Positions 1 to 64,000 of a DNA stretch of 64,000 nt are shown here, piece by piece. The notes under the pieces are model-generated. The model saw nothing but the letters and a program-made list of their open reading frames with translations, did no database searches and was not told the DNA's origin. Origin of the DNA: Roseovarius nanhaiticus (GTDB lineage: Bacteria > Pseudomonadota > Alphaproteobacteria > Rhodobacterales > Rhodobacteraceae). How positions within the stretch are numbered: position 1 is the first letter of the stretch; the number at the start of each line of letters is the position of its first letter. Both the position numbers and the translations under genes were made by a program. Location: contig NZ_FTNV01000003.1 in assembly GCF_900156535.1 (NCBI RefSeq), forward strand, positions 434,001 to 498,000, in the 5' to 3' direction.

Positions 1-1143
<1,143 letters not shown>

Positions 1144-1254
1144 TTCGTCTCATTCCTTGGGGTTTTTTCAGCGCCCTATAGCCTGCCGGGCCATTTGACC
1201 AGAAGAAACGGGCGCGACGGCGGATATCGGCGGGTCTTTGTGGCATGCCGCGCG

Positions 1255-2166
1255 CTAGAGCCGCAGCATCGTGGGCCCCAGAGATCGACGCGCGGCGCCC
1301 GTTCCCAGTTTGAACCGATCCAGACCGGGCGTGCGTGTTGGATTGAGTTTTCCGAGGTCCAGTCGCGCCACGCCAGCCCTGGCCAATGCGCATGATGCGC
1401 GCCAAAGCAGCAGGTTATGGGCGCTCAGGTACCGCCCGCGTGCGCCCGTCCAGCCGATATGATACGTCGCGACATCGCCATGCGTCAGCATCAGCATGAA
1501 GGCGACCGGCACGCCCGCGTGGTATGCTATGCTCAAAAGGCTGTCATCCGGTGCGATGTCGGCCCACGCTTCGGTAAACTTTGGCGGCAAGCCGGTATAA
1601 CCCCTTGCGTGCCTTTGTGCGGCCTCGCGGTGCAAAAGGGGGGCATCACAAGAGAGATCCAGAGGGCGCTGCGTGAGAATCAAGTCTTCGGTTTCGGCCC
1701 GCGCCAGCCGGTTGCGCCATTTGCCGTGAAGCGCAGCGCGGCGTGCACTCTCGGGGGCGCGCAGATCCAGCTCGGCCATGTCGGCGCCTCGGGCGACACG
1801 CAGGCCTGGGGGGGGCGGGCCCGTATCGTGGCTAAGCGCCCAGATTGCGCGAAATGGCGCGTCACGGGGCAAGCCGCGTGTGGCCTTGACGCGCAAATCG
1901 GCTGTCAGGCCAGGCAACCAGACCGGGCCGCGCGGCATCCAGGCAATCCTAAGCGGGCCGACGCGGCGCAGATGGATGCGTGCCTGCCCGATCAGCAGAT
2001 CACCGCTGCGCATTTGGGCTAACGCGGCCTTGCATCCAAGCCGGGCGAGAACGGCAGCATAGGTGCCGCTTTGCTGCAGGGCGGTGCCGGGCAAATCAGG
2101 CGCGCACATGCCCTTCAGAGCGAAGGTGGTGCGTATAGCGGGTAAGGGCAAAGGCGAGACGAACAT
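1255..2166 (-). CDS. FemAB/GNAT-like acyltransferase
   Basis: A 303-aa protein with the GNAT-fold, FemAB-like (BioF2-type acetyltransferase) architecture. The central part has the HGKWRNRL segment typical of this family, followed by a GVPVAFMLML strand and a YHIGWTG segment. The C-terminus has the pattern LDLGKLN...GLDRFKLGTGA, found in proteins that move an acyl or aminoacyl group from a thioester or tRNA donor. The substrate cannot be read from the sequence. It lies between typA and ssb on the same strand, with 60 bp to ssb. Family membership is inferred from motif pattern only. Confidence 0.75.
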   Translation of the reverse strand: MFVSPLPLPAIRTTFALKGMCAPDLPGTALQQSGTYAAVLARLGCKAALAQMRSGDLLIGQARIHLRRVGPLRIAWMPRGPVWLPGLTADLRVKATRGLPRDAPFRAIWALSHDTGPPPPGLRVARGADMAELDLRAPESARRAALHGKWRNRLARAETEDLILTQRPLDLSCDAPLLHREAAQRHARGYTGLPPKFTEAWADIAPDDSLLSIAYHAGVPVAFMLMLTHGDVATYHIGWTGARGRYLSAHNLLLWRASCALARAGVARLDLGKLNPTRTPGLDRFKLGTGAARRSLGPTMLRL

Positions 2167-2226
2167 GGGCGCCAGTAAAGGGCGCCCATGGCTAATGTCA
2201 GGTTAACGAGTTAGCGCGCGCGCTGA

Positions 2227-2754
2227 TCAGAACGGGATTTCGTCGTCGAAATCGCGCGAAGGGGCGCTACCACCGCCACCGCCGCCGCCAGAGGAGCCGC
2301 CGCGGTCGTCGGGGCCGCCGTAGCCGCCATCGTTGCCGCCGCCATATCCGCCGCCGCCCGCGCCGGAATAGCCTCCACCGCCGCTGCCGCCACCACCTTC
2401 GCCGCGGCCATCCAGCATGGTCAGCGTCGAGGTATAGGGGCGTAGCACCACTTCGGTCGAATAGCGATCCTGGCCGGATTGGTCCTGCCATTTGCGCGTC
2501 TCGAGCTGGCCTTCGATATAGACCTTCGAGCCTTTCTTCAGGTACTGCTCGGCCACGCGGGCCAGCGGCTCGGAAAAGATCGCGACGGAATGCCACTCGG
2601 TCCGCTCGCGCCGCTCGCCGGTGCTTTTGTCTTTCCAGGTCTCGGAGGTGGCGATGCGCAGGTTGCACACCTTGCCGCCATTCTGGAACGTGCGCACCTC
2701 GGGGTCGCGGCCCAGATTGCCGATGATGATGACTTTGTTAACCGACCCGGCCAT
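2227..2754 (-). CDS. ssb: Single-stranded DNA-binding protein
   Basis: A 175-aa SSB that coats ssDNA in replication, repair and recombination. It has an N-terminal OB fold (about residues 1-110, beginning [21 protein letters not shown]), then a strongly glycine-rich flexible linker (about 118-160), and ends in the acidic protein-interaction tip DFDDEIPF that recruits partners such as RecG, RecQ and primase. The length is normal for alphaproteobacteria. A purine-rich ribosome site (AGGAGGA on the minus strand) lies just before the ATG. The linker DNA is low-complexity GGN repeats. Confidence 0.97.
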
Positions 2755-2936
2755 GCGCGTCCTCCTGAAGTGAGCTTGGAATTTGACTATGTGTTACATC
2801 ACCAGATGCCGCGTAACGCCAGCCAAAAATCGAGGCCTTCAGCCCGACCTCCGACAGGCAGCCTGGCCACGAGACTGGAATCCTGAGGCGGAATCGGTTA
2901 ACTGCGTCCTAATGGGGACAGAAAAGAGATTTCAGC

Positions 2937-3533
2937 ATGAAGACTTTTCTTGGGGCGGCTCTTGCGATCAGCGCATTGGGTATAGCCGGTGCATCGGCCG
3001 TGTCGGCGCAGACCATTTCGACAAAAAGCCGCGGTAACCTCTTTAAATCCCAGGTCAGCGTGCTGGATACGCGCGCGGCGTCGCAATACAAGAATTCGGT
3101 CCGCCTGCAGCCGACCAAGATCAATACGCCCACGAAATGGGGCGCGGCAAAATCCTATACGGGCAAATATCGCGGCGAATTCCTGAGCATGGCCAAGGAG
3201 GCAGCGCGCAAGCACGCCGTCCCCGAGGATCTGTTCCTGCGCCTCGTGCAGCAGGAAAGCGGCTGGAAGCCGACGGCGCTCAGCCACAAGGGGGCGATCG
3301 GCCTCGCGCAGTTGATGCCCGGAACGGCCGCCGTGCTGCGGGTCGACCCGCACGATCCGCGCCAGAACCTTGAGGGCGGGGCGCGCTACCTGGCGATGCA
3401 GTACCGCGAATTCGGCTCGTGGCGGCTGGCCTTGGCTGCCTATAATGCCGGGCCCGGCGCCGTGAAGAAGTACGGGGATGTGCCGCCTTACAAGGAAACC
3501 ACCAATTACGTTCGGGTCATCTGGGGCAGCTGA
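2937..3533 (+). CDS. Secreted lytic transglycosylase (SLT domain)
   Basis: A 198-aa periplasmic muramidase-type enzyme. It has a clear signal peptide (residues 1-24, [10 protein letters not shown]...ASAVSAQ), a short linker, and a goose-lysozyme-like SLT domain from about residue 75 to the end. The catalytic glutamate is in QQESGW (E107). The [13 protein letters not shown] motif and the C-terminal [13 protein letters not shown] motif are both present, so the active site looks complete. It cleaves the MurNAc-GlcNAc bond to give 1,6-anhydro-muropeptides. It ends 12 bp from the convergent AraC-type gene. Confidence 0.93.
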
Positions 3534-3545
3534 CGCGCGCGCTTT

Positions 3546-4337
3546 TCACTTCGCCCGTGCACGGCGGCGCAGCTCGGACGGGCTGACCCCCGTATGCTGC
3601 GCGATGAAGCGCGAGAAATAGGCCGCGCTGCCGAAACCCAATTGCGCCGCGACATGGCGCACTGCGTCATCGCCATCCTCCAGCATTTCACGTGCTGCGT
3701 GCAGGGTGCGCTGCACCAGCAGGTCGGCGGCGGTCATGCCGCAACACGCCTTGCAACTGCGCGTAAGATGCGTGGGCGTCACGCCCAGATCACGCGCGTA
3801 GGCGGCCATCGGCTGACCCGTTGCGTAATCCTGCTCGACCAGCGCGGCATACGCGGCGGTGAGGCGCTGTGCGGCGGTGGGACGCGGCGGCGCATCCTGG
3901 CCGATCAATGCGCGGCGCAGCCAGACGGTGATCATGATGGCCAGCGCCTGCGCGGCCTCGTCCGCGAATGGCCGGCGCTGGTTCTCCTCGCGGGTCATGG
4001 CGTCGAGCAGGCCGGTCAGCTCGTTCTGGCTCTGAACCTCGCGGATGCGCAGATGCTCGGGCATATCGGGCATGAGGGCGGGACCGCCCGGAGGGATGAG
4101 GCAGACCTGTCCATAACAGGCTGGCGCAACCTCGATGGAAAAGAGTGTGCCCGCCGGGACCGCCAGCGCATTATGTGCGCCGACGCCGCGCCGGATGCCG
4201 CCGACCGTGGCGCGCGTTTGCCCGCGCGTAACCCAGATCAAGGCATGATGCGGTTGGCTATGTGGAAGATGCAGCCGCCACGGCGTGCCGCGGGACCATT
4301 GTGCAAGCGTCATGAGCTGCGGGACGGCGGTCATCAA
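3546..4337 (-). CDS. AraC-family transcriptional regulator
   Basis: A 263-aa regulator. The N-terminal half is a cupin-like AraC sensor domain (H-rich start, then the GTLFSIEV strand). The C-terminal 100 residues hold the two helix-turn-helix motifs of the AraC family, including the DLGVTPTHLTRSCK recognition helix and the final FGSAAYFSRFIAQHTGVSPSELRRR signature. The inducer is unknown. It follows miaA on the same strand with a 93-bp gap, so it may have its own promoter there. The second codon is also ATG, leaving a one-residue start ambiguity. Confidence 0.88.
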   Translation of the reverse strand: MMTAVPQLMTLAQWSRGTPWRLHLPHSQPHHALIWVTRGQTRATVGGIRRGVGAHNALAVPAGTLFSIEVAPACYGQVCLIPPGGPALMPDMPEHLRIREVQSQNELTGLLDAMTREENQRRPFADEAAQALAIMITVWLRRALIGQDAPPRPTAAQRLTAAYAALVEQDYATGQPMAAYARDLGVTPTHLTRSCKACCGMTAADLLVQRTLHAAREMLEDGDDAVRHVAAQLGFGSAAYFSRFIAQHTGVSPSELRRRARAK

Positions 4338-4430
4338 TCAAGCCTCCCTCGCGGCGTCTGTCAGAATTGTCCAAGTACTGGAGCAAACACCACAGTATTT
4401 TTCATGCAATCATCGGCTATTGTAAAGTCT

Positions 4431-5327
4431 TTACGACAATGCGATGCGCCGCCATCCGCCCATGCGGGCGCGAAACCAAGTGCGCTGCCGCTTGGCGAAT
4501 TGACGCGTGGCGATCTCCGCCGCCTCGGTCGCGGCAGCCAGTGACGTCTCGCCGCGGACATATGCCGCAAACTCGGGCGCCCCGATGACCTTGGCAGCCT
4601 GCCGGTCTGGGGAGTGATGCATGTTCGCGCGCACCTCGTCCAGCGCCCCATCCTCGATCATGGCGTTCAGCCGCCGGGCGATGCGCGCGTTCAGCCAGTC
4701 GCGATCCGCATCGAGCAAGAGAGCGTGGGCGTCCTGCAACGGCAGTAGCGGCGGCGGCGTCGCATCTTGCCACGCAGCCAAACCGCGCCCCGTGGCGCGC
4801 TGAACCTCCCACGCGCGCTGGACGCGCATCGGGTTTTGCAGATCGATCCGCGCTGTCGTCGCCGGATCGAGTGCGGCGATCATCTGCCCGATCTCTCCGC
4901 CCAGCCGCAGCGTGTCCGCCTCTGAGCGGATTTCGGCAGGGGTTTCGGGGATCTCGGCCAGCCCTTCGGTGAGGGCTGTAAAGTATAGGCCGGTGCCGCC
5001 AGTGATGATGGGCCGCGAGGCGTCATTCAGCAGCGGTGCGACCTCACGCAACCAATGGCCAACTGAATAGGTGTCGTTCTGCGCGACATGGCCGTAAAGG
5101 GCATGGGGCGCGCGGTCCTCCTCCTCGGGCGAAGGGCGCGCGCTGAGAATGCGCCAGCCATCGTAGACCTGCATCGAGTCCGCATTGATCACGGTACCGC
5201 CGAGGCGCTCGGCGATAGCGAGGGCCAAAGCACTCTTGCCCGATGCGGTCGGCCCCGCAATCAGCACGGGCCGGTCCGGCGTGATACCGCTCAGGATATC
5301 GTCAAGATTGTCGTCATCACCTTGCAT
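4431..5327 (-). CDS. miaA: tRNA dimethylallyltransferase
   Basis: Adds the dimethylallyl group to A37 of tRNAs that read UNN codons, the first step of (ms2)i6A formation. The 298-aa length is typical. It has the P-loop GPTASGKS (25-32), the family motif [12 protein letters not shown], a [10 protein letters not shown] motif and [12 protein letters not shown]. The C-terminal [13 protein letters not shown] segment is the tRNA-binding signature of MiaA. The stop codon lies within a 13-bp palindrome, GTAAAGTCTTTAC. Confidence 0.96.
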
Positions 5328-5496
5328 GGGCGCCTTCTATCGCGGGCGGGGCGCCCTGGCGAGGGCTCGCCGCCCGTATTTGTGGGGCGGCGCGCTTGCC
5401 CCGCGCTTTAAGCGATTGAACATTGCCCTCATTTGCGACATTTTGCGCGCCAGACAACGCCGCACCTTGCCCAGCATTCAAAGACGGAGCCACGCC

Positions 5497-6228
5497 ATGC
5501 CCGATAGCGACACCCCCAAGACGACCTTTCGGCGCGTGATGCTGAAAATCTCGGGGGAGGCGCTGATGGGGGACACGGCCTATGGCCTGCACCCCCCAAC
5601 GGTCGAGCGGATCGCCCGCGAGGTCAAGGTGGTCCACGACATGGGCGTCGAGATCTGCATGGTGATCGGCGGCGGCAACATCTTTCGCGGGTTGCAAGGC
5701 TCCGCGCAGGGGATGGAACGTACAACCGCCGACTACATGGGTATGCTGGCGACGGTCATGAACGCGCTGGCCATGCAAAGCGCGCTCGAGACGATCGGCG
5801 TCTATTGCCGCGTGATCTCGGCCATCCGCATGGACGAGGTGGCCGAGCCCTATATCCGCCGCCGCGCCGTGCGCCATCTGGAGAAGAAGCGCGTCTGCAT
5901 TTTCGCCGCGGGCACTGGCAACCCCTATTTCACGACCGATACAGCGGCGACGCTGCGCGCCAATGAGATGGCCTGCGAGGCGATCCTCAAGGGCACCAAG
6001 GTGGACGGCGTCTATGACAAGGATCCCGAAAAGCACGACGACGCCGTGCGTTATGACCGCATCACCTATGATGACGTTTTGCAAAAGCACCTGAAGGTCA
6101 TGGATGCCAGCGCGATTGCGCTCGCGCGGGACAACAACTTGCCGATCATCGTCTTTTCGCTGGACGAGCCGGGGGGCTTCAAGGGCATCCTTGCGGGTGA
6201 GGGCACATACACCAAGGTTCACGCCTGA
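5497..6228 (+). CDS. pyrH: UMP kinase
   Basis: Phosphorylates UMP to UDP in pyrimidine nucleotide synthesis; a hexameric amino-acid-kinase-fold enzyme. From ATG 5497 the protein is 243 aa. The start is chosen because the conserved [10 protein letters not shown] motif begins shortly after it and an ACGGAG ribosome site precedes it; the longer open frame upstream is not conserved-looking. Other motifs are [10 protein letters not shown], the [15 protein letters not shown] nucleotide loop, and DGVYDKDP. It opens the pyrH-frr-uppS-cdsA-dxr-rseP run; frr follows after 78 bp. Confidence 0.97.
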
Positions 6229-6306
6229 GAAGGCGCGGGGCGCGCGCAGGCATCACCGCATGCCGGGCAGGGCGCCCGAATACTCAAGCCAAGAGGATAG
6301 AGCACA

Positions 6307-6870
6307 ATGGCCGAAGACTTTGAAATCGACACCGCCGATCTGGAGCGGCGCATGGAAGGGGCGATCGCCTCGCTGCGTGTGGAGTTCTCATCGCTGCGCA
6401 CCGGCCGCGCCAGCGCATCCCTGCTCGAGCCCGTAATGGTCGATGCCTATGGGCAGATGACACCGATCAATCAAGTTGGCACCGTCAACGTGCCCGAGCC
6501 GCGCATGGTGACGATCAACGTCTGGGACAAGGGCCTGGTCAACAAGGTCGAGAAAGCCATCCGTAACAGTGGCCTCGGTATCAATCCGCAGATGAATGGC
6601 ACGATCATCATGCTGCCCATCCCCGAACTGAACGAAGAGCGCCGCCGCGATCTGACCAAAGTGGCTTCGACCTACGCCGAAAACGCGCGCGTTGCGATCC
6701 GCAACGTGCGCCGCGATGGCATGGATCAGATCAAGAAGGCCAAGAACGACGGCATGTCCGAGGATGACCAGAAATTCTGGGAAACCGAGGTTCAGGACCT
6801 GACAAACAAGTTCATCGGCCGCGTGGATGAAACGCTCGAGACGAAGCAGGCGGAGATCATGCAGGTCTGA
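6307..6870 (+). CDS. frr: Ribosome recycling factor
   Basis: A 187-aa ribosome recycling factor that splits post-termination ribosomes together with EF-G. It has the family hallmarks LRTGRAS near residues 35-41 and YG..TPINQV, and a C-terminal helical bundle with [14 protein letters not shown]. The ATG follows an AAGAGGA ribosome site. The stop overlaps the start of uppS (TGATG), which suggests translational coupling. Confidence 0.97.
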
Positions 6871-7643
6871 TGTTCAAGGGCAGGGGCAGCAAGGACGCCG
6901 GGACTTCTGTCCCGGACGCCGCGGCCCAGGAGGCCCAAGGACCAGGTCCGCGCCATGTGGCCGTGATCATGGACGGCAATGGCCGCTGGGCGCAGGCGCG
7001 CGGGCGCCCCCGTCTTTTCGGCCATCATGCCGGCGCCAAGCGCGTGCGTGAGATCGTGAATTCCTGCCCCGATCTTGGCGTCAAATATCTGACGATTTTT
7101 GCGTTCTCCACGGAAAATTGGAAACGGACCCAAACCGAGGTTTCGGGCCTGATGAGTCTGTTTCGGCGCTACATCTCCAAAGAAGCGCGCGCGCTGCGGG
7201 ATGAAAACGTACGCGTGCGTTTCATTGGAGATCGTCTGCGCCTCGATGCCAAGCTGGTTGCGCTGATGGACGAGCTGGAAGAGATGACCTGCGAGAATGA
7301 TCTGGTGCATCTGACCATCGCGATCAACTACGGCAGCCGCGACGAGGTAAGCCGCGCGATAAAGGAACTGGCAGGCGACGTGGCCGAAGGCCGTTTGGCG
7401 CCTTCGGAAGTTGATGAAGAAACCCTGACAAAATACTTGGACACACGGGTTCTGCCGGATCCTGACCTTGTCATCCGCACCTCTGGCGAGGCGCGAATTT
7501 CAAACTTTTTGCTGTGGCAATCGGCTTATGCCGAATATGAATTCGTGGACACGCTCTGGCCTGATTTCACCCGCGATATCTTTGGCCGCATCGTGGGCGC
7601 TTATGGCGGGCGCGAGCGGCGCTATGGAGGAACGCGGGCATGA
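6870..7643 (+). CDS. uppS: Undecaprenyl diphosphate synthase
   Basis: Makes the C55 cis-prenyl diphosphate carrier for peptidoglycan and O-antigen from FPP and IPP. The 257-aa protein has a roughly 25-residue polar N-terminal extension, then the catalytic VIMDGNGRWA motif with its essential Asp, HHAGAKRVRE, FAFSTENWKR, and the C-terminal DPDLVIRTSGEARISNFLLWQ and the SAYAE/WPDF motifs. It overlaps frr by 1 bp and cdsA by 4 bp (ATGA). Confidence 0.96.
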   Translation: MFKGRGSKDAGTSVPDAAAQEAQGPGPRHVAVIMDGNGRWAQARGRPRLFGHHAGAKRVREIVNSCPDLGVKYLTIFAFSTENWKRTQTEVSGLMSLFRRYISKEARALRDENVRVRFIGDRLRLDAKLVALMDELEEMTCENDLVHLTIAINYGSRDEVSRAIKELAGDVAEGRLAPSEVDEETLTKYLDTRVLPDPDLVIRTSGEARISNFLLWQSAYAEYEFVDTLWPDFTRDIFGRIVGAYGGRERRYGGTRA

Positions 7644-8434
7644 GCCGCACGGAACGCTGGGGCGACTTGAACGTCCGTTTGATCTCGGCCGCTGTGATGA
7701 TCGCGATCGGCCTGGTCGAAGTCTGGCTGGGCGGCGCGCCCTTCATGGTGGCCGTCTGGGTTTTGGGCGGCGCCATGATATGGGAGCTGTCGCGCATGCT
7801 GGGGGGGCGTGCCTGGGCGCCGGGCATGGGCGTGATCGCCGCTGTGGCGCTGGGTCTGGCCTGGATCCTGCCGGTCTGGCTTGCGCTGCCAGGCCTCATC
7901 GCGGTTGCCTGTTTTGGCGCGTGGCAGATCGCGTCGCGCCGCATCCTCTTTGGCTTTTTCGCGGGTGCGACATTGCTGGCTTGCCATGCGGCGGTCCTTT
8001 TGCGGATCGAAGCGGGCATGGGTTGGCTTTTGTGGGTGGTCTGCGTCGTGGTGGCAACGGATGTGGCTGGCTACATGGCCGGTCGCGCCCTTGGCGGCCC
8101 GAAATTCTGGCCTGCCATCAGCCCGAAGAAGACGTGGAGCGGAACGGTTGCAGGATGGATGGCCGCCGCGGTGACGGGCCTCATCTTTGGCTACGCGCTT
8201 GGCGTTGGCGCGCAGCTCATGGTGCTGTCGATCCCGCTATCGCTCGCCGGCCAGGCGGGCGACGTCTGGGAAAGCTGGATCAAGCGGCGTGTTGGCGTCA
8301 AGGACAGCTCGAACCTGATCCCCGGCCACGGCGGCGTTCTGGACCGGTTCGACGCCATGCTGGGGGCCACGTTGCTGACCGGAGTCCTTTGGCTTTTCGG
8401 GCTGCTGCCGGGGCTGTCCTTGGGGCTTTCATGA
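7640..8434 (+). CDS. cdsA: Phosphatidate cytidylyltransferase
   Basis: Integral membrane enzyme that makes CDP-diacylglycerol from CTP and phosphatidic acid, the branch point of phospholipid synthesis. The 264-aa protein has about six to eight hydrophobic segments. The CDS signature is present near the C-terminus (KRRVGVKDSSNLIPGHGG followed by LDRFD). The upstream segment ATDVAGYMAGRALGGPKFWPAISPKKTWSGT carries conserved residues of the cytosolic active-site face. It overlaps both uppS and dxr by 4 bp. Confidence 0.95.
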   Translation: MSRTERWGDLNVRLISAAVMIAIGLVEVWLGGAPFMVAVWVLGGAMIWELSRMLGGRAWAPGMGVIAAVALGLAWILPVWLALPGLIAVACFGAWQIASRRILFGFFAGATLLACHAAVLLRIEAGMGWLLWVVCVVVATDVAGYMAGRALGGPKFWPAISPKKTWSGTVAGWMAAAVTGLIFGYALGVGAQLMVLSIPLSLAGQAGDVWESWIKRRVGVKDSSNLIPGHGGVLDRFDAMLGATLLTGVLWLFGLLPGLSLGLS

Positions 8435-9594
8435 GGCGCGTCACGATCCTTGGGGCCACGGGCTCCATCGGGCAGAACACGCTCGATCTGATCCGGCGCA
8501 CGCCGGAGGCCTATCAGGTAGTGGCTCTGACAGGCGGGCAGAATATAGCGCAACTGGCGCAGGACGCATGTGAGTTCGGGGCCGAGCTTGCCGTAACCGC
8601 CGATCGGGCCCGGCTGAGTGATCTGCGCGCCGCGCTTGACGGCAGCGGCATTGCCGCCGCCGCCGGCCCGGAGGCGCTGATCGAGGCGGCGGCACGTCCC
8701 GCCGATTGGGTCATGTCGGCAATCGTCGGCGTCGCCGGATTGGCACCGGGTCTGGCCGCGCTGGGGCAGGGGGCCACGCTTGCACTGGCCAACAAGGAAT
8801 CGCTGGTGACGGCGGGGCCGCTGATGCTTGCGACCGCGGCCAAGCATGATGCCACGATCCTGCCGGTCGACAGCGAGCATTCGGCGATCTTTCAGGCGCT
8901 TGTCGGCGAGGATCGCGGCGCGGTCGAGCGCGTGGTGATCACGGCCTCGGGTGGCGCGTTTCGCGATCGGCCCCTCAGCGATTTGGCCCATGTCACGGTG
9001 GCCGAGGCATCGACCCATCCCAATTGGGACATGGGCCAACGCATCACCATAGACTCGGCGTCGATGTTCAACAAAGCACTGGAGGTCATTGAGGCCAAAG
9101 AGTTTTTTTGCCTCACGCCCGATCAGATCGAGGTGCTGGTGCATCCGCAATCCACCATTCACGCGCTGGTCGGCTTTGTCGACGGCGCGCTGATGGCGCA
9201 TGTCGGCCCGCCGGATATGCGCCACGCCATCGGTTATGCGCTGAATTGGCCCGCGCGCCGCGCGCTGCCGGTTGAACGGTTGGACCTTGCCGCGCTTGGC
9301 CGGCTTGATTTTCATCACCCCGATCCCGCGCGCTATCCGGCGCTGGCGCTGGCACGGCAGGTCATGGAGGCGGGCGGGCATAGCGGCGCCGTCTTCAACG
9401 CCGCCAAAGAGCGTGCGCTGGATCACTTCATCGCGGGCCGTATCGGTTTTGCCGCGATGAGCGATCTGGTCGCGCGGTGCCTCGAAGAGGTCGGAGGCGT
9501 GAGCGGTCAGGGATGCGACACGATCACGCTTGAAAGCGTCGGGCGCTGGGACCACCTTACACGCCACCATATCGACCGCATCGTTTCCGCCTGA
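8431..9594 (+). CDS. dxr: 1-deoxy-D-xylulose-5-phosphate reductoisomerase
   Basis: Second step of the MEP isoprenoid pathway: DXP to MEP with NADPH. From ATG 8431 the protein is 387 aa, the normal length. The open frame continues upstream through cdsA, but the real start overlaps the cdsA stop as ATGA. It has the Rossmann motif GATGSIGQNTLDLI, the ANKESLVTAG motif, DSEHSAIFQ (metal ligands) and the substrate loop EASTHPNWDMGQRITIDSASMFNK. It feeds precursors to uppS, two genes upstream. Confidence 0.97.
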   Translation: MRRVTILGATGSIGQNTLDLIRRTPEAYQVVALTGGQNIAQLAQDACEFGAELAVTADRARLSDLRAALDGSGIAAAAGPEALIEAAARPADWVMSAIVGVAGLAPGLAALGQGATLALANKESLVTAGPLMLATAAKHDATILPVDSEHSAIFQALVGEDRGAVERVVITASGGAFRDRPLSDLAHVTVAEASTHPNWDMGQRITIDSASMFNKALEVIEAKEFFCLTPDQIEVLVHPQSTIHALVGFVDGALMAHVGPPDMRHAIGYALNWPARRALPVERLDLAALGRLDFHHPDPARYPALALARQVMEAGGHSGAVFNAAKERALDHFIAGRIGFAAMSDLVARCLEEVGGVSGQGCDTITLESVGRWDHLTRHHIDRIVSA

Positions 9595-9635
9595 GGGCGC
9601 GCGGGCGGATCCGCACTGACAGAATAGGATATTCT

Positions 9636-10982
9636 TTGGATTTTTCGGCAGTTCTTCCGCAATTCGGCAGTTTCATCGGCGTGATGGCCGCTTTCGTCGT
9701 GGCCTTGTCGGTCATCGTTGCGATCCATGAATACGGCCACTACATCGTCGGGCGCTGGTCCGGGATCAAGGCCGAGGTTTTCTCGCTCGGTTTCGGTCCC
9801 GTTCTTTTCTCGCGGGTCGACAAACACGGCACGCGGTGGCAATTGGCGGCGCTGCCCTTCGGCGGATACGTCAAATTTCTGGGTGATGCGGATGCGGCCA
9901 GTGGCAAGGACACGGATGCCATGGCCGCCACTCCGCCCGAGCGGCTGCGCCAAACCATGCATGGCGCGCCTCTTTGGGCGCGGACGGCGACGGTGGCAGC
10001 GGGCCCGATCTTCAACTTTGCCCTCTCTATCCTGATTTTTGCGGGCGTGATGATGTTCCAGGGCAAGATGGCAGAACCGCTGGAAATTGGCGCACTCAAG
10101 CCTTTGCCTGCGCAGGGAATCGAGTTGCAGCCGGGCGATACGGTGCTGGACGTCGCGGGTGCGGATGTGCCCGGTTACGACGATCGTGGTGCATTCGATG
10201 CCTTCTCAAACGCGCTGCCGGACCGGGATGTGATGGAGTACCGCGTCGAGCGGGACGGGATCGAGACGACAGCCCTCGGACCCCATCCCTTGCCGCCCAT
10301 CGTCACCCAGTTGGCGCCGCAATCCGCGGCCTTCCGCGCGGGCATGCAGGCGGGCGATGTCATCACTGCCGTCAATGGGGATGCGATCTCGTCTTTCACG
10401 CAGCTCAAGAATATCGTCGAGGCATCGAACGGGGCGCCGCTCGCCCTGGATGTGTGGCGCGAGGGCGAGACGCTTGAGCTGGAGTTGACGCCGCGCCGCA
10501 CGGACGAGCCGCGGGCGGATGGCGGCTTTGCCACAGTCTGGCGTATCGGTATTGCGGGCGGATGGTCCTTCGAGCCGGGGACCGAGCGGATGGGGGCGGT
10601 CGATGCCACGCTGGCGGGCGTGCAGCAGACATACGCGGTCGCCGCCAATTCGCTTTCGGGTCTATATCACATGGTCACGGGCGCGATCAGCAGTTGCAAT
10701 ATGTCGGGGCCCATCGGCATCGCGCAGGCCTCGGGCGCGATGGCAAGCCAAGGGCCCGAGAACTTCATCTGGTTTATTGCCGTGCTGTCGACTGCTGTGG
10801 GTCTTCTCAATCTGTTTCCCGTGCCGGTCCTAGATGGCGGTCACCTGGTCTTTTATGCCTACGAAGCCGTTGCGGGCAAACCGCCAAGTGACGGTGCGCT
10901 CAGAGTGATGATGACCATCGGTTTGACGCTGATCCTTGGCCTTATGGTGTTCGCGCTCTTTAATGATATCTGGTGTCCGTAA
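9636..10982 (+). CDS. rseP: Site-2 zinc metalloprotease RseP
   Basis: Intramembrane protease that cleaves anti-sigma factors and remnant signal peptides. The 448-aa protein has the zinc motif HEYGH (31-35) in the first TM segment, PDZ-like domains in the middle (about 125-280), and the second metal-site motif NLFPVPVLDGGHL in a late TM segment. The start is a TTG at 9636, because AGGAT sits 5-6 bases upstream and no ATG gives a complete first membrane helix. Its position just before bamA fits its usual role in envelope homeostasis. Confidence 0.95.
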   Translation: MDFSAVLPQFGSFIGVMAAFVVALSVIVAIHEYGHYIVGRWSGIKAEVFSLGFGPVLFSRVDKHGTRWQLAALPFGGYVKFLGDADAASGKDTDAMAATPPERLRQTMHGAPLWARTATVAAGPIFNFALSILIFAGVMMFQGKMAEPLEIGALKPLPAQGIELQPGDTVLDVAGADVPGYDDRGAFDAFSNALPDRDVMEYRVERDGIETTALGPHPLPPIVTQLAPQSAAFRAGMQAGDVITAVNGDAISSFTQLKNIVEASNGAPLALDVWREGETLELELTPRRTDEPRADGGFATVWRIGIAGGWSFEPGTERMGAVDATLAGVQQTYAVAANSLSGLYHMVTGAISSCNMSGPIGIAQASGAMASQGPENFIWFIAVLSTAVGLLNLFPVPVLDGGHLVFYAYEAVAGKPPSDGALRVMMTIGLTLILGLMVFALFNDIWCP

Positions 10983-11145
10983 TTCCCAAGGACTGAACCC
11001 TGGAGGCGCGCCAAATGTGGCGTGCCTCGCGAAATGCCTCAATTTCGCCCTATTGCTGCGCCGAATCGTGCCGCAATGCTCTGCCATACCTCTGCCAATA
11101 CACCCCGTCGGACGGGGGTTGCTTGCATGCCGGAGGAGCAGACAG

Positions 11146-11268
11146 ATGCAGAACATCAGCGGTTACAAAGGCATCGGCCTTTTCATCGACCTCAATCTCG
11201 ATCGCTTCTTGATGCCAGCTGCAATCGCGACGGCGCTTTTCGTGTCGGCTTTTTTCGCATCCTTCTGA
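11146..11268 (+). CDS. Small single-TM membrane peptide (40 aa)
   Basis: A 40-residue ORF with a strong ribosome site (GGAGGAG, 11132-11138) placed about 7 bases before ATG 11146. The N-terminal half is amphipathic (GYKGIGLFIDLNLDRFLMP) and the C-terminal half is one hydrophobic helix ending FFASF. It lies in the 461-bp space between rseP and bamA, in the same direction. The strong ribosome site and the membrane helix argue that it is real. Function unknown; I infer an inner-membrane small protein. Confidence 0.6.
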   Translation: MQNISGYKGIGLFIDLNLDRFLMPAAIATALFVSAFFASF

Positions 11269-11443
11269 ACCCGGCGATACAGATTGCGTGTCCGCTGTCC
11301 CGTGACACCGGCGGTCTGCGATCCTTTTCATGCCATACGCACCGGCAAGCGGCTCGCTTGCGCGATGGGCTGAATGGCATTTTGACAAGCCCTGCCTGAC
11401 CCGTTACTGACTTTGTCACTGGGGTATTGGACTGGGTGCTTAG

Positions 11444-13825
11444 ATGACATTGCTGACCTTTTCGCGCGCGGTGCGCCGCCTGATGACCTCCATCGCAGGA
11501 GGCGCGCGCGGATTGTTGAAGAGAAGCCGGTTGCATCCCTCGAAGGACCGTGCGTCTGCGTCAATAATGGCTTGCACAGCCCTGGTTTGCGTTGGTTTTC
11601 TGACGATCCCGTCAGCGGTCGAGGCGCAGAACTATCGGTTCAATAATGTCGCCATCGAAGGCAATCAGCGGATCGAGGCTGGGACCATCCTGACCTACGC
11701 GGGAATCGGCCGCGGCGAGACGGTATCGGCGGGCGAGTTGAACGAGGCGTATCAGCGCATTCTGAATAGCGGTCTTTTCGAGGATGTGTCGATCAACCCG
11801 CGGGGCAGCACGCTGGAAATCCGCGTCATCGAATTTCCCACGATCAGCAAGATCGCCTTTGAGGGCAATACGCGCATCGACGATGATGACCTCTTCGGCC
11901 AGATCGAGAGCGCCCCTCGCCAAGTGTACAACCCCGCGAAGGCCGAGCGTGATGTCGCCGTGATCGTGGACGCCTATGCGCAATCGGGCCGCAGCGCCGC
12001 GCGGGTGAGCCCCAAGGTTATCCGCCGCAGCGACAACCGCGTCGATCTGGTCTTCGAAATTTTCGAGGGCAAGAAGATCGAGGTGCAACGCCTCAGCTTT
12101 GTCGGCAACCGGGCCTACTCGGATCGTCGTCTGCGCCGTGTCGTGGACAGCAAACAGGCTGGCCTTTTCCGCGCGCTGGTCAATCGCGATACGTTTGTTC
12201 AGGACCGTATCGAGTTCGACAAACAGCTTTTGGCGGATTTCTATGCCGCGCGCGGCTATGTCGACTTCCGCGTGACCGGCACCAATGCCGAGCTTGCGCG
12301 CGAGCGTGACACCTATTTCGTGACCTTCAACATCGAGGAAGGTCAGCAGTTTTCCTTTGGGCGCATCACCACGGTCAGCGAGCTGCCGAATGCGGAGGCC
12401 GCCGAGTATCAAGATGCGCTGCGCATCAAACCAGGCGAGATCTATACCCCCACCAAGGTCGAGAATTCGATCGCCAGGATGGAGCGCCTTGGCGTGCGCA
12501 ACGGAGTCGATTTCCTCCGCGTCGAGCCGCGCATTACACGCAATGATCGGGATCTGACGCTGGACGTTGAATTCGCACTGGTGCGCGGCCCGCGTGTCTT
12601 TGTCGAACGTATCGATATCGAGGGCAACACAACCACGCTCGACCGTGTGATCCGCCGCCAGTTTGATACTGTCGAGGGTGACCCGTTCAACCCGCGCGAA
12701 ATCCGCGAGGCCGCCGAGCGGATCCGTGCGCTCGATTTCTTCGAGACGGCCGAAGTGGACGCGCGCGAAGGCTCCACCCCCGATCAGGTTGTCGTCGATG
12801 TGGATGTTGAGGAAAAAAGCACCGGATCGCTCTCTTTTGGTGCGTCTTATTCCACAAGCAGCGGCGTCGGTTTCTCCATCGGCTTTACCGAGCGCAACTT
12901 CCTTGGACGCGGTCAGCGTCTTGCCGCGCAGATTGCGGCCAGCGCCGATCAGGCCAACTATAATCTTAGCTTTGTCGAGCCAGCCTTTCTTGGCCGCGAC
13001 GTGGCATTCGGCCTCGATTTCTCGTTGATCGATACGGATGCGGATTTCTCGTTCTATGATACGACCATCGGTGCGTTCCGCCCCAGCCTGACCTTCCCAG
13101 TCAGCGAAAATGGCCGTCTTTCGCTGCTGTATAGTGCTGCCTACAAGGACATGAGCAACTACACCGGCACATCGGGCATCCTTGCAACCGAGGTGGCGCG
13201 CGGTGACGAATGGGCCAGCGGTTTGGGCTATGAATATACTTATGATACCCGTCGCACCGGCCTGAACCCGAATGCGGGCGTCCTATTGGCCTTTGGTCAG
13301 GAATTCTACGGGCTGGGCGGCGATCAGGAATATATCAAAACTTCAGCCCGCGCCATTGCCCAAACCCGCGTTCTGAACGAAGAGCTGACCTTGCGCGCGA
13401 CATTGGAAGGCGGCGCGCTTAATTTCCTCGGCAGTGACGACAGCCGTGCGGTTGACCGGTATTCCGGCCAGATCATTCGTGGCTTCGAGCCGAACGGGAT
13501 CGGCCCGACCGAGTCGCTTGAGCAGTTGGGCGGTAACTATTTTGCCGCGCTCAAGTTCGACGCCGAGTTCCCGCTGGGCCTGCCCGAAGAATACGGCATC
13601 ACCGGCGGCGCCTTTTACGATATTGGCGCACTCTGGGACGTGGATACGACCGGCGCAACGGGCCCTCTGGCCTCGACAAGCTTCAACACACGTCAGGCCA
13701 TTGGCCTGTCGGTGATCTGGCAATCCCCGTTTGGCCCGTTGCGCTTCAACTTCTCGCATGCGTTGCAAAAAGAGCCGGGCGACAAGACCCAGGCCTTCGA
13801 CTTGTCCATCGCTTCGACATTCTGA
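11444..13825 (+). CDS. bamA: Outer membrane protein assembly factor BamA
   Basis: Outer membrane insertase of the BAM complex, here 793 aa. A signal peptide ends at about residue 62 (AVEAQ) after an unusually long N-terminal extension, so the true start may be a later ATG, for example 11483 or 11567. Five POTRA repeats follow (about 65-425), then the 16-strand barrel (about 430-793) with the VRGF-type loop motif as IIRGFE. The last residue is Phe, as required for outer-membrane sorting. The stop overlaps the start of the ompH-like gene (TGATG). Confidence 0.96.
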   Translation: MTLLTFSRAVRRLMTSIAGGARGLLKRSRLHPSKDRASASIMACTALVCVGFLTIPSAVEAQNYRFNNVAIEGNQRIEAGTILTYAGIGRGETVSAGELNEAYQRILNSGLFEDVSINPRGSTLEIRVIEFPTISKIAFEGNTRIDDDDLFGQIESAPRQVYNPAKAERDVAVIVDAYAQSGRSAARVSPKVIRRSDNRVDLVFEIFEGKKIEVQRLSFVGNRAYSDRRLRRVVDSKQAGLFRALVNRDTFVQDRIEFDKQLLADFYAARGYVDFRVTGTNAELARERDTYFVTFNIEEGQQFSFGRITTVSELPNAEAAEYQDALRIKPGEIYTPTKVENSIARMERLGVRNGVDFLRVEPRITRNDRDLTLDVEFALVRGPRVFVERIDIEGNTTTLDRVIRRQFDTVEGDPFNPREIREAAERIRALDFFETAEVDAREGSTPDQVVVDVDVEEKSTGSLSFGASYSTSSGVGFSIGFTERNFLGRGQRLAAQIAASADQANYNLSFVEPAFLGRDVAFGLDFSLIDTDADFSFYDTTIGAFRPSLTFPVSENGRLSLLYSAAYKDMSNYTGTSGILATEVARGDEWASGLGYEYTYDTRRTGLNPNAGVLLAFGQEFYGLGGDQEYIKTSARAIAQTRVLNEELTLRATLEGGALNFLGSDDSRAVDRYSGQIIRGFEPNGIGPTESLEQLGGNYFAALKFDAEFPLGLPEEYGITGGAFYDIGALWDVDTTGATGPLASTSFNTRQAIGLSVIWQSPFGPLRFNFSHALQKEPGDKTQAFDLSIASTF

Positions 13826-14520
13826 TGCGGCCGCGCGGCCTGACGATTGTGCGGAAAAAGGGGCGTTGGTCCGCTACAAGAACTGCCCGGATCAGCGCCG
13901 CGTTGTCCGTCTGTGCCGCATTGATGCAAGCTGTGCCGAACGCGGCGCAGGGCCAGGATGTGGGCGCGGTCCAAAGCGAGATCCTCGTGCTTGATCCTGA
14001 CCGGCTTTTTGCGGACTCGCTGGTGGGTCAGCGCCTGACCAGTCAGTATCAGGCAGAGCGCGACGCACTGATCGCCAACAATCGCGAGATCGAAGCCGAA
14101 CTGCGCGCCGAAGAGCAGGCGCTGACAGATGCGCGCAAGACCATGACCGCCGCCGAGTTTCGCGCCGAGGCAGACGCGTTCGACGCCAAGGTGCGCTCTA
14201 TCCGGGCTGAAAATGATCGCAAGGCCCGCGATCTGGAGCGCGGGCGCGAGATTGCGCCCTTGTCACTGATGCGCGTGGCCGAGCCGATCCTGGTGCAGGT
14301 CATGCGCGACACGGGCGGCAAGATCATCCTCGACAATCGTCAGGTGCTCTTGCGCGCGGATGTGATCGACATCACGGATCTTGCCATCGCGCGTATCGAT
14401 GCGCAGATCGGCGATGGGTCGGGCGTCATGCCCGATAGCACAGCGCCTGAAACGCCTGAACCAGAGGCCGAGCCATCCACCGGGGAGGGCGCCGCGCCGC
14501 CCGCCGCCGATGCCGAGTGA
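13825..14520 (+). CDS. OmpH/Skp-family periplasmic chaperone
   Basis: A 231-aa protein with a late signal sequence (hydrophobic core about residues 24-40, ending AAQGQD), the ILVLDPDRLF strand typical of OmpH family members, and a long charged coiled-coil segment (about 75-150) that would form the tentacle arms holding unfolded outer-membrane proteins. The C-terminus is a proline/glutamate-rich tail. It overlaps bamA by 1 bp, the classic bamA-skp arrangement. It is longer than E. coli Skp (161 aa). Confidence 0.85.
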   Translation: MRPRGLTIVRKKGRWSATRTARISAALSVCAALMQAVPNAAQGQDVGAVQSEILVLDPDRLFADSLVGQRLTSQYQAERDALIANNREIEAELRAEEQALTDARKTMTAAEFRAEADAFDAKVRSIRAENDRKARDLERGREIAPLSLMRVAEPILVQVMRDTGGKIILDNRQVLLRADVIDITDLAIARIDAQIGDGSGVMPDSTAPETPEPEAEPSTGEGAAPPAADAE

Positions 14521-14619
14521 GGCGCTGGCGCGCTGCTTGCTCCGTCCGGAGCGACTTGCTAAAGCATGCCTTCGAAACGCCCGGGACGCCGCGTATCTGC
14601 GGCGCGTGAAAGGACATCA

Positions 14620-15084
14620 ATGACCCAGCCGCTTGCCTCTGCCGACATCCACATGATCCAGCGGCTGATCCCGCATCGCTATCCGTTTCTGCTGATCGAC
14701 AAGGTGCGCGACATCGACGGGTATCAATCGGCGGTCGGCATCAAGAACGTCACCATGAACGAGCCGCATTTTCAGGGTCATTTTCCGTCCAAGCCGATCA
14801 TGCCGGGCGTGACCATCGTAGAGGCGATGGCGCAGACGGCAGCGGTGATGGTGGGCACTGCGCTCGAGATGCAGGACAAGAACATGCTGGTCTATTTCAT
14901 GGCCATCGACAAATGCAAGTTCCGCCGCATGGTCGTGCCCGGCGATGTTCTGGAGATGCACCTCACCACGCAGCGCGGGAAGCCGGGTGGCAAAGTCTGG
15001 AAATTCGCGGGCGTGGCCAGCGTGGACGGCGAAATGGCCTGTGAGGCAGAATTCACCGCCATGATGGATTTGGGCGCCGCATGA
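14620..15084 (+). CDS. fabZ: 3-hydroxyacyl-ACP dehydratase FabZ
   Basis: Hot-dog-fold dehydratase of type II fatty-acid synthesis, 154 aa from ATG 14620. The start is preceded by AAAGGA; the frame is open further upstream but lacks a conserved start. Motifs are [14 protein letters not shown], the catalytic-His region [18 protein letters not shown] and the catalytic-Glu helix EAMAQTAAV. It overlaps lpxA by 4 bp. It sits with the lipid A genes because both pathways compete for 3-hydroxyacyl-ACP. Confidence 0.97.
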
Positions 15085-15875
15085 GCCAGAGCGACATCCA
15101 TCCCAGTGCGGTGATCGAGCCGGGCGCGAAGATCGGCGCTGGCTGCTCCATTGGTCCGTTTTGCCATATCGGTCCCGAGGTGGTGCTGGGCGATGGCTGC
15201 GTTTTGCACAGCCATGTGGTGATCAAGGGCGATACGGTGATCGGTCCTGGCGGTACGATCTTTTCCTTCGCCTGCGTCGGCGAGATCCCTCAGGATCTGA
15301 AATTTCAGGGGGAAAAGACGCGCCTCGAGATTGGCGCGCGCGCGCGTATTCGCGAGCATGTGACGATCAACACCGGCACTTCGGGCGGCGGCGCGCTGAC
15401 GAAGGTGGGCGACGACTGCCTGCTCATGGCTGGCTGCCATGTGGCGCATGACGTCATGATCGGCGACCGCGTGATCATCGTGAACAACGCGGCACTGGCG
15501 GGCCATGCGATCATCGAGGATGACGTGATCATCGGCGGTCTGTCGGGCGTGCATCAATTCGTGCGCATCGGCCGCGGCGCGATCATTGGCGCCGTAACGA
15601 TGGTGACGAATGACGTCATTCCCTACGGCCTGGTTCAGGCGCCGCGCGGTGTGCTTGACGGGCTGAACCTCGTCGGGCTCAAGCGGCGCGGTGTGGGCCG
15701 TTCGGACATCACCGCCCTGCGCGCCGCGTTCCAGATGCTGGCCCAAGGCGAGGGCACCTTTCAGGAGCGCGCCCGCCGGATGGGTGCGGAGAGCGACAGC
15801 GAATACGTCGCGCGCATCGTTGAATTCGTGACTGCTGCCAGCGACCGGTCCTTCCTCACGCCGGGCCAGGGCTAA
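15081..15875 (+). CDS. lpxA: UDP-N-acetylglucosamine acyltransferase
   Basis: First lipid A step: transfers a 3-hydroxyacyl chain from ACP to UDP-GlcNAc. The 264-aa protein is a left-handed beta-helix of hexapeptide repeats (residues 1-185, e.g. [22 protein letters not shown]) followed by an alpha-helical C-terminus. The catalytic His region ([14 protein letters not shown]) and the HQFVRIG motif are present. lpxI starts 5 bp after its stop. Confidence 0.97.
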
Positions 15876-15880
15876 GCCGC

Positions 15881-16690
15881 GTGGCCGGGCGGCTTGCCAT
15901 TCTCGCCTGTGGTGGTGCGCTGCCCGTACTGCTTGCGCGCGCGCATCCCGAGGCGTTGCACTTTACCCTGCGCGGCGTACCAAGCGAATTGGCGCATTCG
16001 GCGCAGGAATTTCCGCTGGAGCAGATTGGCGCGCTGTTTGATGCAATGAAGGCCGCGGGCGTGGATCGCATGGTCTTTGCAGGATCGCTGGTGCGGCCCG
16101 CGCTGAACCCGGCAGAATTCGACACCGAGATGATACGTCTTGCGCCGGGCTTGATGGCGGCAATCCCGCAAGGCGACGATGCGCTTTTGCGATTTGTCAT
16201 CGGAATGTTCGAAGAGCAAGGCTTTGACGTGCTGGGCGCGCATGAGCTGCTGCCCGGGCTGACCGTGGAGCCGGGGTTGGCTGTCGGACCTGCGCCCAGT
16301 AAAGCAGAGCTGGCGGACGCAGCGCGCGCTGCGCATATTCTATCTGAGATTTCGCCGCTCGACATTGGGCAGGGCTGCGCAGTGGCGGGTGGTCAGTGCC
16401 TCGGAATTGAAACGGTACAGGGCACAGACGCAATCTTGGCCTATGTCGCGCAGACGCCAATCGCGCTCCGGCGTGGCCAGCGGGGTGTCTACGTCAAGGG
16501 GCCCAAACGCGGTCAGGATTTGCGCATCGATATGCCGACGGTCGGCCCCTCGACTGTGGATGCCGTGGCGGATGCGGGCCTTGCCGGTTTGGTGCTGGCG
16601 GCGGGCGCAGTGGTGATCCTTGAGCGGGAGACAGCCCTGAGACGTGCGCAGGAACGTGGCATTTTCGTTATATCGCAGGCGCTTGCATGA
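15881..16690 (+). CDS. lpxI: UDP-2,3-diacylglucosamine pyrophosphatase LpxI
   Basis: The LpxI-type (DUF1009) hydrolase that makes lipid X, used by alphaproteobacteria instead of LpxH. The 269-aa protein starts at a GTG 5 bp after lpxA. It has the N-terminal LAILACGGALPVLLA strand-loop, the central VFAGSLVRPALNP motif, and the C-terminal domain with GQCLGIETVQGTDA and KGPKRGQDLRIDMPTVGP, which carry conserved acidic metal ligands. It overlaps lpxB by 4 bp, consistent with consecutive steps. Confidence 0.94.
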   Translation: MAGRLAILACGGALPVLLARAHPEALHFTLRGVPSELAHSAQEFPLEQIGALFDAMKAAGVDRMVFAGSLVRPALNPAEFDTEMIRLAPGLMAAIPQGDDALLRFVIGMFEEQGFDVLGAHELLPGLTVEPGLAVGPAPSKAELADAARAAHILSEISPLDIGQGCAVAGGQCLGIETVQGTDAILAYVAQTPIALRRGQRGVYVKGPKRGQDLRIDMPTVGPSTVDAVADAGLAGLVLAAGAVVILERETALRRAQERGIFVISQALA

Positions 16691-17844
16691 AGGTTTTCAT
16701 CCTCGCTGGCGAGGCGTCAGGCGACAGGCTTGGGGCGGCGTTGATGGCGGGGTTGCGCCACCTTACAAATGTGGAATTCATCGGCGTCGGTGGGCCTCTC
16801 ATGGAGACGGAAGGTTTGCAAAGCCTTTTTCCCATGGATGAGCTGAGCGTCATGGGCATCATCGAGGTTCTCCCGAAATATCGCCACCTCAAGCGCCGCA
16901 TCCGCGAGACGGCCGAAGCCGCTCTTGGGTCGGATGCGGATGTGATGATCACCATCGACAGCCCGGACTTTTCGCTGCGCGTGGCCGCCTTGGTCAAGGC
17001 ATCTAGCGATATGCGCACGGTCCATTACGTCGCGCCCTCGGTCTGGGCCTGGCGCGCGGGCCGCGCCGCCAAGATGGCGAAGGTGATCGACCATGTGCTC
17101 GCTCTCTTGCCCTTCGAGCCGCCTTACATGGAGGCGGCGGGCATGGCGTGCGACTTCGTCGGCCACCCGGTGGTCAGCGAACCGCAAGCGACGAAGGCGG
17201 AAATCGAGGATTTCCGGGCGCGCCATGATCTGGGCGATGCGCCCGTGATGCTGGTACTGCCTGGCTCGCGCCGGGGCGAGGTGGGGCGTTTAGGCCCGAT
17301 ATTCGGCAAGGCGCTTGGCCCTGTTCTGGAACGGCATCCAAACCTCCGCCTCGTTGTGCCGACGACGGCGCATGTGGCGCCGGTTCTGCGCGATGTGGTT
17401 GTGGACTGGCCGGCCTCGCCATTGATCCTCGATCCGTCGCAGATGGAGAGTGACGCCTATAAGGCTGAAAAGGCGTGTGCTTTTGGAACAGCTACTGGTG
17501 CGCTGGCGGCGTCGGGAACCGTGTCCCTCGAATTGGCGGCCAGCGCGACGCCCATGGTGATCGCTTATGATGTGAGTTGGGTGAGCCGTCAGATCATCGC
17601 GATGATGCTCAAGATCGATACGTTGACGCTGGTCAATCTGGTTAGCGAGACGCGCGCCATTCCCGAATGCAACGGCAAGCATTGCAACCCTCCCGAGATC
17701 GCGGCGGCGCTGATCAAGATGCTGGAAGCGCCGGGCGCACAGCTGGATGCTATGGCGCTGACGATGGAGCGTCTGGGCCGCGGCGGCGAGGCACCGGGCC
17801 TGCGCGCGGCGCGCGCCGTTCTGGATGGGATCGGCCGCGGCTAG
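16687..17844 (+). CDS. lpxB: Lipid-A-disaccharide synthase
   Basis: GT-B glycosyltransferase that joins lipid X and UDP-2,3-diacylglucosamine. The 385-aa protein has the N-terminal motif LAGEASGDRLGAALM, GVGGPLM, YVAPSVWAWRAGRA, the LPGSRRGEV donor-binding motif, and a C-terminal SGTVSLELA motif. It is the last gene of the lipid A group. It ends 6 bp from the convergent mnmA gene, with no clear intrinsic terminator in the gap. Confidence 0.97.
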   Translation: MKVFILAGEASGDRLGAALMAGLRHLTNVEFIGVGGPLMETEGLQSLFPMDELSVMGIIEVLPKYRHLKRRIRETAEAALGSDADVMITIDSPDFSLRVAALVKASSDMRTVHYVAPSVWAWRAGRAAKMAKVIDHVLALLPFEPPYMEAAGMACDFVGHPVVSEPQATKAEIEDFRARHDLGDAPVMLVLPGSRRGEVGRLGPIFGKALGPVLERHPNLRLVVPTTAHVAPVLRDVVVDWPASPLILDPSQMESDAYKAEKACAFGTATGALAASGTVSLELAASATPMVIAYDVSWVSRQIIAMMLKIDTLTLVNLVSETRAIPECNGKHCNPPEIAAALIKMLEAPGAQLDAMALTMERLGRGGEAPGLRAARAVLDGIGRG

Positions 17845-17850
17845 CGGAGT

Positions 17851-18996
17851 TCAGTAGCCGCGCCAGATCCAGCCGCCGCCCAAGATGCGCGTGCCACCTG
17901 TCTCGTAGAAAACACAAGCCTGTCCGGGGGATACGCCCTCTTCGGGAGTCAGCAACTCGACTTCGGCGGTGGTGGGCGAGAGGGGCCGGATCACCGCCTC
18001 GCGCGGGGCGCGGGTGGAGCGCACCTTGACCGAGACGTGCCGGTCGGACACTGCGTCGAACGCATCGTCGCCCAGCCAGTTGATCTCGCGCAGGGGCACG
18101 ATCGCGGTGCTGAGCATCTCCTTCGGCCCGACGATCACGCGCCGCGCGTCCACGTCCAGCTTGACCACGTAGAGCGGTGTTTCCAGCCCGCCGATCCCCA
18201 GCCCGCGGCGTTGACCGACGGTGTAGTGCAGCACGCCCTCATGCTGGCCCAGCACATTGCCCTCGTGATCGACAATCTCGCCCGGCTCGGCGGCGCCGGG
18301 GCGCAGCTTTTCGATCACGGAGGCGTAATTTCCGTTGGGGACGAAACAGATATCTTGGCTGTCGGGCTTGTCGGCGACACTCAGCCCGTACTTGGCGGCC
18401 AGCGCGCGGGTCGCGTCCTTGGAGGGCAGGTGGCCCAGCGGAAAACGCAGATACTCCAGCTGCTCGGGTGTCGTCGAGAAAAGGAAATACGATTGGTCGC
18501 GGTTGGCATCTTCTGCCGAGTGCAGCTCGGGGCCGTGGGCGCCCATCTTGCGCTGAATGTAGTGGCCGGTCGCCATGCAGTCGGCGTCCAGGTCGCGCGC
18601 GGTCTCGAGCAGATCCTTGAATTTTACCCGTTCGTTACAGCGAATGCAGGGCACGGGCGTGGCGCCGGCCAGGTAACTGTCGGCGAATTCATCAATTACG
18701 GCCTCTTTGAAGACGTTTTCATAATCAAGCACATAGTGAGGGAAGTTCATGCGTTCCGCCACGCGCCGCGCATCGTGGATGTCCAGCCCGGCGCAGCAGG
18801 CGCCCTTCTTGGCCAGTGCCGCGCCATGATCATAAAGCTGAAGGGTCACGCCGACGACGTTATAGCCTTCCTCGGCCAGCTGTGCCGCCACGACCGAGCT
18901 GTCGACGCCGCCGGACATCGCCACGACGACGCGCGTCTCGGATTCGGGCTTGGCAAAGCCGAGGGAATTGAGGCGGGGGGCGGTATCGAGAGGCAT
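17851..18996 (-). CDS. mnmA: tRNA-specific 2-thiouridylase MnmA
   Basis: Thiolates U34 of tRNA Lys, Glu and Gln. The 381-aa protein has the PP-loop SGGVDSSV near residues 29-36, the first catalytic Cys in PVPCIRCN, the second in DSQDICFVP, and the [10 protein letters not shown] motif of the central domain. The C-terminal beta-barrel is complete. It reads towards lpxB and away from sciP. Confidence 0.96.
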
Positions 18997-19179
18997 GATG
19001 CGGCATCCGTTATGTCAACTTGACGCCTCACATAAGCGTTCGGTGGACAAAACGCAAAACGGTTCGGCCGAAAACTGCAGCCGCGGTTTAGGCAAATCCT
19101 AGATACTTAGCCCGCCGCGTTTCAGGGCACATTAACGCTGCTGCGGCCAATCTGTCCTTGGTTTCACGAGGATGGAAAG

Positions 19180-19458
19180 ATGTACCTGAAAAAAGTCGGC
19201 GGACCGCGCGCCGTTACACTGCCGGATGGCAGCAGCATGACCCAGGCTGACCTGCCTCCTGCAAATACCGTGCGCTGGGTCGCGTCCCGCAAGCTCGCCG
19301 TGGTTCGCGGCGTTCTTTACGGTCTGCTCAGCCAGGGGGAGGCGTGCAAGAAATATCAGCTGAGCGAGGAGGAATTCAGCGAGTGGGTGCGAGCGGTTTC
19401 CCTGCACGGCGAAGAGGCTTTGAAGGCCACGATGGTGAAAACGTATCGACAACCATAG
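19180..19458 (+). CDS. sciP: CtrA inhibitor SciP (DUF1153)
   Basis: A 92-aa HTH protein of the DUF1153 family. In Caulobacter SciP binds CtrA and DNA and blocks CtrA-dependent transcription in G1. The motif order MYLKKV.GPR.VTLPDG, RWVASRKLAVVRGV and the second helix pair LSEEEFSEWV matches the family. It lies 92 bp upstream of ctrA in the same direction, so inhibitor and target are neighbours. Function is from the family. Confidence 0.92.
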   Translation: MYLKKVGGPRAVTLPDGSSMTQADLPPANTVRWVASRKLAVVRGVLYGLLSQGEACKKYQLSEEEFSEWVRAVSLHGEEALKATMVKTYRQP

Positions 19459-19496
19459 ATTGCATTCGCTAAATGTTCACCTACGGTAACTTGTAG

Positions 19497-19510
19497 TTAA
19501 CCAATTTTAG
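19497..19510 (+). promoter_or_regulatory. CtrA-like half site upstream of ctrA
   Basis: The sequence TTAACCAATTTTAG fits the CtrA recognition pattern TTAA-N7-TTAA in its left half (TTAACCA) and partly in the right half. It lies 40-54 bp before the ctrA ATG, where autoregulation is expected. The match is short and could be chance. Confidence 0.35.
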
Positions 19511-19550
19511 TCAGGTTGGACAAAAGTGATCCTGCTGCGGAGAAAAGCGA

Positions 19551-20267
19551 ATGCGTATCTTACTGGTCGAAGATGATCCAACAACTTCGAAGAGCATCGA
19601 GTTGATGCTGACCCATGCCAATCTCAACGTCTATACGACGGAGCTGGGCGAGGAGGGGATCGATCTTGCGAAGCTCTATGATTACGACCTCATCTTGCTG
19701 GATCTCGGCCTGCCGGACATGACGGGTCATGACGTCTTGCGCCAGTTGCGCCTTGCCCGGATTGAAACGCCTATCCTGATCCTGTCGGGCGCGGACGATA
19801 CCGATAGCAAGATCAAGGGCTTTGGCTTCGGCGCGGATGATTATCTGACCAAGCCCTTTCACCGCGAAGAGTTGGTGGCGCGTATCCACGCGATTATTCG
19901 GCGGAGCAAGGGCCATTCCCAATCGGTGATCCGAACCGGGCTGATCAACGTCAACCTGGACGCCAAAACCGTTGAAGTTGCCGCCAAGGCCGTTCACCTC
20001 ACCGGCAAGGAATATCAGATGCTCGAGCTGCTGAGCCTGCGCAAGGGCACGACCCTGACCAAGGAAATGTTCCTCAACCATCTTTACGGCGGCATGGACG
20101 AGCCCGAGCTCAAGATCATCGACGTCTTTATTTGCAAGCTGCGCAAAAAGCTGAGCGAGGCGACAGGCGGCGAGAGCTATATCGAGACTGTCTGGGGACG
20201 TGGCTATGTCCTTCGTGACCCCGAGCCGTCCGAGTTGGACGACAAACGGCTTGCCATCGGCGCCTGA
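19551..20267 (+). CDS. ctrA: Cell-cycle response regulator CtrA
   Basis: OmpR-type response regulator. The 238-aa protein has a receiver domain (1-120) with acidic pocket residues near positions 8-9, phospho-acceptor D51 (LLDLGLPDM) and the conserved Lys in DDYLTKPF. A winged-helix DNA-binding domain (125-225) ends [10 protein letters not shown]. In Rhodobacterales CtrA mainly controls motility, gene-transfer-agent and signalling genes and is often non-essential. SciP is encoded directly upstream. Confidence 0.97.
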
Positions 20268-20378
20268 TCTCGGGCGGTGACGGCGACGTTGGGGCAAATC
20301 GCAGAGCCGCCCTGAGCCCGGTCGTTTTCGGCATCGTTTTATCGGGTGGGGGCGCTCGCTTGCGGGCCTGCGCGCTAG

Positions 20379-24844
<4,466 letters not shown>

Positions 24845-24857
24845 TGAGATCATCGCG

Positions 24858-24917
24858 CTTTGTTCTCAAATGTTCTTAAAAAGTTCTTTACAATGGTTAA
24901 TGAAAATGAGAACAAAG
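24858..24917 (+). promoter_or_regulatory. LexA (SOS) box inside an inverted repeat
   Basis: Bases 24872-24886 read GTTC-TTAAAAA-GTTC, a perfect match to the alphaproteobacterial LexA consensus GTTC-N7-GTTC. A TACAAT -10-like hexamer starts 3 bases later (24889-24894), so LexA bound here would block the promoter of the peptide gene at 24948. The box is enclosed by an 11-bp perfect inverted repeat, CTTTGTTCTCA (24858-24868) and TGAGAACAAAG (24907-24917), which itself carries a further GTTC/GAAC pair. Confidence 0.65.
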
Positions 24918-24947
24918 TAGCAACTGATCCACCGAAAGGATGCCACG

Positions 24948-25079
24948 ATGCTACACCAGATCAAAACTGCCGCGGCCCGGTCGCAAGAGACGCTGCTGGC
25001 GGATGCGCTTGGCGCTGCCGCTCTGGTCATCCTGCTGATGGGGTGCCTCTATATGCCTGGCCTCCTCCAGGGTTTCTGA
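24948..25079 (+). CDS. Small SOS-associated single-TM peptide (43 aa)
   Basis: A 43-residue ORF with a ribosome site (AAAGGA, 24935-24940) 7 bases before ATG 24948. The N-terminus is a short basic/polar helix (MLHQIKTAAARSQETLL) and residues about 22-40 form one membrane helix. It follows a LexA box by about 60 bp. Caulobacter SidA (29 aa) is an SOS-induced single-TM inhibitor of cell division with the same general design; similarity here is of design, not of sequence. A division-inhibitor role is an inference. Confidence 0.65.
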   Translation: MLHQIKTAAARSQETLLADALGAAALVILLMGCLYMPGLLQGF

Positions 25080-25241
25080 CACCGCCTGTTTCTGCCTGCG
25101 ATATCCCTTGCTTGGGCGCCTCGCATCACCTGTCCCCAAACCACGTGATGCATCACAGACCGACACTGCCTGTCCCTGGTCGATTCGGATCCTGCCTTTC
25201 CGGAACTGCGCTCAAGGTCCCTCATGGGAACACGCATTCCT

Positions 25242-25277
25242 CCGCCGCCATCCACACCGGATGCGCGGCGGTTTTTT
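25242..25277 (+). terminator. Rho-independent terminator
   Basis: A GC-rich hairpin (CCGCCGCCATCC, loop ACACC, GGATGCGCGGCGG with one bulge) followed by six T. It would end transcripts from recG and the 43-aa peptide, and it lies 18 bp before the convergent Fe-S scaffold gene. Confidence 0.8.
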
Positions 25278-25295
25278 GTGCCGTTCAGGGGGTAT

Positions 25296-25736
25296 TCAGT
25301 CGCAAGCCGTGTCCAGAGCTTCGACCGCGGCGTCGAGCGACAGCATGATCGATGCGTGGCGGTTTTTGTACTCCTGCGCAGGGCGCAGCACCTCCAGCCC
25401 GTCAAAGGGAGCGGGCGGGGTCGGGCCATCCTCGGTCAGCATTTTTGACAGGGCGTCGCGCGCGTCGCGCACCTTGGCGGCCTCGCAGCCCACTATAGCG
25501 CCGCCGACGACACTGGCGGCGGCCTGACCGAGGGCGCAGGCCTTGACGTCCTGTCCGTAGGCAGTGACGACGCCGTTTTCGCAAGTCAGATCGACCGTGA
25601 TCGCCGAGCCGCAAAGCGGCGCCCGCCGCTTGACCGTTGCGCCGGGCGCATCGAGGCGGGTGTGGTTCGGAATGTCCGCCGCCAACGCGAGGATGCGCTG
25701 GGAGTAAAGCTTGATCATATCGGTCTTGGCGGTCAT
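25296..25736 (-). CDS. NifU/SufU-type iron-sulfur cluster scaffold protein
   Basis: A 146-aa scaffold-like protein. The start is ATG 25736, preceded by AGGAA; the frame is open further upstream but overlaps hisI. The three cysteines of the NifU-N/IscU fold are in place: PLCGSA, VKACALGQ and IVGCEA. The family builds or passes on Fe-S clusters. It is divergent from hisI. Which assembly machinery it works with is not visible here. Confidence 0.85.
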   Translation of the reverse strand: MTAKTDMIKLYSQRILALAADIPNHTRLDAPGATVKRRAPLCGSAITVDLTCENGVVTAYGQDVKACALGQAAASVVGGAIVGCEAAKVRDARDALSKMLTEDGPTPPAPFDGLEVLRPAQEYKNRHASIMLSLDAAVEALDTACD

Positions 25737-25803
25737 GTCTGGTTCCTCGTCGTGATGCGCCTTAGATAAGGCGGACCCGCCCGGAAGCAAAAGGAAATCC
25801 AGC

Positions 25804-26166
25804 ATGTATTTCGATACCGCCAGCCTGACCTATGACGCCCGCGGTCTGATCCCGGCCATTGCGCAGGATGCTCATTCGGGCGAGGTGCTTATGATGGCTT
25901 GGATGAACGCCGACGCAGTCGCCCTGACGCTGCAGACGGGCCGCGTAACCTATTGGTCGCGTTCGCGGCAGGCGTTTTGGATCAAGGGTGAGACATCGGG
26001 CCATACTCAGCGCCTGATCGAGCTGCGGGTCGATTGCGACCGCGATTGCCTGCTGCTCAAGATCGAGCAGGTCGGGCCGGCCTGTCATACGAACCGGCGC
26101 AGTTGCTTCTACACAGTCGTCGAAGAGGGCGGCGAAAAGGTGGTGATGGCGCCCGAAGCTGACTGA
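25804..26166 (+). CDS. hisI: Phosphoribosyl-AMP cyclohydrolase
   Basis: Third step of histidine synthesis: opens the ring of PR-AMP. The 120-aa monofunctional form (no HisE domain) has the family motif WMNADAVALTLQTGRVTYWSRSR and the zinc ligands CDRDCL and ACHTNRRSCFY. The length is normal for stand-alone HisI. It is isolated from other his genes. Confidence 0.95.
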   Translation: MYFDTASLTYDARGLIPAIAQDAHSGEVLMMAWMNADAVALTLQTGRVTYWSRSRQAFWIKGETSGHTQRLIELRVDCDRDCLLLKIEQVGPACHTNRRSCFYTVVEEGGEKVVMAPEAD

Positions 26167-26185
26167 GGGGCTGTGAGTATTTTTG

Positions 26186-27100
26186 CTAAGATGAAGCCGG
26201 ACGGGATCCGAGGGTGTGAGCCGCAGGACCTTGGACAAGCCCGATCATTGCGCGGATGTCCTGAGGGTTAGCGCCCTCGGCGCGATACTTGGCGATGGCG
26301 CGCGCGTCGTCCCGCTTGGCCAAGCGTTTGCCGTGATCGTCCCGGATGAGGCGGTGGTGATGGTAGAGCGGTGTCGGCACGCCTAGAAGGCGCTGCAGGA
26401 TGACGTGGATCACTGTGGCCTCGAACAGGTCTTGACCGCGGGTGACGGTGGTGATGCCCTGAGCCGCGTCGTCGAGGACGACGGAGAGGTGATAGGACGT
26501 GCCCATGGCGGGGCGGGCAATGACAATATCGCCGACCGTTTCGAAAACCGTTTCCCAGCATGTATCGATCCGGCCGGTCTCTCCATCGGGGCCTGTGCCG
26601 GTTTCCGTGAATGCGGGCGCTGCGCCGAGCCGCAGTCGTGCGGCGCGCATGTCGAGGCGCAGGGCCGCGCCATCGGAGACGCCGCGCGGTGCGGCATCCA
26701 ACGAGGGCCTGCACGTGCCGGGATAAACGATCCCGTCCGGTCCGATCAGCGGCGCGCCTTCTTGCGGGGCGCTGGCGGCGGCGGCGATGTCGCGGCGCGA
26801 GCAGGTACAGGGATAGGCAAGACCCTTCGCGACGAGGTTATGCAACGCTGCGGAATAGGTGTCGATGCGCTCAGACTGGCGCATGACAGGCATGGGCCAT
26901 GTCAGGCCGAGCCACGCCAGATCGTCGTAGATCTGCGCTTCCCACTCGGGCCGTGCGCGGGATTGGTCGATATCCTCGATCCGCAGCAGGAATTGTCCGC
27001 GATGCGCCTTGGCCATGTCATGGGCCAGGAGCGCCGAATAGGCATGGCCTAGATGCAGCGGGCCGGTGGGGGATGGGGCGAAGCGTGTGACATATGTCAT
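26186..27100 (-). CDS. gluQ: Glutamyl-Q tRNA(Asp) synthetase
   Basis: A GluRS paralogue that adds glutamate to queuosine in tRNA-Asp. The 304-aa protein has only the catalytic core. It carries the HIGH-like PTGPLHLGHAYSAL motif, a zinc site with CTCSRRD and YPGTC, and a KMSKS-like motif as GKRLAKRD. There is no anticodon-binding domain, which separates it from full GluRS. It converges on hisI with a 19-bp gap. Confidence 0.94.
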   Translation of the reverse strand: MTYVTRFAPSPTGPLHLGHAYSALLAHDMAKAHRGQFLLRIEDIDQSRARPEWEAQIYDDLAWLGLTWPMPVMRQSERIDTYSAALHNLVAKGLAYPCTCSRRDIAAAASAPQEGAPLIGPDGIVYPGTCRPSLDAAPRGVSDGAALRLDMRAARLRLGAAPAFTETGTGPDGETGRIDTCWETVFETVGDIVIARPAMGTSYHLSVVLDDAAQGITTVTRGQDLFEATVIHVILQRLLGVPTPLYHHHRLIRDDHGKRLAKRDDARAIAKYRAEGANPQDIRAMIGLVQGPAAHTLGSRPASS

Positions 27101-27137
27101 ATATCAGCGCTTTTTGATCCATAGTTCATGTAAACTA

Positions 27138-28490
27138 TTAGGCTTGGGCGGGTGTCGCCACCAGCCAGTCCTGCCACGCTGCTTTGGCGCGGTCCGTATA
27201 GGCCTTGTAGCGGTCGGTGCGTCCGCGCCGGCCGCCCTTGAGGCCTTCGACGGGCCGGAAAAGACCGAAATTGACGTTCATCGGCTGAAAGGTCTTGGCC
27301 TCGGCGCCGCCTGTGATGTGGTGAATGAGCGCGCCCATGGCGCTGTCCTGCGGCGGGCTTGCCATCGGCTGGCCGAGGATCTCCGAGGCGGCAAGGCGTC
27401 CGGCCAAGAGTCCCATCGCCGCGGATTCCACGTACCCTTCGACGCCGGTGATCTGCCCGGCAAAGCGGATATGCGGATGCTTGCGCCAGCGCATCTGATC
27501 GTCGAGCAGCGTGGGCGAGTTGAGGAAGGTGTTGCGGTGGATGCCGCCCAGCCGCGCAAAGCGCGCGTTCTCGAGGCCGGGGATCATGCGCAGCACTTCG
27601 GCCTGAGCGCCATATTTCATCTTGGTCTGAAAGCCGACGATATTATAGAGCGTTCCCAGTGCATTATCACGGCGCAGCTGAACAACGGCCCAAGGTTTCA
27701 CATCCGGCTGATGCGGGTTGGTGAGGCCTACGGGCTTCATCGGGCCGTGGCGCAGTGTCTCGCGGCCGCGCTCGGCCATGACCTCGATCGGCAGGCAGCC
27801 GTCGAAATATCCCGCCGTCTCGCCCTCGTGAAACTCGGTCTTGTCGGCGGCGAGCAGGGCGTCGATGAAGGCGTCGTAAGTATCCCGGTCCATCGGGCAG
27901 TTGAGATAGGCGGTGCGCTCGTCCTCGGTCTCGCCCTTGTCGTAGCGCGACTGCATCCAGGCCCGGCTCATGTCGATGCTGTCATGGTGGATGATGGGCG
28001 CGATGGCGTCAAAAAATGCGAGTGCGTCGGCGCCGGTTTCCGCAGCGATCGCCTCGCCCAGACCAGCGGACGTCAGCGGACCCGTGGCGATGATCCAATG
28101 GCCGTCTTTGGGGATCTCGGTGATTTCGGCATCCTGAACAGTGATGTTCGGATGCGCGCGCAACGCCTCCGTCACCGAGGCGGCAAAGGGATCCCGGTCC
28201 ACGGCCAGCGCGCCTCCGGCGGGCAGTCGATGCTTGTCGGCGGTCTGCATGATGAGGCCATTGGCCGCGCGCATTTCCCAATGCAAGAGGCCCACGGCGT
28301 TTTGCTCATCATCGTCCGAGCGGAAGGAGTTGGAGCAAACCATCTCGGCCAGGTCGCCGGTGCGATGGGCGAAAGTGGCCACTTTGGGGCGCATCTCGTG
28401 GATCACGACCTGCACGCCCATATTGGCGGCTTGCCATGCGGCCTCGGATCCGGCCATGCCGCCGCCGATAATGTTCAGAACCTGTGTCAT
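27138..28490 (-). CDS. trmFO: Methylene-THF-dependent tRNA (m5U54) methyltransferase TrmFO
   Basis: FAD/folate enzyme that methylates U54 in the T-loop of tRNAs, in place of SAM-dependent TrmA. The 450-aa protein has the FAD motif [13 protein letters not shown] at the N-terminus, [11 protein letters not shown] with the catalytic Cys region, [17 protein letters not shown] and the C-terminal FGLF motif. A small ORF overlaps its start by 4 bp (ATGA). Reads towards gluQ. Confidence 0.96.
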
Positions 28491-28645
28491 GTGGCGGCAG
28501 ATAATCTATCGGGCCGCCCATGGAAAGGGGTCACTCGGGCGCAGGCGCCTGAGGGATTCCGTCGGATCTCGGCCCCCGTCAGTGGCCCCTTGGCCGTGTC
28601 CAGCGTCAGGTCCGAGAGGACGTACCCAAGGAGGACGGGTATCAT
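28487..28645 (-). CDS. Possible 52-aa protein translationally coupled to trmFO
   Basis: The ORF runs from ATG 28645 to a TGA that overlaps the trmFO start codon as ATGA. The 52 residues begin [16 protein letters not shown], then a polar, arginine-rich half ([18 protein letters not shown]). An in-frame stop lies two codons before the ATG, so it cannot be longer. The ribosome site is weak. The coupling geometry is the main support. I do not recognise the family. Confidence 0.4.
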
Positions 28646-28932
28646 ATGGGGTCATGAAGGTCAGATCGGGTCGCCGCGCCAAGCATATCGGTGGCCAGAG
28701 AGAGGCTGGCCTGGAGGGACATGACAGCGGCTGCGGCGACCCGATATCTAGTTCTACGGTAACGTCAATTACGGCGCCCGGGAAGGACTACTTGAAGCAT
28801 TGCGGCAAAAAAACGGCAATTGTGGGAATACTGTGGCGAGGTTTCGGAAACATTGGCCGTTGATTCATGGGACTGGATGAAATCCGTCAACAGATCCGCC
28901 GCTCGCGCCACCTCCACGGGTCGAATCGGGCT
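28646..28932. other. Intergenic region, no gene seen
   Basis: I see no convincing ORF, RNA gene or terminator here. It separates the 3' end of the enoyl-CoA hydratase gene from the trmFO leader, so the trmFO promoter, reading leftward, must lie within it. Confidence 0.5.
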
Positions 28933-29718
28933 TTATTGTGACCAATTCGGGCTGCGCTTGGACAGGAACGCTTCAATCCCCTCGGCAGTCTCCGCCATCA
29001 TCATGTTCTGGGTCATCACGTCCCCGGTATGAAGATAGGCTTGCTCGACGCCCATCTCGAGTTGCTCGTAGAAGGCGCGCTTGCCGATGCGCACCGCACC
29101 GCCCAGCTTGTCGGCGACCGTTTGGGCCAACTCCATCGTGGCGGATTGCAGGGCGTCCGGGGCCACGGCGCGGTTTATCAGTCCGATTTCGCACGCGCGA
29201 TCGGCGTTCACAAAGGCGCCGGTGGTCAGCATTTCGAAGGCCTGCTTGCGCGGCACCGCGCGGCTGAGTGCCACCATCGGCGTCGAGCAGAACAGACCGA
29301 TATTGACGTCATTGACGCCAAAGCGGGTGCCCTCGGCGGCAACCGCCATGTCACACGACGCAACCAGCTGGCACCCCGCGGCGGCGGCAACGCCATGCAC
29401 CTCGGCAATGACGGGTTGGGGCAGGGCACGGATCGCCATCATCACAGCGGCGCAGCGTCCGAAAAGATCGGCAAAATAGGCTTGGCCATCATCCGCGGCG
29501 GCGCGGCCCAAGGTCATCTCGTTGAGGTCGTGACCGGCGCAAAATGCCTTGCCAGCACCCGCGATGATCACGGCCCGGATGTGGTCTTGCCCGGCGAGCG
29601 TCTCGAGTTCGGCCATAAGGGCAGCCAGCATCGCATCGCTGAGAGCATTCATCCGTTCGGGGGCGTTTAAAGTCAGGCGGGCCACGGCCCCGGTGTCGCT
29701 GCGCTCGATCATCGCCAT
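28933..29718 (-). CDS. Enoyl-CoA hydratase/isomerase family protein
   Basis: A 261-aa crotonase-fold protein from ATG 29718 (AGGAGGAG about 9 bases upstream); a second in-frame ATG lies two codons later. The oxyanion-hole regions FCAGHDLNE and AAAAGCQLVASCDMAVA are present. The first catalytic Glu position of classical hydratases is occupied differently, so the reaction (hydration, isomerisation or hydrolysis) cannot be fixed. It is divergent from the thioesterase gene, and both point to acyl-CoA metabolism. Confidence 0.85.
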   Translation of the reverse strand: MAMIERSDTGAVARLTLNAPERMNALSDAMLAALMAELETLAGQDHIRAVIIAGAGKAFCAGHDLNEMTLGRAAADDGQAYFADLFGRCAAVMMAIRALPQPVIAEVHGVAAAAGCQLVASCDMAVAAEGTRFGVNDVNIGLFCSTPMVALSRAVPRKQAFEMLTTGAFVNADRACEIGLINRAVAPDALQSATMELAQTVADKLGGAVRIGKRAFYEQLEMGVEQAYLHTGDVMTQNMMMAETAEGIEAFLSKRSPNWSQ

Positions 29719-29776
29719 CTTGTCGCTCCTCCTGCTATGAGCCAATCTGTAGCGGTGCCAAGGACCGGAGGAAAGC

Positions 29777-30223
29777 ATGAAGCCGCAGATGACGCTCAAG
29801 ATGACACGATCCGAATTGACCGAGTTCATGGCGCGCGAATTTCCGCAGGTGTCGGATGATTTCGTGATCGACGAACTGGGTCCGATGCGTCTGTCGCTGC
29901 GTCTCAAGGTGCGGGAATTGCATCTGCGTCCCGGCGGTACGGTCTCGGGGCCCGCGCTTTTTGCGCTGGCGGATGTGGGCATGTATTTGGCGGTGCTGGC
30001 CATGATTGGTCCCGAAGCCTTGGCCGTGACGACGAATTGCAGCATTGACTTCATGCGCAAGCCCCAAGCGGGCGTCGATGTGATCGCGGATCTGCGCCTG
30101 CTCAAGCTGGGACGCGTTCTGGCCGTTGGCGACGCGTTGATCCGCTCGGACGGTCATGAGGCGCCAGTCGCACGCGCGAGCCTGACATATTCGATCCCGC
30201 AGGGTAAGGTGCAGGCGGGCTGA
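29777..30223 (+). CDS. PaaI-like hot-dog thioesterase
   Basis: A 148-aa hot-dog-fold protein of the PaaI/YdiI type. It has the GGTVSGPALFALADVGMYLAV helix, in which an Asp takes the catalytic acid position, and the TTNCSIDFMRKPQAG strand pair. It likely cleaves a short or aromatic acyl-CoA. It is divergent from the enoyl-CoA hydratase with 58 bp between starts. Confidence 0.85.
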   Translation: MKPQMTLKMTRSELTEFMAREFPQVSDDFVIDELGPMRLSLRLKVRELHLRPGGTVSGPALFALADVGMYLAVLAMIGPEALAVTTNCSIDFMRKPQAGVDVIADLRLLKLGRVLAVGDALIRSDGHEAPVARASLTYSIPQGKVQAG

Positions 30224-30315
30224 GATCCGGCATTCTTAGCGGCAGGCTATTGGGGTATTATTATACCTAATTTTTAACACACTGAAATTGCTTAATTAAT
30301 CCGATAAGCCACGTG

Positions 30316-30343
30316 TTGACCCGGCGCGCACCTTCTATATAAC
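30316..30343 (+). promoter_or_regulatory. Sigma-70 promoter of rplM-rpsI
   Basis: TTGACC (30316-30321) and TATAAC (30338-30343) with a 16-bp spacer, about 65 bp before the rplM ATG. It is the best promoter match I saw in the window, as expected for a ribosomal protein operon. Confidence 0.7.
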
Positions 30344-30408
30344 CCGCCCATCACCACGGGGTAGGCCCGGCCTGCACCCTATACGATGGAATCAAGGAAT
30401 CTGCGGTC

Positions 30409-30873
30409 ATGAAGACATTCTCAGCGACACCGGCGGATATCGACAAGAAATGGATCATCATCGACGCCGAAGGCGTCGTGCTGGGCCGTCTTGCGTCGGT
30501 TATCGCCATGCGCCTGCGCGGCAAGCACAAGGCAAGCTTCACTCCCCATATGGACATGGGCGACAACGTCATCGTCATCAATGCCGAGAAGGTCCAACTG
30601 ACCGGCAAGAAGCGTGACAAGCCCAACTACTGGCACACCGGCCATCCGGGCGGCATCAAGTCGCGCACGACGGGCGAGATCCTTGAGGGCAAGTTCCCCG
30701 AGCGCGTCGTGATGCAGGCGGTCAAGCGCATGCTGCCGGGCAACCGCCTGAGCCGCCAGGTGATGACCAATCTGCGCGTCTATGCCGGCGGCGAGCATCC
30801 CCACGAGGCGCAAAGCCCCGAGGTGCTGGACGTCAAGAACATGAACTCCAAGAACACGCGGGTGGCTTACTGA
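30409..30873 (+). CDS. rplM: 50S ribosomal protein L13
   Basis: 154-aa L13, an early 50S assembly protein. Family motifs are [44 protein letters not shown] and [11 protein letters not shown]. The start follows AAGGAA. It overlaps rpsI (TGATG), the usual L13-S9 pair. Confidence 0.98.
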
Positions 30874-31355
30874 TGGCTGACGAAATCAACTCCCTCGAAG
30901 AACTTTCCGCCGTCGCAACCGGCACCCCCGTCGAAGAGGCCGCCCCGCGCGAGCCTGTCCGCGACGAGTTGGGCCGTGCTTATGCCACGGGCAAGCGGAA
31001 GGACGCGGTCGCACGCGTCTGGATCAAGCCCGGTTCGGGCAAAGTCACCGTCAACGGCAAAGAGCTGAACGTCTATTTTGCGCGTCCGGTTCTGCAGATG
31101 ATCCTGCGCCAGCCCTTTACGATCTCGGGCACCGAGGATCAGTTCGACGTGATGGCAACTGTCGTCGGTGGCGGCCTCTCGGGCCAGGCCGGTGCGGTCA
31201 AGCACGGCATCTCGAAGGCGCTGCAGCTTTATGATCCCAGCCTGCGCGGTGCGCTGAAGGCGGCAGGCTTCCTGACCCGCGACAGCCGCGTCGTCGAGCG
31301 CAAGAAGTACGGTCGCCGCAAGGCTCGCCGGAGCTTCCAGTTCTCCAAGCGCTAA
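30873..31355 (+). CDS. rpsI: 30S ribosomal protein S9
   Basis: 160-aa S9. A roughly 38-residue acidic N-terminal extension precedes the S9 domain ([14 protein letters not shown]), as in other alphaproteobacteria. The C-terminal tail [16 protein letters not shown] reaches the P-site tRNA. It is the second gene of the rplM operon and is followed by a strong terminator. Confidence 0.98.
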
Positions 31356-31384
31356 GACGCGCCCGGACGATCATGTACTGGACA

Positions 31385-31417
31385 GGGGCGCTGCGGGAAA
31401 ACCGCCGCGCCCCTTTT
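31385..31417 (+). terminator. Rho-independent terminator of rplM-rpsI
   Basis: A 12-bp stem with one mismatch (GGGGCGCTGCGG, loop GAAAA, CCGCCGCGCCCC) followed by TTTT, 30 bp after the rpsI stop. Confidence 0.85.
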
Positions 31418-31474
31418 GCTTTCTGGGCTTGAGCCATGGCGGCGCTTGGCCCAACTGCTGGATGCTATTGGCTC

Positions 31475-33481
31475 ATGCGTTACCGGCCTGAAATTGATGG
31501 ATTGCGCGCGGTTGCGGTGATCCCGGTCATCCTGTTTCACGCAGGCTTTGCGTCTTTCGCTGGCGGCTATGTCGGCGTGGACGTGTTTTTCGTTATCAGC
31601 GGGTATCTGATTACAACCATCCTGATTTCGGAACGCGAGGCCGGCACCTATTCGCTGCTGGATTTCTACGAGCGGCGTGCACGGCGCATCCTGCCCGCCC
31701 TCTTTCTGGTCATGTTTTGCACGATCCCGTTCGCCTGGCGCTGGTTGGCGCCGGACCCGTTCGACGACTACGCGCGCAGCGGGGCGTTTGCGGCGCTTTT
31801 CCTGTCGAATTTCCACTTCCTGGAAAAGTCGTCCTATTACGATATCGGCTCTGCCCTCCGTCCGCTGTTACACACTTGGAGCCTTGCGGTCGAAGAGCAA
31901 TTCTATCTTTTGTTTCCACTGGTCCTGATTCCGCTTGGCGCCTTTGCGCGGCGCAAATTTCTGGTGGTGTTCCTGATCCTGTCGGCACTGTCGCTGGCCT
32001 TGGCGGAATGGGGGTGGCGCAACTATCCGGGACAGAATTTCTACTTCACCTTCTCGCGCCTTTGGGAATTGCTGGCCGGCTCGATCTGTGCTGCGATCCT
32101 CTTTGCGCGGCCCCGGATGCGCAATGATGTCGCGGCCCTGGGCGGGCTGGCGATGATCCTGTGGTCGGTGTTCAATTATACCGCTGCCACGCCTTTTCCG
32201 TCTGTATACGCGCTGGTGCCCATCGTTGGCACGGCGCTGGTGATCCTTTTCGCCGATACCGGGACATGGGCCGCGCGCGCGCTCAGCGCTCGGCCGATGA
32301 TCTGGGTCGGGCTCATCAGTTACAGCGCCTACTTGTGGCACCAGCCGCTTTTTGCTTTTGCCCGCATTCGCAGCATCGAGGAGCCTCCCTTGTGGGTGAT
32401 GGCGCTTTTGTCTGTGATCACTCTGGGTCTGGCGTGGCTGACAATGCGCTATGTCGAGACGCCGTTTCGGCGGCGCACTCTGCTGCCGAGGCGGCGCGCC
32501 TTGCTTTCGGTCAGCGTCGCGGGCATCGCCGGGTTTGCGGCGCTAGGCTTCTCGGGTGTTGCGACAGACGGCTATCCTGGTCGGCTTGATAACGCGGGCT
32601 CGGGCGGCATGACCGCGATGCGCGCCGAGTTGATGACCTGGCCCGAAAATACCGGCTGCCTCGACGGCGTGACGCAAAGCGATATGGAACTTTGCACCGT
32701 TTTCCAGCCATCTGGCGATGTTGCGGGCGATATCCCAAGGGTCGCAGTCCTTGGCGACAGCCACGCTCAGGCGCTGTTGCCCGCCTATGCCCTCATGTCG
32801 CAGGACCATTCGGTCGAGGTGCAGTATGCAGCGCTCGGTGCCTGTTCGCCTCTTTTGGGCGTGTATTCCGCCAAGGGCGGTAGCTATTCTCAGCGGTGCC
32901 ACGACTTTGTGCGCAAATCTGCCGAAGATGTCGTCGCGCGAGGGATCGACACCGTTTACCTTGTTGCGCGCTGGACCCTCTATGCCATCGGCGACTACGC
33001 CGACGAAGAGCTGACATACGCCCTTGCCGAGCGCTTTGGCGCGCAGCATGTGCGCGCGGATCAAAGGCTGGCGACGTTCGAAGCAGCTCTGGCGCGCACC
33101 TTGGCCTTTTATCGCGCCGCGGGTGTGCGTGTGGTGGTCGTGGACCAGGTGCCTTTGCAACACGTGATCACCCAGACGATGATCGAGCAATCCATGCTGA
33201 TCGGGCTGGACTGGCCGCAGGCTGAACAGAAATTTCGGGCCAGTTTCGTCGCGCGCAGAACCTTCGATGAGTTCAGCCAGGCCGCGGACGAAATCATGGC
33301 ACAGCAGGTGGCCGAACACGGCGCCACACTCCTGATGCTGAGAGAAGCCTTTGTGGAGGGTGGCGGTTATGCATGGATGCGGGATGGCAAGGCGCTTTAC
33401 CGCGATACCAACCATTTGTCGCTGGCCGGGGCGCTCGCCCTGGCGCCGATGATATCCCAAAGCTACGCGCCGCGCCCCTGA
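31475..33481 (+). CDS. Membrane acyltransferase 3 with C-terminal SGNH domain
   Basis: A 668-aa OafA/YrhL-type protein. The N-terminal half (about 1-350) is a ten-helix acyltransferase-3 domain starting RYRPEIDGLRAVAV, with the catalytic-His motif LFHAG. A linker TM follows, then an SGNH hydrolase-like domain (about 400-668) with the GDSHAQALL nucleophile block and a C-terminal DTNHLS block holding the Asp and His. Such proteins O-acetylate cell-surface glycans. ATG 31475 is preferred because it begins the conserved motif; an ATG at 31436 is possible. Confidence 0.9.
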   Translation: MRYRPEIDGLRAVAVIPVILFHAGFASFAGGYVGVDVFFVISGYLITTILISEREAGTYSLLDFYERRARRILPALFLVMFCTIPFAWRWLAPDPFDDYARSGAFAALFLSNFHFLEKSSYYDIGSALRPLLHTWSLAVEEQFYLLFPLVLIPLGAFARRKFLVVFLILSALSLALAEWGWRNYPGQNFYFTFSRLWELLAGSICAAILFARPRMRNDVAALGGLAMILWSVFNYTAATPFPSVYALVPIVGTALVILFADTGTWAARALSARPMIWVGLISYSAYLWHQPLFAFARIRSIEEPPLWVMALLSVITLGLAWLTMRYVETPFRRRTLLPRRRALLSVSVAGIAGFAALGFSGVATDGYPGRLDNAGSGGMTAMRAELMTWPENTGCLDGVTQSDMELCTVFQPSGDVAGDIPRVAVLGDSHAQALLPAYALMSQDHSVEVQYAALGACSPLLGVYSAKGGSYSQRCHDFVRKSAEDVVARGIDTVYLVARWTLYAIGDYADEELTYALAERFGAQHVRADQRLATFEAALARTLAFYRAAGVRVVVVDQVPLQHVITQTMIEQSMLIGLDWPQAEQKFRASFVARRTFDEFSQAADEIMAQQVAEHGATLLMLREAFVEGGGYAWMRDGKALYRDTNHLSLAGALALAPMISQSYAPRP

Positions 33482-34092
33482 TCCTGCGGGATAAGGCCGA
33501 GGCCGCGCAGGTAGATACCGATACCCGATTCCAGCAGATCCTCGGGCGCAAAAGGGCTGGCCGCGCCGGGTGCGCCGCGCGCAAAAAGCTCGACCACACC
33601 ATGGCTGAGCGCCCAGATATGGGCCGAGAACATCGCCGCGGGCGGGCGCTGCGCTGCAGGGATATGCTGGCATAGCTGCTCGGCGGCCGCCTCGTGGACG
33701 CGGCGCGCCGCAAGGGCTGCAGCGGCCAGCTCGGGCGTGCGATTGATCGATATCCCGCTTTCGAACATGGCGATGTAATGGCCGGGATGCTTGCGCGCGA
33801 AGGCCAGATACGCGCGCCCCGTCGCCTCGAACGCTGCCAGCGCAGAAGGGCCGCCGCCGTTATAGGCGTGCTTCATCAGCGCGCCGAACATCTCGTAGCC
33901 TTGTAGAGCGGCCTCGGTGATCAGGTCTTCGCGGCCTGCAAAGTGGCGATAGACCGCGGCGGGGGTGACGCCCGCGCGGCTTGCCGCTTCGGACAGCGTG
34001 AACCCGGTCGGGCCCTTGGCCTCGATCAGCTCGAGCGCGGCCTCGACGAGCGCCTGGCGTAGATTGCCGTGATGATATCCGCGTTTAGGCAC
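33463..34092 (-). CDS. TetR/AcrR-family regulator
   Basis: A 209-aa repressor-type protein. I place the start at GTG 34092 because the TetR HTH domain ([19 protein letters not shown], then [18 protein letters not shown]) begins immediately after it; the upstream open frame lies inside ppk2. The C-terminal ligand domain is helical with the [10 protein letters not shown] pattern of the WHG-type subgroup. Its start overlaps the ppk2 end by 8 bp and its end overlaps the acyltransferase end by 19 bp. The ligand is unknown. Confidence 0.85.
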
Positions 34093-34981
34093 GGGGCGGC
34101 TGGTCCAGAGGCTCGCCCTGCCACAGCTCGGGTCCGCCAATGATTGAAGGATCTGCCGGGCCGATGGCCTCGGCGTCCTTGTCCTCGTAGGGCACGGCAC
34201 GCAGGATGCGGCGGATGGCGGCAAGGCGTGCGCGGCGCTTGTCGTCAGCGCGGATCACGGTCCAAGGCGCATCAGAGCTGTGGGTGCGCGCGAGTGTCTC
34301 GGCAATGGCCTGCGAATAAGCATCCCATTTGTTCAGCCCCTCGACGTCGATCCAGCTAAGCTTCCAATGCTTGAGCGGATCGCCTTCGCGGCCCAGAAAT
34401 CGGCGCAGCTGCTCGGCCCGGCCCACGTTCAGCCAGAACTTGATCAGGATGATGCCGTCCTGCACCAGCATCCGCTCGAAGGCGGGAGCTTGGTCAAAGA
34501 AAAGCGCGCGTTGCGCTGGCGTGCAAAAGTCAAACACATGCTCGACCACGCCTCGATTGTACCAGCTGCGGTCGAAGGACACGATTTCGCCCGCCGCAGG
34601 CAGATGCGATGTATATCTCTGGAAATACCACTGTGTCGCTTCGGTATCCGACGGCTTGGGCAGGGCGACGACGCGCGCGCCGCGCGGGTTCAGGTACTGA
34701 TGGACACGCTTGATCGTGCCACCCTTGCCCGCAGCGTCGCGCCCTTCAAAAAGGATGGCGATGCGCGCGCCCGCCGTTTTCGCCCAAGCCTGAAGTTTGA
34801 CCAGCTCGACCTGCACCGCGTGCAGCTCGCGCTCGTAGGTCTTGCGCGGCATGCGTTTGGTATAGGGATAATCTGCATCCAGAATATCGTCCTTCTGCGC
34901 CGCACGAATGGCATCGGCGACCTGCGCGGGCGCAGTTTGTTCAAAGAAGGCGCTGATCGCACCGTCAAAGGCGTGGGTCAT
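34085..34981 (-). CDS. ppk2: Polyphosphate kinase 2
   Basis: A 298-aa single-domain PPK2 that moves phosphate between polyphosphate and nucleoside diphosphates. It has Walker [14 protein letters not shown], the lid segment with [19 protein letters not shown], Walker B region [10 protein letters not shown], and IKFWLNVG. The length fits class I. It is co-directional with the TetR gene downstream (8-bp overlap), suggesting the regulator may act on this unit. Confidence 0.93.
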
Positions 34982-35037
34982 GAGGCTGCTCTCCTCTTTC
35001 GCGCCAGTATGGGCCGGGCGCCCGATCCTTGCAATCG

Positions 35038-35985
35038 CTAGAGGCCTGCGCGCGCCGCTGCGCGGTCGATGGCCGCGATAACCTCGTCCTCGGCGACATG
35101 TTGCAGCATGTGGCCCATGCCGGGCAGGCGGGTCAGAACGGCGCCGTCTATCTGGTTCACCAGCTTTTCCGAGTGGATTTCAAGCCCGACTGTCGTGTCG
35201 GCGGTGCCGTGTATGATCTCGGTCGGGGCAATGATCTGGCCGTATTGCGGCACCAGCGCCTCGATCTCGCCGAGGAGATTCGCGCGCTGATCGGCATTGG
35301 CCGACAGGCTGACCCGGCGCAGGGTAAGGGGCGCGGCGATCGCCTCCGCGTAGCCTTCGGGGGGCTCTTGGGGTTTGAAGACGCCCTCGATCGACGATTG
35401 CACGACCGTCTCGGGCACGAAGGCGGTGATGAGCGGCACCACCAGCGCCTGGCCCCAGCGCGAGGAGGTGATTTCGTAGAAAGTGCCAAGGCCGGTGTCC
35501 CACGGGTTTGACGCGGCGGCGACGGGGATGAGGGCAGCGACATCCTCGGGGAAGGTCGCGGCCCATGCCAGCGCCACGGCGCCCCCATAGCTCTGACCCA
35601 TGACAATCGGCTGCTCGGCGCCCAGTTTCGCGGCGGCGGCGCGCAGAAGCTCGGCCTGCTGGACGATGCTGGCGCCGGTGCTGTTCAGCCGCTCGGTATA
35701 GCCAAGGCCGGGGCGGTCAAACACGATGACGCGGTAGCGCTCGGCCAGGCGCGGGGCCAAGCTGAACGTCATGTCGCGCGTATTGCCGCTGGCGCCGTGG
35801 ATCAGGACCAGATCGGGACCGTCGCCCATGACCACCGCATGGACCTGAGTGCCGTTCACGTCGAGTATCTGACCCTCGGGCGGGTACTCGGCGACGGCGG
35901 ACCTTTCGCGCCAAGTGGCCATGACCTGTACGGCCACCACGAAAAGGGCAATGACAACAGCAACATATATCATGACCTTGCGCAT
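35038..35985 (-). CDS. Membrane-anchored alpha/beta hydrolase
   Basis: A 315-aa hydrolase with an N-terminal membrane anchor (about residues 5-22) and a standard alpha/beta fold. It has LIHGASGN (oxyanion loop), the nucleophile elbow GQSYGG, the acid in HGTADTT, and the catalytic His in GMGHM. An in-frame ATG at 36015 would overlap metA by 26 bp, so I prefer ATG 35985. The substrate is unknown. Confidence 0.85.
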
Positions 35986-35989
35986 CCGC

Positions 35990-36913
35990 TCATGTCCCGA
36001 TGGTGTCGATGTCATAAGGCGTCGTCTGGTAGATCATTGAAATCCAGTTGCCGTAAAGTAGATGCGCGTGGCTGCGCCAGCGGTTGCGCGGCGCGCGCGT
36101 GGGATCGTCGTCGGGGTAGTAGTTGCAGGGCACGTTGATCGGTGTGCCGGCGGCGGCATCGCGGTCATATTCCTGCTTCAGCGTGTCGCTGTCATATTCG
36201 AAATGATTAAAGACATAGAGCGCGCGATGCGCCGCATCCTCGACGAGGCAGGGGCCGACCTCATCCGAATGCAAGAGCGTGGTCAGGGCGGGCACGGCAT
36301 CGATCTCGGCGCGGCGCATTTCGGTCCAGCGGCTGACCGGGACGACCATATCGTCGGAAAAGCCGCGCAGATAGGGCGAGGCAGGCTGCATGTTGTCGTG
36401 CCGGAAACAGCCGAAGGCCTTGGCGGGCAGCATGTGTTTTTCAACGCCGTGGAAATGATTGATCATCGCCATGCCGCCCCAGCAGACGCCGAAGGTCGAA
36501 TGAACATGGCTCTGCGTCCATTTAAAAACGCTGGACAATTCGTCCCAATAGGTGACGTCGCAAAAATCCAGATGCTCGATCGGCGCGCCGGTTATGATCA
36601 GCCCGTCGAACTTCTCGCCGGTGGCCTCGACCTCGGCGAAGGACCGATAAAAGCTCTCCATATGGTCGGCGGCGGTATTTTTGGTCTGGTGCTCGCTCAT
36701 GCGGATGAGGCTCAGCTCGATCTGGAGCGGTGTCGCGCCTATGAGCCGGGCGAACTGGTTTTCCGTCTGGATCTTTTTCGGCATCAGGTTCAGCAGGCCG
36801 ATGCGCAGCGGGCGGATATCCTGACGCGCCGCCTGATCCTCGTCCATGACCATGACGCCTTCGCGCGTGAGCACGTCGTAGGCGGGCAGGTTGGCAGGGA
36901 TCTTGATGGGCAT
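35990..36913 (-). CDS. metA: Homoserine O-acyltransferase MetA
   Basis: First committed step of methionine synthesis: acylates homoserine. The 307-aa protein has [28 protein letters not shown], the nucleophile [10 protein letters not shown] and the His-Glu pair in HFEYD. In this family the acyl donor (acetyl- or succinyl-CoA) depends on an active-site residue that I cannot assign safely, so the donor is left open. It lies 30 bp after the unknown ATPase gene, on the same strand. Confidence 0.95.
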
Positions 36914-36943
36914 GGGTCAGGCGTCCGTTCTTGCAAAAAGGGC

Positions 36944-37816
36944 TTAGATAGGCGTGGACGTTCGGCGCTCAAGGGCGGCGGCGATCCGATCATTGAAACT
37001 TGCGGTGTCCGTGATCGCCTCGACATCCGCGGGGGTCAGGGTCACGCCCCAGGGGGCCATCGCCTCAAAGCGCGGCTGGCGGTGCGCGAGAGCCTTCGCA
37101 TAGGTCCAGCGAATGAAGGCATCAGGATCAACATCCGCCTCTACGCATTCGTTTTCACTCAGGTATTCCTCCCATACGCGGGTCAGGAATTCGGGCTGAT
37201 AGGCCATCGGTTTGGGCGCTCGGTCAAACCGCCGGATCAGCTCGGCAGTATGGGCGTCGGTGCCTTCGAGATAGACCAGCAGGCAATGCTGCGACAGCTC
37301 GGTCAGCAGCGGATCGGCCGGATCGTTGCCATCGGCCCATTCACAGATCGACCCGCCGGTGTCGCAGATGAAATTCGGATAGCCATAAAGCTGCACCGCA
37401 CGCTCGATGAAATAGCCGGTATCCATCAGCGCGGCGATCTCGGCGCGGCGGAACTGCTCTTGGCGGGTGCGGTATTGATCCATGGCCATACCGCCGCACG
37501 CCGGATTGCCCGGCCTGCCCAGATAGGTCGAGACGGGGGCCAGATTGTTGAACGTGATGTTCGAGCCGATATAGATCGAGTCGGACAAGAGCAGATCGCG
37601 CAGGAAGGGCACCTGCATCGCGTGCGCCTTGGCATTGTCTGCGATCAACTCGCCCATGTAGCGCGTGCCGATGCGGTAATCGATGGAGTAGTGAAACCAG
37701 TCCCCAGCGCCGCGCAGCATGTTTGACAGATGCGTTTTGCCCAGACCCGACATGCCGTAAAACAGCACATGTTTGGCGGGCGCGGCGCGCCATGTTGCGG
37801 CGTCGGGATAGAGCAT
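36944..37816 (-). CDS. P-loop ATPase of unknown function
   Basis: A 290-aa protein with a P-loop near the N-terminus (YGMSGLGKTHLSNML, about residues 20-34) and a kinase-like layout. The middle contains an IDYRIGTRYMGE segment and CDTGGSICEW, and the C-terminal half is helical. It resembles small P-loop kinase or transfer proteins but I recognise no named family. It lies between guaA and metA on the same strand, so an operon with metA (30-bp gap) is likely. Confidence 0.75.
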   Translation of the reverse strand: MLYPDAATWRAAPAKHVLFYGMSGLGKTHLSNMLRGAGDWFHYSIDYRIGTRYMGELIADNAKAHAMQVPFLRDLLLSDSIYIGSNITFNNLAPVSTYLGRPGNPACGGMAMDQYRTRQEQFRRAEIAALMDTGYFIERAVQLYGYPNFICDTGGSICEWADGNDPADPLLTELSQHCLLVYLEGTDAHTAELIRRFDRAPKPMAYQPEFLTRVWEEYLSENECVEADVDPDAFIRWTYAKALAHRQPRFEAMAPWGVTLTPADVEAITDTASFNDRIAAALERRTSTPI

Positions 37817-37866
37817 GACCTGCCTCTTTGGCTAGCGTGCCGGGGCGGTGGGCGGCGCTGCGTCGC

Positions 37867-39429
37867 CTATTCCCACTCGATCGTGCCCGGCGGTTTCGAA
37901 GTGATATCGTATGTGACGCGATTGATGCCGCGCACTTCGTTGATAATGCGTGTCGCCGTCTCGCCCAAAAAATCATGGGTGAAGGGATAGTAATCGGCGG
38001 TCATCCCGTCGACCGACGTCACGGCCCGCAGCGCGCAGGCAAAATCGTAGGTCCGTCCGTCGCCCATGACGCCCACGGTGCGCACGGGCAGAATGGCAAC
38101 GAAAGCCTGCCAGATCTCGTCATAAAGGCCGTGCTTGCGGATCTGGTCGATGTAGACGGCGTCGGCCTTGCGCAGAATTTCGAGCTTCTCGCGGGTGATC
38201 TCGCCCGGGCAGCGGATGGCAAGGCCGGGGCCGGGGAAGGGGTGGCGCCCGATAAAGCTGGCCGGCAGGCCCAGCTCCATGCCCAAGGCGCGCACTTCGT
38301 CCTTGAAAAGCTCGCGCAGCGGCTCAATCAGCTTGAGGCCCATCTTTTCCGGCAAGCCGCCGACGTTGTGGTGCGATTTGATGGTGACCGACGGCCCGCC
38401 CGAAAAGCTGACCGATTCGATGACATCGGGATAAAGCGTGCCCTGCGCGAGAAACTCGGCTCCCTCAATCTCGTTCGCGTATTTCTGGAACACGTCGATG
38501 AAGAGGCGCCCGATGATCTTGCGCTTGGTCTCGGGATCGCTCTGGCCGTCAAGTTCGCCCAAAAACAGATCGGCCTCGTCGGCGTGAATGAGCGGGATGT
38601 TATAATGGTCGCGGAACATCGTGACAACTTCGTCCGCCTCGCCCTGTCGCAAGAGACCGTGATCGACGAACACGCAAGTCAGCTGATCACCGATCGCCTC
38701 GTGGATCAGCACCGCGGCCACGGACGAATCGACGCCGCCCGAGAGACCGCAAATCACCTGTTTGTCGCCCACCTGCTCACGGATCTGGCGCACGGCCTCC
38801 TCGCGGTAGGCGGCCATGGTCCAGTCGCCGGTAAAGCCGGCGTCCTGAATGAAATTCTGGTAGAGCGTCTTGCCGTTGGGCGTGTGATGCACCTCGGGGT
38901 GGAACTGCACGGCGTAGAAGCGGCGCTCGAGATCTGCCGTAACCGCAAAGGGCGCGCCGGGCGAGGTGCCATAGATGTCAAAGCCGGGCGCGATGGCCGC
39001 GACATGGTCGCCATGGCTCATCCAGACCTGCTCGCGTTCTTCCAGGAACCAGCCTTTCAGCAGGTCGATGCGCGTCTCGGTCGGCGTGACATAGGCGCGG
39101 CCGAACTCGGCGGTGCCGTCGCCGCGCTCCACCTTGCCGCCCAACATGTGCATCATCACCTGCTGGCCATAGCAGATGCCAAGGACGGGCACGCCCATCT
39201 CGAAGACCTTTTGCGGCGGTCTGGGCGAGCCTTCGTCCATGACGCTGGCCGGGCCGCCTGACAGGATGATGGCGCGGGGCGCCAATTCATCCAGAAAGGC
39301 GTCCGTCACGTTCTGGAACGGATGGATTTCGCAATAGACATCCAGCTCGCGCAGGCGGCGCGCGATCAACTGCGTTACCTGGCTGCCAAAGTCGATGATC
39401 AGGAGGCGTTCATGTTCAATCTCGGTCAT
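37867..39429 (-). CDS. guaA: GMP synthase (glutamine-hydrolysing)
   Basis: Converts XMP to GMP with glutamine. The 520-aa protein has the class I amidotransferase domain (1-200) with the GICYGQQ nucleophile Cys, the ATP-pyrophosphatase domain with SGGVDSSV, and the C-terminal dimer domain ending KPPGTIEWE. The length is standard. Confidence 0.98.
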
Positions 39430-39647
39430 GCCAGCCTAGTAGGCCGGGCGGCGCTTTTGCGCAAGAGGGCCGGTATGCCCTGATCCTGAATCACGGCATA
39501 GCAGCCTCGGTGTGCTTGGCAGAGCCGCATGTCGCTTTCTCCCCGCAGATGGCGCAAATCGCCGCCGGCGCAGCTTGGCACTGCGATATGAGAAGCCATC
39601 ACTTGGCCCTGGACTCGGGGCCTTTCAGTATTGCGAGGGGTATTATC

Positions 39648-41195
39648 ATGGCAGAAGCAGCAGCAGCCGGTCGGCGCACACGCGGGGGCGGCGGGGCCGC
39701 ACGCCGCGCCGAGCGGACCGCCGTCAGCGTCGAGACCGCCAAATTCATCGAGCGGAACATCCCCAATTACGAACTGCTGAACGAAGAGGCGCTGGAGATC
39801 ATCGAGCGCAATGCCGAGACCGTTCTGGCCGAGATCGGCGTCAATGTCGTCGACAACCCCGCCGCATTGGAGCGCTGGCGCGAGGCGGGCGCCGAGATCG
39901 ATGGCGAGCGTGTGCGCATCCCCCGAGGCCTTGCCCGCAAGCTGTGCGCGACCGCGCCCAGCCGCTATACACAGCACGCGCGCAACCCCGAGCGCAATGT
40001 CGAGATCGGTGGCAAGACGCTGGTGACGGCGCCCGTCTATGGCCCGCCCTTCGTGCGCGACATGGAAGGTGGCCGGCGCTATGCGACGATGGATGATTTC
40101 CGCAAATTCGTGAAGCTGGGCTATATGTCCAAATGGCTTCACATGTCGGGCGGCACGGTGTGCGAGCCGACGGATATCCCCGTGAACAAGCGGCATCTGG
40201 ACATGCTCTATGCCCATATGACCCTGTCGGATAAGCCCTTCATGGGCTCGGTCACCGAAGCGAGCCGCGCGCAGGATAGCGTCGATATGTGCGGTATCCT
40301 TTTTGGCGAGCAATTCGTGCAGGACAACACGGTGATGACGTCGCTGATCAACGTCAATTCGCCGATGACCTTCGACGACGTGATGATGGGCGCGCTCGAG
40401 GTTTATGCGGCGAACAATCAGGCTTGCATCATCTCGCCCTTTATCGTCGGCGGCGCCATGGCGCCCGTGTCGGTGATCGGCACGCTGACACAGGTTCTGG
40501 CCGAGGTGATGGCGGGCGTGGCCTATAGCCAGCTGGTGCGTCCCGGTGCGCCGGTGATCTTCGGCGCTTTTGTCACCTCGATCGACATGAACTCGGGCGC
40601 GCCCACCTTCGGCACGCCCGAAGCGAGCCACATCCTTTATGGCGCGGGCCAGCTGGCGCGCCGGATGAACCTGCCGTTCCGCTCGGGTGGGGCATTGTGC
40701 GGCTCCAAGCTGCCCGATGCGCAGGCGGCCTACGAATCGGCCAATACGCTCAATGCCGTGCTCCTTGGCGGCGTGAACTTCATGCTGCACAGCTGTGGCT
40801 GGCTTGAGGGCGGTCTGGTCGCCGGTTTCGAGAAGTTCGTGATGGATGCGGACCAACTGGGCGTTCTGCACAATCTGGCGCGCGGCGTGCAGTGGGACGA
40901 GAACGGGCAGGCGATGGACGCGCTGCGCGAGGTCGGTCCCGGCGGGCACTTCCTGGGCTGCGCGCACACGCAGGCCAACTTCAAGGACGCGTTCTGGCGT
41001 ACCGAGCTGCTGGATTACAAGCCGTTCGAGACTTGGGATGAAGAGGGCGCACGCGATACCATGACGCTCGCCAATCTGCGCATGCACCGGATGTTGGACA
41101 CTTACCAGCGCCCGGCGCTGGACCAGGGTATCACTGATGCGCTGGATGAATTCGTGGCCAAGAAGAAGGCGTCGATGCCCGACGCCTTCATGTAA
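39648..41195 (+). CDS. Trimethylamine methyltransferase (MttB) family protein
   Basis: A 515-aa MttB-superfamily protein. The start is ATG 39648 (GAGGGG about 8 bases upstream); the frame is open further upstream without conserved features. The TIM-barrel begins near residue 60 (NAETVLAEIGV). There is no in-frame TAG, so it lacks pyrrolysine. Non-Pyl members act on quaternary amines such as glycine betaine or related betaines; the exact substrate is an inference. No corrinoid protein gene is adjacent. Confidence 0.85.
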   Translation: MAEAAAAGRRTRGGGGAARRAERTAVSVETAKFIERNIPNYELLNEEALEIIERNAETVLAEIGVNVVDNPAALERWREAGAEIDGERVRIPRGLARKLCATAPSRYTQHARNPERNVEIGGKTLVTAPVYGPPFVRDMEGGRRYATMDDFRKFVKLGYMSKWLHMSGGTVCEPTDIPVNKRHLDMLYAHMTLSDKPFMGSVTEASRAQDSVDMCGILFGEQFVQDNTVMTSLINVNSPMTFDDVMMGALEVYAANNQACIISPFIVGGAMAPVSVIGTLTQVLAEVMAGVAYSQLVRPGAPVIFGAFVTSIDMNSGAPTFGTPEASHILYGAGQLARRMNLPFRSGGALCGSKLPDAQAAYESANTLNAVLLGGVNFMLHSCGWLEGGLVAGFEKFVMDADQLGVLHNLARGVQWDENGQAMDALREVGPGGHFLGCAHTQANFKDAFWRTELLDYKPFETWDEEGARDTMTLANLRMHRMLDTYQRPALDQGITDALDEFVAKKKASMPDAFM

Positions 41196-41205
41196 GACAA
41201 GACCG

Positions 41206-41236
41206 CCCGCGCGGCCTGGCGATCAGGCCGCGCGGG
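41206..41236. terminator. Strong hairpin between convergent genes
   Basis: A perfect 13-bp stem (CCCGCGCGGCCTG and CAGGCCGCGCGGG, loop GCGAT). It lies 10 bp after the mttB-family stop and overlaps the last codons of the convergent DUF6477 gene. There is no T run, so it may attenuate rather than fully terminate. Confidence 0.5.
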
Positions 41237-41525
41237 TGCTGCGCAGAATCCGCGCCTCGCCCATCATGGCGATCAGGATCTCGACATGGCGTGTGGCAGA
41301 ATAGCCGCCCGAGAACCCGTTGGTGCCAGTCTTGCGCTGATCATTCAGCGCCTCTTCCATTTCTACCAGACGCGCCAACGCCGCAGCGCTGCGCGGCAAT
41401 GTGCCATAGCCGAAATGGCGGCGCAGATGCGCCTCGCGTCGGTATTCGGCCGCGCCGATGCGCGCCGCGCGGATCAAGAGGCGTGGGCGACGCAGGGTAT
41501 CGAGGGCTTTGAGAATGTCGTGCAT
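41223..41525 (-). CDS. DUF6477-like small protein
   Basis: A 100-aa basic helical protein of a Rhodobacterales-restricted type, which I recognise as DUF6477-like from the LRRPRLLIRAARIG start and the RHVEILIAMMGEARILR end. Function unknown. It is divergent from the HTH gene at 41792 across a 266-bp region with DnaA boxes, and convergent with the mttB-family gene. Confidence 0.75.
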   Translation of the reverse strand: MHDILKALDTLRRPRLLIRAARIGAAEYRREAHLRRHFGYGTLPRSAAALARLVEMEEALNDQRKTGTNGFSGGYSATRHVEILIAMMGEARILRSTRAA

Positions 41526-41791
41526 GGGGTGTCTCCGAACTGAATTGCGACCTTTTCATGGCACAACTATGGCGGGTGTTGCGCAATTGACCTCAACAGC
41601 GCGCGCTCCGGTTCCCGTTTGTTTACGCATTAGCAACCAATGTTGCCAAACCGTTGACAATTAACGGACCGGTAACGTTTTCTCGCTTAGGTTGCATTCA
41701 AAGACGTGGATAAGTCTGTGGATAACCGGCGAACCGTAGGGTGGGATCCCTGCGCAATCGCTGCGAAAAAGGCAAATGAAGGGTAGATATC
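41526..41791. promoter_or_regulatory. Divergent regulatory region with two DnaA boxes and a CtrA-like site
   Basis: Between two divergent genes. CGTGGATAA (41705-41713) and TGTGGATAA (41717-41725) are DnaA-box sequences in the same orientation, 12 bp apart; the second is a perfect match to TTATCCACA on the minus strand. TTAA-N7-GTAA at 41661-41675 is one base from the CtrA pattern. The rest is AT-richer than its surroundings. Confidence 0.5.
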
Positions 41792-42928
41792 TTGGGTAGC
41801 GTGAGGGATAGCGTCGGCGCGCAATGCGTGCCGTCTTGGGTGCCGCATGGGGCGAGGCTTTACCTCGCTCATACCGAGCAGGGGTCGTCGATCCGCGCTT
41901 TGGCACGGCAAACGGGCTGTCACGCCTCGACAATTCTGCGCCGCATTCGCCAGTTCGAAACCCGCCGCGACGATCCGATGGTTGATGAGGCGCTGCGGCG
42001 TCTTGGATGCCGCGTCGCGGCGCGAGACGAGACCGGTCCCCTGGATCAGGAGACTGCCATGACCGCCCAGACGAAATTCGACCACAAGGACAGCCGGACA
42101 GCACAGGCAAGCGAAGAAGTCGGCGGCGACGTGGCCGGCGTGACCGAGGCCCAGCTGACCGCCGAGGCAGGCCGCATCCTGCGCCGTCTGGCCGAGCCGG
42201 GGGCCGTCCTGGCCGTGGCGGCCCAGATGGAGAAAGCCGTCGTCGTGCGCGGCGATGGCGCTGCCGATCCAACCCGCACCGCCGTTGTCGACCGCGCAGT
42301 GGCCGAGGCGATGGCGCTCAAGGGCTGGATTGCCTGCGATGCGCCTGGCCGGTTGGCGCGCTATCACATCACCAAGGCGGGGCGCGCGGCGCTTGGCTGC
42401 CTCTTGGCCGAGGCCGAAAACCGCGCCTCAGGCTTTGCCGATGCGCAAGCACCTTTCAGCGCCCGCGAGGAGGTCTCGGCGCCGCGCCGTGTGCGGTACT
42501 CGGCCAACGAAAGCCCTTTGTTGGCCCTGGCCCGGCGGCGCGACCGGGACGGGACACGTTTTATCCCCGAAGATCTGGTGCGTGCGGGCGAGCGTCTGCG
42601 CGAGGATTTCGAGCTGAGCCAGATGGGCCCGCGCGTGACGCAGGATTGGAGCCGGTTCCTGACCACGGCGGGTGGCGGCGATCCTGCCGGCGGGCATGCG
42701 CGCGGCTTTGAGGCGGCGCGCCGCCGGGTTGAGGGAGCGCTGCATGATCTGGGGCCCGGCCTGGGCGATATCGCGCTGCGCTGCTGCTGTCATCTGGAGG
42801 GGCTGGAAAAGGCCGAGCGACGCATGGGCTGGTCCGCGCGCTCGGGCAAGATCGTGCTGCGCATCGCGCTGCAGCGATTGAAGCGCCACTATGACAGCCT
42901 GGGCGAGGCGGGCGGCATGATCGGCTAG
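41792..42928 (+). CDS. Helix-turn-helix protein with DUF6456-like C-terminus
   Basis: A 378-aa protein. The N-terminal HTH (SIRALARQTGCHASTILRRIRQFE) is followed by a middle region with a second winged-helix-like fold (GWIACDAPGRLARYHITKAG). The C-terminal domain is DUF6456-like (RRVRYSANESPLLALARRRDRDG, ending KIVLRIALQRLKRHY). It may be a cell-cycle or global regulator; its target is unknown. The start is TTG 41792 with AAGGG 8 bases upstream; GTG 41828 is an alternative that begins exactly at the conserved PSWVPHGAR segment. Confidence 0.75.
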   Translation: MGSVRDSVGAQCVPSWVPHGARLYLAHTEQGSSIRALARQTGCHASTILRRIRQFETRRDDPMVDEALRRLGCRVAARDETGPLDQETAMTAQTKFDHKDSRTAQASEEVGGDVAGVTEAQLTAEAGRILRRLAEPGAVLAVAAQMEKAVVVRGDGAADPTRTAVVDRAVAEAMALKGWIACDAPGRLARYHITKAGRAALGCLLAEAENRASGFADAQAPFSAREEVSAPRRVRYSANESPLLALARRRDRDGTRFIPEDLVRAGERLREDFELSQMGPRVTQDWSRFLTTAGGGDPAGGHARGFEAARRRVEGALHDLGPGLGDIALRCCCHLEGLEKAERRMGWSARSGKIVLRIALQRLKRHYDSLGEAGGMIG

Positions 42929-43650
42929 CCGCCTACAATGGCGCCCACGCCAAAGGCCACCAGCGCGCAGACGGTGCCGACCAGCACCGTCTCGCCCACG
43001 GTGCGTACCAGACGCTCGCCCGTTGCGCTCCACCGCACGACCCCCAGCGCGACCAGCGCGGCGCCCGTGGCGGCAACCGACAGCCAGAAGGTCTCGCTTG
43101 TCGGATCGAGCAGGAAATAGGGGATCAGCGGGACCGAGCCGAAGATGACGAAGGACAGAAACGTCATAAAGCCCGACAGGGCCGGGCTGTCCTCGTCCGG
43201 ATCGAGCATGCCGAATTCGTAGGTCATCATCAGATCGGCCATCAATTCAGGATGGCGCGCGACGATGGTGGTAAGCGTGTCCGCCTCCCCTGCGGGCACG
43301 CCGCGCTGGCGCAGGATCTCGAAGAGCTCCATGCGCTCATGCTCGGGGTCGCTGACAATTTCGCGCATCTCGCTGGCGCGGCGGTTGCGATAAAGATCGT
43401 GCTGCGAGCGGGTCGAGAGGAACTCGCCCAGCCCCATGCTGACCGCGTCGGCAAAGAGGTTAGCAAGGCCAAAGACGAGAACCGCAACGCCGCCGATCTG
43501 CGCGACGCCATCGGCCTGCGCGCCAGCAAAGCCTGCGACGATGGCGAAGGTCGTGACGATGCCGTCATTGCCGCCATAGACGATCTGCTTGAGAAATTCC
43601 TGCATTCGTCCAAGCGCATGTGCCTCGCGCCGATGTTCCTGCCAGTCCAT
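42925..43650 (-). CDS. VIT1/CCC1-type iron or manganese transporter
   Basis: A 241-aa membrane protein of the VIT family that moves Fe2+ or Mn2+. It has the GGNDGIVTTFAIVAGFAGA first helix, the SMGLGEFLSTRSQ motif, a cytosolic metal-binding helix pair rich in Glu (HERMELFEIL), and three further C-terminal helices. It converges on the HTH gene with a 4-bp overlap. Confidence 0.9.
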   Translation of the reverse strand: MDWQEHRREAHALGRMQEFLKQIVYGGNDGIVTTFAIVAGFAGAQADGVAQIGGVAVLVFGLANLFADAVSMGLGEFLSTRSQHDLYRNRRASEMREIVSDPEHERMELFEILRQRGVPAGEADTLTTIVARHPELMADLMMTYEFGMLDPDEDSPALSGFMTFLSFVIFGSVPLIPYFLLDPTSETFWLSVAATGAALVALGVVRWSATGERLVRTVGETVLVGTVCALVAFGVGAIVGG

Positions 43651-43711
43651 GAAATGCCCTTGTTGCCCCGCGCTTCATTATTGCGCGCCAAGGCTGCCTT
43701 GTGCCACACGA

Positions 43712-43737
43712 AAAGAGCGGGCCATGGCCCGCTCTTT
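43712..43737. terminator. Palindromic terminator downstream of katG
   Basis: A perfect 26-base palindrome, AAAGAGCGGGCC and GGCCCGCTCTTT with no unpaired loop beyond the central AT. On the minus strand it follows katG by 26 bp and ends in TTT, so it fits a terminator for katG. Confidence 0.7.
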
Positions 43738-43763
43738 GCCTTGATGTTCACGCTGCGCTTGGA

Positions 43764-46117
<2,354 letters not shown>

Positions 46118-47065
46118 ATGGCGATTTCCTTGCGCCAGTTGGCATATTTCCGTGCACTGGCCGAGCATCGCCATTTCGGACGGGCTGCCGCCGCAATGGC
46201 CGTGTCGCAACCCGCGCTTTCGGTGCAGATCCGCGAATTGGAAAGCACGCTGGGCCAGCCGGTGGTCGAGCGGCGCGCGCGCGATGTCGTCCTGACGCCT
46301 TTCGGGCGGCGCATGCTGGCCCATGCCGAGACGGTGGGAGAGGGCGTGCGCGCCATGGAGGAGGCCGCGCGCTGGCATGGCGGGCTGCCGTCGCGTCTGC
46401 GGCTGGGGCTCATTCCCACCATCGCGCCCTATATCCTGCCCGGCACGCTGGAGCGGCTGCGCAGCGGTGACATCTCGCTCGACGTTCAGGTGCAGGAGGC
46501 GCGGACGGACCGCTTGACCGATGATCTGCTGGCGGGCCGCATCGACGCTGGCGTCATGGCGCTGCCCGTGGATGTGGCGGGTCTGGAGGCGCAGACGCTG
46601 TTCGATGACCGGTTTCTGCTGGCGGGCAGCGCTGCGCGACTGGGCAGTCTGACCAGTGCGGTGCGCACACTGCGCCCCGACGATCTGGGCGCCGAACAAC
46701 TGCTTTTGCTCGAAGACGGCCATTGCCTGACCGATCAGGCGCTGGAGGCGTGCAGGCGGGGCAGGGGCCATGCACGGATCGACATGGGCGCGTCGTCCCT
46801 CGCCACGCTTTCGCGTCTGGTGGCGGCGGGCTTTGGGCTTACCTTGATGCCCGAACTCGCCGCCGAGGCCGAGCTGCGCGGCGCGTCCGGAATCCGCCTG
46901 ATGCGCTTTGCCGCACCCGAGCCGAAGCGCAGCATTTGCCTCGTCCGGCGCGCCTCGACCGCGGGTGAGGGGTGGTTTGCGCAGCTTGCGGGCGTTCTGA
47001 CGGAGGTCGGCCGCGGCATCACGGCGGCGGCGCAATCGCCTGGCGGTCTTGGTGGGCCGCAATGA
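46118..47065 (+). CDS. oxyR: Peroxide-sensing LysR regulator OxyR
   Basis: A 315-aa LysR-type activator. The N-terminal HTH has [23 protein letters not shown] and [13 protein letters not shown]. The redox Cys pair lies in [17 protein letters not shown] at C203 and C212, the same nine-residue spacing as C199/C208 of E. coli OxyR, so peroxide sensing by disulfide formation is well supported. It is divergent from katG. Confidence 0.93.
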
Positions 47066-47144
47066 CGCACCGCTATACTGGCAACTTGCCGCTGCAAGGC
47101 CTATACTTACACCAATTGCCAACACCATTCGCGAGGACCCGTTC

Positions 47145-48101
47145 GTGCGTGATCTGAAAATCCCCAGCCAGCGCCATCCTGAAAAGGCACGGCGCCCCGA
47201 TAATGCGCAGCCGAAAAAGCCGGATTGGATTCGCGTCAAGGCGCCGGGGGGGCAGGGCTATGCCGAAACCGCCCGCATCATGCGCGACAACAATCTGACG
47301 ACCGTCTGCGAAGAGGCGGGATGCCCCAATGTTGGCGAATGCTGGAGCCAGGGCCACGCCACCATGATGATCATGGGCGAGGTCTGCACCCGCGCCTGCA
47401 CCTTTTGCAACATCGCCACCGGCAAGCCGCCCGAGGATCTGGACGTTTTCGAGCCGGGCCGCGTCGCCGATGCCGTGCAAAAGCTGGGCCTGAACCACGT
47501 CGTCATCACTTCGGTCGACCGAGACGACGTCGAGGATGGCGGAGCCGAGCATTTCGCGCAGACCATCCGCGCCATTCGCCACCGCAGCCCAGGCACCACG
47601 ATCGAGATCCTGACGCCCGATTTCCTGCATTGCGACCCGTCGGTCCTGCAAATCGTCGTCGATGCCAAGCCGGATGTTTTTAACCACAATCTCGAAACGG
47701 TGCCTGGTCTCTATCCGTCCGTGCGCCCCGGCGCGCGCTATTTCCACAGCCTGCGCCTCTTGCAGCGCGTCAAGGAGATGGATCCCGAGATCTTCACCAA
47801 GTCCGGCATCATGGTCGGCCTCGGAGAAGAGCGCGCGGCGGTGCATCAGGTGATGGATGACATGCGTGCGGCGGATATCGATTTTCTCACCATCGGTCAG
47901 TACCTTCAGCCGACGCCGAAGCACCATGTGCTGGACCGTTTCGTCACGCCCGACGAATTCAAGGCCTACGAGAAGGCCGCGTTCGGCAAAGGATTCTTGA
48001 TGGTGTCGGCCACGCCGCTCACCCGCTCGTCCTATCACGCGGGCGACGATTTCGCACGCTTGCGCGAGGCGCGGCTTGCCCGGCTGGCCAAGGCGGTTTG
48101 A
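47145..48101 (+). CDS. lipA: Lipoyl synthase LipA
   Basis: Radical-SAM enzyme that inserts two sulfurs into octanoyl groups on E2/H proteins. From GTG 47145 (GAGGA 7 bases upstream) it is 318 aa. It has the auxiliary cluster motif [12 protein letters not shown], the radical-SAM motif CTRACTFC, the EILTPDF and NHNLETV segments, and the C-terminal RSSYHAG motif that supplies the Ser ligand. The frame is open into oxyR, but those residues are not conserved-looking. Confidence 0.96.
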
Positions 48102-48513
48102 GGTCGCTCAGTTGACGATCTCATAAAAGCCGCGCGGACTCGCGCCCGAGCGCAGATTACCCGACGGCGGTGCTTGAAAACGACCCTTCGGGCAGTGACA
48201 GACCTCTTCGCAATTGACGATATCCGCGCGGGCGCCGTTGCAAATGCTGGCAAGGTTCAGGTTTGCTCGAAGGAGGTGCGGAGCGTGCCGCTCTGCGATG
48301 AGCGCCCGAGCCGATCTTGGTCCGCCTGGCTTGCGCTTGACAGCTGAACTTCCCAGTGCGCACCCCGGTAACCATTGGTTGCGTGACACGATCAGACGGG
48401 GGCTGGCATGCGAATAGTTTTGAGCTCTGCCATCTTTTTTTCACGGCTGGACATCGCGGCGGTCAAGCAGTGGTCTTATCGGCAAAACCTGAAAGCGGTA
48501 TAACGAAGCGACC
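48102..48513. other. Intergenic region; no clear gene
   Basis: A Cys-rich minus-strand frame (48108-48389) has a segment ICNGARADIVNCEEVCHCPKG that looks protein-like, but its N-terminal part does not, and no ribosome site fits. It may be a gene relic. Nothing else is supported. Confidence 0.35.
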
Positions 48514-48777
48514 ATGACAGCGGTGGAGTCCGTTGAGTCAGCCACGACCGAGCTTGTTGACGCGATCCGGCGCGCTTGCGCGCAAGCGGAGAAATCGATC
48601 GCTCAAATGATTGCGTTTCTCTCGCTATGCACAACTGTCGGTTTGGTGGCGCAGATGATTGACTTTGCGCATTCACCTGTATCCCCGGACTTGCTGACGA
48701 GGCGTATTCTTTCGGCGGTATCCGGTGTCTTGGTCGTGTTTCTGACGGCACTCGTATGGAAACGGTCGAGGCAGTAG
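48514..48777 (+). CDS. Hypothetical small membrane protein (87 aa)
   Basis: An 87-aa ORF with an N-terminal polar helix (SATTELVDAIRRACAQAEKS) and two hydrophobic segments (about 30-48 and 65-82) ending in KRSRQ. A weak GAAGCG ribosome site precedes the ATG. Its membrane layout suggests it is real, but I know no family. It is the last plausible host gene before the tRNA and the integrated element. Confidence 0.5.
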   Translation: MTAVESVESATTELVDAIRRACAQAEKSIAQMIAFLSLCTTVGLVAQMIDFAHSPVSPDLLTRRILSAVSGVLVVFLTALVWKRSRQ

Positions 48778-49476
48778 CCAGACGAGTCGTCGTGTCTTGA
48801 TTATCTCGCAGCGCGGCATATTCTGACGCGGGCCGCTCAAAATACATCAAAGCGTCAAGCAGAGGCCGCGCGATGGTCCAAGCAATCAGTGTGCGCTTGT
48901 AATCAGGGATGCGATCGATACGCCTCGACACGAGCGCGCAACTCGTGCGGCCTGCCTTTGCGTTCTGTACTCTATCCTTACCCGCTGCCGGACCGACAAC
49001 ACAGGTTTGAGACGCATGCCGCCCTTGTCTTTAAAGCCTTTTAGGGAAGGGGTAGCAGGGGATATACCGCTTGAAAACTTCGGAAATGCCATCGACCTTC
49101 AAGCGCTCACGACCTGCCACGAGCGGCGCTTAACCTTGATTCCAAGGTTTAGATACTGCGAGGCTGGGAGGTCCTCCAGGCCGTTGGGGAGATTGCATAT
49201 GACCGCCTCTCAGCCTCTTCCTACTCGCTTCAGCGTTGGCTTCAAATCCAAGCCCGATGCAAGCAATTCTACGCACATGAGGGACGAGCGCCGGATCAAG
49301 CGGTAACCGCAGTGCCGACGGTTCTTATGGTCTGCCCTGCCAGCGCGTCGGACGTACTCACACGGAGGCCACGCAGATACCGAAACGCCATTCTGGTACT
49401 TTGGGAATTTGATGCACTTTTTTGCCAAGAACCCTCTGGACGCCGCCAAACCCCATTGCTATACGGCACCTCGTGT
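48778..49476. other. Gene-poor 0.7 kb before tRNA-Asn
   Basis: Six-frame reading shows only short frames with no ribosome sites or recognisable motifs. The composition is less GC-rich than the core genes. It probably contains decayed sequence from earlier events at the tRNA site. A possible tRNA promoter -10 (TATACG, 49460-49465) lies 11 bases before the tRNA. Confidence 0.4.
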
Positions 49477-49551
49477 TCCGGCGTAGCTCAGCGGTAGAGC
49501 AGTTGACTGTTAATCAATTGGTCGTAGGTTCGATCCCTACCGCCGGAGCCA
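49477..49551 (+). tRNA. tRNA-Asn(GUU)
   Basis: A 75-base cloverleaf with CCA encoded. The acceptor TCCGGCG pairs with CGCCGGA, discriminator G. The anticodon loop is CTGTTAA with anticodon GTT at 49509-49511, and the T-loop is TTCGATC. Its 3' 45 bases are repeated at 60585-60629, so it is the integration target of the element and is kept intact by the insertion. Confidence 0.95.
49507..49551 (+). repeat. attL (45-bp direct repeat in tRNA-Asn)
   Basis: Exact 45-bp identity with 60585-60629. The match begins at the 5' base of the anticodon loop and ends with CCA. It marks the left junction of the integrative element. Confidence 0.93.
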
Positions 49552-49559
49552 TAAGTTTC

Positions 49560-49590
49560 AAGGGCTTGGCGAGCAATCGCTGAGCCCTTT
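49560..49590 (+). terminator. Hairpin terminator supplied by the element after tRNA-Asn
   Basis: A 7-bp stem AAGGGCT and AGCCCTT (49560-49566 with 49583-49589), followed by TCT. It lies 8 bp after the tRNA CCA, inside the element. A similar hairpin follows attR. Confidence 0.5.
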
Positions 49591-49826
49591 CTGCTCCTCG
49601 CACCATGGTAGGACACAAATAGGCCGCAGCGCAGCGGTTAGCTTCGGTAACTTTTGGGAGTTCGGCTTCCTGAGAGCAACAATAGTCCACAGAAATACCT
49701 GAGTGCTGTTCTGAGTTGATCCTCGTCGAGCCAATGAGACTGGATCAAGGCAATGGTGCGTTGCAAAAAGATCAGATATTAGGGGGAAGAGCAGACCGAA
49801 ACCATGAGGCGAAGTTCGTAAGTGCC

Positions 49827-52394
49827 ATGACCAACTTGGAAAAACGAATTGATGACTTCAGAAGCTCTGTCGTCTCAAGCCTCTTGTCTCCAACAGACTT
49901 TGTCGACTGGGGTGCAGTCTCGCGCGAGATGTCACAGCAAACTAGAGCTATCGCTGATCTTCAAGATTTTGTTGACCATGGGAACTTAAGCTACGAAGCG
50001 TTGGCATCACACTTGTCCGAGAAGCCAGCAACCTATCCACTTTTGCTTTCGCTTTTGGCGTTCAATGCTTCAGGTTCGCAGATTGAAAAGTGGGGACTTC
50101 CAGAAAGGGTTCCAACGGAACCTACACAGCGGCAGCGTCTAGCTAAGAACCTGACAACAATCGGTTACTCTGAACTCTTTACTGAGAATTCTCGTATCAG
50201 CGATCAGTTGAGAGTTGCCGAAATCTATAAAGACAGCTTCAAGCGCCGATTTCGTTCTGGAAATCAGTTCGAGAAAAGCGTTTCGGGGCTTGTCAAGAAA
50301 GCAGTTTCGATAGCCAACGATCATTGTGAAGAACAACTGCGCAGTGCAGGCACTAGTGTTTTACGGCACTCATCGGTGGCGAGGTTCTTAGATCACGTTA
50401 TTATGCAAGGCCAAAGGCCGATTGCGGGTATCGCCACGGTTTTTCAACAGCAGTCAGGAGGCCGCCAGCAGCGTGAACTCTCGGTAACTTATCCTACCCT
50501 ACAAAGGAATTTGCGCGAACTTGGCATGTCGCTAGTCTTAATTGCTGACGGCCCAGGTTTTCAAGATGCTTCACCAAGAGCGCTCCAAGCGCTTTTCGAA
50601 GGTGTCAGATTCCCCATGACTATCCGACAGGCAGGAGATGGCGAATTGGTCGACGCCTTGCTGGCGGCGAGTACTGAACCAGAGATTGCTCCCTTGGAGA
50701 GCGCTGCAGTCGATCGGCTAATTGATGCTGCGTTAAATGAGCGAGGAGAAGTTAATGCTTCAGATCTGCCTCTAGGGAGCAAGGAAGCTACGCTTGCGAT
50801 GGCTAAATTTGCTGAAGTGCATCGGGACCTTTCCATTCGAATGTCCTTTGACGGCACACACCTAGAGTGGGACAACCGTGAACATGTGCAGTCGGCGATC
50901 AATTTAGAGACATCGTTTGAGCCCGAATTAGCCGTTAAGCTGTTCTCGTTCCTCATGAGCGCAGACGAAATCGAAATAAAAAATTCGAACGGCGACTGTG
51001 ACGCCATAGTGGAAATTGACAAGGTTGCCCCCTTTCCACAGAAGCTCTTTGTCAAGGCAACAGGAAACGACTTTGACAACAGTTTGGCACAAGCCGCGTC
51101 AGCAAAATCGATGGAGTTCGCCCACGATGCTCGCTTTTCTGTGCTCATTCTTTCGGAGGAGTTGCGTGCACCTGACCTAGAAGAGCATAGACGGATGCAG
51201 TCGTTACGCCCAGTTAGCATAATTGTTTTATCCCCAGCGCAGCTGAAAAAAGCGAGCAAATCTTCGACGCCGCGCGCACTTTTCGTGGACGAGCTTTTGG
51301 GACAAGCAGACTTGTCCAAGGTCAGTCCGTTTGTTCTTTCTAATGCAACGCCCAGCAGAATGTTCTTCGGTCGAGAGCAAGAAGCAGCAGCTACGCTCGC
51401 CACTATTAGTACGAACAGTGTCGCGATCCTTGGAAGTCGACGGATAGGCAAAACGTCGCTACTCAGACGTTTGCGCGAAGATTTGAAGGACGCCAATTTC
51501 TCCCCATTTTTCACTGACTGCCAGACCGTTCGTACTTGGCAGGACTTCGCAAACTTGGCGCAACGCGATTGGCATGTTTCTGTTCCTGGTGAATTCTCCC
51601 CCAACCACTTGACCGACCTAGTGCAACAGCTCAGGCAGAGGTCAGAAGACCCGGTTGTTATTTTGCTGGATGAGATCGACCAGCTCCTACTTTGGGATAT
51701 GCAACACGACGAAAACTCCGTACCGGAGGCCTTCTTCCGAGCATGTCGATCAATATCGCAATCTGGGGCAGCACAGTTCGTTTTTACTGGTGAACGAGTA
51801 ATATCAAAGAAACTTTGGGACCCGCAGTCTCCCCATTGGAATTTCTGCCGCCCCATTCAATTAACTCAATTACCGCGCAAAGACGCGCTTGAACTACTGC
51901 TGATACCTCTAAGCGGTCTTGGCATTGACCTACCACAACGAAGTGAGACATCTGAACTGGTATGGCGGTTCACGAGCGGACATCCACAGCTCGTTCAGTT
52001 TCTAGGGGATCGGCTAATTCGAAATTTAGAAGTCGGGCGCCACAATACTTCATACTCCATCGATGCGGATGACGTTATGAAGGTGGCGCATTCGTTTGAT
52101 TACGCCGAGCACTACGTTTCCACCTACCTCGGGCAAGCAAACAGTTTAGAGCGCGCTATCGCTCGTAGCTTTGGGGCCGCCTCAAAGAAAAAGGCACAGC
52201 TAAGGGACGTGGCAAGAAGCGAACACGCAGATGTTCTCGAGGACGAGTTCGAGACAGCGCTGCGTATGCTTCAATTGTACGGAATTCTTGAAGTTGAAGA
52301 TAATCTTTTCAAGTTGAGAGCTGATTGGCTCCCTGAAGCGCTGACGCATTTTGGTGCATCTGAAAACGCAAGCATTTTATCGACAAGGAAATAA
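49827..52394 (+). CDS. Degenerate DpnII-like nuclease domain fused to P-loop ATPase
   Basis: An 855-aa protein from ATG 49827 (an upstream TTG at 49716 is possible; no start has a strong ribosome site). Residues 1-285 follow the DpnII/MboI endonuclease layout: DFR...FVDW start, FLDHVI (D189), then GIATV, QQQSGGRQQRE, and LIADGPGFQ. In active enzymes the GIATV position reads IETN, so the catalytic Glu is Ala (A203) here and the domain is probably inactive. A middle region (about 300-480) has a second Mrr-like alpha/beta pattern. A STAND/AAA-type ATPase follows, with FFGREQE, Walker A GSRRIGKTS (536-544), Walker B VILLDEID (D615), FTGER, and a C-terminal winged helix. It is followed 4 bp later by the second ATPase gene. 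Confidence 0.8.
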   Translation: MTNLEKRIDDFRSSVVSSLLSPTDFVDWGAVSREMSQQTRAIADLQDFVDHGNLSYEALASHLSEKPATYPLLLSLLAFNASGSQIEKWGLPERVPTEPTQRQRLAKNLTTIGYSELFTENSRISDQLRVAEIYKDSFKRRFRSGNQFEKSVSGLVKKAVSIANDHCEEQLRSAGTSVLRHSSVARFLDHVIMQGQRPIAGIATVFQQQSGGRQQRELSVTYPTLQRNLRELGMSLVLIADGPGFQDASPRALQALFEGVRFPMTIRQAGDGELVDALLAASTEPEIAPLESAAVDRLIDAALNERGEVNASDLPLGSKEATLAMAKFAEVHRDLSIRMSFDGTHLEWDNREHVQSAINLETSFEPELAVKLFSFLMSADEIEIKNSNGDCDAIVEIDKVAPFPQKLFVKATGNDFDNSLAQAASAKSMEFAHDARFSVLILSEELRAPDLEEHRRMQSLRPVSIIVLSPAQLKKASKSSTPRALFVDELLGQADLSKVSPFVLSNATPSRMFFGREQEAAATLATISTNSVAILGSRRIGKTSLLRRLREDLKDANFSPFFTDCQTVRTWQDFANLAQRDWHVSVPGEFSPNHLTDLVQQLRQRSEDPVVILLDEIDQLLLWDMQHDENSVPEAFFRACRSISQSGAAQFVFTGERVISKKLWDPQSPHWNFCRPIQLTQLPRKDALELLLIPLSGLGIDLPQRSETSELVWRFTSGHPQLVQFLGDRLIRNLEVGRHNTSYSIDADDVMKVAHSFDYAEHYVSTYLGQANSLERAIARSFGAASKKKAQLRDVARSEHADVLEDEFETALRMLQLYGILEVEDNLFKLRADWLPEALTHFGASENASILSTRK

Positions 52395-52398
52395 TTTG

Positions 52399-53889
52399 AT
52401 GGTTTTCTATCAGGGGCCTATCCCGATTGGGAACGACAGCTACATCGAGCGCGATTTAGTTAATATTCTTTGTGGTGAACTTCTAAACGAACGCTGGGTG
52501 TTGTTCCTTGGTCCGCGACAACATGGCAAAACTACGGCGTTAATTCGAGTTAAGAAGCTCATAGATGATGCCGGAATACAATGCGTCTATGTCGACTTGC
52601 AACAGCAACCACCGCTGGAGAGCTACTCTGGTTTCGTCAACTGGTTCTCAGCGAAGGTTGCAGAGCAACTTGGCGCAGAGTTCGAGCAAGATGAAAGCTT
52701 GGACGACTTACAGGTTGCACTAAATCGAGTGCTACCAGAAGGTACAAGCCGGGTCGTCGTACTTGTAGACGAAGCATCAAATATCCAAAGAGATGATTGG
52801 CGTAACTCATTCTTTGGCCAACTACGTGGTCTTTCGAGTGCAAGGGCATTCGCAGAGGACATAGACGCATCAAAGCGGCTTACATTTTTGTTCTCCGGCA
52901 CGTTTCGGCCAGAGACGCTGATCGATGCAGCCAACTCACCTTTTAATGTTTGCGAAAAGATAGAAACGGTCGATTTGACTGAAGAAGAGGTGCATCGGCT
53001 GGCTATGCTCACACTAGGGGAGGATGAGCGGTCGCGACAAATTTCTGAAAAGGTGTTTTCCGCAGTAGGAGGTCAACCCTATTTGATACAGAGGTTGCTT
53101 GGAAAAGCATCGGGGGCCGAAAATCAGCAGGCTGCGTTAGCGACGGCGATTGATGAGCTTAAGACAGGCCAAGCCGATCATATAATCAACCTGTTCTCTC
53201 GCTATTTGGCTGAGACTAATTTGACGAAATTGGTTGCAACGTTGGCAGCTAATGGAGAGCTTGATAACTCTCCAGCTGACCCAGACTACGCGTTTTTGTG
53301 CACCGGTGGCCTTGCCAAAAGAAACGGCGGCAAAATTATTTTTAGAAATGCTGTTTACGAAGAAGTCGCCAAGACAAGCCCACAGATAGGGAACAGTGAT
53401 CCAGCGGGTGAAAGAGCGCCTGTTTTTCCACTCAGACCTGAGAGTTTCAGAAAACTTATCGATGATGAGCTTAGAGAGATAGCATATAGTGCTCAACAAG
53501 GCGCCGTTGCTTCATACATGGGCAATAGCAACAGATTGGCACTGGCAGGATATGGCTGTTCAATTGAAGCCATCCTGATTGACTACCTAAAGCGCAAGTC
53601 TGAACAAGAAAGGCGCGCCGCGGGCCAACAAGCGCCGCAGTGCAACCTCAACAACTTCGAAACCTATGCAGACGCAGGCAGCCTACGTCTGGTTAACCTT
53701 GTCAAAATAGCCAATCGTCTCTTGGGCTCTAACGCCCAAGTGCCAGATGCCCTTAGGGATTGGAGAAACCTAGTTCACCCAAGCGTAGCCACACAAAACT
53801 ATATGAGAGACGAACAACTGGCGCCAGAAGTTCGAGCTGCGGCTGCTCTTCACGAGATATTTCTGCGTGATCTACCTGAGCAGCCTTAG
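52399..53889 (+). CDS. AAA-like ATPase with HEPN-like C-terminal domain
   Basis: A 496-aa protein from ATG 52399, with AAGGAA 8 bases upstream, inside the end of the previous gene's leader. It has the AAA-like (prokaryotic STAND relative) ATPase domain: FYQGPIPI..YIERDL, Walker A GPRQHGKTT (38-46), Walker B VVLVDEAS (D124, E125) and the LFSGTFRPE sensor. A winged helix lies at about 280-345. The C-terminal 130 residues look like a HEPN-type helical domain with RDWRNLVHP (R453-H460). HEPN domains are often RNases in defence systems; activity here is an inference. It forms an operon with the upstream pseudo-nuclease ATPase. Confidence 0.78.
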   Translation: MVFYQGPIPIGNDSYIERDLVNILCGELLNERWVLFLGPRQHGKTTALIRVKKLIDDAGIQCVYVDLQQQPPLESYSGFVNWFSAKVAEQLGAEFEQDESLDDLQVALNRVLPEGTSRVVVLVDEASNIQRDDWRNSFFGQLRGLSSARAFAEDIDASKRLTFLFSGTFRPETLIDAANSPFNVCEKIETVDLTEEEVHRLAMLTLGEDERSRQISEKVFSAVGGQPYLIQRLLGKASGAENQQAALATAIDELKTGQADHIINLFSRYLAETNLTKLVATLAANGELDNSPADPDYAFLCTGGLAKRNGGKIIFRNAVYEEVAKTSPQIGNSDPAGERAPVFPLRPESFRKLIDDELREIAYSAQQGAVASYMGNSNRLALAGYGCSIEAILIDYLKRKSEQERRAAGQQAPQCNLNNFETYADAGSLRLVNLVKIANRLLGSNAQVPDALRDWRNLVHPSVATQNYMRDEQLAPEVRAAAALHEIFLRDLPEQP

Positions 53890-53943
53890 GATCGGATTGA
53901 ATTTCCGGTGTAAGACTGCTGTGATAGTATTGGATTTAGTATA

Positions 53944-55194
53944 CTAAGGCTCAGATAAGGTTAACTTGGGAGACGTTTTCCTTTGCCTCTCTTTTTGCCT
54001 TTTCGTTCCCGGGTGGTCTTTGTGTTCACCGACCATATACATGTACTTTCCAGGCACTTTATCGACGGGCTCCGGCTCTGGAACTGGCAACCGCTTCGGC
54101 GGGAGAAGTCTCAGCGAGCCTTCCGGGGCATCGTCCAATATCTGCGACCGGATGGAACGAGCCAAAACTTCGGCAACAAGCGACGGTACTGCATTCCCCA
54201 GCATTTTTTGCACATCGGTTCGGCCGCAATCAAACACCAAACCATCTGGAAAGGTTTGAATTCGGCACATCTCTTGTGTGGTCAGTTTGCGATTATTCCA
54301 GTGGAATGGACCAACTGCGGAACCCGGCTGCGCTTGTATGGTCCATGATGGCTGGTCTTTGGCAAGTTTCAACAGGAAACTCCAGTATCGAGTTCGCCAA
54401 CCAAACAAGTTTTGACCGCCTCGGCGATTTGTATGCCAAAGGTAGTTGTGACCCTCAGGGATCGACGGTAGTAGATCACCCCATTTTCCCCCTACCGCAA
54501 TTGAAGTTTCATTAGAATTCTTAGGAAGGTCTCCGATTGCATCCCAAGCCGTACGGAATGGCTCTCGATCATCCAAAGGCGCGATTTCGTCTACTGAAGC
54601 ATGCGTTTCCGCAGGAAATTGAAAATCACGCCCGTCCCGGCTTGCGATAAGAAAAACGCGCTCCCGAGCTTGTGGAACGCCGTATCGAGCGGAATTCACC
54701 ATTTTCCAGTGAACTTTGTAGTTAGTTCCAGCTTTTGTGTTAATCGCATCAATGCCAGACAACAGATGCTTCAATCCTTCGTCTTTGTCACGATAAACGA
54801 GCCCATACACATTCTCTAAGAGAAACGCTTTGGGCTTTGTATCGCGAAGCACACGCAAAAACGCATCCAGCGTAGACGCCCGAGGGTCGTCCAGCCGCCG
54901 AGTATCACCGTTAAACCAATATGACGACTTCGAGAACGGCTGGCAGGGTGGCCCGCCGATCAGTACATCGGCTTCTTCGGGAAGTAGCTGTGCCGCTGTG
55001 AGTATCTGTTCCGAAGAGAAGTTGTGTATGTCGCCTTCCAGAACAGGCCACTCAGGCCGATTGAGACGCATTGTGCGGCAGGCGACCTTATCGATTTCGC
55101 AAGCGACGCGCGTAACAAACCCTGCAGCTTCAAAGCCGAAATCAAGACCCCCGACACCTGTGTAAAGGCTTATGACTTTAAGTTCCTTAGACAC
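53944..55194 (-). CDS. DNA (cytosine-5) methyltransferase of a SacI-like system
   Basis: A 416-aa m5C methyltransferase. It has the SAM motif I LYTGVGGLDFGFE, motif IV GGPPCQPFSK with catalytic C84, motif VI LLENVYG, motif VIII ARYGVPQARERVF, and motif IX/X with MLGNAVPSLVAE. A charged C-terminal tail follows. It is divergent from the SacI-type endonuclease gene 109 bp away, so the pair is a type II R-M system; the target GAGCTC is inferred from the endonuclease family. Confidence 0.92.
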   Translation of the reverse strand: MSKELKVISLYTGVGGLDFGFEAAGFVTRVACEIDKVACRTMRLNRPEWPVLEGDIHNFSSEQILTAAQLLPEEADVLIGGPPCQPFSKSSYWFNGDTRRLDDPRASTLDAFLRVLRDTKPKAFLLENVYGLVYRDKDEGLKHLLSGIDAINTKAGTNYKVHWKMVNSARYGVPQARERVFLIASRDGRDFQFPAETHASVDEIAPLDDREPFRTAWDAIGDLPKNSNETSIAVGGKWGDLLPSIPEGHNYLWHTNRRGGQNLFGWRTRYWSFLLKLAKDQPSWTIQAQPGSAVGPFHWNNRKLTTQEMCRIQTFPDGLVFDCGRTDVQKMLGNAVPSLVAEVLARSIRSQILDDAPEGSLRLLPPKRLPVPEPEPVDKVPGKYMYMVGEHKDHPGTKRQKERQRKTSPKLTLSEP

Positions 55195-55303
55195 GTGCGG
55201 ACCCCAACTTCTTGTAGCGACTTGACCCTCGAAACACTACCTGTTCTGTACTAGGTTGACAATGACCCGACACTCGAACCACAAAAAGCCTTAGGAAAAA
55301 GCA

Positions 55304-56386
55304 TTGAAGATTGACAAAGTAGCAGCGAAGGAGCTGGTGCGGCACCAAGCGGAGCGCGATGATGTACCATCTGCATGGATAGGTAAGGTTCGAGAGTTGT
55401 CGCGGTTGTGCGAAGAAGGGGTGTCCAAGACCCACTTGGCTTTTTTGGCGACCGCCATGCTTGCCAAAGCCTGCGACAGACGCGCAGACCTATTCGCTAT
55501 TAAGCCGCAGCACGCCAAGAACGCAGAAGGAGCTTTTTCGGCTCGGGTTCTGTGTCATAGCGTCTTAGTCCCCCTATCCGCCGAGCTTGGGTTTAGCTTA
55601 GGTGTGACTGGGCGAGAACCTCTGAACAATCAGCCTTACTTTCGGATGACGCGGCTGGACGATGGTACACCGGTCCATCCGGGTGGTCGGGCGGCATTCG
55701 AGTACATGCTGGACCTAGTAAGAGAACTAGAGCAAGGCGACGAGGAAAATGCTGCTGACGCGTTAGCGGCCTTTGTCGCAGTTCGCAGAGAATTCCAGCC
55801 AAACTACGCCGACCATAGCTCTTCGATTACGGTTGTGCCTTGGAAACTGGCAGAACTGGCGGAAGGTTTCGTCAGCGAAGCTTCCGAGAACGGACGTAGA
55901 GCGCAAGCCGTTGCGGCGGGCCTAATGGATACTGTCTACGGCGCGGATAGGGTTGAGAGCGGGCGTGTGAATGACCCTAGTCGTCGGCATCCCGGAGATG
56001 TGTGCGTAGTTAACGCTGAAAGAACTGGCTGGGAAAAAGCTATAGAGGTGCGCGACAAACCGGTGGCAGCTTCAGATGTTCAAATATTTGGGAAGAAGTG
56101 CTTGGACTTAGGGGTAAGAGACGCCGCGCTTCTGATGGTTTCAGAAAAGCAAACTATTTTGGATAGCGTGGCTCTGCAGCGCTGGGCACAAAACTTTGGA
56201 CTGGGCTTGACGCTGTTTGTGGGTTGGCAAAGTTTTGTGGAGCAAGTGCTCTACTGGAGCCCCCTAACAAAACCGGACGTTGCCAAATTGGCAATAGGAA
56301 CAATCCACAAACGGCTGGTCGAGGTTGAGGTTGCGGAGACGTCTGTCGTTCGCTGGCAAGAAATAACTGCGAAGGCAAATACTTGA
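55304..56386 (+). CDS. SacI-family type II restriction endonuclease
   Basis: A 360-aa RE_SacI-type enzyme. It starts at TTG 55304 with AGGAAAA just upstream. Family features are SKTHLAFLATAMLAKA, SARVLCHSVLVPLSAEL, VTGREPLNNQPYFR and the nuclease site HPGDVCVV (D232) with IEVRDKP (E248, R250, K252). All catalytic positions look intact. SacI cuts GAGCTC. Its neighbour is an m5C methyltransferase, which fits. Leaderless-type weak start may keep endonuclease expression low relative to the methyltransferase. Confidence 0.88.
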   Translation: MKIDKVAAKELVRHQAERDDVPSAWIGKVRELSRLCEEGVSKTHLAFLATAMLAKACDRRADLFAIKPQHAKNAEGAFSARVLCHSVLVPLSAELGFSLGVTGREPLNNQPYFRMTRLDDGTPVHPGGRAAFEYMLDLVRELEQGDEENAADALAAFVAVRREFQPNYADHSSSITVVPWKLAELAEGFVSEASENGRRAQAVAAGLMDTVYGADRVESGRVNDPSRRHPGDVCVVNAERTGWEKAIEVRDKPVAASDVQIFGKKCLDLGVRDAALLMVSEKQTILDSVALQRWAQNFGLGLTLFVGWQSFVEQVLYWSPLTKPDVAKLAIGTIHKRLVEVEVAETSVVRWQEITAKANT

Positions 56387-56398
56387 CGCTAAATGAAG

Positions 56399-57742
56399 CT
56401 AGCGATACCGCCGAAGGCTGGCCAAAGCGTCGCGGTATTCATCAGTGACAACGTAAATACGGCTTCTGGGGCGAAGCGTCCTAAGAACACCCAAGTCACG
56501 CAGCGCATGAACGACAGAAAGCAGTCTTGGATTTCCGTAGGGCACAACCTTTCCAAAAGCTACCAGCGCGGCAATGATCGCCTCGGCAGTATGCGCATTG
56601 TCGGCTGTCCGTGTGATTTGGTACATCAGCTCCACAGCCGTAAAACTGCCCGGTGGCGGCGGGTCCGCTACAATCGATTGCAGTATGGGCTTCAAACGTC
56701 TGACCGCCACTTCGGCCAACGGTGCAATCATGGACACGACACCTTCAATGCTGTCGCGTCGTCTGCCGCCCACAACTGCATTATGGATAGCTGAATCTTT
56801 CAATGTTACCTCGAAACGGACGCGGCGGGTTGTTTTTGCGTAAATCTTGATGCTGATGTTCTGGGTCAGCTTAAGCTTGATGCAAGGACTTTGGCGCTGT
56901 ATTTCGAGCGAAGGTGCGGCTGTATCGTACCAATCCTCAGCCATGGTTATGGCCTGCTCGGAGAGTATTTCTCTAAGCTGTAGAACCCAGTCAATTGGCG
57001 CGTTGCTATCGAACTCCCAGTAGAATTCGATTTCCCGAATTGAGAAGTACGGCAGAAGCACCGCCCTTGCTTTGCTGTGCTGAAATGCAGTCTGAACAGA
57101 TTCCGATAGAACGCTTTGCGCCAATGTCAGGTATTCACGAAGCTGGCTTCCACGGGGAGATGCAAGAGCGAACGCATATTTCTTGTTCGGCCCTATTATG
57201 AGATTGGTTGCAGGCCGGAGAGGAATTTCGTTTTCGTACCAGTTTTCGTCCGGAGAAATTGCCAAGACGTACTCAGAAACCAACTTTGGGCGATCCAGCC
57301 GGGTGATGCGTTTTAACGCCTGAGCCTGAACGAAGCGCGTATGGTTGAGTGTGGCTTCAAACGCGAGGCGGCCCACTTCGCCATCTTGGGGGCTGGTCAG
57401 GCGGGATTGCCATAAGACTTCGGCTGCTTTGCCCGAAATTAGAGGCTTGCTTGCACCCAAGCTATCCCGGTTGGGATTGGAGCGGAACTTTAGGTGACGG
57501 ACGTCCCGAATTCGTTCAACCAACTGGTTATTGAAAAGCGGCAAGCATTCGCCATCTACCGAAGTTACCTCCGCTTCACGCAACCCCGACAAAGCCTCAC
57601 AGATATGATCCCTTTCCCCGAATAATGCCCAGTCGCCCACATCTATGCGGATACGGTCAATAAACGCATTTTCAGCATTGATTTGCGTAGACGGTGACAG
57701 TTGCCGTACAAAACTGTCTCTTCTGACTATTAGGTTTGACAT
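56399..57742 (-). CDS. Unknown 447-aa protein, possibly replication-initiator-like
   Basis: I do not recognise a named family. A central segment SIKIYAKTTRRVRFEVTL resembles the KxYxKT..lRfE strand seen in some plasmid or phage Rep proteins. The C-terminus (about 375-447) looks like a winged helix (GNPRLLSVVHALRDLGVL). No catalytic motif can be pinned down. It overlaps the serine recombinase gene by 13 bp on the same strand, so the two are probably cotranscribed. A Rep-like role would fit a mobile element but is unproven. Confidence 0.6.
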   Translation of the reverse strand: MSNLIVRRDSFVRQLSPSTQINAENAFIDRIRIDVGDWALFGERDHICEALSGLREAEVTSVDGECLPLFNNQLVERIRDVRHLKFRSNPNRDSLGASKPLISGKAAEVLWQSRLTSPQDGEVGRLAFEATLNHTRFVQAQALKRITRLDRPKLVSEYVLAISPDENWYENEIPLRPATNLIIGPNKKYAFALASPRGSQLREYLTLAQSVLSESVQTAFQHSKARAVLLPYFSIREIEFYWEFDSNAPIDWVLQLREILSEQAITMAEDWYDTAAPSLEIQRQSPCIKLKLTQNISIKIYAKTTRRVRFEVTLKDSAIHNAVVGGRRRDSIEGVVSMIAPLAEVAVRRLKPILQSIVADPPPPGSFTAVELMYQITRTADNAHTAEAIIAALVAFGKVVPYGNPRLLSVVHALRDLGVLRTLRPRSRIYVVTDEYRDALASLRRYR

Positions 57743-58425
57743 GGGGGGTTAGGAATATTCCCGATGGTAGTATGGTTACGGTCTGCATACCTTTTCCACA
57801 CTCGCTGGACTGTAGATGGATGCCACTGTCCGGCCGTATAGGATGGTACTTTGTCGAAATTTAGCCGATCTGCGATTTTTCTGACCGAAAGGCCATTCGC
57901 TTTGTGCTGCTTTATCACTGGCCCCAGCTTGTCGCTGTAAGCGTCGGCATCTGCGATTTTCAGATCGGCAAGCGCTTGGCATGATTTGCCAAGTTTTACT
58001 CCCCTAGCTTTTGCTGCCGCCAGAGCGGCTTTGGTTCGCTCCGAGATTGCCCTACCTTCATGCTCAGCCACTGCAGCCATAATGTGAAGTACAAATCGGT
58101 TCGCCTCGGGCATGTCCACCGCGCGGAAAGGAACACCGCTCTCAATAAGGCCAGAGATGAAGTGTACGTTGCGGGCAAGTCGGTCGAGCTTGGCGATGAT
58201 GAGGGTTGCCCCCTCCTGCTTGCATTCTTCAAGAGCATATAGGAGCTGTTTCCGCGAGTTGCGCTTACCGCTTTCTACCTCCACGTACTCATTGATAAGT
58301 TGACCGCCGGATTGGGTGACGAAGCGGTCCACTACCGTTTTTTGTGCTTCCAGTCCAAGACCGCTCTTTCCTTGGCGGTCAGTCGAGACCCGAATATAGG
58401 AGATATATTTTTCCGCGAAATCCAT
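57730..58425 (-). CDS. Serine recombinase (resolvase/invertase family)
   Basis: A 231-aa small serine recombinase. The N-terminal catalytic domain has YIRVSTDRQ with nucleophile S14, GLEAQ, LIIAKLDRLARN and the E-helix region AVAEHEGRAISERTKAALAAAKARG. The C-terminal HTH (GLSVRKIADRLN, then WHPSTVQRVWKRY) binds DNA. It is in addition to the tyrosine integrase, so it may resolve dimers, invert a segment or act at a different site. Confidence 0.9.
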   Translation of the reverse strand: MDFAEKYISYIRVSTDRQGKSGLGLEAQKTVVDRFVTQSGGQLINEYVEVESGKRNSRKQLLYALEECKQEGATLIIAKLDRLARNVHFISGLIESGVPFRAVDMPEANRFVLHIMAAVAEHEGRAISERTKAALAAAKARGVKLGKSCQALADLKIADADAYSDKLGPVIKQHKANGLSVRKIADRLNFDKVPSYTAGQWHPSTVQRVWKRYADRNHTTIGNIPNPPCQT

Positions 58426-58835
58426 TATGTGCTCCTGTAAACGTTGGTTCGTTCAGGTACACCTGGTCACCTCGATTGCCTTTGCGTAGGGTTTACGCCG
58501 CTTTTTTCGACGATGAGGGCGATTGTGTCTTGGCAACACGCTTATGTGAGGTATCGCACCGAAAACATTAGGCTTTTTGCTGCAATCGATTGCATTGAGG
58601 GTATCGCTACACGTACGAGCAACCGTTTTGTACTATTTTGTAATAATTTTCAGTAGGTTGCTTTGTAATTCGTTATGTCTATTTTCCTATAGGCCCTACA
58701 GCACCGAACACTGGCTTCCATTCGAATTTCCCTGTAAGTTTGTTATGTCCCTTCCCATTTACTGTCCGCAATTTTTTGGCCTGCAGAGAGTAGGGGGGGG
58801 GGGTCGTAGTGTCGATTTTTGAAAGTTTGGGTGCC
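58426..58835. other. AT-rich noncoding region with an 11-base G run
   Basis: This 410-bp stretch holds no convincing gene. It carries G11 at 58793-58803 and a G/T-rich stretch near 58620-58680, and should contain the serine recombinase promoter (minus strand) and the 3' end of the xis-like transcript. Confidence 0.5.
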
Positions 58836-59183
58836 CTATTCTGGTTTGTCGCGCGTGTAGTCCTGTTGCGAATATCCACTCTTATTGTACTCATCTAGCA
58901 ACGCGATCTGGTACTTCACGCCACTACCTCTTCCAAAAGAAACAGGACCTTGACCCTTGCTGCGTAGGTTGCGCAAGGTTTGCTTGGTCTTGTTCACATA
59001 TCTTGCTGCGTATGTGATGTCGCACCATTTGCCGTCCTCTGACACCCAGCCGCCGCTTTTCTGTTCTTCTAACTCTTTGACCCGTCGTTCGAGGCTCCTG
59101 ATTTTTAGGCGGAGCCTTACGGTTTCCGGCGTTTTAATGCCTTTCTTAAGTTTCCGCTTCGACCTGTTTTGATCGTCGGGCAT
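58836..59183 (-). CDS. Excisionase-like HTH protein
   Basis: A 115-aa protein. It has a basic N-terminal part, a short coiled coil (VRLRLKIRSLERRVKELEEQ), then a MerR/excisionase-type HTH (DITYAARYVNKTKQTLRNLRSKGQGP) and a wing (FGRGSGVKYQIALLDEY). The start lies within the 3' end of the integrase gene (67-bp overlap), and both read leftward. Xis function is inferred from fold and position. Confidence 0.75.
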   Translation of the reverse strand: MPDDQNRSKRKLKKGIKTPETVRLRLKIRSLERRVKELEEQKSGGWVSEDGKWCDITYAARYVNKTKQTLRNLRSKGQGPVSFGRGSGVKYQIALLDEYNKSGYSQQDYTRDKPE

Positions 59184-60454
59184 GCTCGCTTATTCCCCTC
59201 TGGCTGGTCCTGCTGATAGCTGGTCGAGCTACGGCGGTTAGTTTCAATGGACGTGATGGCATTTTCAAGGTCGCCGCGTACAGCCGTTTCAAAGGGGTGT
59301 GCATATCGCCGTGTCGTGATCGGACTTGTGTGCCGCAAAATAGCTTGCGCGGAGTGGAGGCCGCCAGTCCGTGCCACATACGTCCCGACTGTGTGACGAA
59401 TATCTTTTAGGCAGGCGTTGGGAAGCCCCGCTAAATCACAGGTGCGCTTCCAAGGTTTTGTGAGCGTTTTCAATCGTTCTTCTGGGTTGACGCCTGGGAA
59501 TACCCAGCCTTGTCGATGGTCGCTAGATGCAATTGATTGCAAGAAATTCACCGCAGCATTTGCCAATAGCAACCTTCCCTCACCAGTTTTGGTACTATGC
59601 AGAGTGGCGACGCCCGACCCCAAGTCGATGTCCTCCCAGCGGAGGCGCAAAACCTCTGACGGTCTACACCCCGTGAAGAACAAAAGAGTAATCGCTTCAA
59701 AGGCGACTTTGCTCCTAGGCATTTGCTTTTGTGCCGCTTCTATTGCACGAAAAATACGGGCCTGTTCGGTGTCTGAAAAATAGTGCTGCTTGGGTCGTTC
59801 CTTATTCATCTTAACCCGCGATGCTGGGTTGCTGCCGCGCGGTATCACATCCCAGTCTTCGGCCTTAAAGAGCATTGCCTTTACAACGCTGAGCATGCGG
59901 TTTGCGCGGATCGGTGCGCTCGACATTGACGCATGTAAGGATTCGATGTCCAAGCGCGTCAACTCGACCAAAGGAAGTTTCCCAATTTTCGGCACCACTC
60001 GACTCTCCAGTACTCGCTCATATTCTTTGAAGGTGGATGGAGCCAATGTTCTCTTTGCTTGGTCGCGCAGATAGATCGCCGCGAACTCCGCGACGGTCAT
60101 CGCGTTTCTTTGGTTGATCCTGTCACTTGCTGGATCAGCACCATTGCTTACTTCAACCGCAAGTTCCTTCGCCTTCCGGCGGGCTGTTGATACTGAGATT
60201 TCACCCAGCTTACCGACTGTAAGCTTTCGCTGCCGACCGAATAACGTGCGGTACCTGTAAACAAATACCTTACGGCCAGCGGGGGTGACCTTGAGCAAGA
60301 GACCTACGGTTTTCGGATCGTTCACGGTGTAATCTGAGGGTCCCGGCTCAGCATTTCTTAAACCCACTTCTGTGAAGGCCACATGCTTCGGTGGGGCAGG
60401 TCGGCTTTCAAGCCGCGGTCGGGGTCTTGGTTTTTTAGGGCGCATATAGGGCAC
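59117..60454 (-). CDS. int: Tyrosine site-specific integrase
   Basis: A 445-aa P4-type integrase. The N-terminal arm-binding domain has FTEVGLRNA and GLLLKVTPAGRKVF, then a core-binding domain (about 115-200). Catalytic residues are R264 (GCRPSEVLRLRWED), K289 (STKTGEGR), R353 (DIRHT), H375 (ILRHTS) and the nucleophile Y384 (RRYAH). The usual His three residues before the second Arg is Lys (K350). It begins 131 bp from attR, the normal place for an integrase that recombines at a tRNA 3' end. Confidence 0.93.
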   Translation of the reverse strand: MPYMRPKKPRPRPRLESRPAPPKHVAFTEVGLRNAEPGPSDYTVNDPKTVGLLLKVTPAGRKVFVYRYRTLFGRQRKLTVGKLGEISVSTARRKAKELAVEVSNGADPASDRINQRNAMTVAEFAAIYLRDQAKRTLAPSTFKEYERVLESRVVPKIGKLPLVELTRLDIESLHASMSSAPIRANRMLSVVKAMLFKAEDWDVIPRGSNPASRVKMNKERPKQHYFSDTEQARIFRAIEAAQKQMPRSKVAFEAITLLFFTGCRPSEVLRLRWEDIDLGSGVATLHSTKTGEGRLLLANAAVNFLQSIASSDHRQGWVFPGVNPEERLKTLTKPWKRTCDLAGLPNACLKDIRHTVGTYVARTGGLHSAQAILRHTSPITTRRYAHPFETAVRGDLENAITSIETNRRSSTSYQQDQPEGNKRACPTIKTGRSGNLRKALKRRKP

Positions 60455-60584
60455 AAAGCTCCGGGAGTTATCCGTATGCTTTGAGTGTATTCTCCAAGTC
60501 GATCTTTGAAAATATCAAATAAAATTAGTAACTTATGTGGCTTTGTGATGGTATAGTATAAATTGGTATAATCGGAAAAAACGG

Positions 60585-60629
60585 CTGTTAATCAATTGGT
60601 CGTAGGTTCGATCCCTACCGCCGGAGCCA
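60585..60629 (+). repeat. attR (45-bp direct repeat)
   Basis: Exact copy of the 3' 45 bases of tRNA-Asn. It lacks the 5' half of a tRNA and is therefore the remnant junction, not a second tRNA gene. Confidence 0.93.
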
Positions 60630-60637
60630 AAGATTTG

Positions 60638-60670
60638 AAGGACTTAACGCACGCCCGCTAGGTCCTTTTT
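60638..60670 (+). terminator. Original tRNA-Asn terminator, now after attR
   Basis: Stem AAGGAC (60638-60643) and GTCCTT (60662-60667) followed by TTTTT. Before insertion it would have followed the tRNA directly. Confidence 0.5.
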
Positions 60671-60686
60671 CTTTTAGGACGACAGC

Positions 60687-60836
60687 CTAGCTGCGATATT
60701 CGCGTTCGGTTACCACCTTGCGAAAGCGCTGATCCAAACCAACGACGAAGCGTGTGAAAACGAGATTTGCAACGCGCTGGTATGTGCTGGGAGCCTGTGG
60801 GGGCAGCATGATTGGCGAAATGCTTGGACCGCCCAA
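60687..60836 (-). CDS. Possible small protein next to attR
   Basis: A frame from TTG 60836 (AGGAG on the minus strand about 10 bases upstream) or ATG 60809 to TAG at 60687-60689, giving 49 or 40 aa. The C-terminal part (NLVFTRFVVGLDQRFRKVV) has a protein-like pattern. It may be a small gene or the end of a truncated one. I know no family. The rest of 60630-60911 shows nothing else. Confidence 0.3.
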   Translation of the reverse strand: MGGPSISPIMLPPQAPSTYQRVANLVFTRFVVGLDQRFRKVVTEREYRS

Positions 60837-60911
60837 TTAGCGCCATCTCCTGCGGCACGCATGCCGACATGGTAAAGGTCGGGATCGAATTCCCGCGCTC
60901 AAAAATGAGAT

Positions 60912-61628
60912 TTAAAGGCCCAGATAAGCCTTGCGAACAGCAGGGTGTCCTTCCAGTTCTTCCGCCGGACCTTCCAGCACGATCCGGCCATGTTCCAAGA
61001 CATAACCGCGATCTGCGACTTTCAGGACCTGGCGCACATTCTGCTCGACCAAGAGGACGGGCAGGCCCGTGGCGGCGACGCGTTGAATGGCGGCCATCAC
61101 GTCCTTGACCAAGAGGGGTGAGAGGCCGAGGCTCGGCTCGTCCATCAATAGCATCTTGGGCCGCAGCATCAGGGCGCGCGCGATGGCCACCATTTGCTGC
61201 TGCCCTCCGGACAAGGCGCCCGCCGGGCTGCCTGCCAGACGGACCAGATCGGGGAAAAGCGCGTGCACCTCCGCGAGGCTTTCGTGGCGGCGCGCGCGCG
61301 CCTCCGGCAGGAAGGCTCCGAGAAGCAGGTTGTCTTCGACCGTAAGGTTCGGGAACAGCTGCCGTCCCATCGGCACATGCGCCAGCCCTTTTTGGGCCAT
61401 CTGGTGCGGTTTGACGTTGCCTATGGCCTCGCCGTCAAACAGGATTTGCCCCTTCCAGGTCGGGATCATGCCCGAGACGGCGCGCAAAATGGTCGATTTT
61501 CCGCTGCCATTGCCGCCGACAAGACCGACAAGTTCGCCCTGCCGAACCTCGAGATTGATGTCGAACGCCACCTGAAGCGTGCCGTAGCCCAGATCGACGC
61601 CTTCGACTGAAAGAACGCTCTTGCTCAT
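60912..61628 (-). CDS. livF: Branched-chain amino acid ABC transporter ATPase LivF
   Basis: A 238-aa ATPase with Walker A GGNGSGKST, the Q-loop region, signature LSGGQQQ, Walker B LLMDEPSLGL and the switch His region. LivF-type features are MGRQLFPNLTVEDNLLLGA and the C-terminal GHPAVRKAYLG. It overlaps livG by 4 bp. The four genes form one leftward operon. Confidence 0.93.
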   Translation of the reverse strand: MSKSVLSVEGVDLGYGTLQVAFDINLEVRQGELVGLVGGNGSGKSTILRAVSGMIPTWKGQILFDGEAIGNVKPHQMAQKGLAHVPMGRQLFPNLTVEDNLLLGAFLPEARARRHESLAEVHALFPDLVRLAGSPAGALSGGQQQMVAIARALMLRPKMLLMDEPSLGLSPLLVKDVMAAIQRVAATGLPVLLVEQNVRQVLKVADRGYVLEHGRIVLEGPAEELEGHPAVRKAYLGL

Positions 61629-62341
61629 TCCGTCCCCAGATATGCTTCGATCACTTGCGGATCGCTTGTGACGGCCTGCGGCGTGCCTTCGGCGATGCGC
61701 GCACCGCTCGCCAGAACGATGACGTGATCGGACAGTTCGATGATCGCCTCCATGATATGCTCGACCATGACGATGGCCATGCCGCTGTTCTTCAGCCCGT
61801 GGACCAGCCCGATCATTTCGCGCAGCGCAGGTGGGTTGAGGCCCGCCATGATCTCGTCCAGAAAAAGGACCTTGGGACGCAGCGCCAAAGCGCGCGCAAG
61901 TTCCAGTCGGCGCCGCCTGGCCAGGTTGAGATCCATGGCCGGCTGATGCGCGCGATCACCCAGACCGACGATCTCAAGCTGCTTTAGTGCAAGATCCTCG
62001 GCATTCTTGCGTCGCGGCTCTGACAGGAATGCCCCGATCAGCACGTTTTCCAGTACCGTCAGCTCCTCAAAAGGGCGCTCGGTCTGGAACGTGCGCCCCA
62101 TTCCCAGGCGCGTGCGTGCGTAGGCGGGCGCCTTCGTGACATCTTGGCCCGCGAAGGAGATCTGCCCCTCATGGACCGGCACATAGCCGGTCAGCGCGTT
62201 GAAGAGCGTCGTTTTCCCGGCCCCGTTGGGCCCGATAAGGCCCAGAATTTCGCTGTCCGCAACCCGCAGCGAGACATGATCGACCGCGACCACGCCGCCG
62301 AAGCGGACGACGATTCCATCAGCCTTGAGAGCGTCGGGCAT
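61625..62341 (-). CDS. livG: Branched-chain amino acid ABC transporter ATPase LivG
   Basis: A 238-aa LivG-type ATPase with Walker A GPNGAGKTT and the GRTFQTERPFEELTVLENVLIGAF segment. The signature motif is atypical (LNLARRRRLELARAL) and Walker B is LFLDEIMAGL, so the usual Pro after DE is Ile. This variant pattern is known in some LivG relatives. It overlaps livM by 23 bp. Confidence 0.92.
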   Translation of the reverse strand: MPDALKADGIVVRFGGVVAVDHVSLRVADSEILGLIGPNGAGKTTLFNALTGYVPVHEGQISFAGQDVTKAPAYARTRLGMGRTFQTERPFEELTVLENVLIGAFLSEPRRKNAEDLALKQLEIVGLGDRAHQPAMDLNLARRRRLELARALALRPKVLFLDEIMAGLNPPALREMIGLVHGLKNSGMAIVMVEHIMEAIIELSDHVIVLASGARIAEGTPQAVTSDPQVIEAYLGTE

Positions 62342-63278
62342 ATCGCCTCCGGATCATGTTTCTGGCCGCCTCGCCAAGGATGCCACGCGGCATGAAGAGG
62401 ACAACGATGAGAATGAGAAGCCCGTAGATCAGCAGGTTGGCCTCGGCGAAGGCGGTGCGGAAAATCTCGCCCGCGCCGATGATCAGCACGGCCCCGACAA
62501 GGGGGCCGAAAATTGTCCCGCGGCCGCCGATGATGGCGGTCAGGGCAATCTGGATCGAGAGCAGCAGGTAGAACATGATATGCGGCTCGAGAAAGGACAA
62601 AAAGATGCCGTAGATGCCGCCGCCGGCGGCCGTCAGCGCGCCCGACACCATGAAGGCGCGCAGCTTGATCGCACGCGGATCGATGCCGGCGGCCATGGCC
62701 GCGTTCTCGTCCTCGCGCACGGCGCGCAGCTGATAGCCAAACCGCGCCATCGACATCCAGGCGGTGCCACCAAGGCAGACCAGTGCAAAGACCAGTGCCA
62801 TGTAGAACTGGGTCGCACGCTCGAAGAAATCGATGCCGAAGGGCTCGGGCAGGGTGGCAATGAAGACGCCTGTGGCGCCCCCGGTCAGCCAGCCCTCGTT
62901 GATGGCGACGAGGCGCAGGATTTCGGCTACGGCGATGGTCGAGAGTGTGAAGTAGGGCCCGCGCAGCCCAAATGTGATCGACCCCCAGAGCCAGGCCAGC
63001 GCGGCCGCGGCCAGCATTGCCAGCGGAAGGGTGATCCAGGGCGCAAGCCCGTGATCGATCTGTCCGATGGCGACGACATAGGCGCCCAGCCCCACAAAGG
63101 CCGAATGCCCGAGGCTGACCTGACCGGCCCATCCGCCAAGGATATCCCAGGCCGTGGCCCAACCGATGAACAGCAGCATGCTGATCCCCACGGTCATGTA
63201 TGCCGGAAAGACATGCGGATAGGCCAGTCCGACGAGTGCGAAGAGCGCGATGGCGCCAAATGTCATGGGCCGGCTCAT
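62319..63278 (-). CDS. livM: Branched-chain amino acid ABC transporter permease LivM
   Basis: A 319-aa permease with about eight to ten TM segments. The family patterns GGWAGQVSLGHSAFVGLGAY, GLRGPYFTLSTIAVAEILR, RAVREDENAAMAAGID and GGRGTIFGPLVGA are present. It overlaps livH by 4 bp. Confidence 0.93.
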   Translation of the reverse strand: MSRPMTFGAIALFALVGLAYPHVFPAYMTVGISMLLFIGWATAWDILGGWAGQVSLGHSAFVGLGAYVVAIGQIDHGLAPWITLPLAMLAAAALAWLWGSITFGLRGPYFTLSTIAVAEILRLVAINEGWLTGGATGVFIATLPEPFGIDFFERATQFYMALVFALVCLGGTAWMSMARFGYQLRAVREDENAAMAAGIDPRAIKLRAFMVSGALTAAGGGIYGIFLSFLEPHIMFYLLLSIQIALTAIIGGRGTIFGPLVGAVLIIGAGEIFRTAFAEANLLIYGLLILIVVLFMPRGILGEAARNMIRRRYARRSQG

Positions 63279-64000
63279 ACGCGTTTCACCGAGCTGCCGA
63301 AGAGGCCTTCGGGCCGCAGGAGCAAGATGAGCAGGAACGCGATAAGCCCGTAGGCGTCACGGTACTCGGAGGCCAGATAGGATGCCCCCAGCACTTCGAC
63401 GACGCCCAACAAAAGCCCCCCGCCAATGGCGGCCCCGATGCGACCCAACCCGCCCAGAACCGTCACGACAAACGCCTTGAGCGTGAAAATGGCGCCCGTG
63501 GTGGTCGGGGTGGCAAACAGCAGCGGGATCAGTGTCGCACCGGCGATCATCGCCAGCATGACACTGAGGCCGAAGACGATGGAGTGAATCCGCGTCGTGT
63601 TGATGCCGACCAATTCGGCGCCAAGACGATTTTCGGAAGTGCCCCGGATGGCCCGTCCGATTTCCGTCCGCTCGAGCACGAGGTAGAGACCGATAATGGC
63701 AAGCGCGGTGGCCAGACCTGCCAGAAGCAGGACCACCGAAATCCGGACTGGCCCGACGGCGATGGTCGAAGCCGCGTAGCTGACCTGAACCGACTGCGGC
63801 TCGCCGCCGAAGGTCAGCAACAGCGTGTTGCCGATGACGAGCGACAGCCCCAGCGTGGCCAGCATCGACGCTTCGGCAGGCGCCTCGACAAGGCGCGCCA
63901 GCATCAGCCGTTCGATGAGCACGCCGGTCAGGAACCCGACGGGCATGGCGATGACAAGCGACAGATAAGGGTCCCAGCCGAGGACCAGGTTGAACAGGAC
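63275..64000 (-). CDS. livH: Branched-chain amino acid ABC transporter permease LivH (5' part outside window)
   Basis: The minus-strand frame is open to base 64000, giving 242 residues; the N-terminus lies outside the window. It has the LivH patterns GLSLVIGNTLLLTFGG, RTEIGRAIRGTSENR and ATPTTTGAIFTLKAFVVTVLGGLGRIGAAIGGGLLLGVVE. With livM, livG and livF it forms the importer; the binding protein gene is not in view. Confidence 0.92.
   Translation of the reverse strand, partial: VLFNLVLGWDPYLSLVIAMPVGFLTGVLIERLMLARLVEAPAEASMLATLGLSLVIGNTLLLTFGGEPQSVQVSYAASTIAVGPVRISVVLLLAGLATALAIIGLYLVLERTEIGRAIRGTSENRLGAELVGINTTRIHSIVFGLSVMLAMIAGATLIPLLFATPTTTGAIFTLKAFVVTVLGGLGRIGAAIGGGLLLGVVEVLGASYLASEYRDAYGLIAFLLILLLRPEGLFGSSVKRV

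Follow-up and report, generated by a model that had tools for sequence, protein, structure and literature searches.

A conserved gene for a predicted membrane peptide downstream of recG and its putative LexA operators in Rhodobacteraceae

The recG–peptide locus

The peptide gene is located downstream of recG in the window (the whole stretch of 64,000 nucleotides of the Roseovarius nanhaiticus genome that was analyzed), and its ORF begins ∼100 bp after the recG stop codon at 24844. In the first-pass annotation, a tiny membrane protein with a good ribosome-binding site had been placed directly after recG, behind a GTTC-N7-GTTC box. The position after recG, the single-helix ORF of 43 amino acid residues with GAAAGGA ∼7 nt upstream, and the box itself were all confirmed (Table 1).

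Table 1. Features of the recG–peptide locus (positions in the window)
Feature	Position	Strand	Basis or remark
recG	22709..24844	+	711-aa ORF; upstream same-strand neighbor of the peptide gene in the loci checked
Upstream extra GTTC half-site	24862..24865	+	next half-site 10 bp on; shared by 95 of the 101 unique promoters
Left putative LexA operator GTTC-N7-GTTC, GTTCTTAAAAAGTTC	24872..24886	+	abuts the −35
Putative −35 TTTACA	24887..24892	+	TTTAC 93–100% conserved, following bases variable
Right putative LexA operator GAAC-N7-CAAC, GAACAAAGTAGCAAC	24910..24924	+	covers the −10/start
Ribosome-binding site GAAAGGA	24934..24940	+	from sequence
43-aa predicted single-helix membrane peptide, MLHQIKTAAARSQETLLADALGAAALVILLMGCLYMPGLLQGF	24948..25079	+	ORF, homologs, dN/dS, hydropathy, AlphaFold model
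3′UTR with conserved motifs CTGCCTGCG, CCTGTCCC, CTGCCTGTCCC	25080..25241	+	
Intrinsic terminator: stem CCGCCGCCATCC / GGATGCGCGGCGG and T run	25242..25277	+	from sequence; position and form conserved

The hydropathy of the window peptide peaked at 2.3 over 19 residues, with the C-terminal half being the hydrophobic one, and the AlphaFold model consisted of one helix spanning residues 2–40 (mean pLDDT 88). Judged by hydropathy and the model, the peptide is predicted to be a short single-TM protein, a trait of the small division inhibitors of the SOS response. Homologs were found in 57 of 59 other genomes of the same genus by peptide search and in 322 of 394 Rhodobacteraceae genomes (nearly one genome per genus) by profile search, with genus and family labels as given by the search database; the number 322 is a lower bound, since a wider profile recovered genomes that were initially negative (e.g., G121, G136, G146, and G170). 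A shallow single-sequence search of 40 genomes that belong to the class but not to the family yielded only weak matches, with E values of 0.14 or worse, and no reliable homolog. The recG gene was found just upstream and on the same strand in all 30 genus loci, all 28 family loci, and all 30 loci that were fetched through the promoter array described below.

Among the homologs, the peptide was 38–43 amino acid residues long, and in 31 diverse members D19, G22, and L34 were invariant, with L26, L30, and P37 nearly so. Comparison of the window peptide with its five closest relatives gave a dN/dS of 0.12–0.18 or lower (dN 0.12–0.16, dS 0.9–1.8), a ratio well below 1; the peptide is therefore under purifying selection as a protein. 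No Pfam or NCBIfam family matched it, no match was obtained in phage and plasmid records, and no report of the peptide was found in a literature search.

The 3′UTR, measured to the T run, had a median length of 187 nt in 131 of 145 loci, the peptide starts in this set being assigned by script. Three C/U-rich motifs (CTGCCTGCG, CCTGTCCC, and CTGCCTGTCCC; window region 25080–25277) were conserved in the family, and because only the terminator stem appeared in the consensus fold, the motifs look unpaired. The terminator is strong, with its position and form conserved among the loci, and it was not picked up by a simple terminator scan. Searches against Rfam returned nothing near the gathering score for the 3′UTR. 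A regulatory RNA could be derived from this region.

Architecture of the promoter

The promoters were aligned by a script anchored on GTTCTT and GAACAA, and 7 of 132 loci that misfit the anchor were excluded. Conservation of the anchor bases is therefore built into the alignment, whereas that of the remaining half-sites, of the 27-bp spacing, and of CAAC is independent of the anchoring. Among the 101 unique promoters, GTTC half-sites were located at −31 (27 promoters), −21 (95), −11 (99), and 0 (the anchor), and both half-sites of the left N7 pair were kept in 98–100% of 99 aligned promoters. In 99 of the 101 promoters, GAACAA began at a distance of 27 bp from the last GTTC, and the right half-site was CAAC, not GAAC, in 94%. 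The same promoter preceded the peptide gene next to recG in all 30 genus loci, all 28 family loci, and all 30 array loci that were fetched. Homologs lacking the box had been named as an observation that would speak against SOS control; in these loci the homologs kept it.

The GTTC anchor is followed by TTTAC, a variable stretch, and then TGAGAACAAA-GnGG-CAACA. The stretch from TTTAC to TGAGAACAA varies in the way of a −35/−10 spacer, and TTTACA is therefore most readily interpreted as the −35 element. The hexamer TACAAT, which had been pointed out just behind the box, does occur at 24889–24894, but it was rejected as a −10 element: it overlaps the conserved −35 TTTACA, and the bases following TTTACA vary freely. 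Similarly, the perfect 11-bp inverted repeat described around the box is present, with CTTTGTTCTCA at 24858–24868 and TGAGAACAAAG at 24907–24917, but the full repeat is specific to this genome; the part of this region that is conserved in the family promoters consists of the GTTC/GAAC half-sites at fixed spacing.

Of 198 family genomes, 125 contained exactly one copy of the array GTTCN5TGTTCN5AAGTTC, and the reversed control gave 1 match. All 30 copies that were fetched corresponded to the recG–peptide locus, and with one copy per genome no regulon sharing the array was seen. By sequence comparison, the promoter is among the most conserved non-coding elements met in the analysis. A deviating spacing was observed in one genome (locus L275 of G136), where N6 replaces N7 in both half-site pairs of the promoter after recG; a LexA that has shifted to another spacing may lie behind this.

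Comparison with the SOS boxes of the clade

In Caulobacter, the LexA boxes are GTTCN7GTTC (PMC12700426). Within the clade studied here, GAACN7GAAC was present in the lexA promoters of 60 of 60 loci and in the recA promoters of 30 of 30 loci, and GTTCN5[AT]TGTTC was found before uvrA, uvrD, imuB, mmcB, and a splB-like gene (names read from the protein sequences; sites chosen for fitting GTTCN7GTTC). A LexA matrix was built only from the boxes of these seven genes. When the peptide promoters were scanned with this matrix, the right site scored best (mean 16.1) and the left site second (mean 8.2), against a background over all offsets with a mean of −23 and an sd of 6.9; the training groups averaged about 20–26. 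The two sites of the window, both imperfect, scored ∼7 each, compared with about 20–26 for standard boxes, and ranked 16–17 of 127,960; they are thus good matches, though weaker ones than the standard boxes.

The right element was a perfect GAACN7GAAC in four divergent genomes (loci L279, L281, L282, and L283), and in L281 and L283 the perfect box was located at the same 27-bp position, as counted by hand. As the two conserved N7 pairs are the best matrix sites of the promoter and the right box is perfect in divergent relatives, LexA control of the peptide gene, exerted through two putative operators rather than one, is considered likely. Such control is better supported by the comparison of genomes than a single sequence could have made it. 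Several sequence features speak against it: the right half-site has a conserved C, the second GTTC of the left box is preceded by A where the genome's remaining SOS boxes have T, and the extra half-sites are phased at 10 bp, which does not resemble a LexA box.

Most of the recA promoters of the genus (L157–L186) carry, upstream of GAACN7GAAC, a conserved AAATGTTCTC-like element that resembles the unit repeated in the peptide promoter.

Genomes in which lexA was not found were regarded as a possible natural test and turned out to be mostly uninformative; masked stretches and draft gaps confound the calls of lexA absence. In G256 (L271), a single draft genome, the recA SOS box and the whole half-site array were both gone and the peptide was kept, which would fit a decay of the element upon loss of the LexA system. 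In G168 and G258, recA was missing along with lexA (draft gaps), and in G257, G259, G295, and G433 the recA box was kept although lexA was not found. The genome G249, in which the array was kept and lexA not found, was rejected as a counter-example: the gene order gltA-gltX-comEC-lexA places its lexA inside a masked 5-kb stretch after comEC, 1.96 of the 2.58 Mb of the main contig having been examined.

SOS boxes were retained in G249 before uvrA, umuDC, and imuA (contig C1, positions 811761, 1087614, and 1602805), and these SOS-type boxes are without the usual T before the second GTTC. The flanking preference of LexA may, to judge from such sites, vary within the family.

Proposed regulation and alternative readings

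Our main reading, to which a probability of roughly 0.6 is assigned, is that the locus forms a one-gene transcription unit downstream of recG that encodes a membrane peptide and is probably under LexA repression, with induction by DNA damage. Its established part comprises the conservation, the synteny, the purifying selection, the operator geometry, and the agreement with SOS boxes found elsewhere in the organism. LexA would occupy two direct-repeat operators with N7 spacing that face in opposite directions, the first beside the −35 and the second over the −10/start, and the extra phased half-sites would aid its cooperative binding. Upon DNA damage, self-cleavage of LexA would allow a burst of peptide, which would insert into the membrane in an N-in/C-out orientation and act on a membrane target. 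Binding by LexA, induction, and membrane insertion are inferred, and the target is a guess. The most likely target would be the late divisome, as for SidA, so that division would be delayed during repair.

That the peptide inhibits division in the manner of SidA is a plausible guess, made by analogy because SidA is the nearest alphaproteobacterial precedent. SidA of Caulobacter crescentus is a 29-aa SOS-induced division inhibitor that resides in the inner membrane and acts on FtsW (PMC4211646). The two have in common a very short inner-membrane protein (here predicted), an alphaproteobacterial host, and a LexA-type box GTTCN7GTTC, whereas the peptide is longer (38–43 aa), follows recG, has two putative operators with phased half-sites and, in the genomes sampled, occurs only in Rhodobacteraceae. 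DidA, a second division inhibitor of Caulobacter, is SOS-independent and induced by DriD, not by LexA (PMC4211646); it is likewise a small damage-linked membrane protein, but the peptide is under putative LexA control. SOS-controlled small membrane division inhibitors are also known as YneA in Bacillus and SosA in Staphylococcus (PMC13396833, PMC6851548), which are Gram-positive proteins and share with the peptide only the general design.

The evidence on the operators would fit equally well a LexA-controlled peptide with another function, namely a depolarizing or dormancy peptide similar to TisB or a membrane adaptor for a different target. This is the main rival to division inhibition, although we regard it as somewhat unlikely. 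TisB of E. coli is a tiny SOS-induced membrane peptide whose mRNA contains substantial untranslated sequence and is controlled at the RNA level. The peptide resembles it as a tiny, putatively SOS-linked membrane peptide with a long untranslated mRNA part and differs from it in sequence features; the short single helix predicted by the model would suit such a role, and the long conserved 3′UTR recalls the RNA-level control of SOS peptides. A pore function is disfavored by the invariant Asp and Gly at the start of the helix and by its Leu-Pro end, which suggest a specific partner.

Control by a protein other than LexA was weighed as well. A dedicated activator, such as a head-to-tail OmpR-type response regulator, might bind the GTTC array and recruit RNA polymerase at the −35, with LexA absent or minor at the downstream site and a role of the peptide in envelope or other stress. 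The 10–11-bp phasing, the two to four repeats, the location of the site directly upstream of the −35, and the poor −10 would all fit class-II activation, and the missing T before the second GTTC of the left box points in the same direction. However, a single array per genome would be odd for a general regulator, the N7 spacing and the half-sites are identical to those of the clade's LexA boxes, and divergent genomes carry a perfect LexA box as the right element. CenR was rejected as the binder of the array, its published motif TGA-N8-TGA (PMC9275681) having no match to it. We consider activation of this kind unlikely. Still less can be said for a chance match of the box combined with a spurious ORF, even though the frequency of GTTCN7GTTC agrees with chance: 2 sites were found in the window, compared with 1.49 expected, and 43 of 100 shuffles reached two or more; genome-wide, 65 sites were found compared with 110 for the reversed pattern, which is not above chance. 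It is the conservation of the box, and not its frequency in a single genome, that gives it significance. Since the promoter, the peptide, and the synteny are conserved family-wide and the peptide is under purifying selection, the chance reading has already been refuted, and its probability is practically nil.

A bolder version of LexA control is conceivable, in which the peptide would serve the whole family as an SOS checkpoint effector. LexA would sit on the two inverted operators and on the phased array, which is unique to this locus, and would tightly silence a dual-function mRNA; this mRNA would code for a membrane peptide of a new class, and its conserved regulatory 3′UTR would act as a small RNA. 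This version is thought to be improbable.

The peptide gene is unannotated, lacks a model in Pfam and NCBIfam, and could be overlooked by annotation for its shortness, and the strong conservation of its promoter makes LexA control directly testable. If the main reading is true, the promoter would be a LexA-controlled one with two opposed operators and extra phased half-sites, and the peptide would be a candidate SOS membrane effector for the Rhodobacteraceae, a large and ecologically important family. Based on the comparison of sequences, the peptide gene is likely to be part of the DNA-damage response in most Rhodobacteraceae.

Follow-up and report, generated by a model that had tools for sequence, protein, structure and literature searches.

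Two adjacent genes in a 64,000-nucleotide stretch of the Roseovarius nanhaiticus genome (the window) raise the question whether they form a defence system, and, if so, which of the two proteins recognizes the invader and which one acts on it. The first gene (P1, 49827..52394, + strand, 855 aa, ATG start) is followed by the second one (P2, 52399..53889, + strand, 496 aa, ATG start) with 4 bp separating its ATG from the stop codon of P1, in agreement with the adjacent co-directional pair described in the initial annotation; the promoter and terminator scan gave no signal above the chance level. P1 consists of a dead DpnII-like domain, a wHTH-like region, a dead REase-fold domain, a STAND/AAA_22 ATPase and a winged helix, in this order, and P2 comprises an AAA_35 ATPase and a HEPN/DUF4145-like tail; the Walker motifs are intact in both proteins. 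As the AF2 models of the DpnII-like domain of P1, both ATPases and the P2 tail are of poor quality, the assignment of these folds rests on sequence profiles. On balance, we favor the interpretation that the pair is a self-contained, horizontally spreading, NTP-dependent anti-invader module of two genes, with P1 serving as a sensor-switch and P2 providing a HEPN-like output.

The pair is located in a genomic island at a tRNA-Asn gene (49477..49551), which contains an attL-like 45-bp repeat (49507..49551, +), the other exact copy, attR-like, being found at 60585..60629 (+). The GC content is approximately 0.50 within the island and 0.62-0.64 outside. The other island genes encode a C5-cytosine methyltransferase (53944..55194, -), a SacI-like restriction endonuclease (55304..56386, +), a 447-aa protein with no family assigned (56399..57742, -), a serine resolvase (57730..58425, -) and the tyrosine integrase of the island (59117..60454, -). 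The exact direct repeats, the integrase and the SacI-type restriction-modification (R-M) genes bear out the initial description of a tRNA-integrated island with an R-M system beside the pair; such company by itself is no proof of defence.

The initial annotation also suggested a search for the same gene pair in other genomes, and both genes, in the same order and with short spacing, were indeed found in Mitsuaria and Sphingomonas kyeonggiensis (43-45% identity). The three settings of the pair are unrelated: in the window it resides in the SacI-type R-M island, in Sphingomonas it immediately follows hsdM-hsdS-hsdR (type I R-M), and in Mitsuaria it stands alone, 3' of a tRNA-Ala gene, with no adjoining R-M gene seen; in all three cases the surrounding DNA is low-GC. 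The number of known members being three, every statement about conservation rests on three sequences. Full-length P1 yielded no further orthologue in 385 genomes of the class, 395 of the family and 84 of the genus, while the Sphingomonas orthologue, used as a positive control, was recovered at 5e-236, hence the pair is rare, not undetectable. Since it is absent from the other 83 searched genomes of its own genus, horizontal gain is probable. The phylum search with P1 residues 1-500 produced weak matches only (the best other E 0.007); the two that were examined, L018 and L019, proved to be antisense to or within housekeeping genes and were rejected. No full-length P1-type protein was found in phages and plasmids, scanning viral and genome contigs with patterns from single proteins gave nothing, and PDB sequence searches were uninformative. 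The Walker-A-centred alignment recovered the two orthologues; the Walker-A rows added in alignments A2-A4 were in part made by hand as bait for the search and have no evidential weight. This rare mobile pair is probably an uncharacterized anti-virus defence system.

The AAA_35 domain occupies residues 5-321 of P2 (52411..53361, +), with Walker A GPRQHGKT in positions 38-45, and scores above the cut-off in all three P2 proteins (3.5e-21, 1.7e-21 and 7.5e-20). Structural matches of whole P2 are ordinary AAA+/NLR proteins, and they do not cover the tail (residues 345-496; 53431..53886, +), which is predicted to be all-helical at low confidence and has neither a direct HEPN match in Pfam nor a meaningful match in the PDB sequence search. 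The RDWRNLVHP motif of the tail, starting with R453, is conserved in the orthologues as R[DE]WRN[LI][VI]HP, with R453, R456, N457 and H460 invariant in the three proteins. The HEPN motif is defined as R-x4-6-H, the residue that follows R being polar (PMC3710099); the polar D/E after R and the R453-to-H460 spacing of 6 fit this definition, the spacing being at the edge of the range.

DUF4145 is a HEPN family in which this motif is mostly conserved, being missing in about 20% of members (PMC3710099). Direct comparison of the P2 tail with DUF4145 by hhalign gave P 0.026. Five viral-contig proteins, which had been picked by the R..H motif and also carry equivalents of R453, R456, N457 and H460, scored 57.5 against the tail with the motif masked (shuffled maximum 21.3); these relatives match DUF4145 at 8.9e-4 in Pfam, under the cut-off, and at 35.0 in hhalign (shuffled maximum 14.1). 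The tail appears to be linked to DUF4145 (HEPN clan) only via intermediate sequences, and in this way profile comparison lends support to the proposed HEPN-like tail beyond the motif alone.

Could the roles of the two proteins be reversed or shared, with the P2 tail being a non-catalytic HEPN domain for binding or dimerization, and the toxic output being an ATPase-driven action on DNA or on a partner, e.g. the neighboring restriction enzyme? Consistent with this are the DUF4145 members lacking the motif, the larger size of P1 with its several nucleic-acid-type folds, and the location of the pair beside R-M genes in the window and in Sphingomonas. Still, we consider it unlikely, as the four motif residues are invariant in the P2 orthologues and are kept in the five viral-contig relatives, motif-selected as these are, while an R-M partner is not required, since no R-M gene was seen adjoining the Mitsuaria pair. 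The latter observation similarly disfavors an R-M accessory or regulator that controls or boosts the neighboring restriction system, for instance by limiting self-damage: the pair adjoins R-M genes in two of the three genomes, but the SacI-type and type I systems are unrelated, and this explanation is even less likely than the previous one.

The N-terminal part of P1 (residues 9-270; 49851..50636, +) spans nearly the whole DpnII profile PF04556. The match is above the curated cut-off of 23 bits in P1 (6.6e-11, 42.5 bits) and in the Sphingomonas orthologue (6.1e-10, 39.3 bits), and under it, yet in register, in the Mitsuaria one (0.0017, 18.2 bits); in hhalign, P1 and its orthologues scored 36.9 against genuine DpnII enzymes, the best of 60 column-shuffled controls reaching 23.0. 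The D...E-x-N active site is absent. In particular, A203 aligns with Glu of the E-x-N motif of real DpnII proteins, Glu and Asn are replaced by Ala and Val in all three members, Asp is present in P1 alone, and Lys of the DpnII GGGSK is also replaced. The Glu-to-Ala substitution reported initially is shared by all three members, and the ADGPG segment is indeed retained, D241, G242 and G244 being invariant, real DpnII included. On the other hand, D189, previously regarded as a meaningful remnant, is Thr or Ser in the orthologues and was rejected as such; as it is not conserved, a D189 mutant would be uninformative.

The loop that once held the active site, GIATVFQQQSGGRQQR (residues 201-216, with E changed to A203; 50427..50474, +), is the best-conserved segment of the domain: residues 202-216 form its most conserved 15-mer, with the fraction of invariant positions 0.80 versus 0.35 domain-wide among the three orthologues. 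As the most conserved stretch is this very loop, ATVFQNQSGGRQQR, the loss of catalysis is likely old and the site seems to be retained for another purpose. The same conservation might be expected if the domain were still an active endonuclease whose active site had moved, but given the substituted E-x-N and GGGSK residues and the non-conserved Asp, we regard this as highly improbable. Sensing of GATC by the domain is doubtful, and a dead DpnII reading GATC could not tell phage from host wherever the host GATC is unmethylated, which counts against our favored explanation.

The initially described composition of P1, a DpnII-like domain joined to a STAND ATPase, holds, but its single nuclease fold was incomplete, as there are two degenerate ones. 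AF2 pLDDT is about 80-90 across residues 290-490, and the second fold (residues 350-497; 50874..51317, +) resembles those of FokI (2fok; Z 9.3, rmsd 3.2, 138 aligned), N.BspD6I (Z 8.8, rmsd 3.4, 141 aligned) and EcoT38I (Z 8.7, rmsd 3.3, 123 aligned). The top-ranked structural matches covering this region as a domain are all REases, with moderate Z, so that the model identifies a PD-(D/E)XK restriction-nuclease core fold, overlooked earlier. No conserved acidic residue or Lys that could form the catalytic D and (D/E)xK is seen in strands 381-412 of the three orthologues, and by this evidence the domain is non-catalytic. The second dead domain of P1 evolves fast.

The remaining part of P1 contains the STAND-type ATPase (residues 504-735; 51336..52031, +) and the C-terminal winged-helix region (residues 761-851; 52107..52379, +). 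The Walker A and B motifs are nearly invariant: GSRRIGKTS (positions 536-544) and LDEID of the Walker B region LLDEID (613-618) are identical in the three orthologues. The AAA_22 and ATPase_2 profiles are above the cut-off, and the matches are STAND/NLR and ORC-type proteins, including Sso1545, PABY2304 and Avs4, in line with the STAND ATPase assigned initially. The least probable of the alternatives, a role in mobile-element maintenance or target selection rather than defence, with a TnsC-like ATPase and a TnsA-like nuclease-fold domain, draws on a very weak TniB match in P2 (0.16) and on TnsC among the P1 structural matches (Z 7.8, not distinctive), but the att repeats of the island are exact, it has an integrase of its own and no transposase, the nuclease folds lack catalytic residues, and the Mitsuaria and Sphingomonas pairs have no adjoining recombinase.

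Under the favored sensor-switch interpretation, the DpnII-derived domain would have lost nuclease catalysis, its old catalytic loop becoming a ligand- or DNA-contacting surface, and the second dead domain would add a further surface, for recognition or as a scaffold. Upon binding, the STAND ATPase could then use ATP to change conformation or oligomeric state and pass the output to P2, this direction of signalling being one that we infer, and the P2 tail, a DUF4145-class HEPN-like domain with the intact R..H pair, would most probably be an RNase halting growth of the infected cell, and so protecting against phages. More tentatively, the pair may represent a two-gene immune system of a new type: two restriction enzymes would have been converted into recognition domains that no longer cut, as parts of a STAND receptor that activates a separate ATPase-HEPN RNase, with restriction recognition serving signalling and suicide rather than cutting. 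If this is right, restriction enzymes become receptors, with the cutting chemistry gone, the recognition surface retained, and an NLR-like switch and RNase-type output attached, and a single compact, portable pair links innate restriction to abortive-infection signalling; the structural question raised is the ligand of the conserved ATVFQNQSGGRQQR loop.

No named system of such composition is found in PADLOC, NCBIfam, Pfam and the non-subscription papers searched, as stated initially. None of these three collections has a model for the P1/P2 combination, and the protein models of PADLOC-DB v2 and NCBIfam matched no system, showing weak local ATPase similarity only. DS-8, a weak NCBIfam match, was rejected, as it is a metallophosphatase-NACHT system whose likeness is limited to the ATPase.

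Some of the closer relatives of the P1 ATPase (23-28% identity) are the giant STAND proteins of Druantia-III-like operons from bacteria of the window's family, which encode the DruE helicase and a giant STAND ATPase (one also with a 345-aa protein); two such loci also encode DruE. However, these operons have the extra helicase, absent from P1/P2, and neither a DpnII-like domain nor an AAA_35/HEPN partner could be detected in them; neither a helicase nor DruH, expected for Druantia III (DruE and DruH), was seen among the scanned island proteins. P1 matches nearly the entire DpnII/MboI profile, but differs from these enzymes in the non-conserved active-site D, E, N and K, in the fusion to a STAND ATPase and in the absence of an adjacent adenine methylase. 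It shares with Avs/NLR STAND NTPases (Avs4, Sso1545-type) the intact Walker A/B followed by helical and winged-helix parts, but where these have repeats and an active effector, it has the two dead restriction-nuclease folds. The P2 tail has the R..H motif and both conserved helical segments in common with relatives that match PF13643, but differs from DUF4145-type HEPN proteins in the lack of a direct Pfam match and in the fusion to the AAA_35 ATPase. Finally, DUF4145 HEPN and the DpnII/MboI N-terminal region are combined in presumed defence proteins (PMC3710099); these are, unlike P1/P2, single polypeptides with the helical N-terminal region only, whereas P1/P2 has two ATPases.

The pair comprises two co-directional genes with a 4-bp spacer, encoding the 855-aa protein P1 (49827-52394; the start at 49827 is backed by the orthologue alignment) and the 496-aa protein P2 (52399-53889). 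Full-length P1 orthologues were recovered in two species, Mitsuaria sp. PDC51 and Sphingomonas kyeonggiensis, when 84,980 species genomes were scanned with a single degenerate Walker-A pattern; such a scan is far from exhaustive, and further members of the pair may exist. In both species the P2 orthologue is the next gene, with the order kept, a short spacer and 43-45% identity for either gene, so that the check for a conserved pair suggested by the initial annotation was positive, and the two genes are co-inherited.

Residues 9-270 of P1 match the DpnII family across most of the profile, and profile comparison with genuine DpnII-family proteins (four, one of them a fragment) yields 36.9, versus at most 23.0 in 60 shuffled controls. 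Genuine enzymes read RR-x-D-F/Y-V-[IV]...F-E-V-N-F-Y-N-G-G-G-S-K, while the P1 family has ...G-x-A-T-V-F-Q-[NQ]-Q-S-G-G-R-Q at the same site. The active-site Glu and Asn are lost in all three members, consistent with the initial reading of a DpnII-like domain with a replaced catalytic Glu; the preceding Asp, said there to remain, is present in the window protein and missing from both orthologues. Given these losses, catalysis at the DpnII site appears very unlikely, and the sequences place its loss before the split of the three lineages. Contrary to the expectation for decay, no other 15 residues of the domain are as well conserved as a stretch within the former site (0.80 invariant vs the domain mean of 0.35), which points to a putative retained binding or structural role.

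The AlphaFold2 model of P1 is confident solely at residues ~290-490, in the order winged-helix-like piece, helix, three strands, helix, strand, helix, strand. Of the structural hits that span this region as a domain, the top-ranked are without exception restriction or nicking endonucleases, namely FokI (Z 9.3, rmsd 3.2, 138 residues), N.BspD6I (Z 8.8) and EcoT38I (Z 8.7). The Z scores are moderate, yet three separate enzymes converge on the same stretch, a restriction endonuclease (REase)-like fold. This domain was overlooked in the initial architecture, whose DpnII-like and ATPase parts stand. Its active-site strands have no invariant acidic or Lys residue. No P1 domain is less conserved (0.13 invariant), as would be expected of a fast-evolving recognition surface.

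The ATPase, with intact Walker A and Walker B motifs, is the most conserved P1 domain (0.54) and matches STAND/NLR/ORC proteins, Avs4 among them. Its sequence relatives (23-31% identity) are ATPases mostly within ~1,900-2,900-aa proteins, and occur in the family of the window, Euzebya and Anaerolineae; two such loci in the window's family also encode a DruE helicase. In these loci, L046 (5284-18001) and L045 (6199-17309), a DruE-type helicase gene is followed by that of a 1,889-2,107-aa STAND ATPase. The L046 helicase is DruE3 (1773 bits), its giant ATPase has no matches in PADLOC, and the locus has an additional 345-aa protein; L047 and L048 likewise have giant ATPases of this kind, each accompanied by a protein of 342-345 aa. 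Possibly, these loci represent an unlisted Druantia-III-like variant. On a Sphingobium plasmid (L014, 4415-8574), an ATPase gene, its product alpha/beta-hydrolase-like by eye at the N-terminus, overlaps the gene of an AAA_35-like protein whose C-terminal part is long; this may be another two-ATPase pairing on the same plan.

The N-terminal two thirds of P2 are AAA_35 (3.5e-21), while direct database search with the tail gave no informative match. Scanning viral contigs for R[DE][FYW]RN[LI][IV]HP identified five proteins with the motif and a matching domain; their Arg and His are shared by selection, the motif having been the search pattern. Still, with the motif masked, the P2 tail scores 57.5 against the five-protein profile (at most 21.3 for shuffled sequences), so the relation is not a selection artefact. 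One of the five matches DUF4145 (8.9e-4), a family of the HEPN superfamily (PMC3710099), and the joint profile scores 35.0 against it (shuffles, at most 14.1). R453 and H460 of P2, separated by a 6-residue spacer, lie on or adjoin the DUF4145 Arg and His, and are invariant among P2 orthologues. The profile matches via viral relatives and this invariance give reasonable support to the HEPN-like relationship proposed initially; RNase activity would follow by inference only. The unnamed DUF4145-like tail domain of the viral contigs (L098, L100, L101, L102, L104; VLAGS..EA.L ... R[DE][FYW]RNLIHP) is fused to varied N-termini, TPRs included.

The pair is mobile. In the window it resides in an 11-kb integrative island at tRNA-Asn (49507-60629; GC ~0.50 vs 0.62-0.64 outside) with a SacI-like restriction-modification (R-M) system, a serine resolvase and a tyrosine integrase, bounded by exact 45-bp repeats, one within the tRNA gene. 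A 447-aa island protein without a family match (56399-57742) is encoded with a 13-bp overlap with the resolvase gene. In Sphingomonas the pair directly follows hsdM-hsdS-hsdR (GC 0.54-0.56 vs ~0.64 around), and in Mitsuaria it follows tRNA-Ala, without R-M (0.57-0.59 vs ~0.70). It was found in none of the 83 other genomes searched of the genus, nor in other genomes of the class and family samples; for those samples this absence is meaningful, since the same type of search recovers the 44%-identical Sphingomonas orthologue at 5e-236.

P1 would serve as receptor and switch, and P2, as the second ATPase, would bear the output. The analysis itself establishes the composition, the missing nuclease residues, the intact ATPase motifs, the invariant R/H pair and the co-inheritance, whereas we infer the ligand, the order in which signals pass, cleavage of RNA, arrest of growth and protection against phage. 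An analogy for the REase-like domain of P1 is the proposal that inactive REase domains combined with NTPases sense nucleotides in the immunity of prokaryotes (PMC12839542). Neither P1 nor P2 is recognised by any PADLOC or NCBIfam model, and no system of this composition was found in the searchable literature (subscription literature and large protein databases being beyond reach), in agreement with the initial statement that none is named. Every ingredient of the pair is already known, and combinations of DpnII/MboI-NTD with DUF4145 were noted in 2013 (PMC3710099); we therefore rate the pair as a variant among the STAND/HEPN conflict systems.
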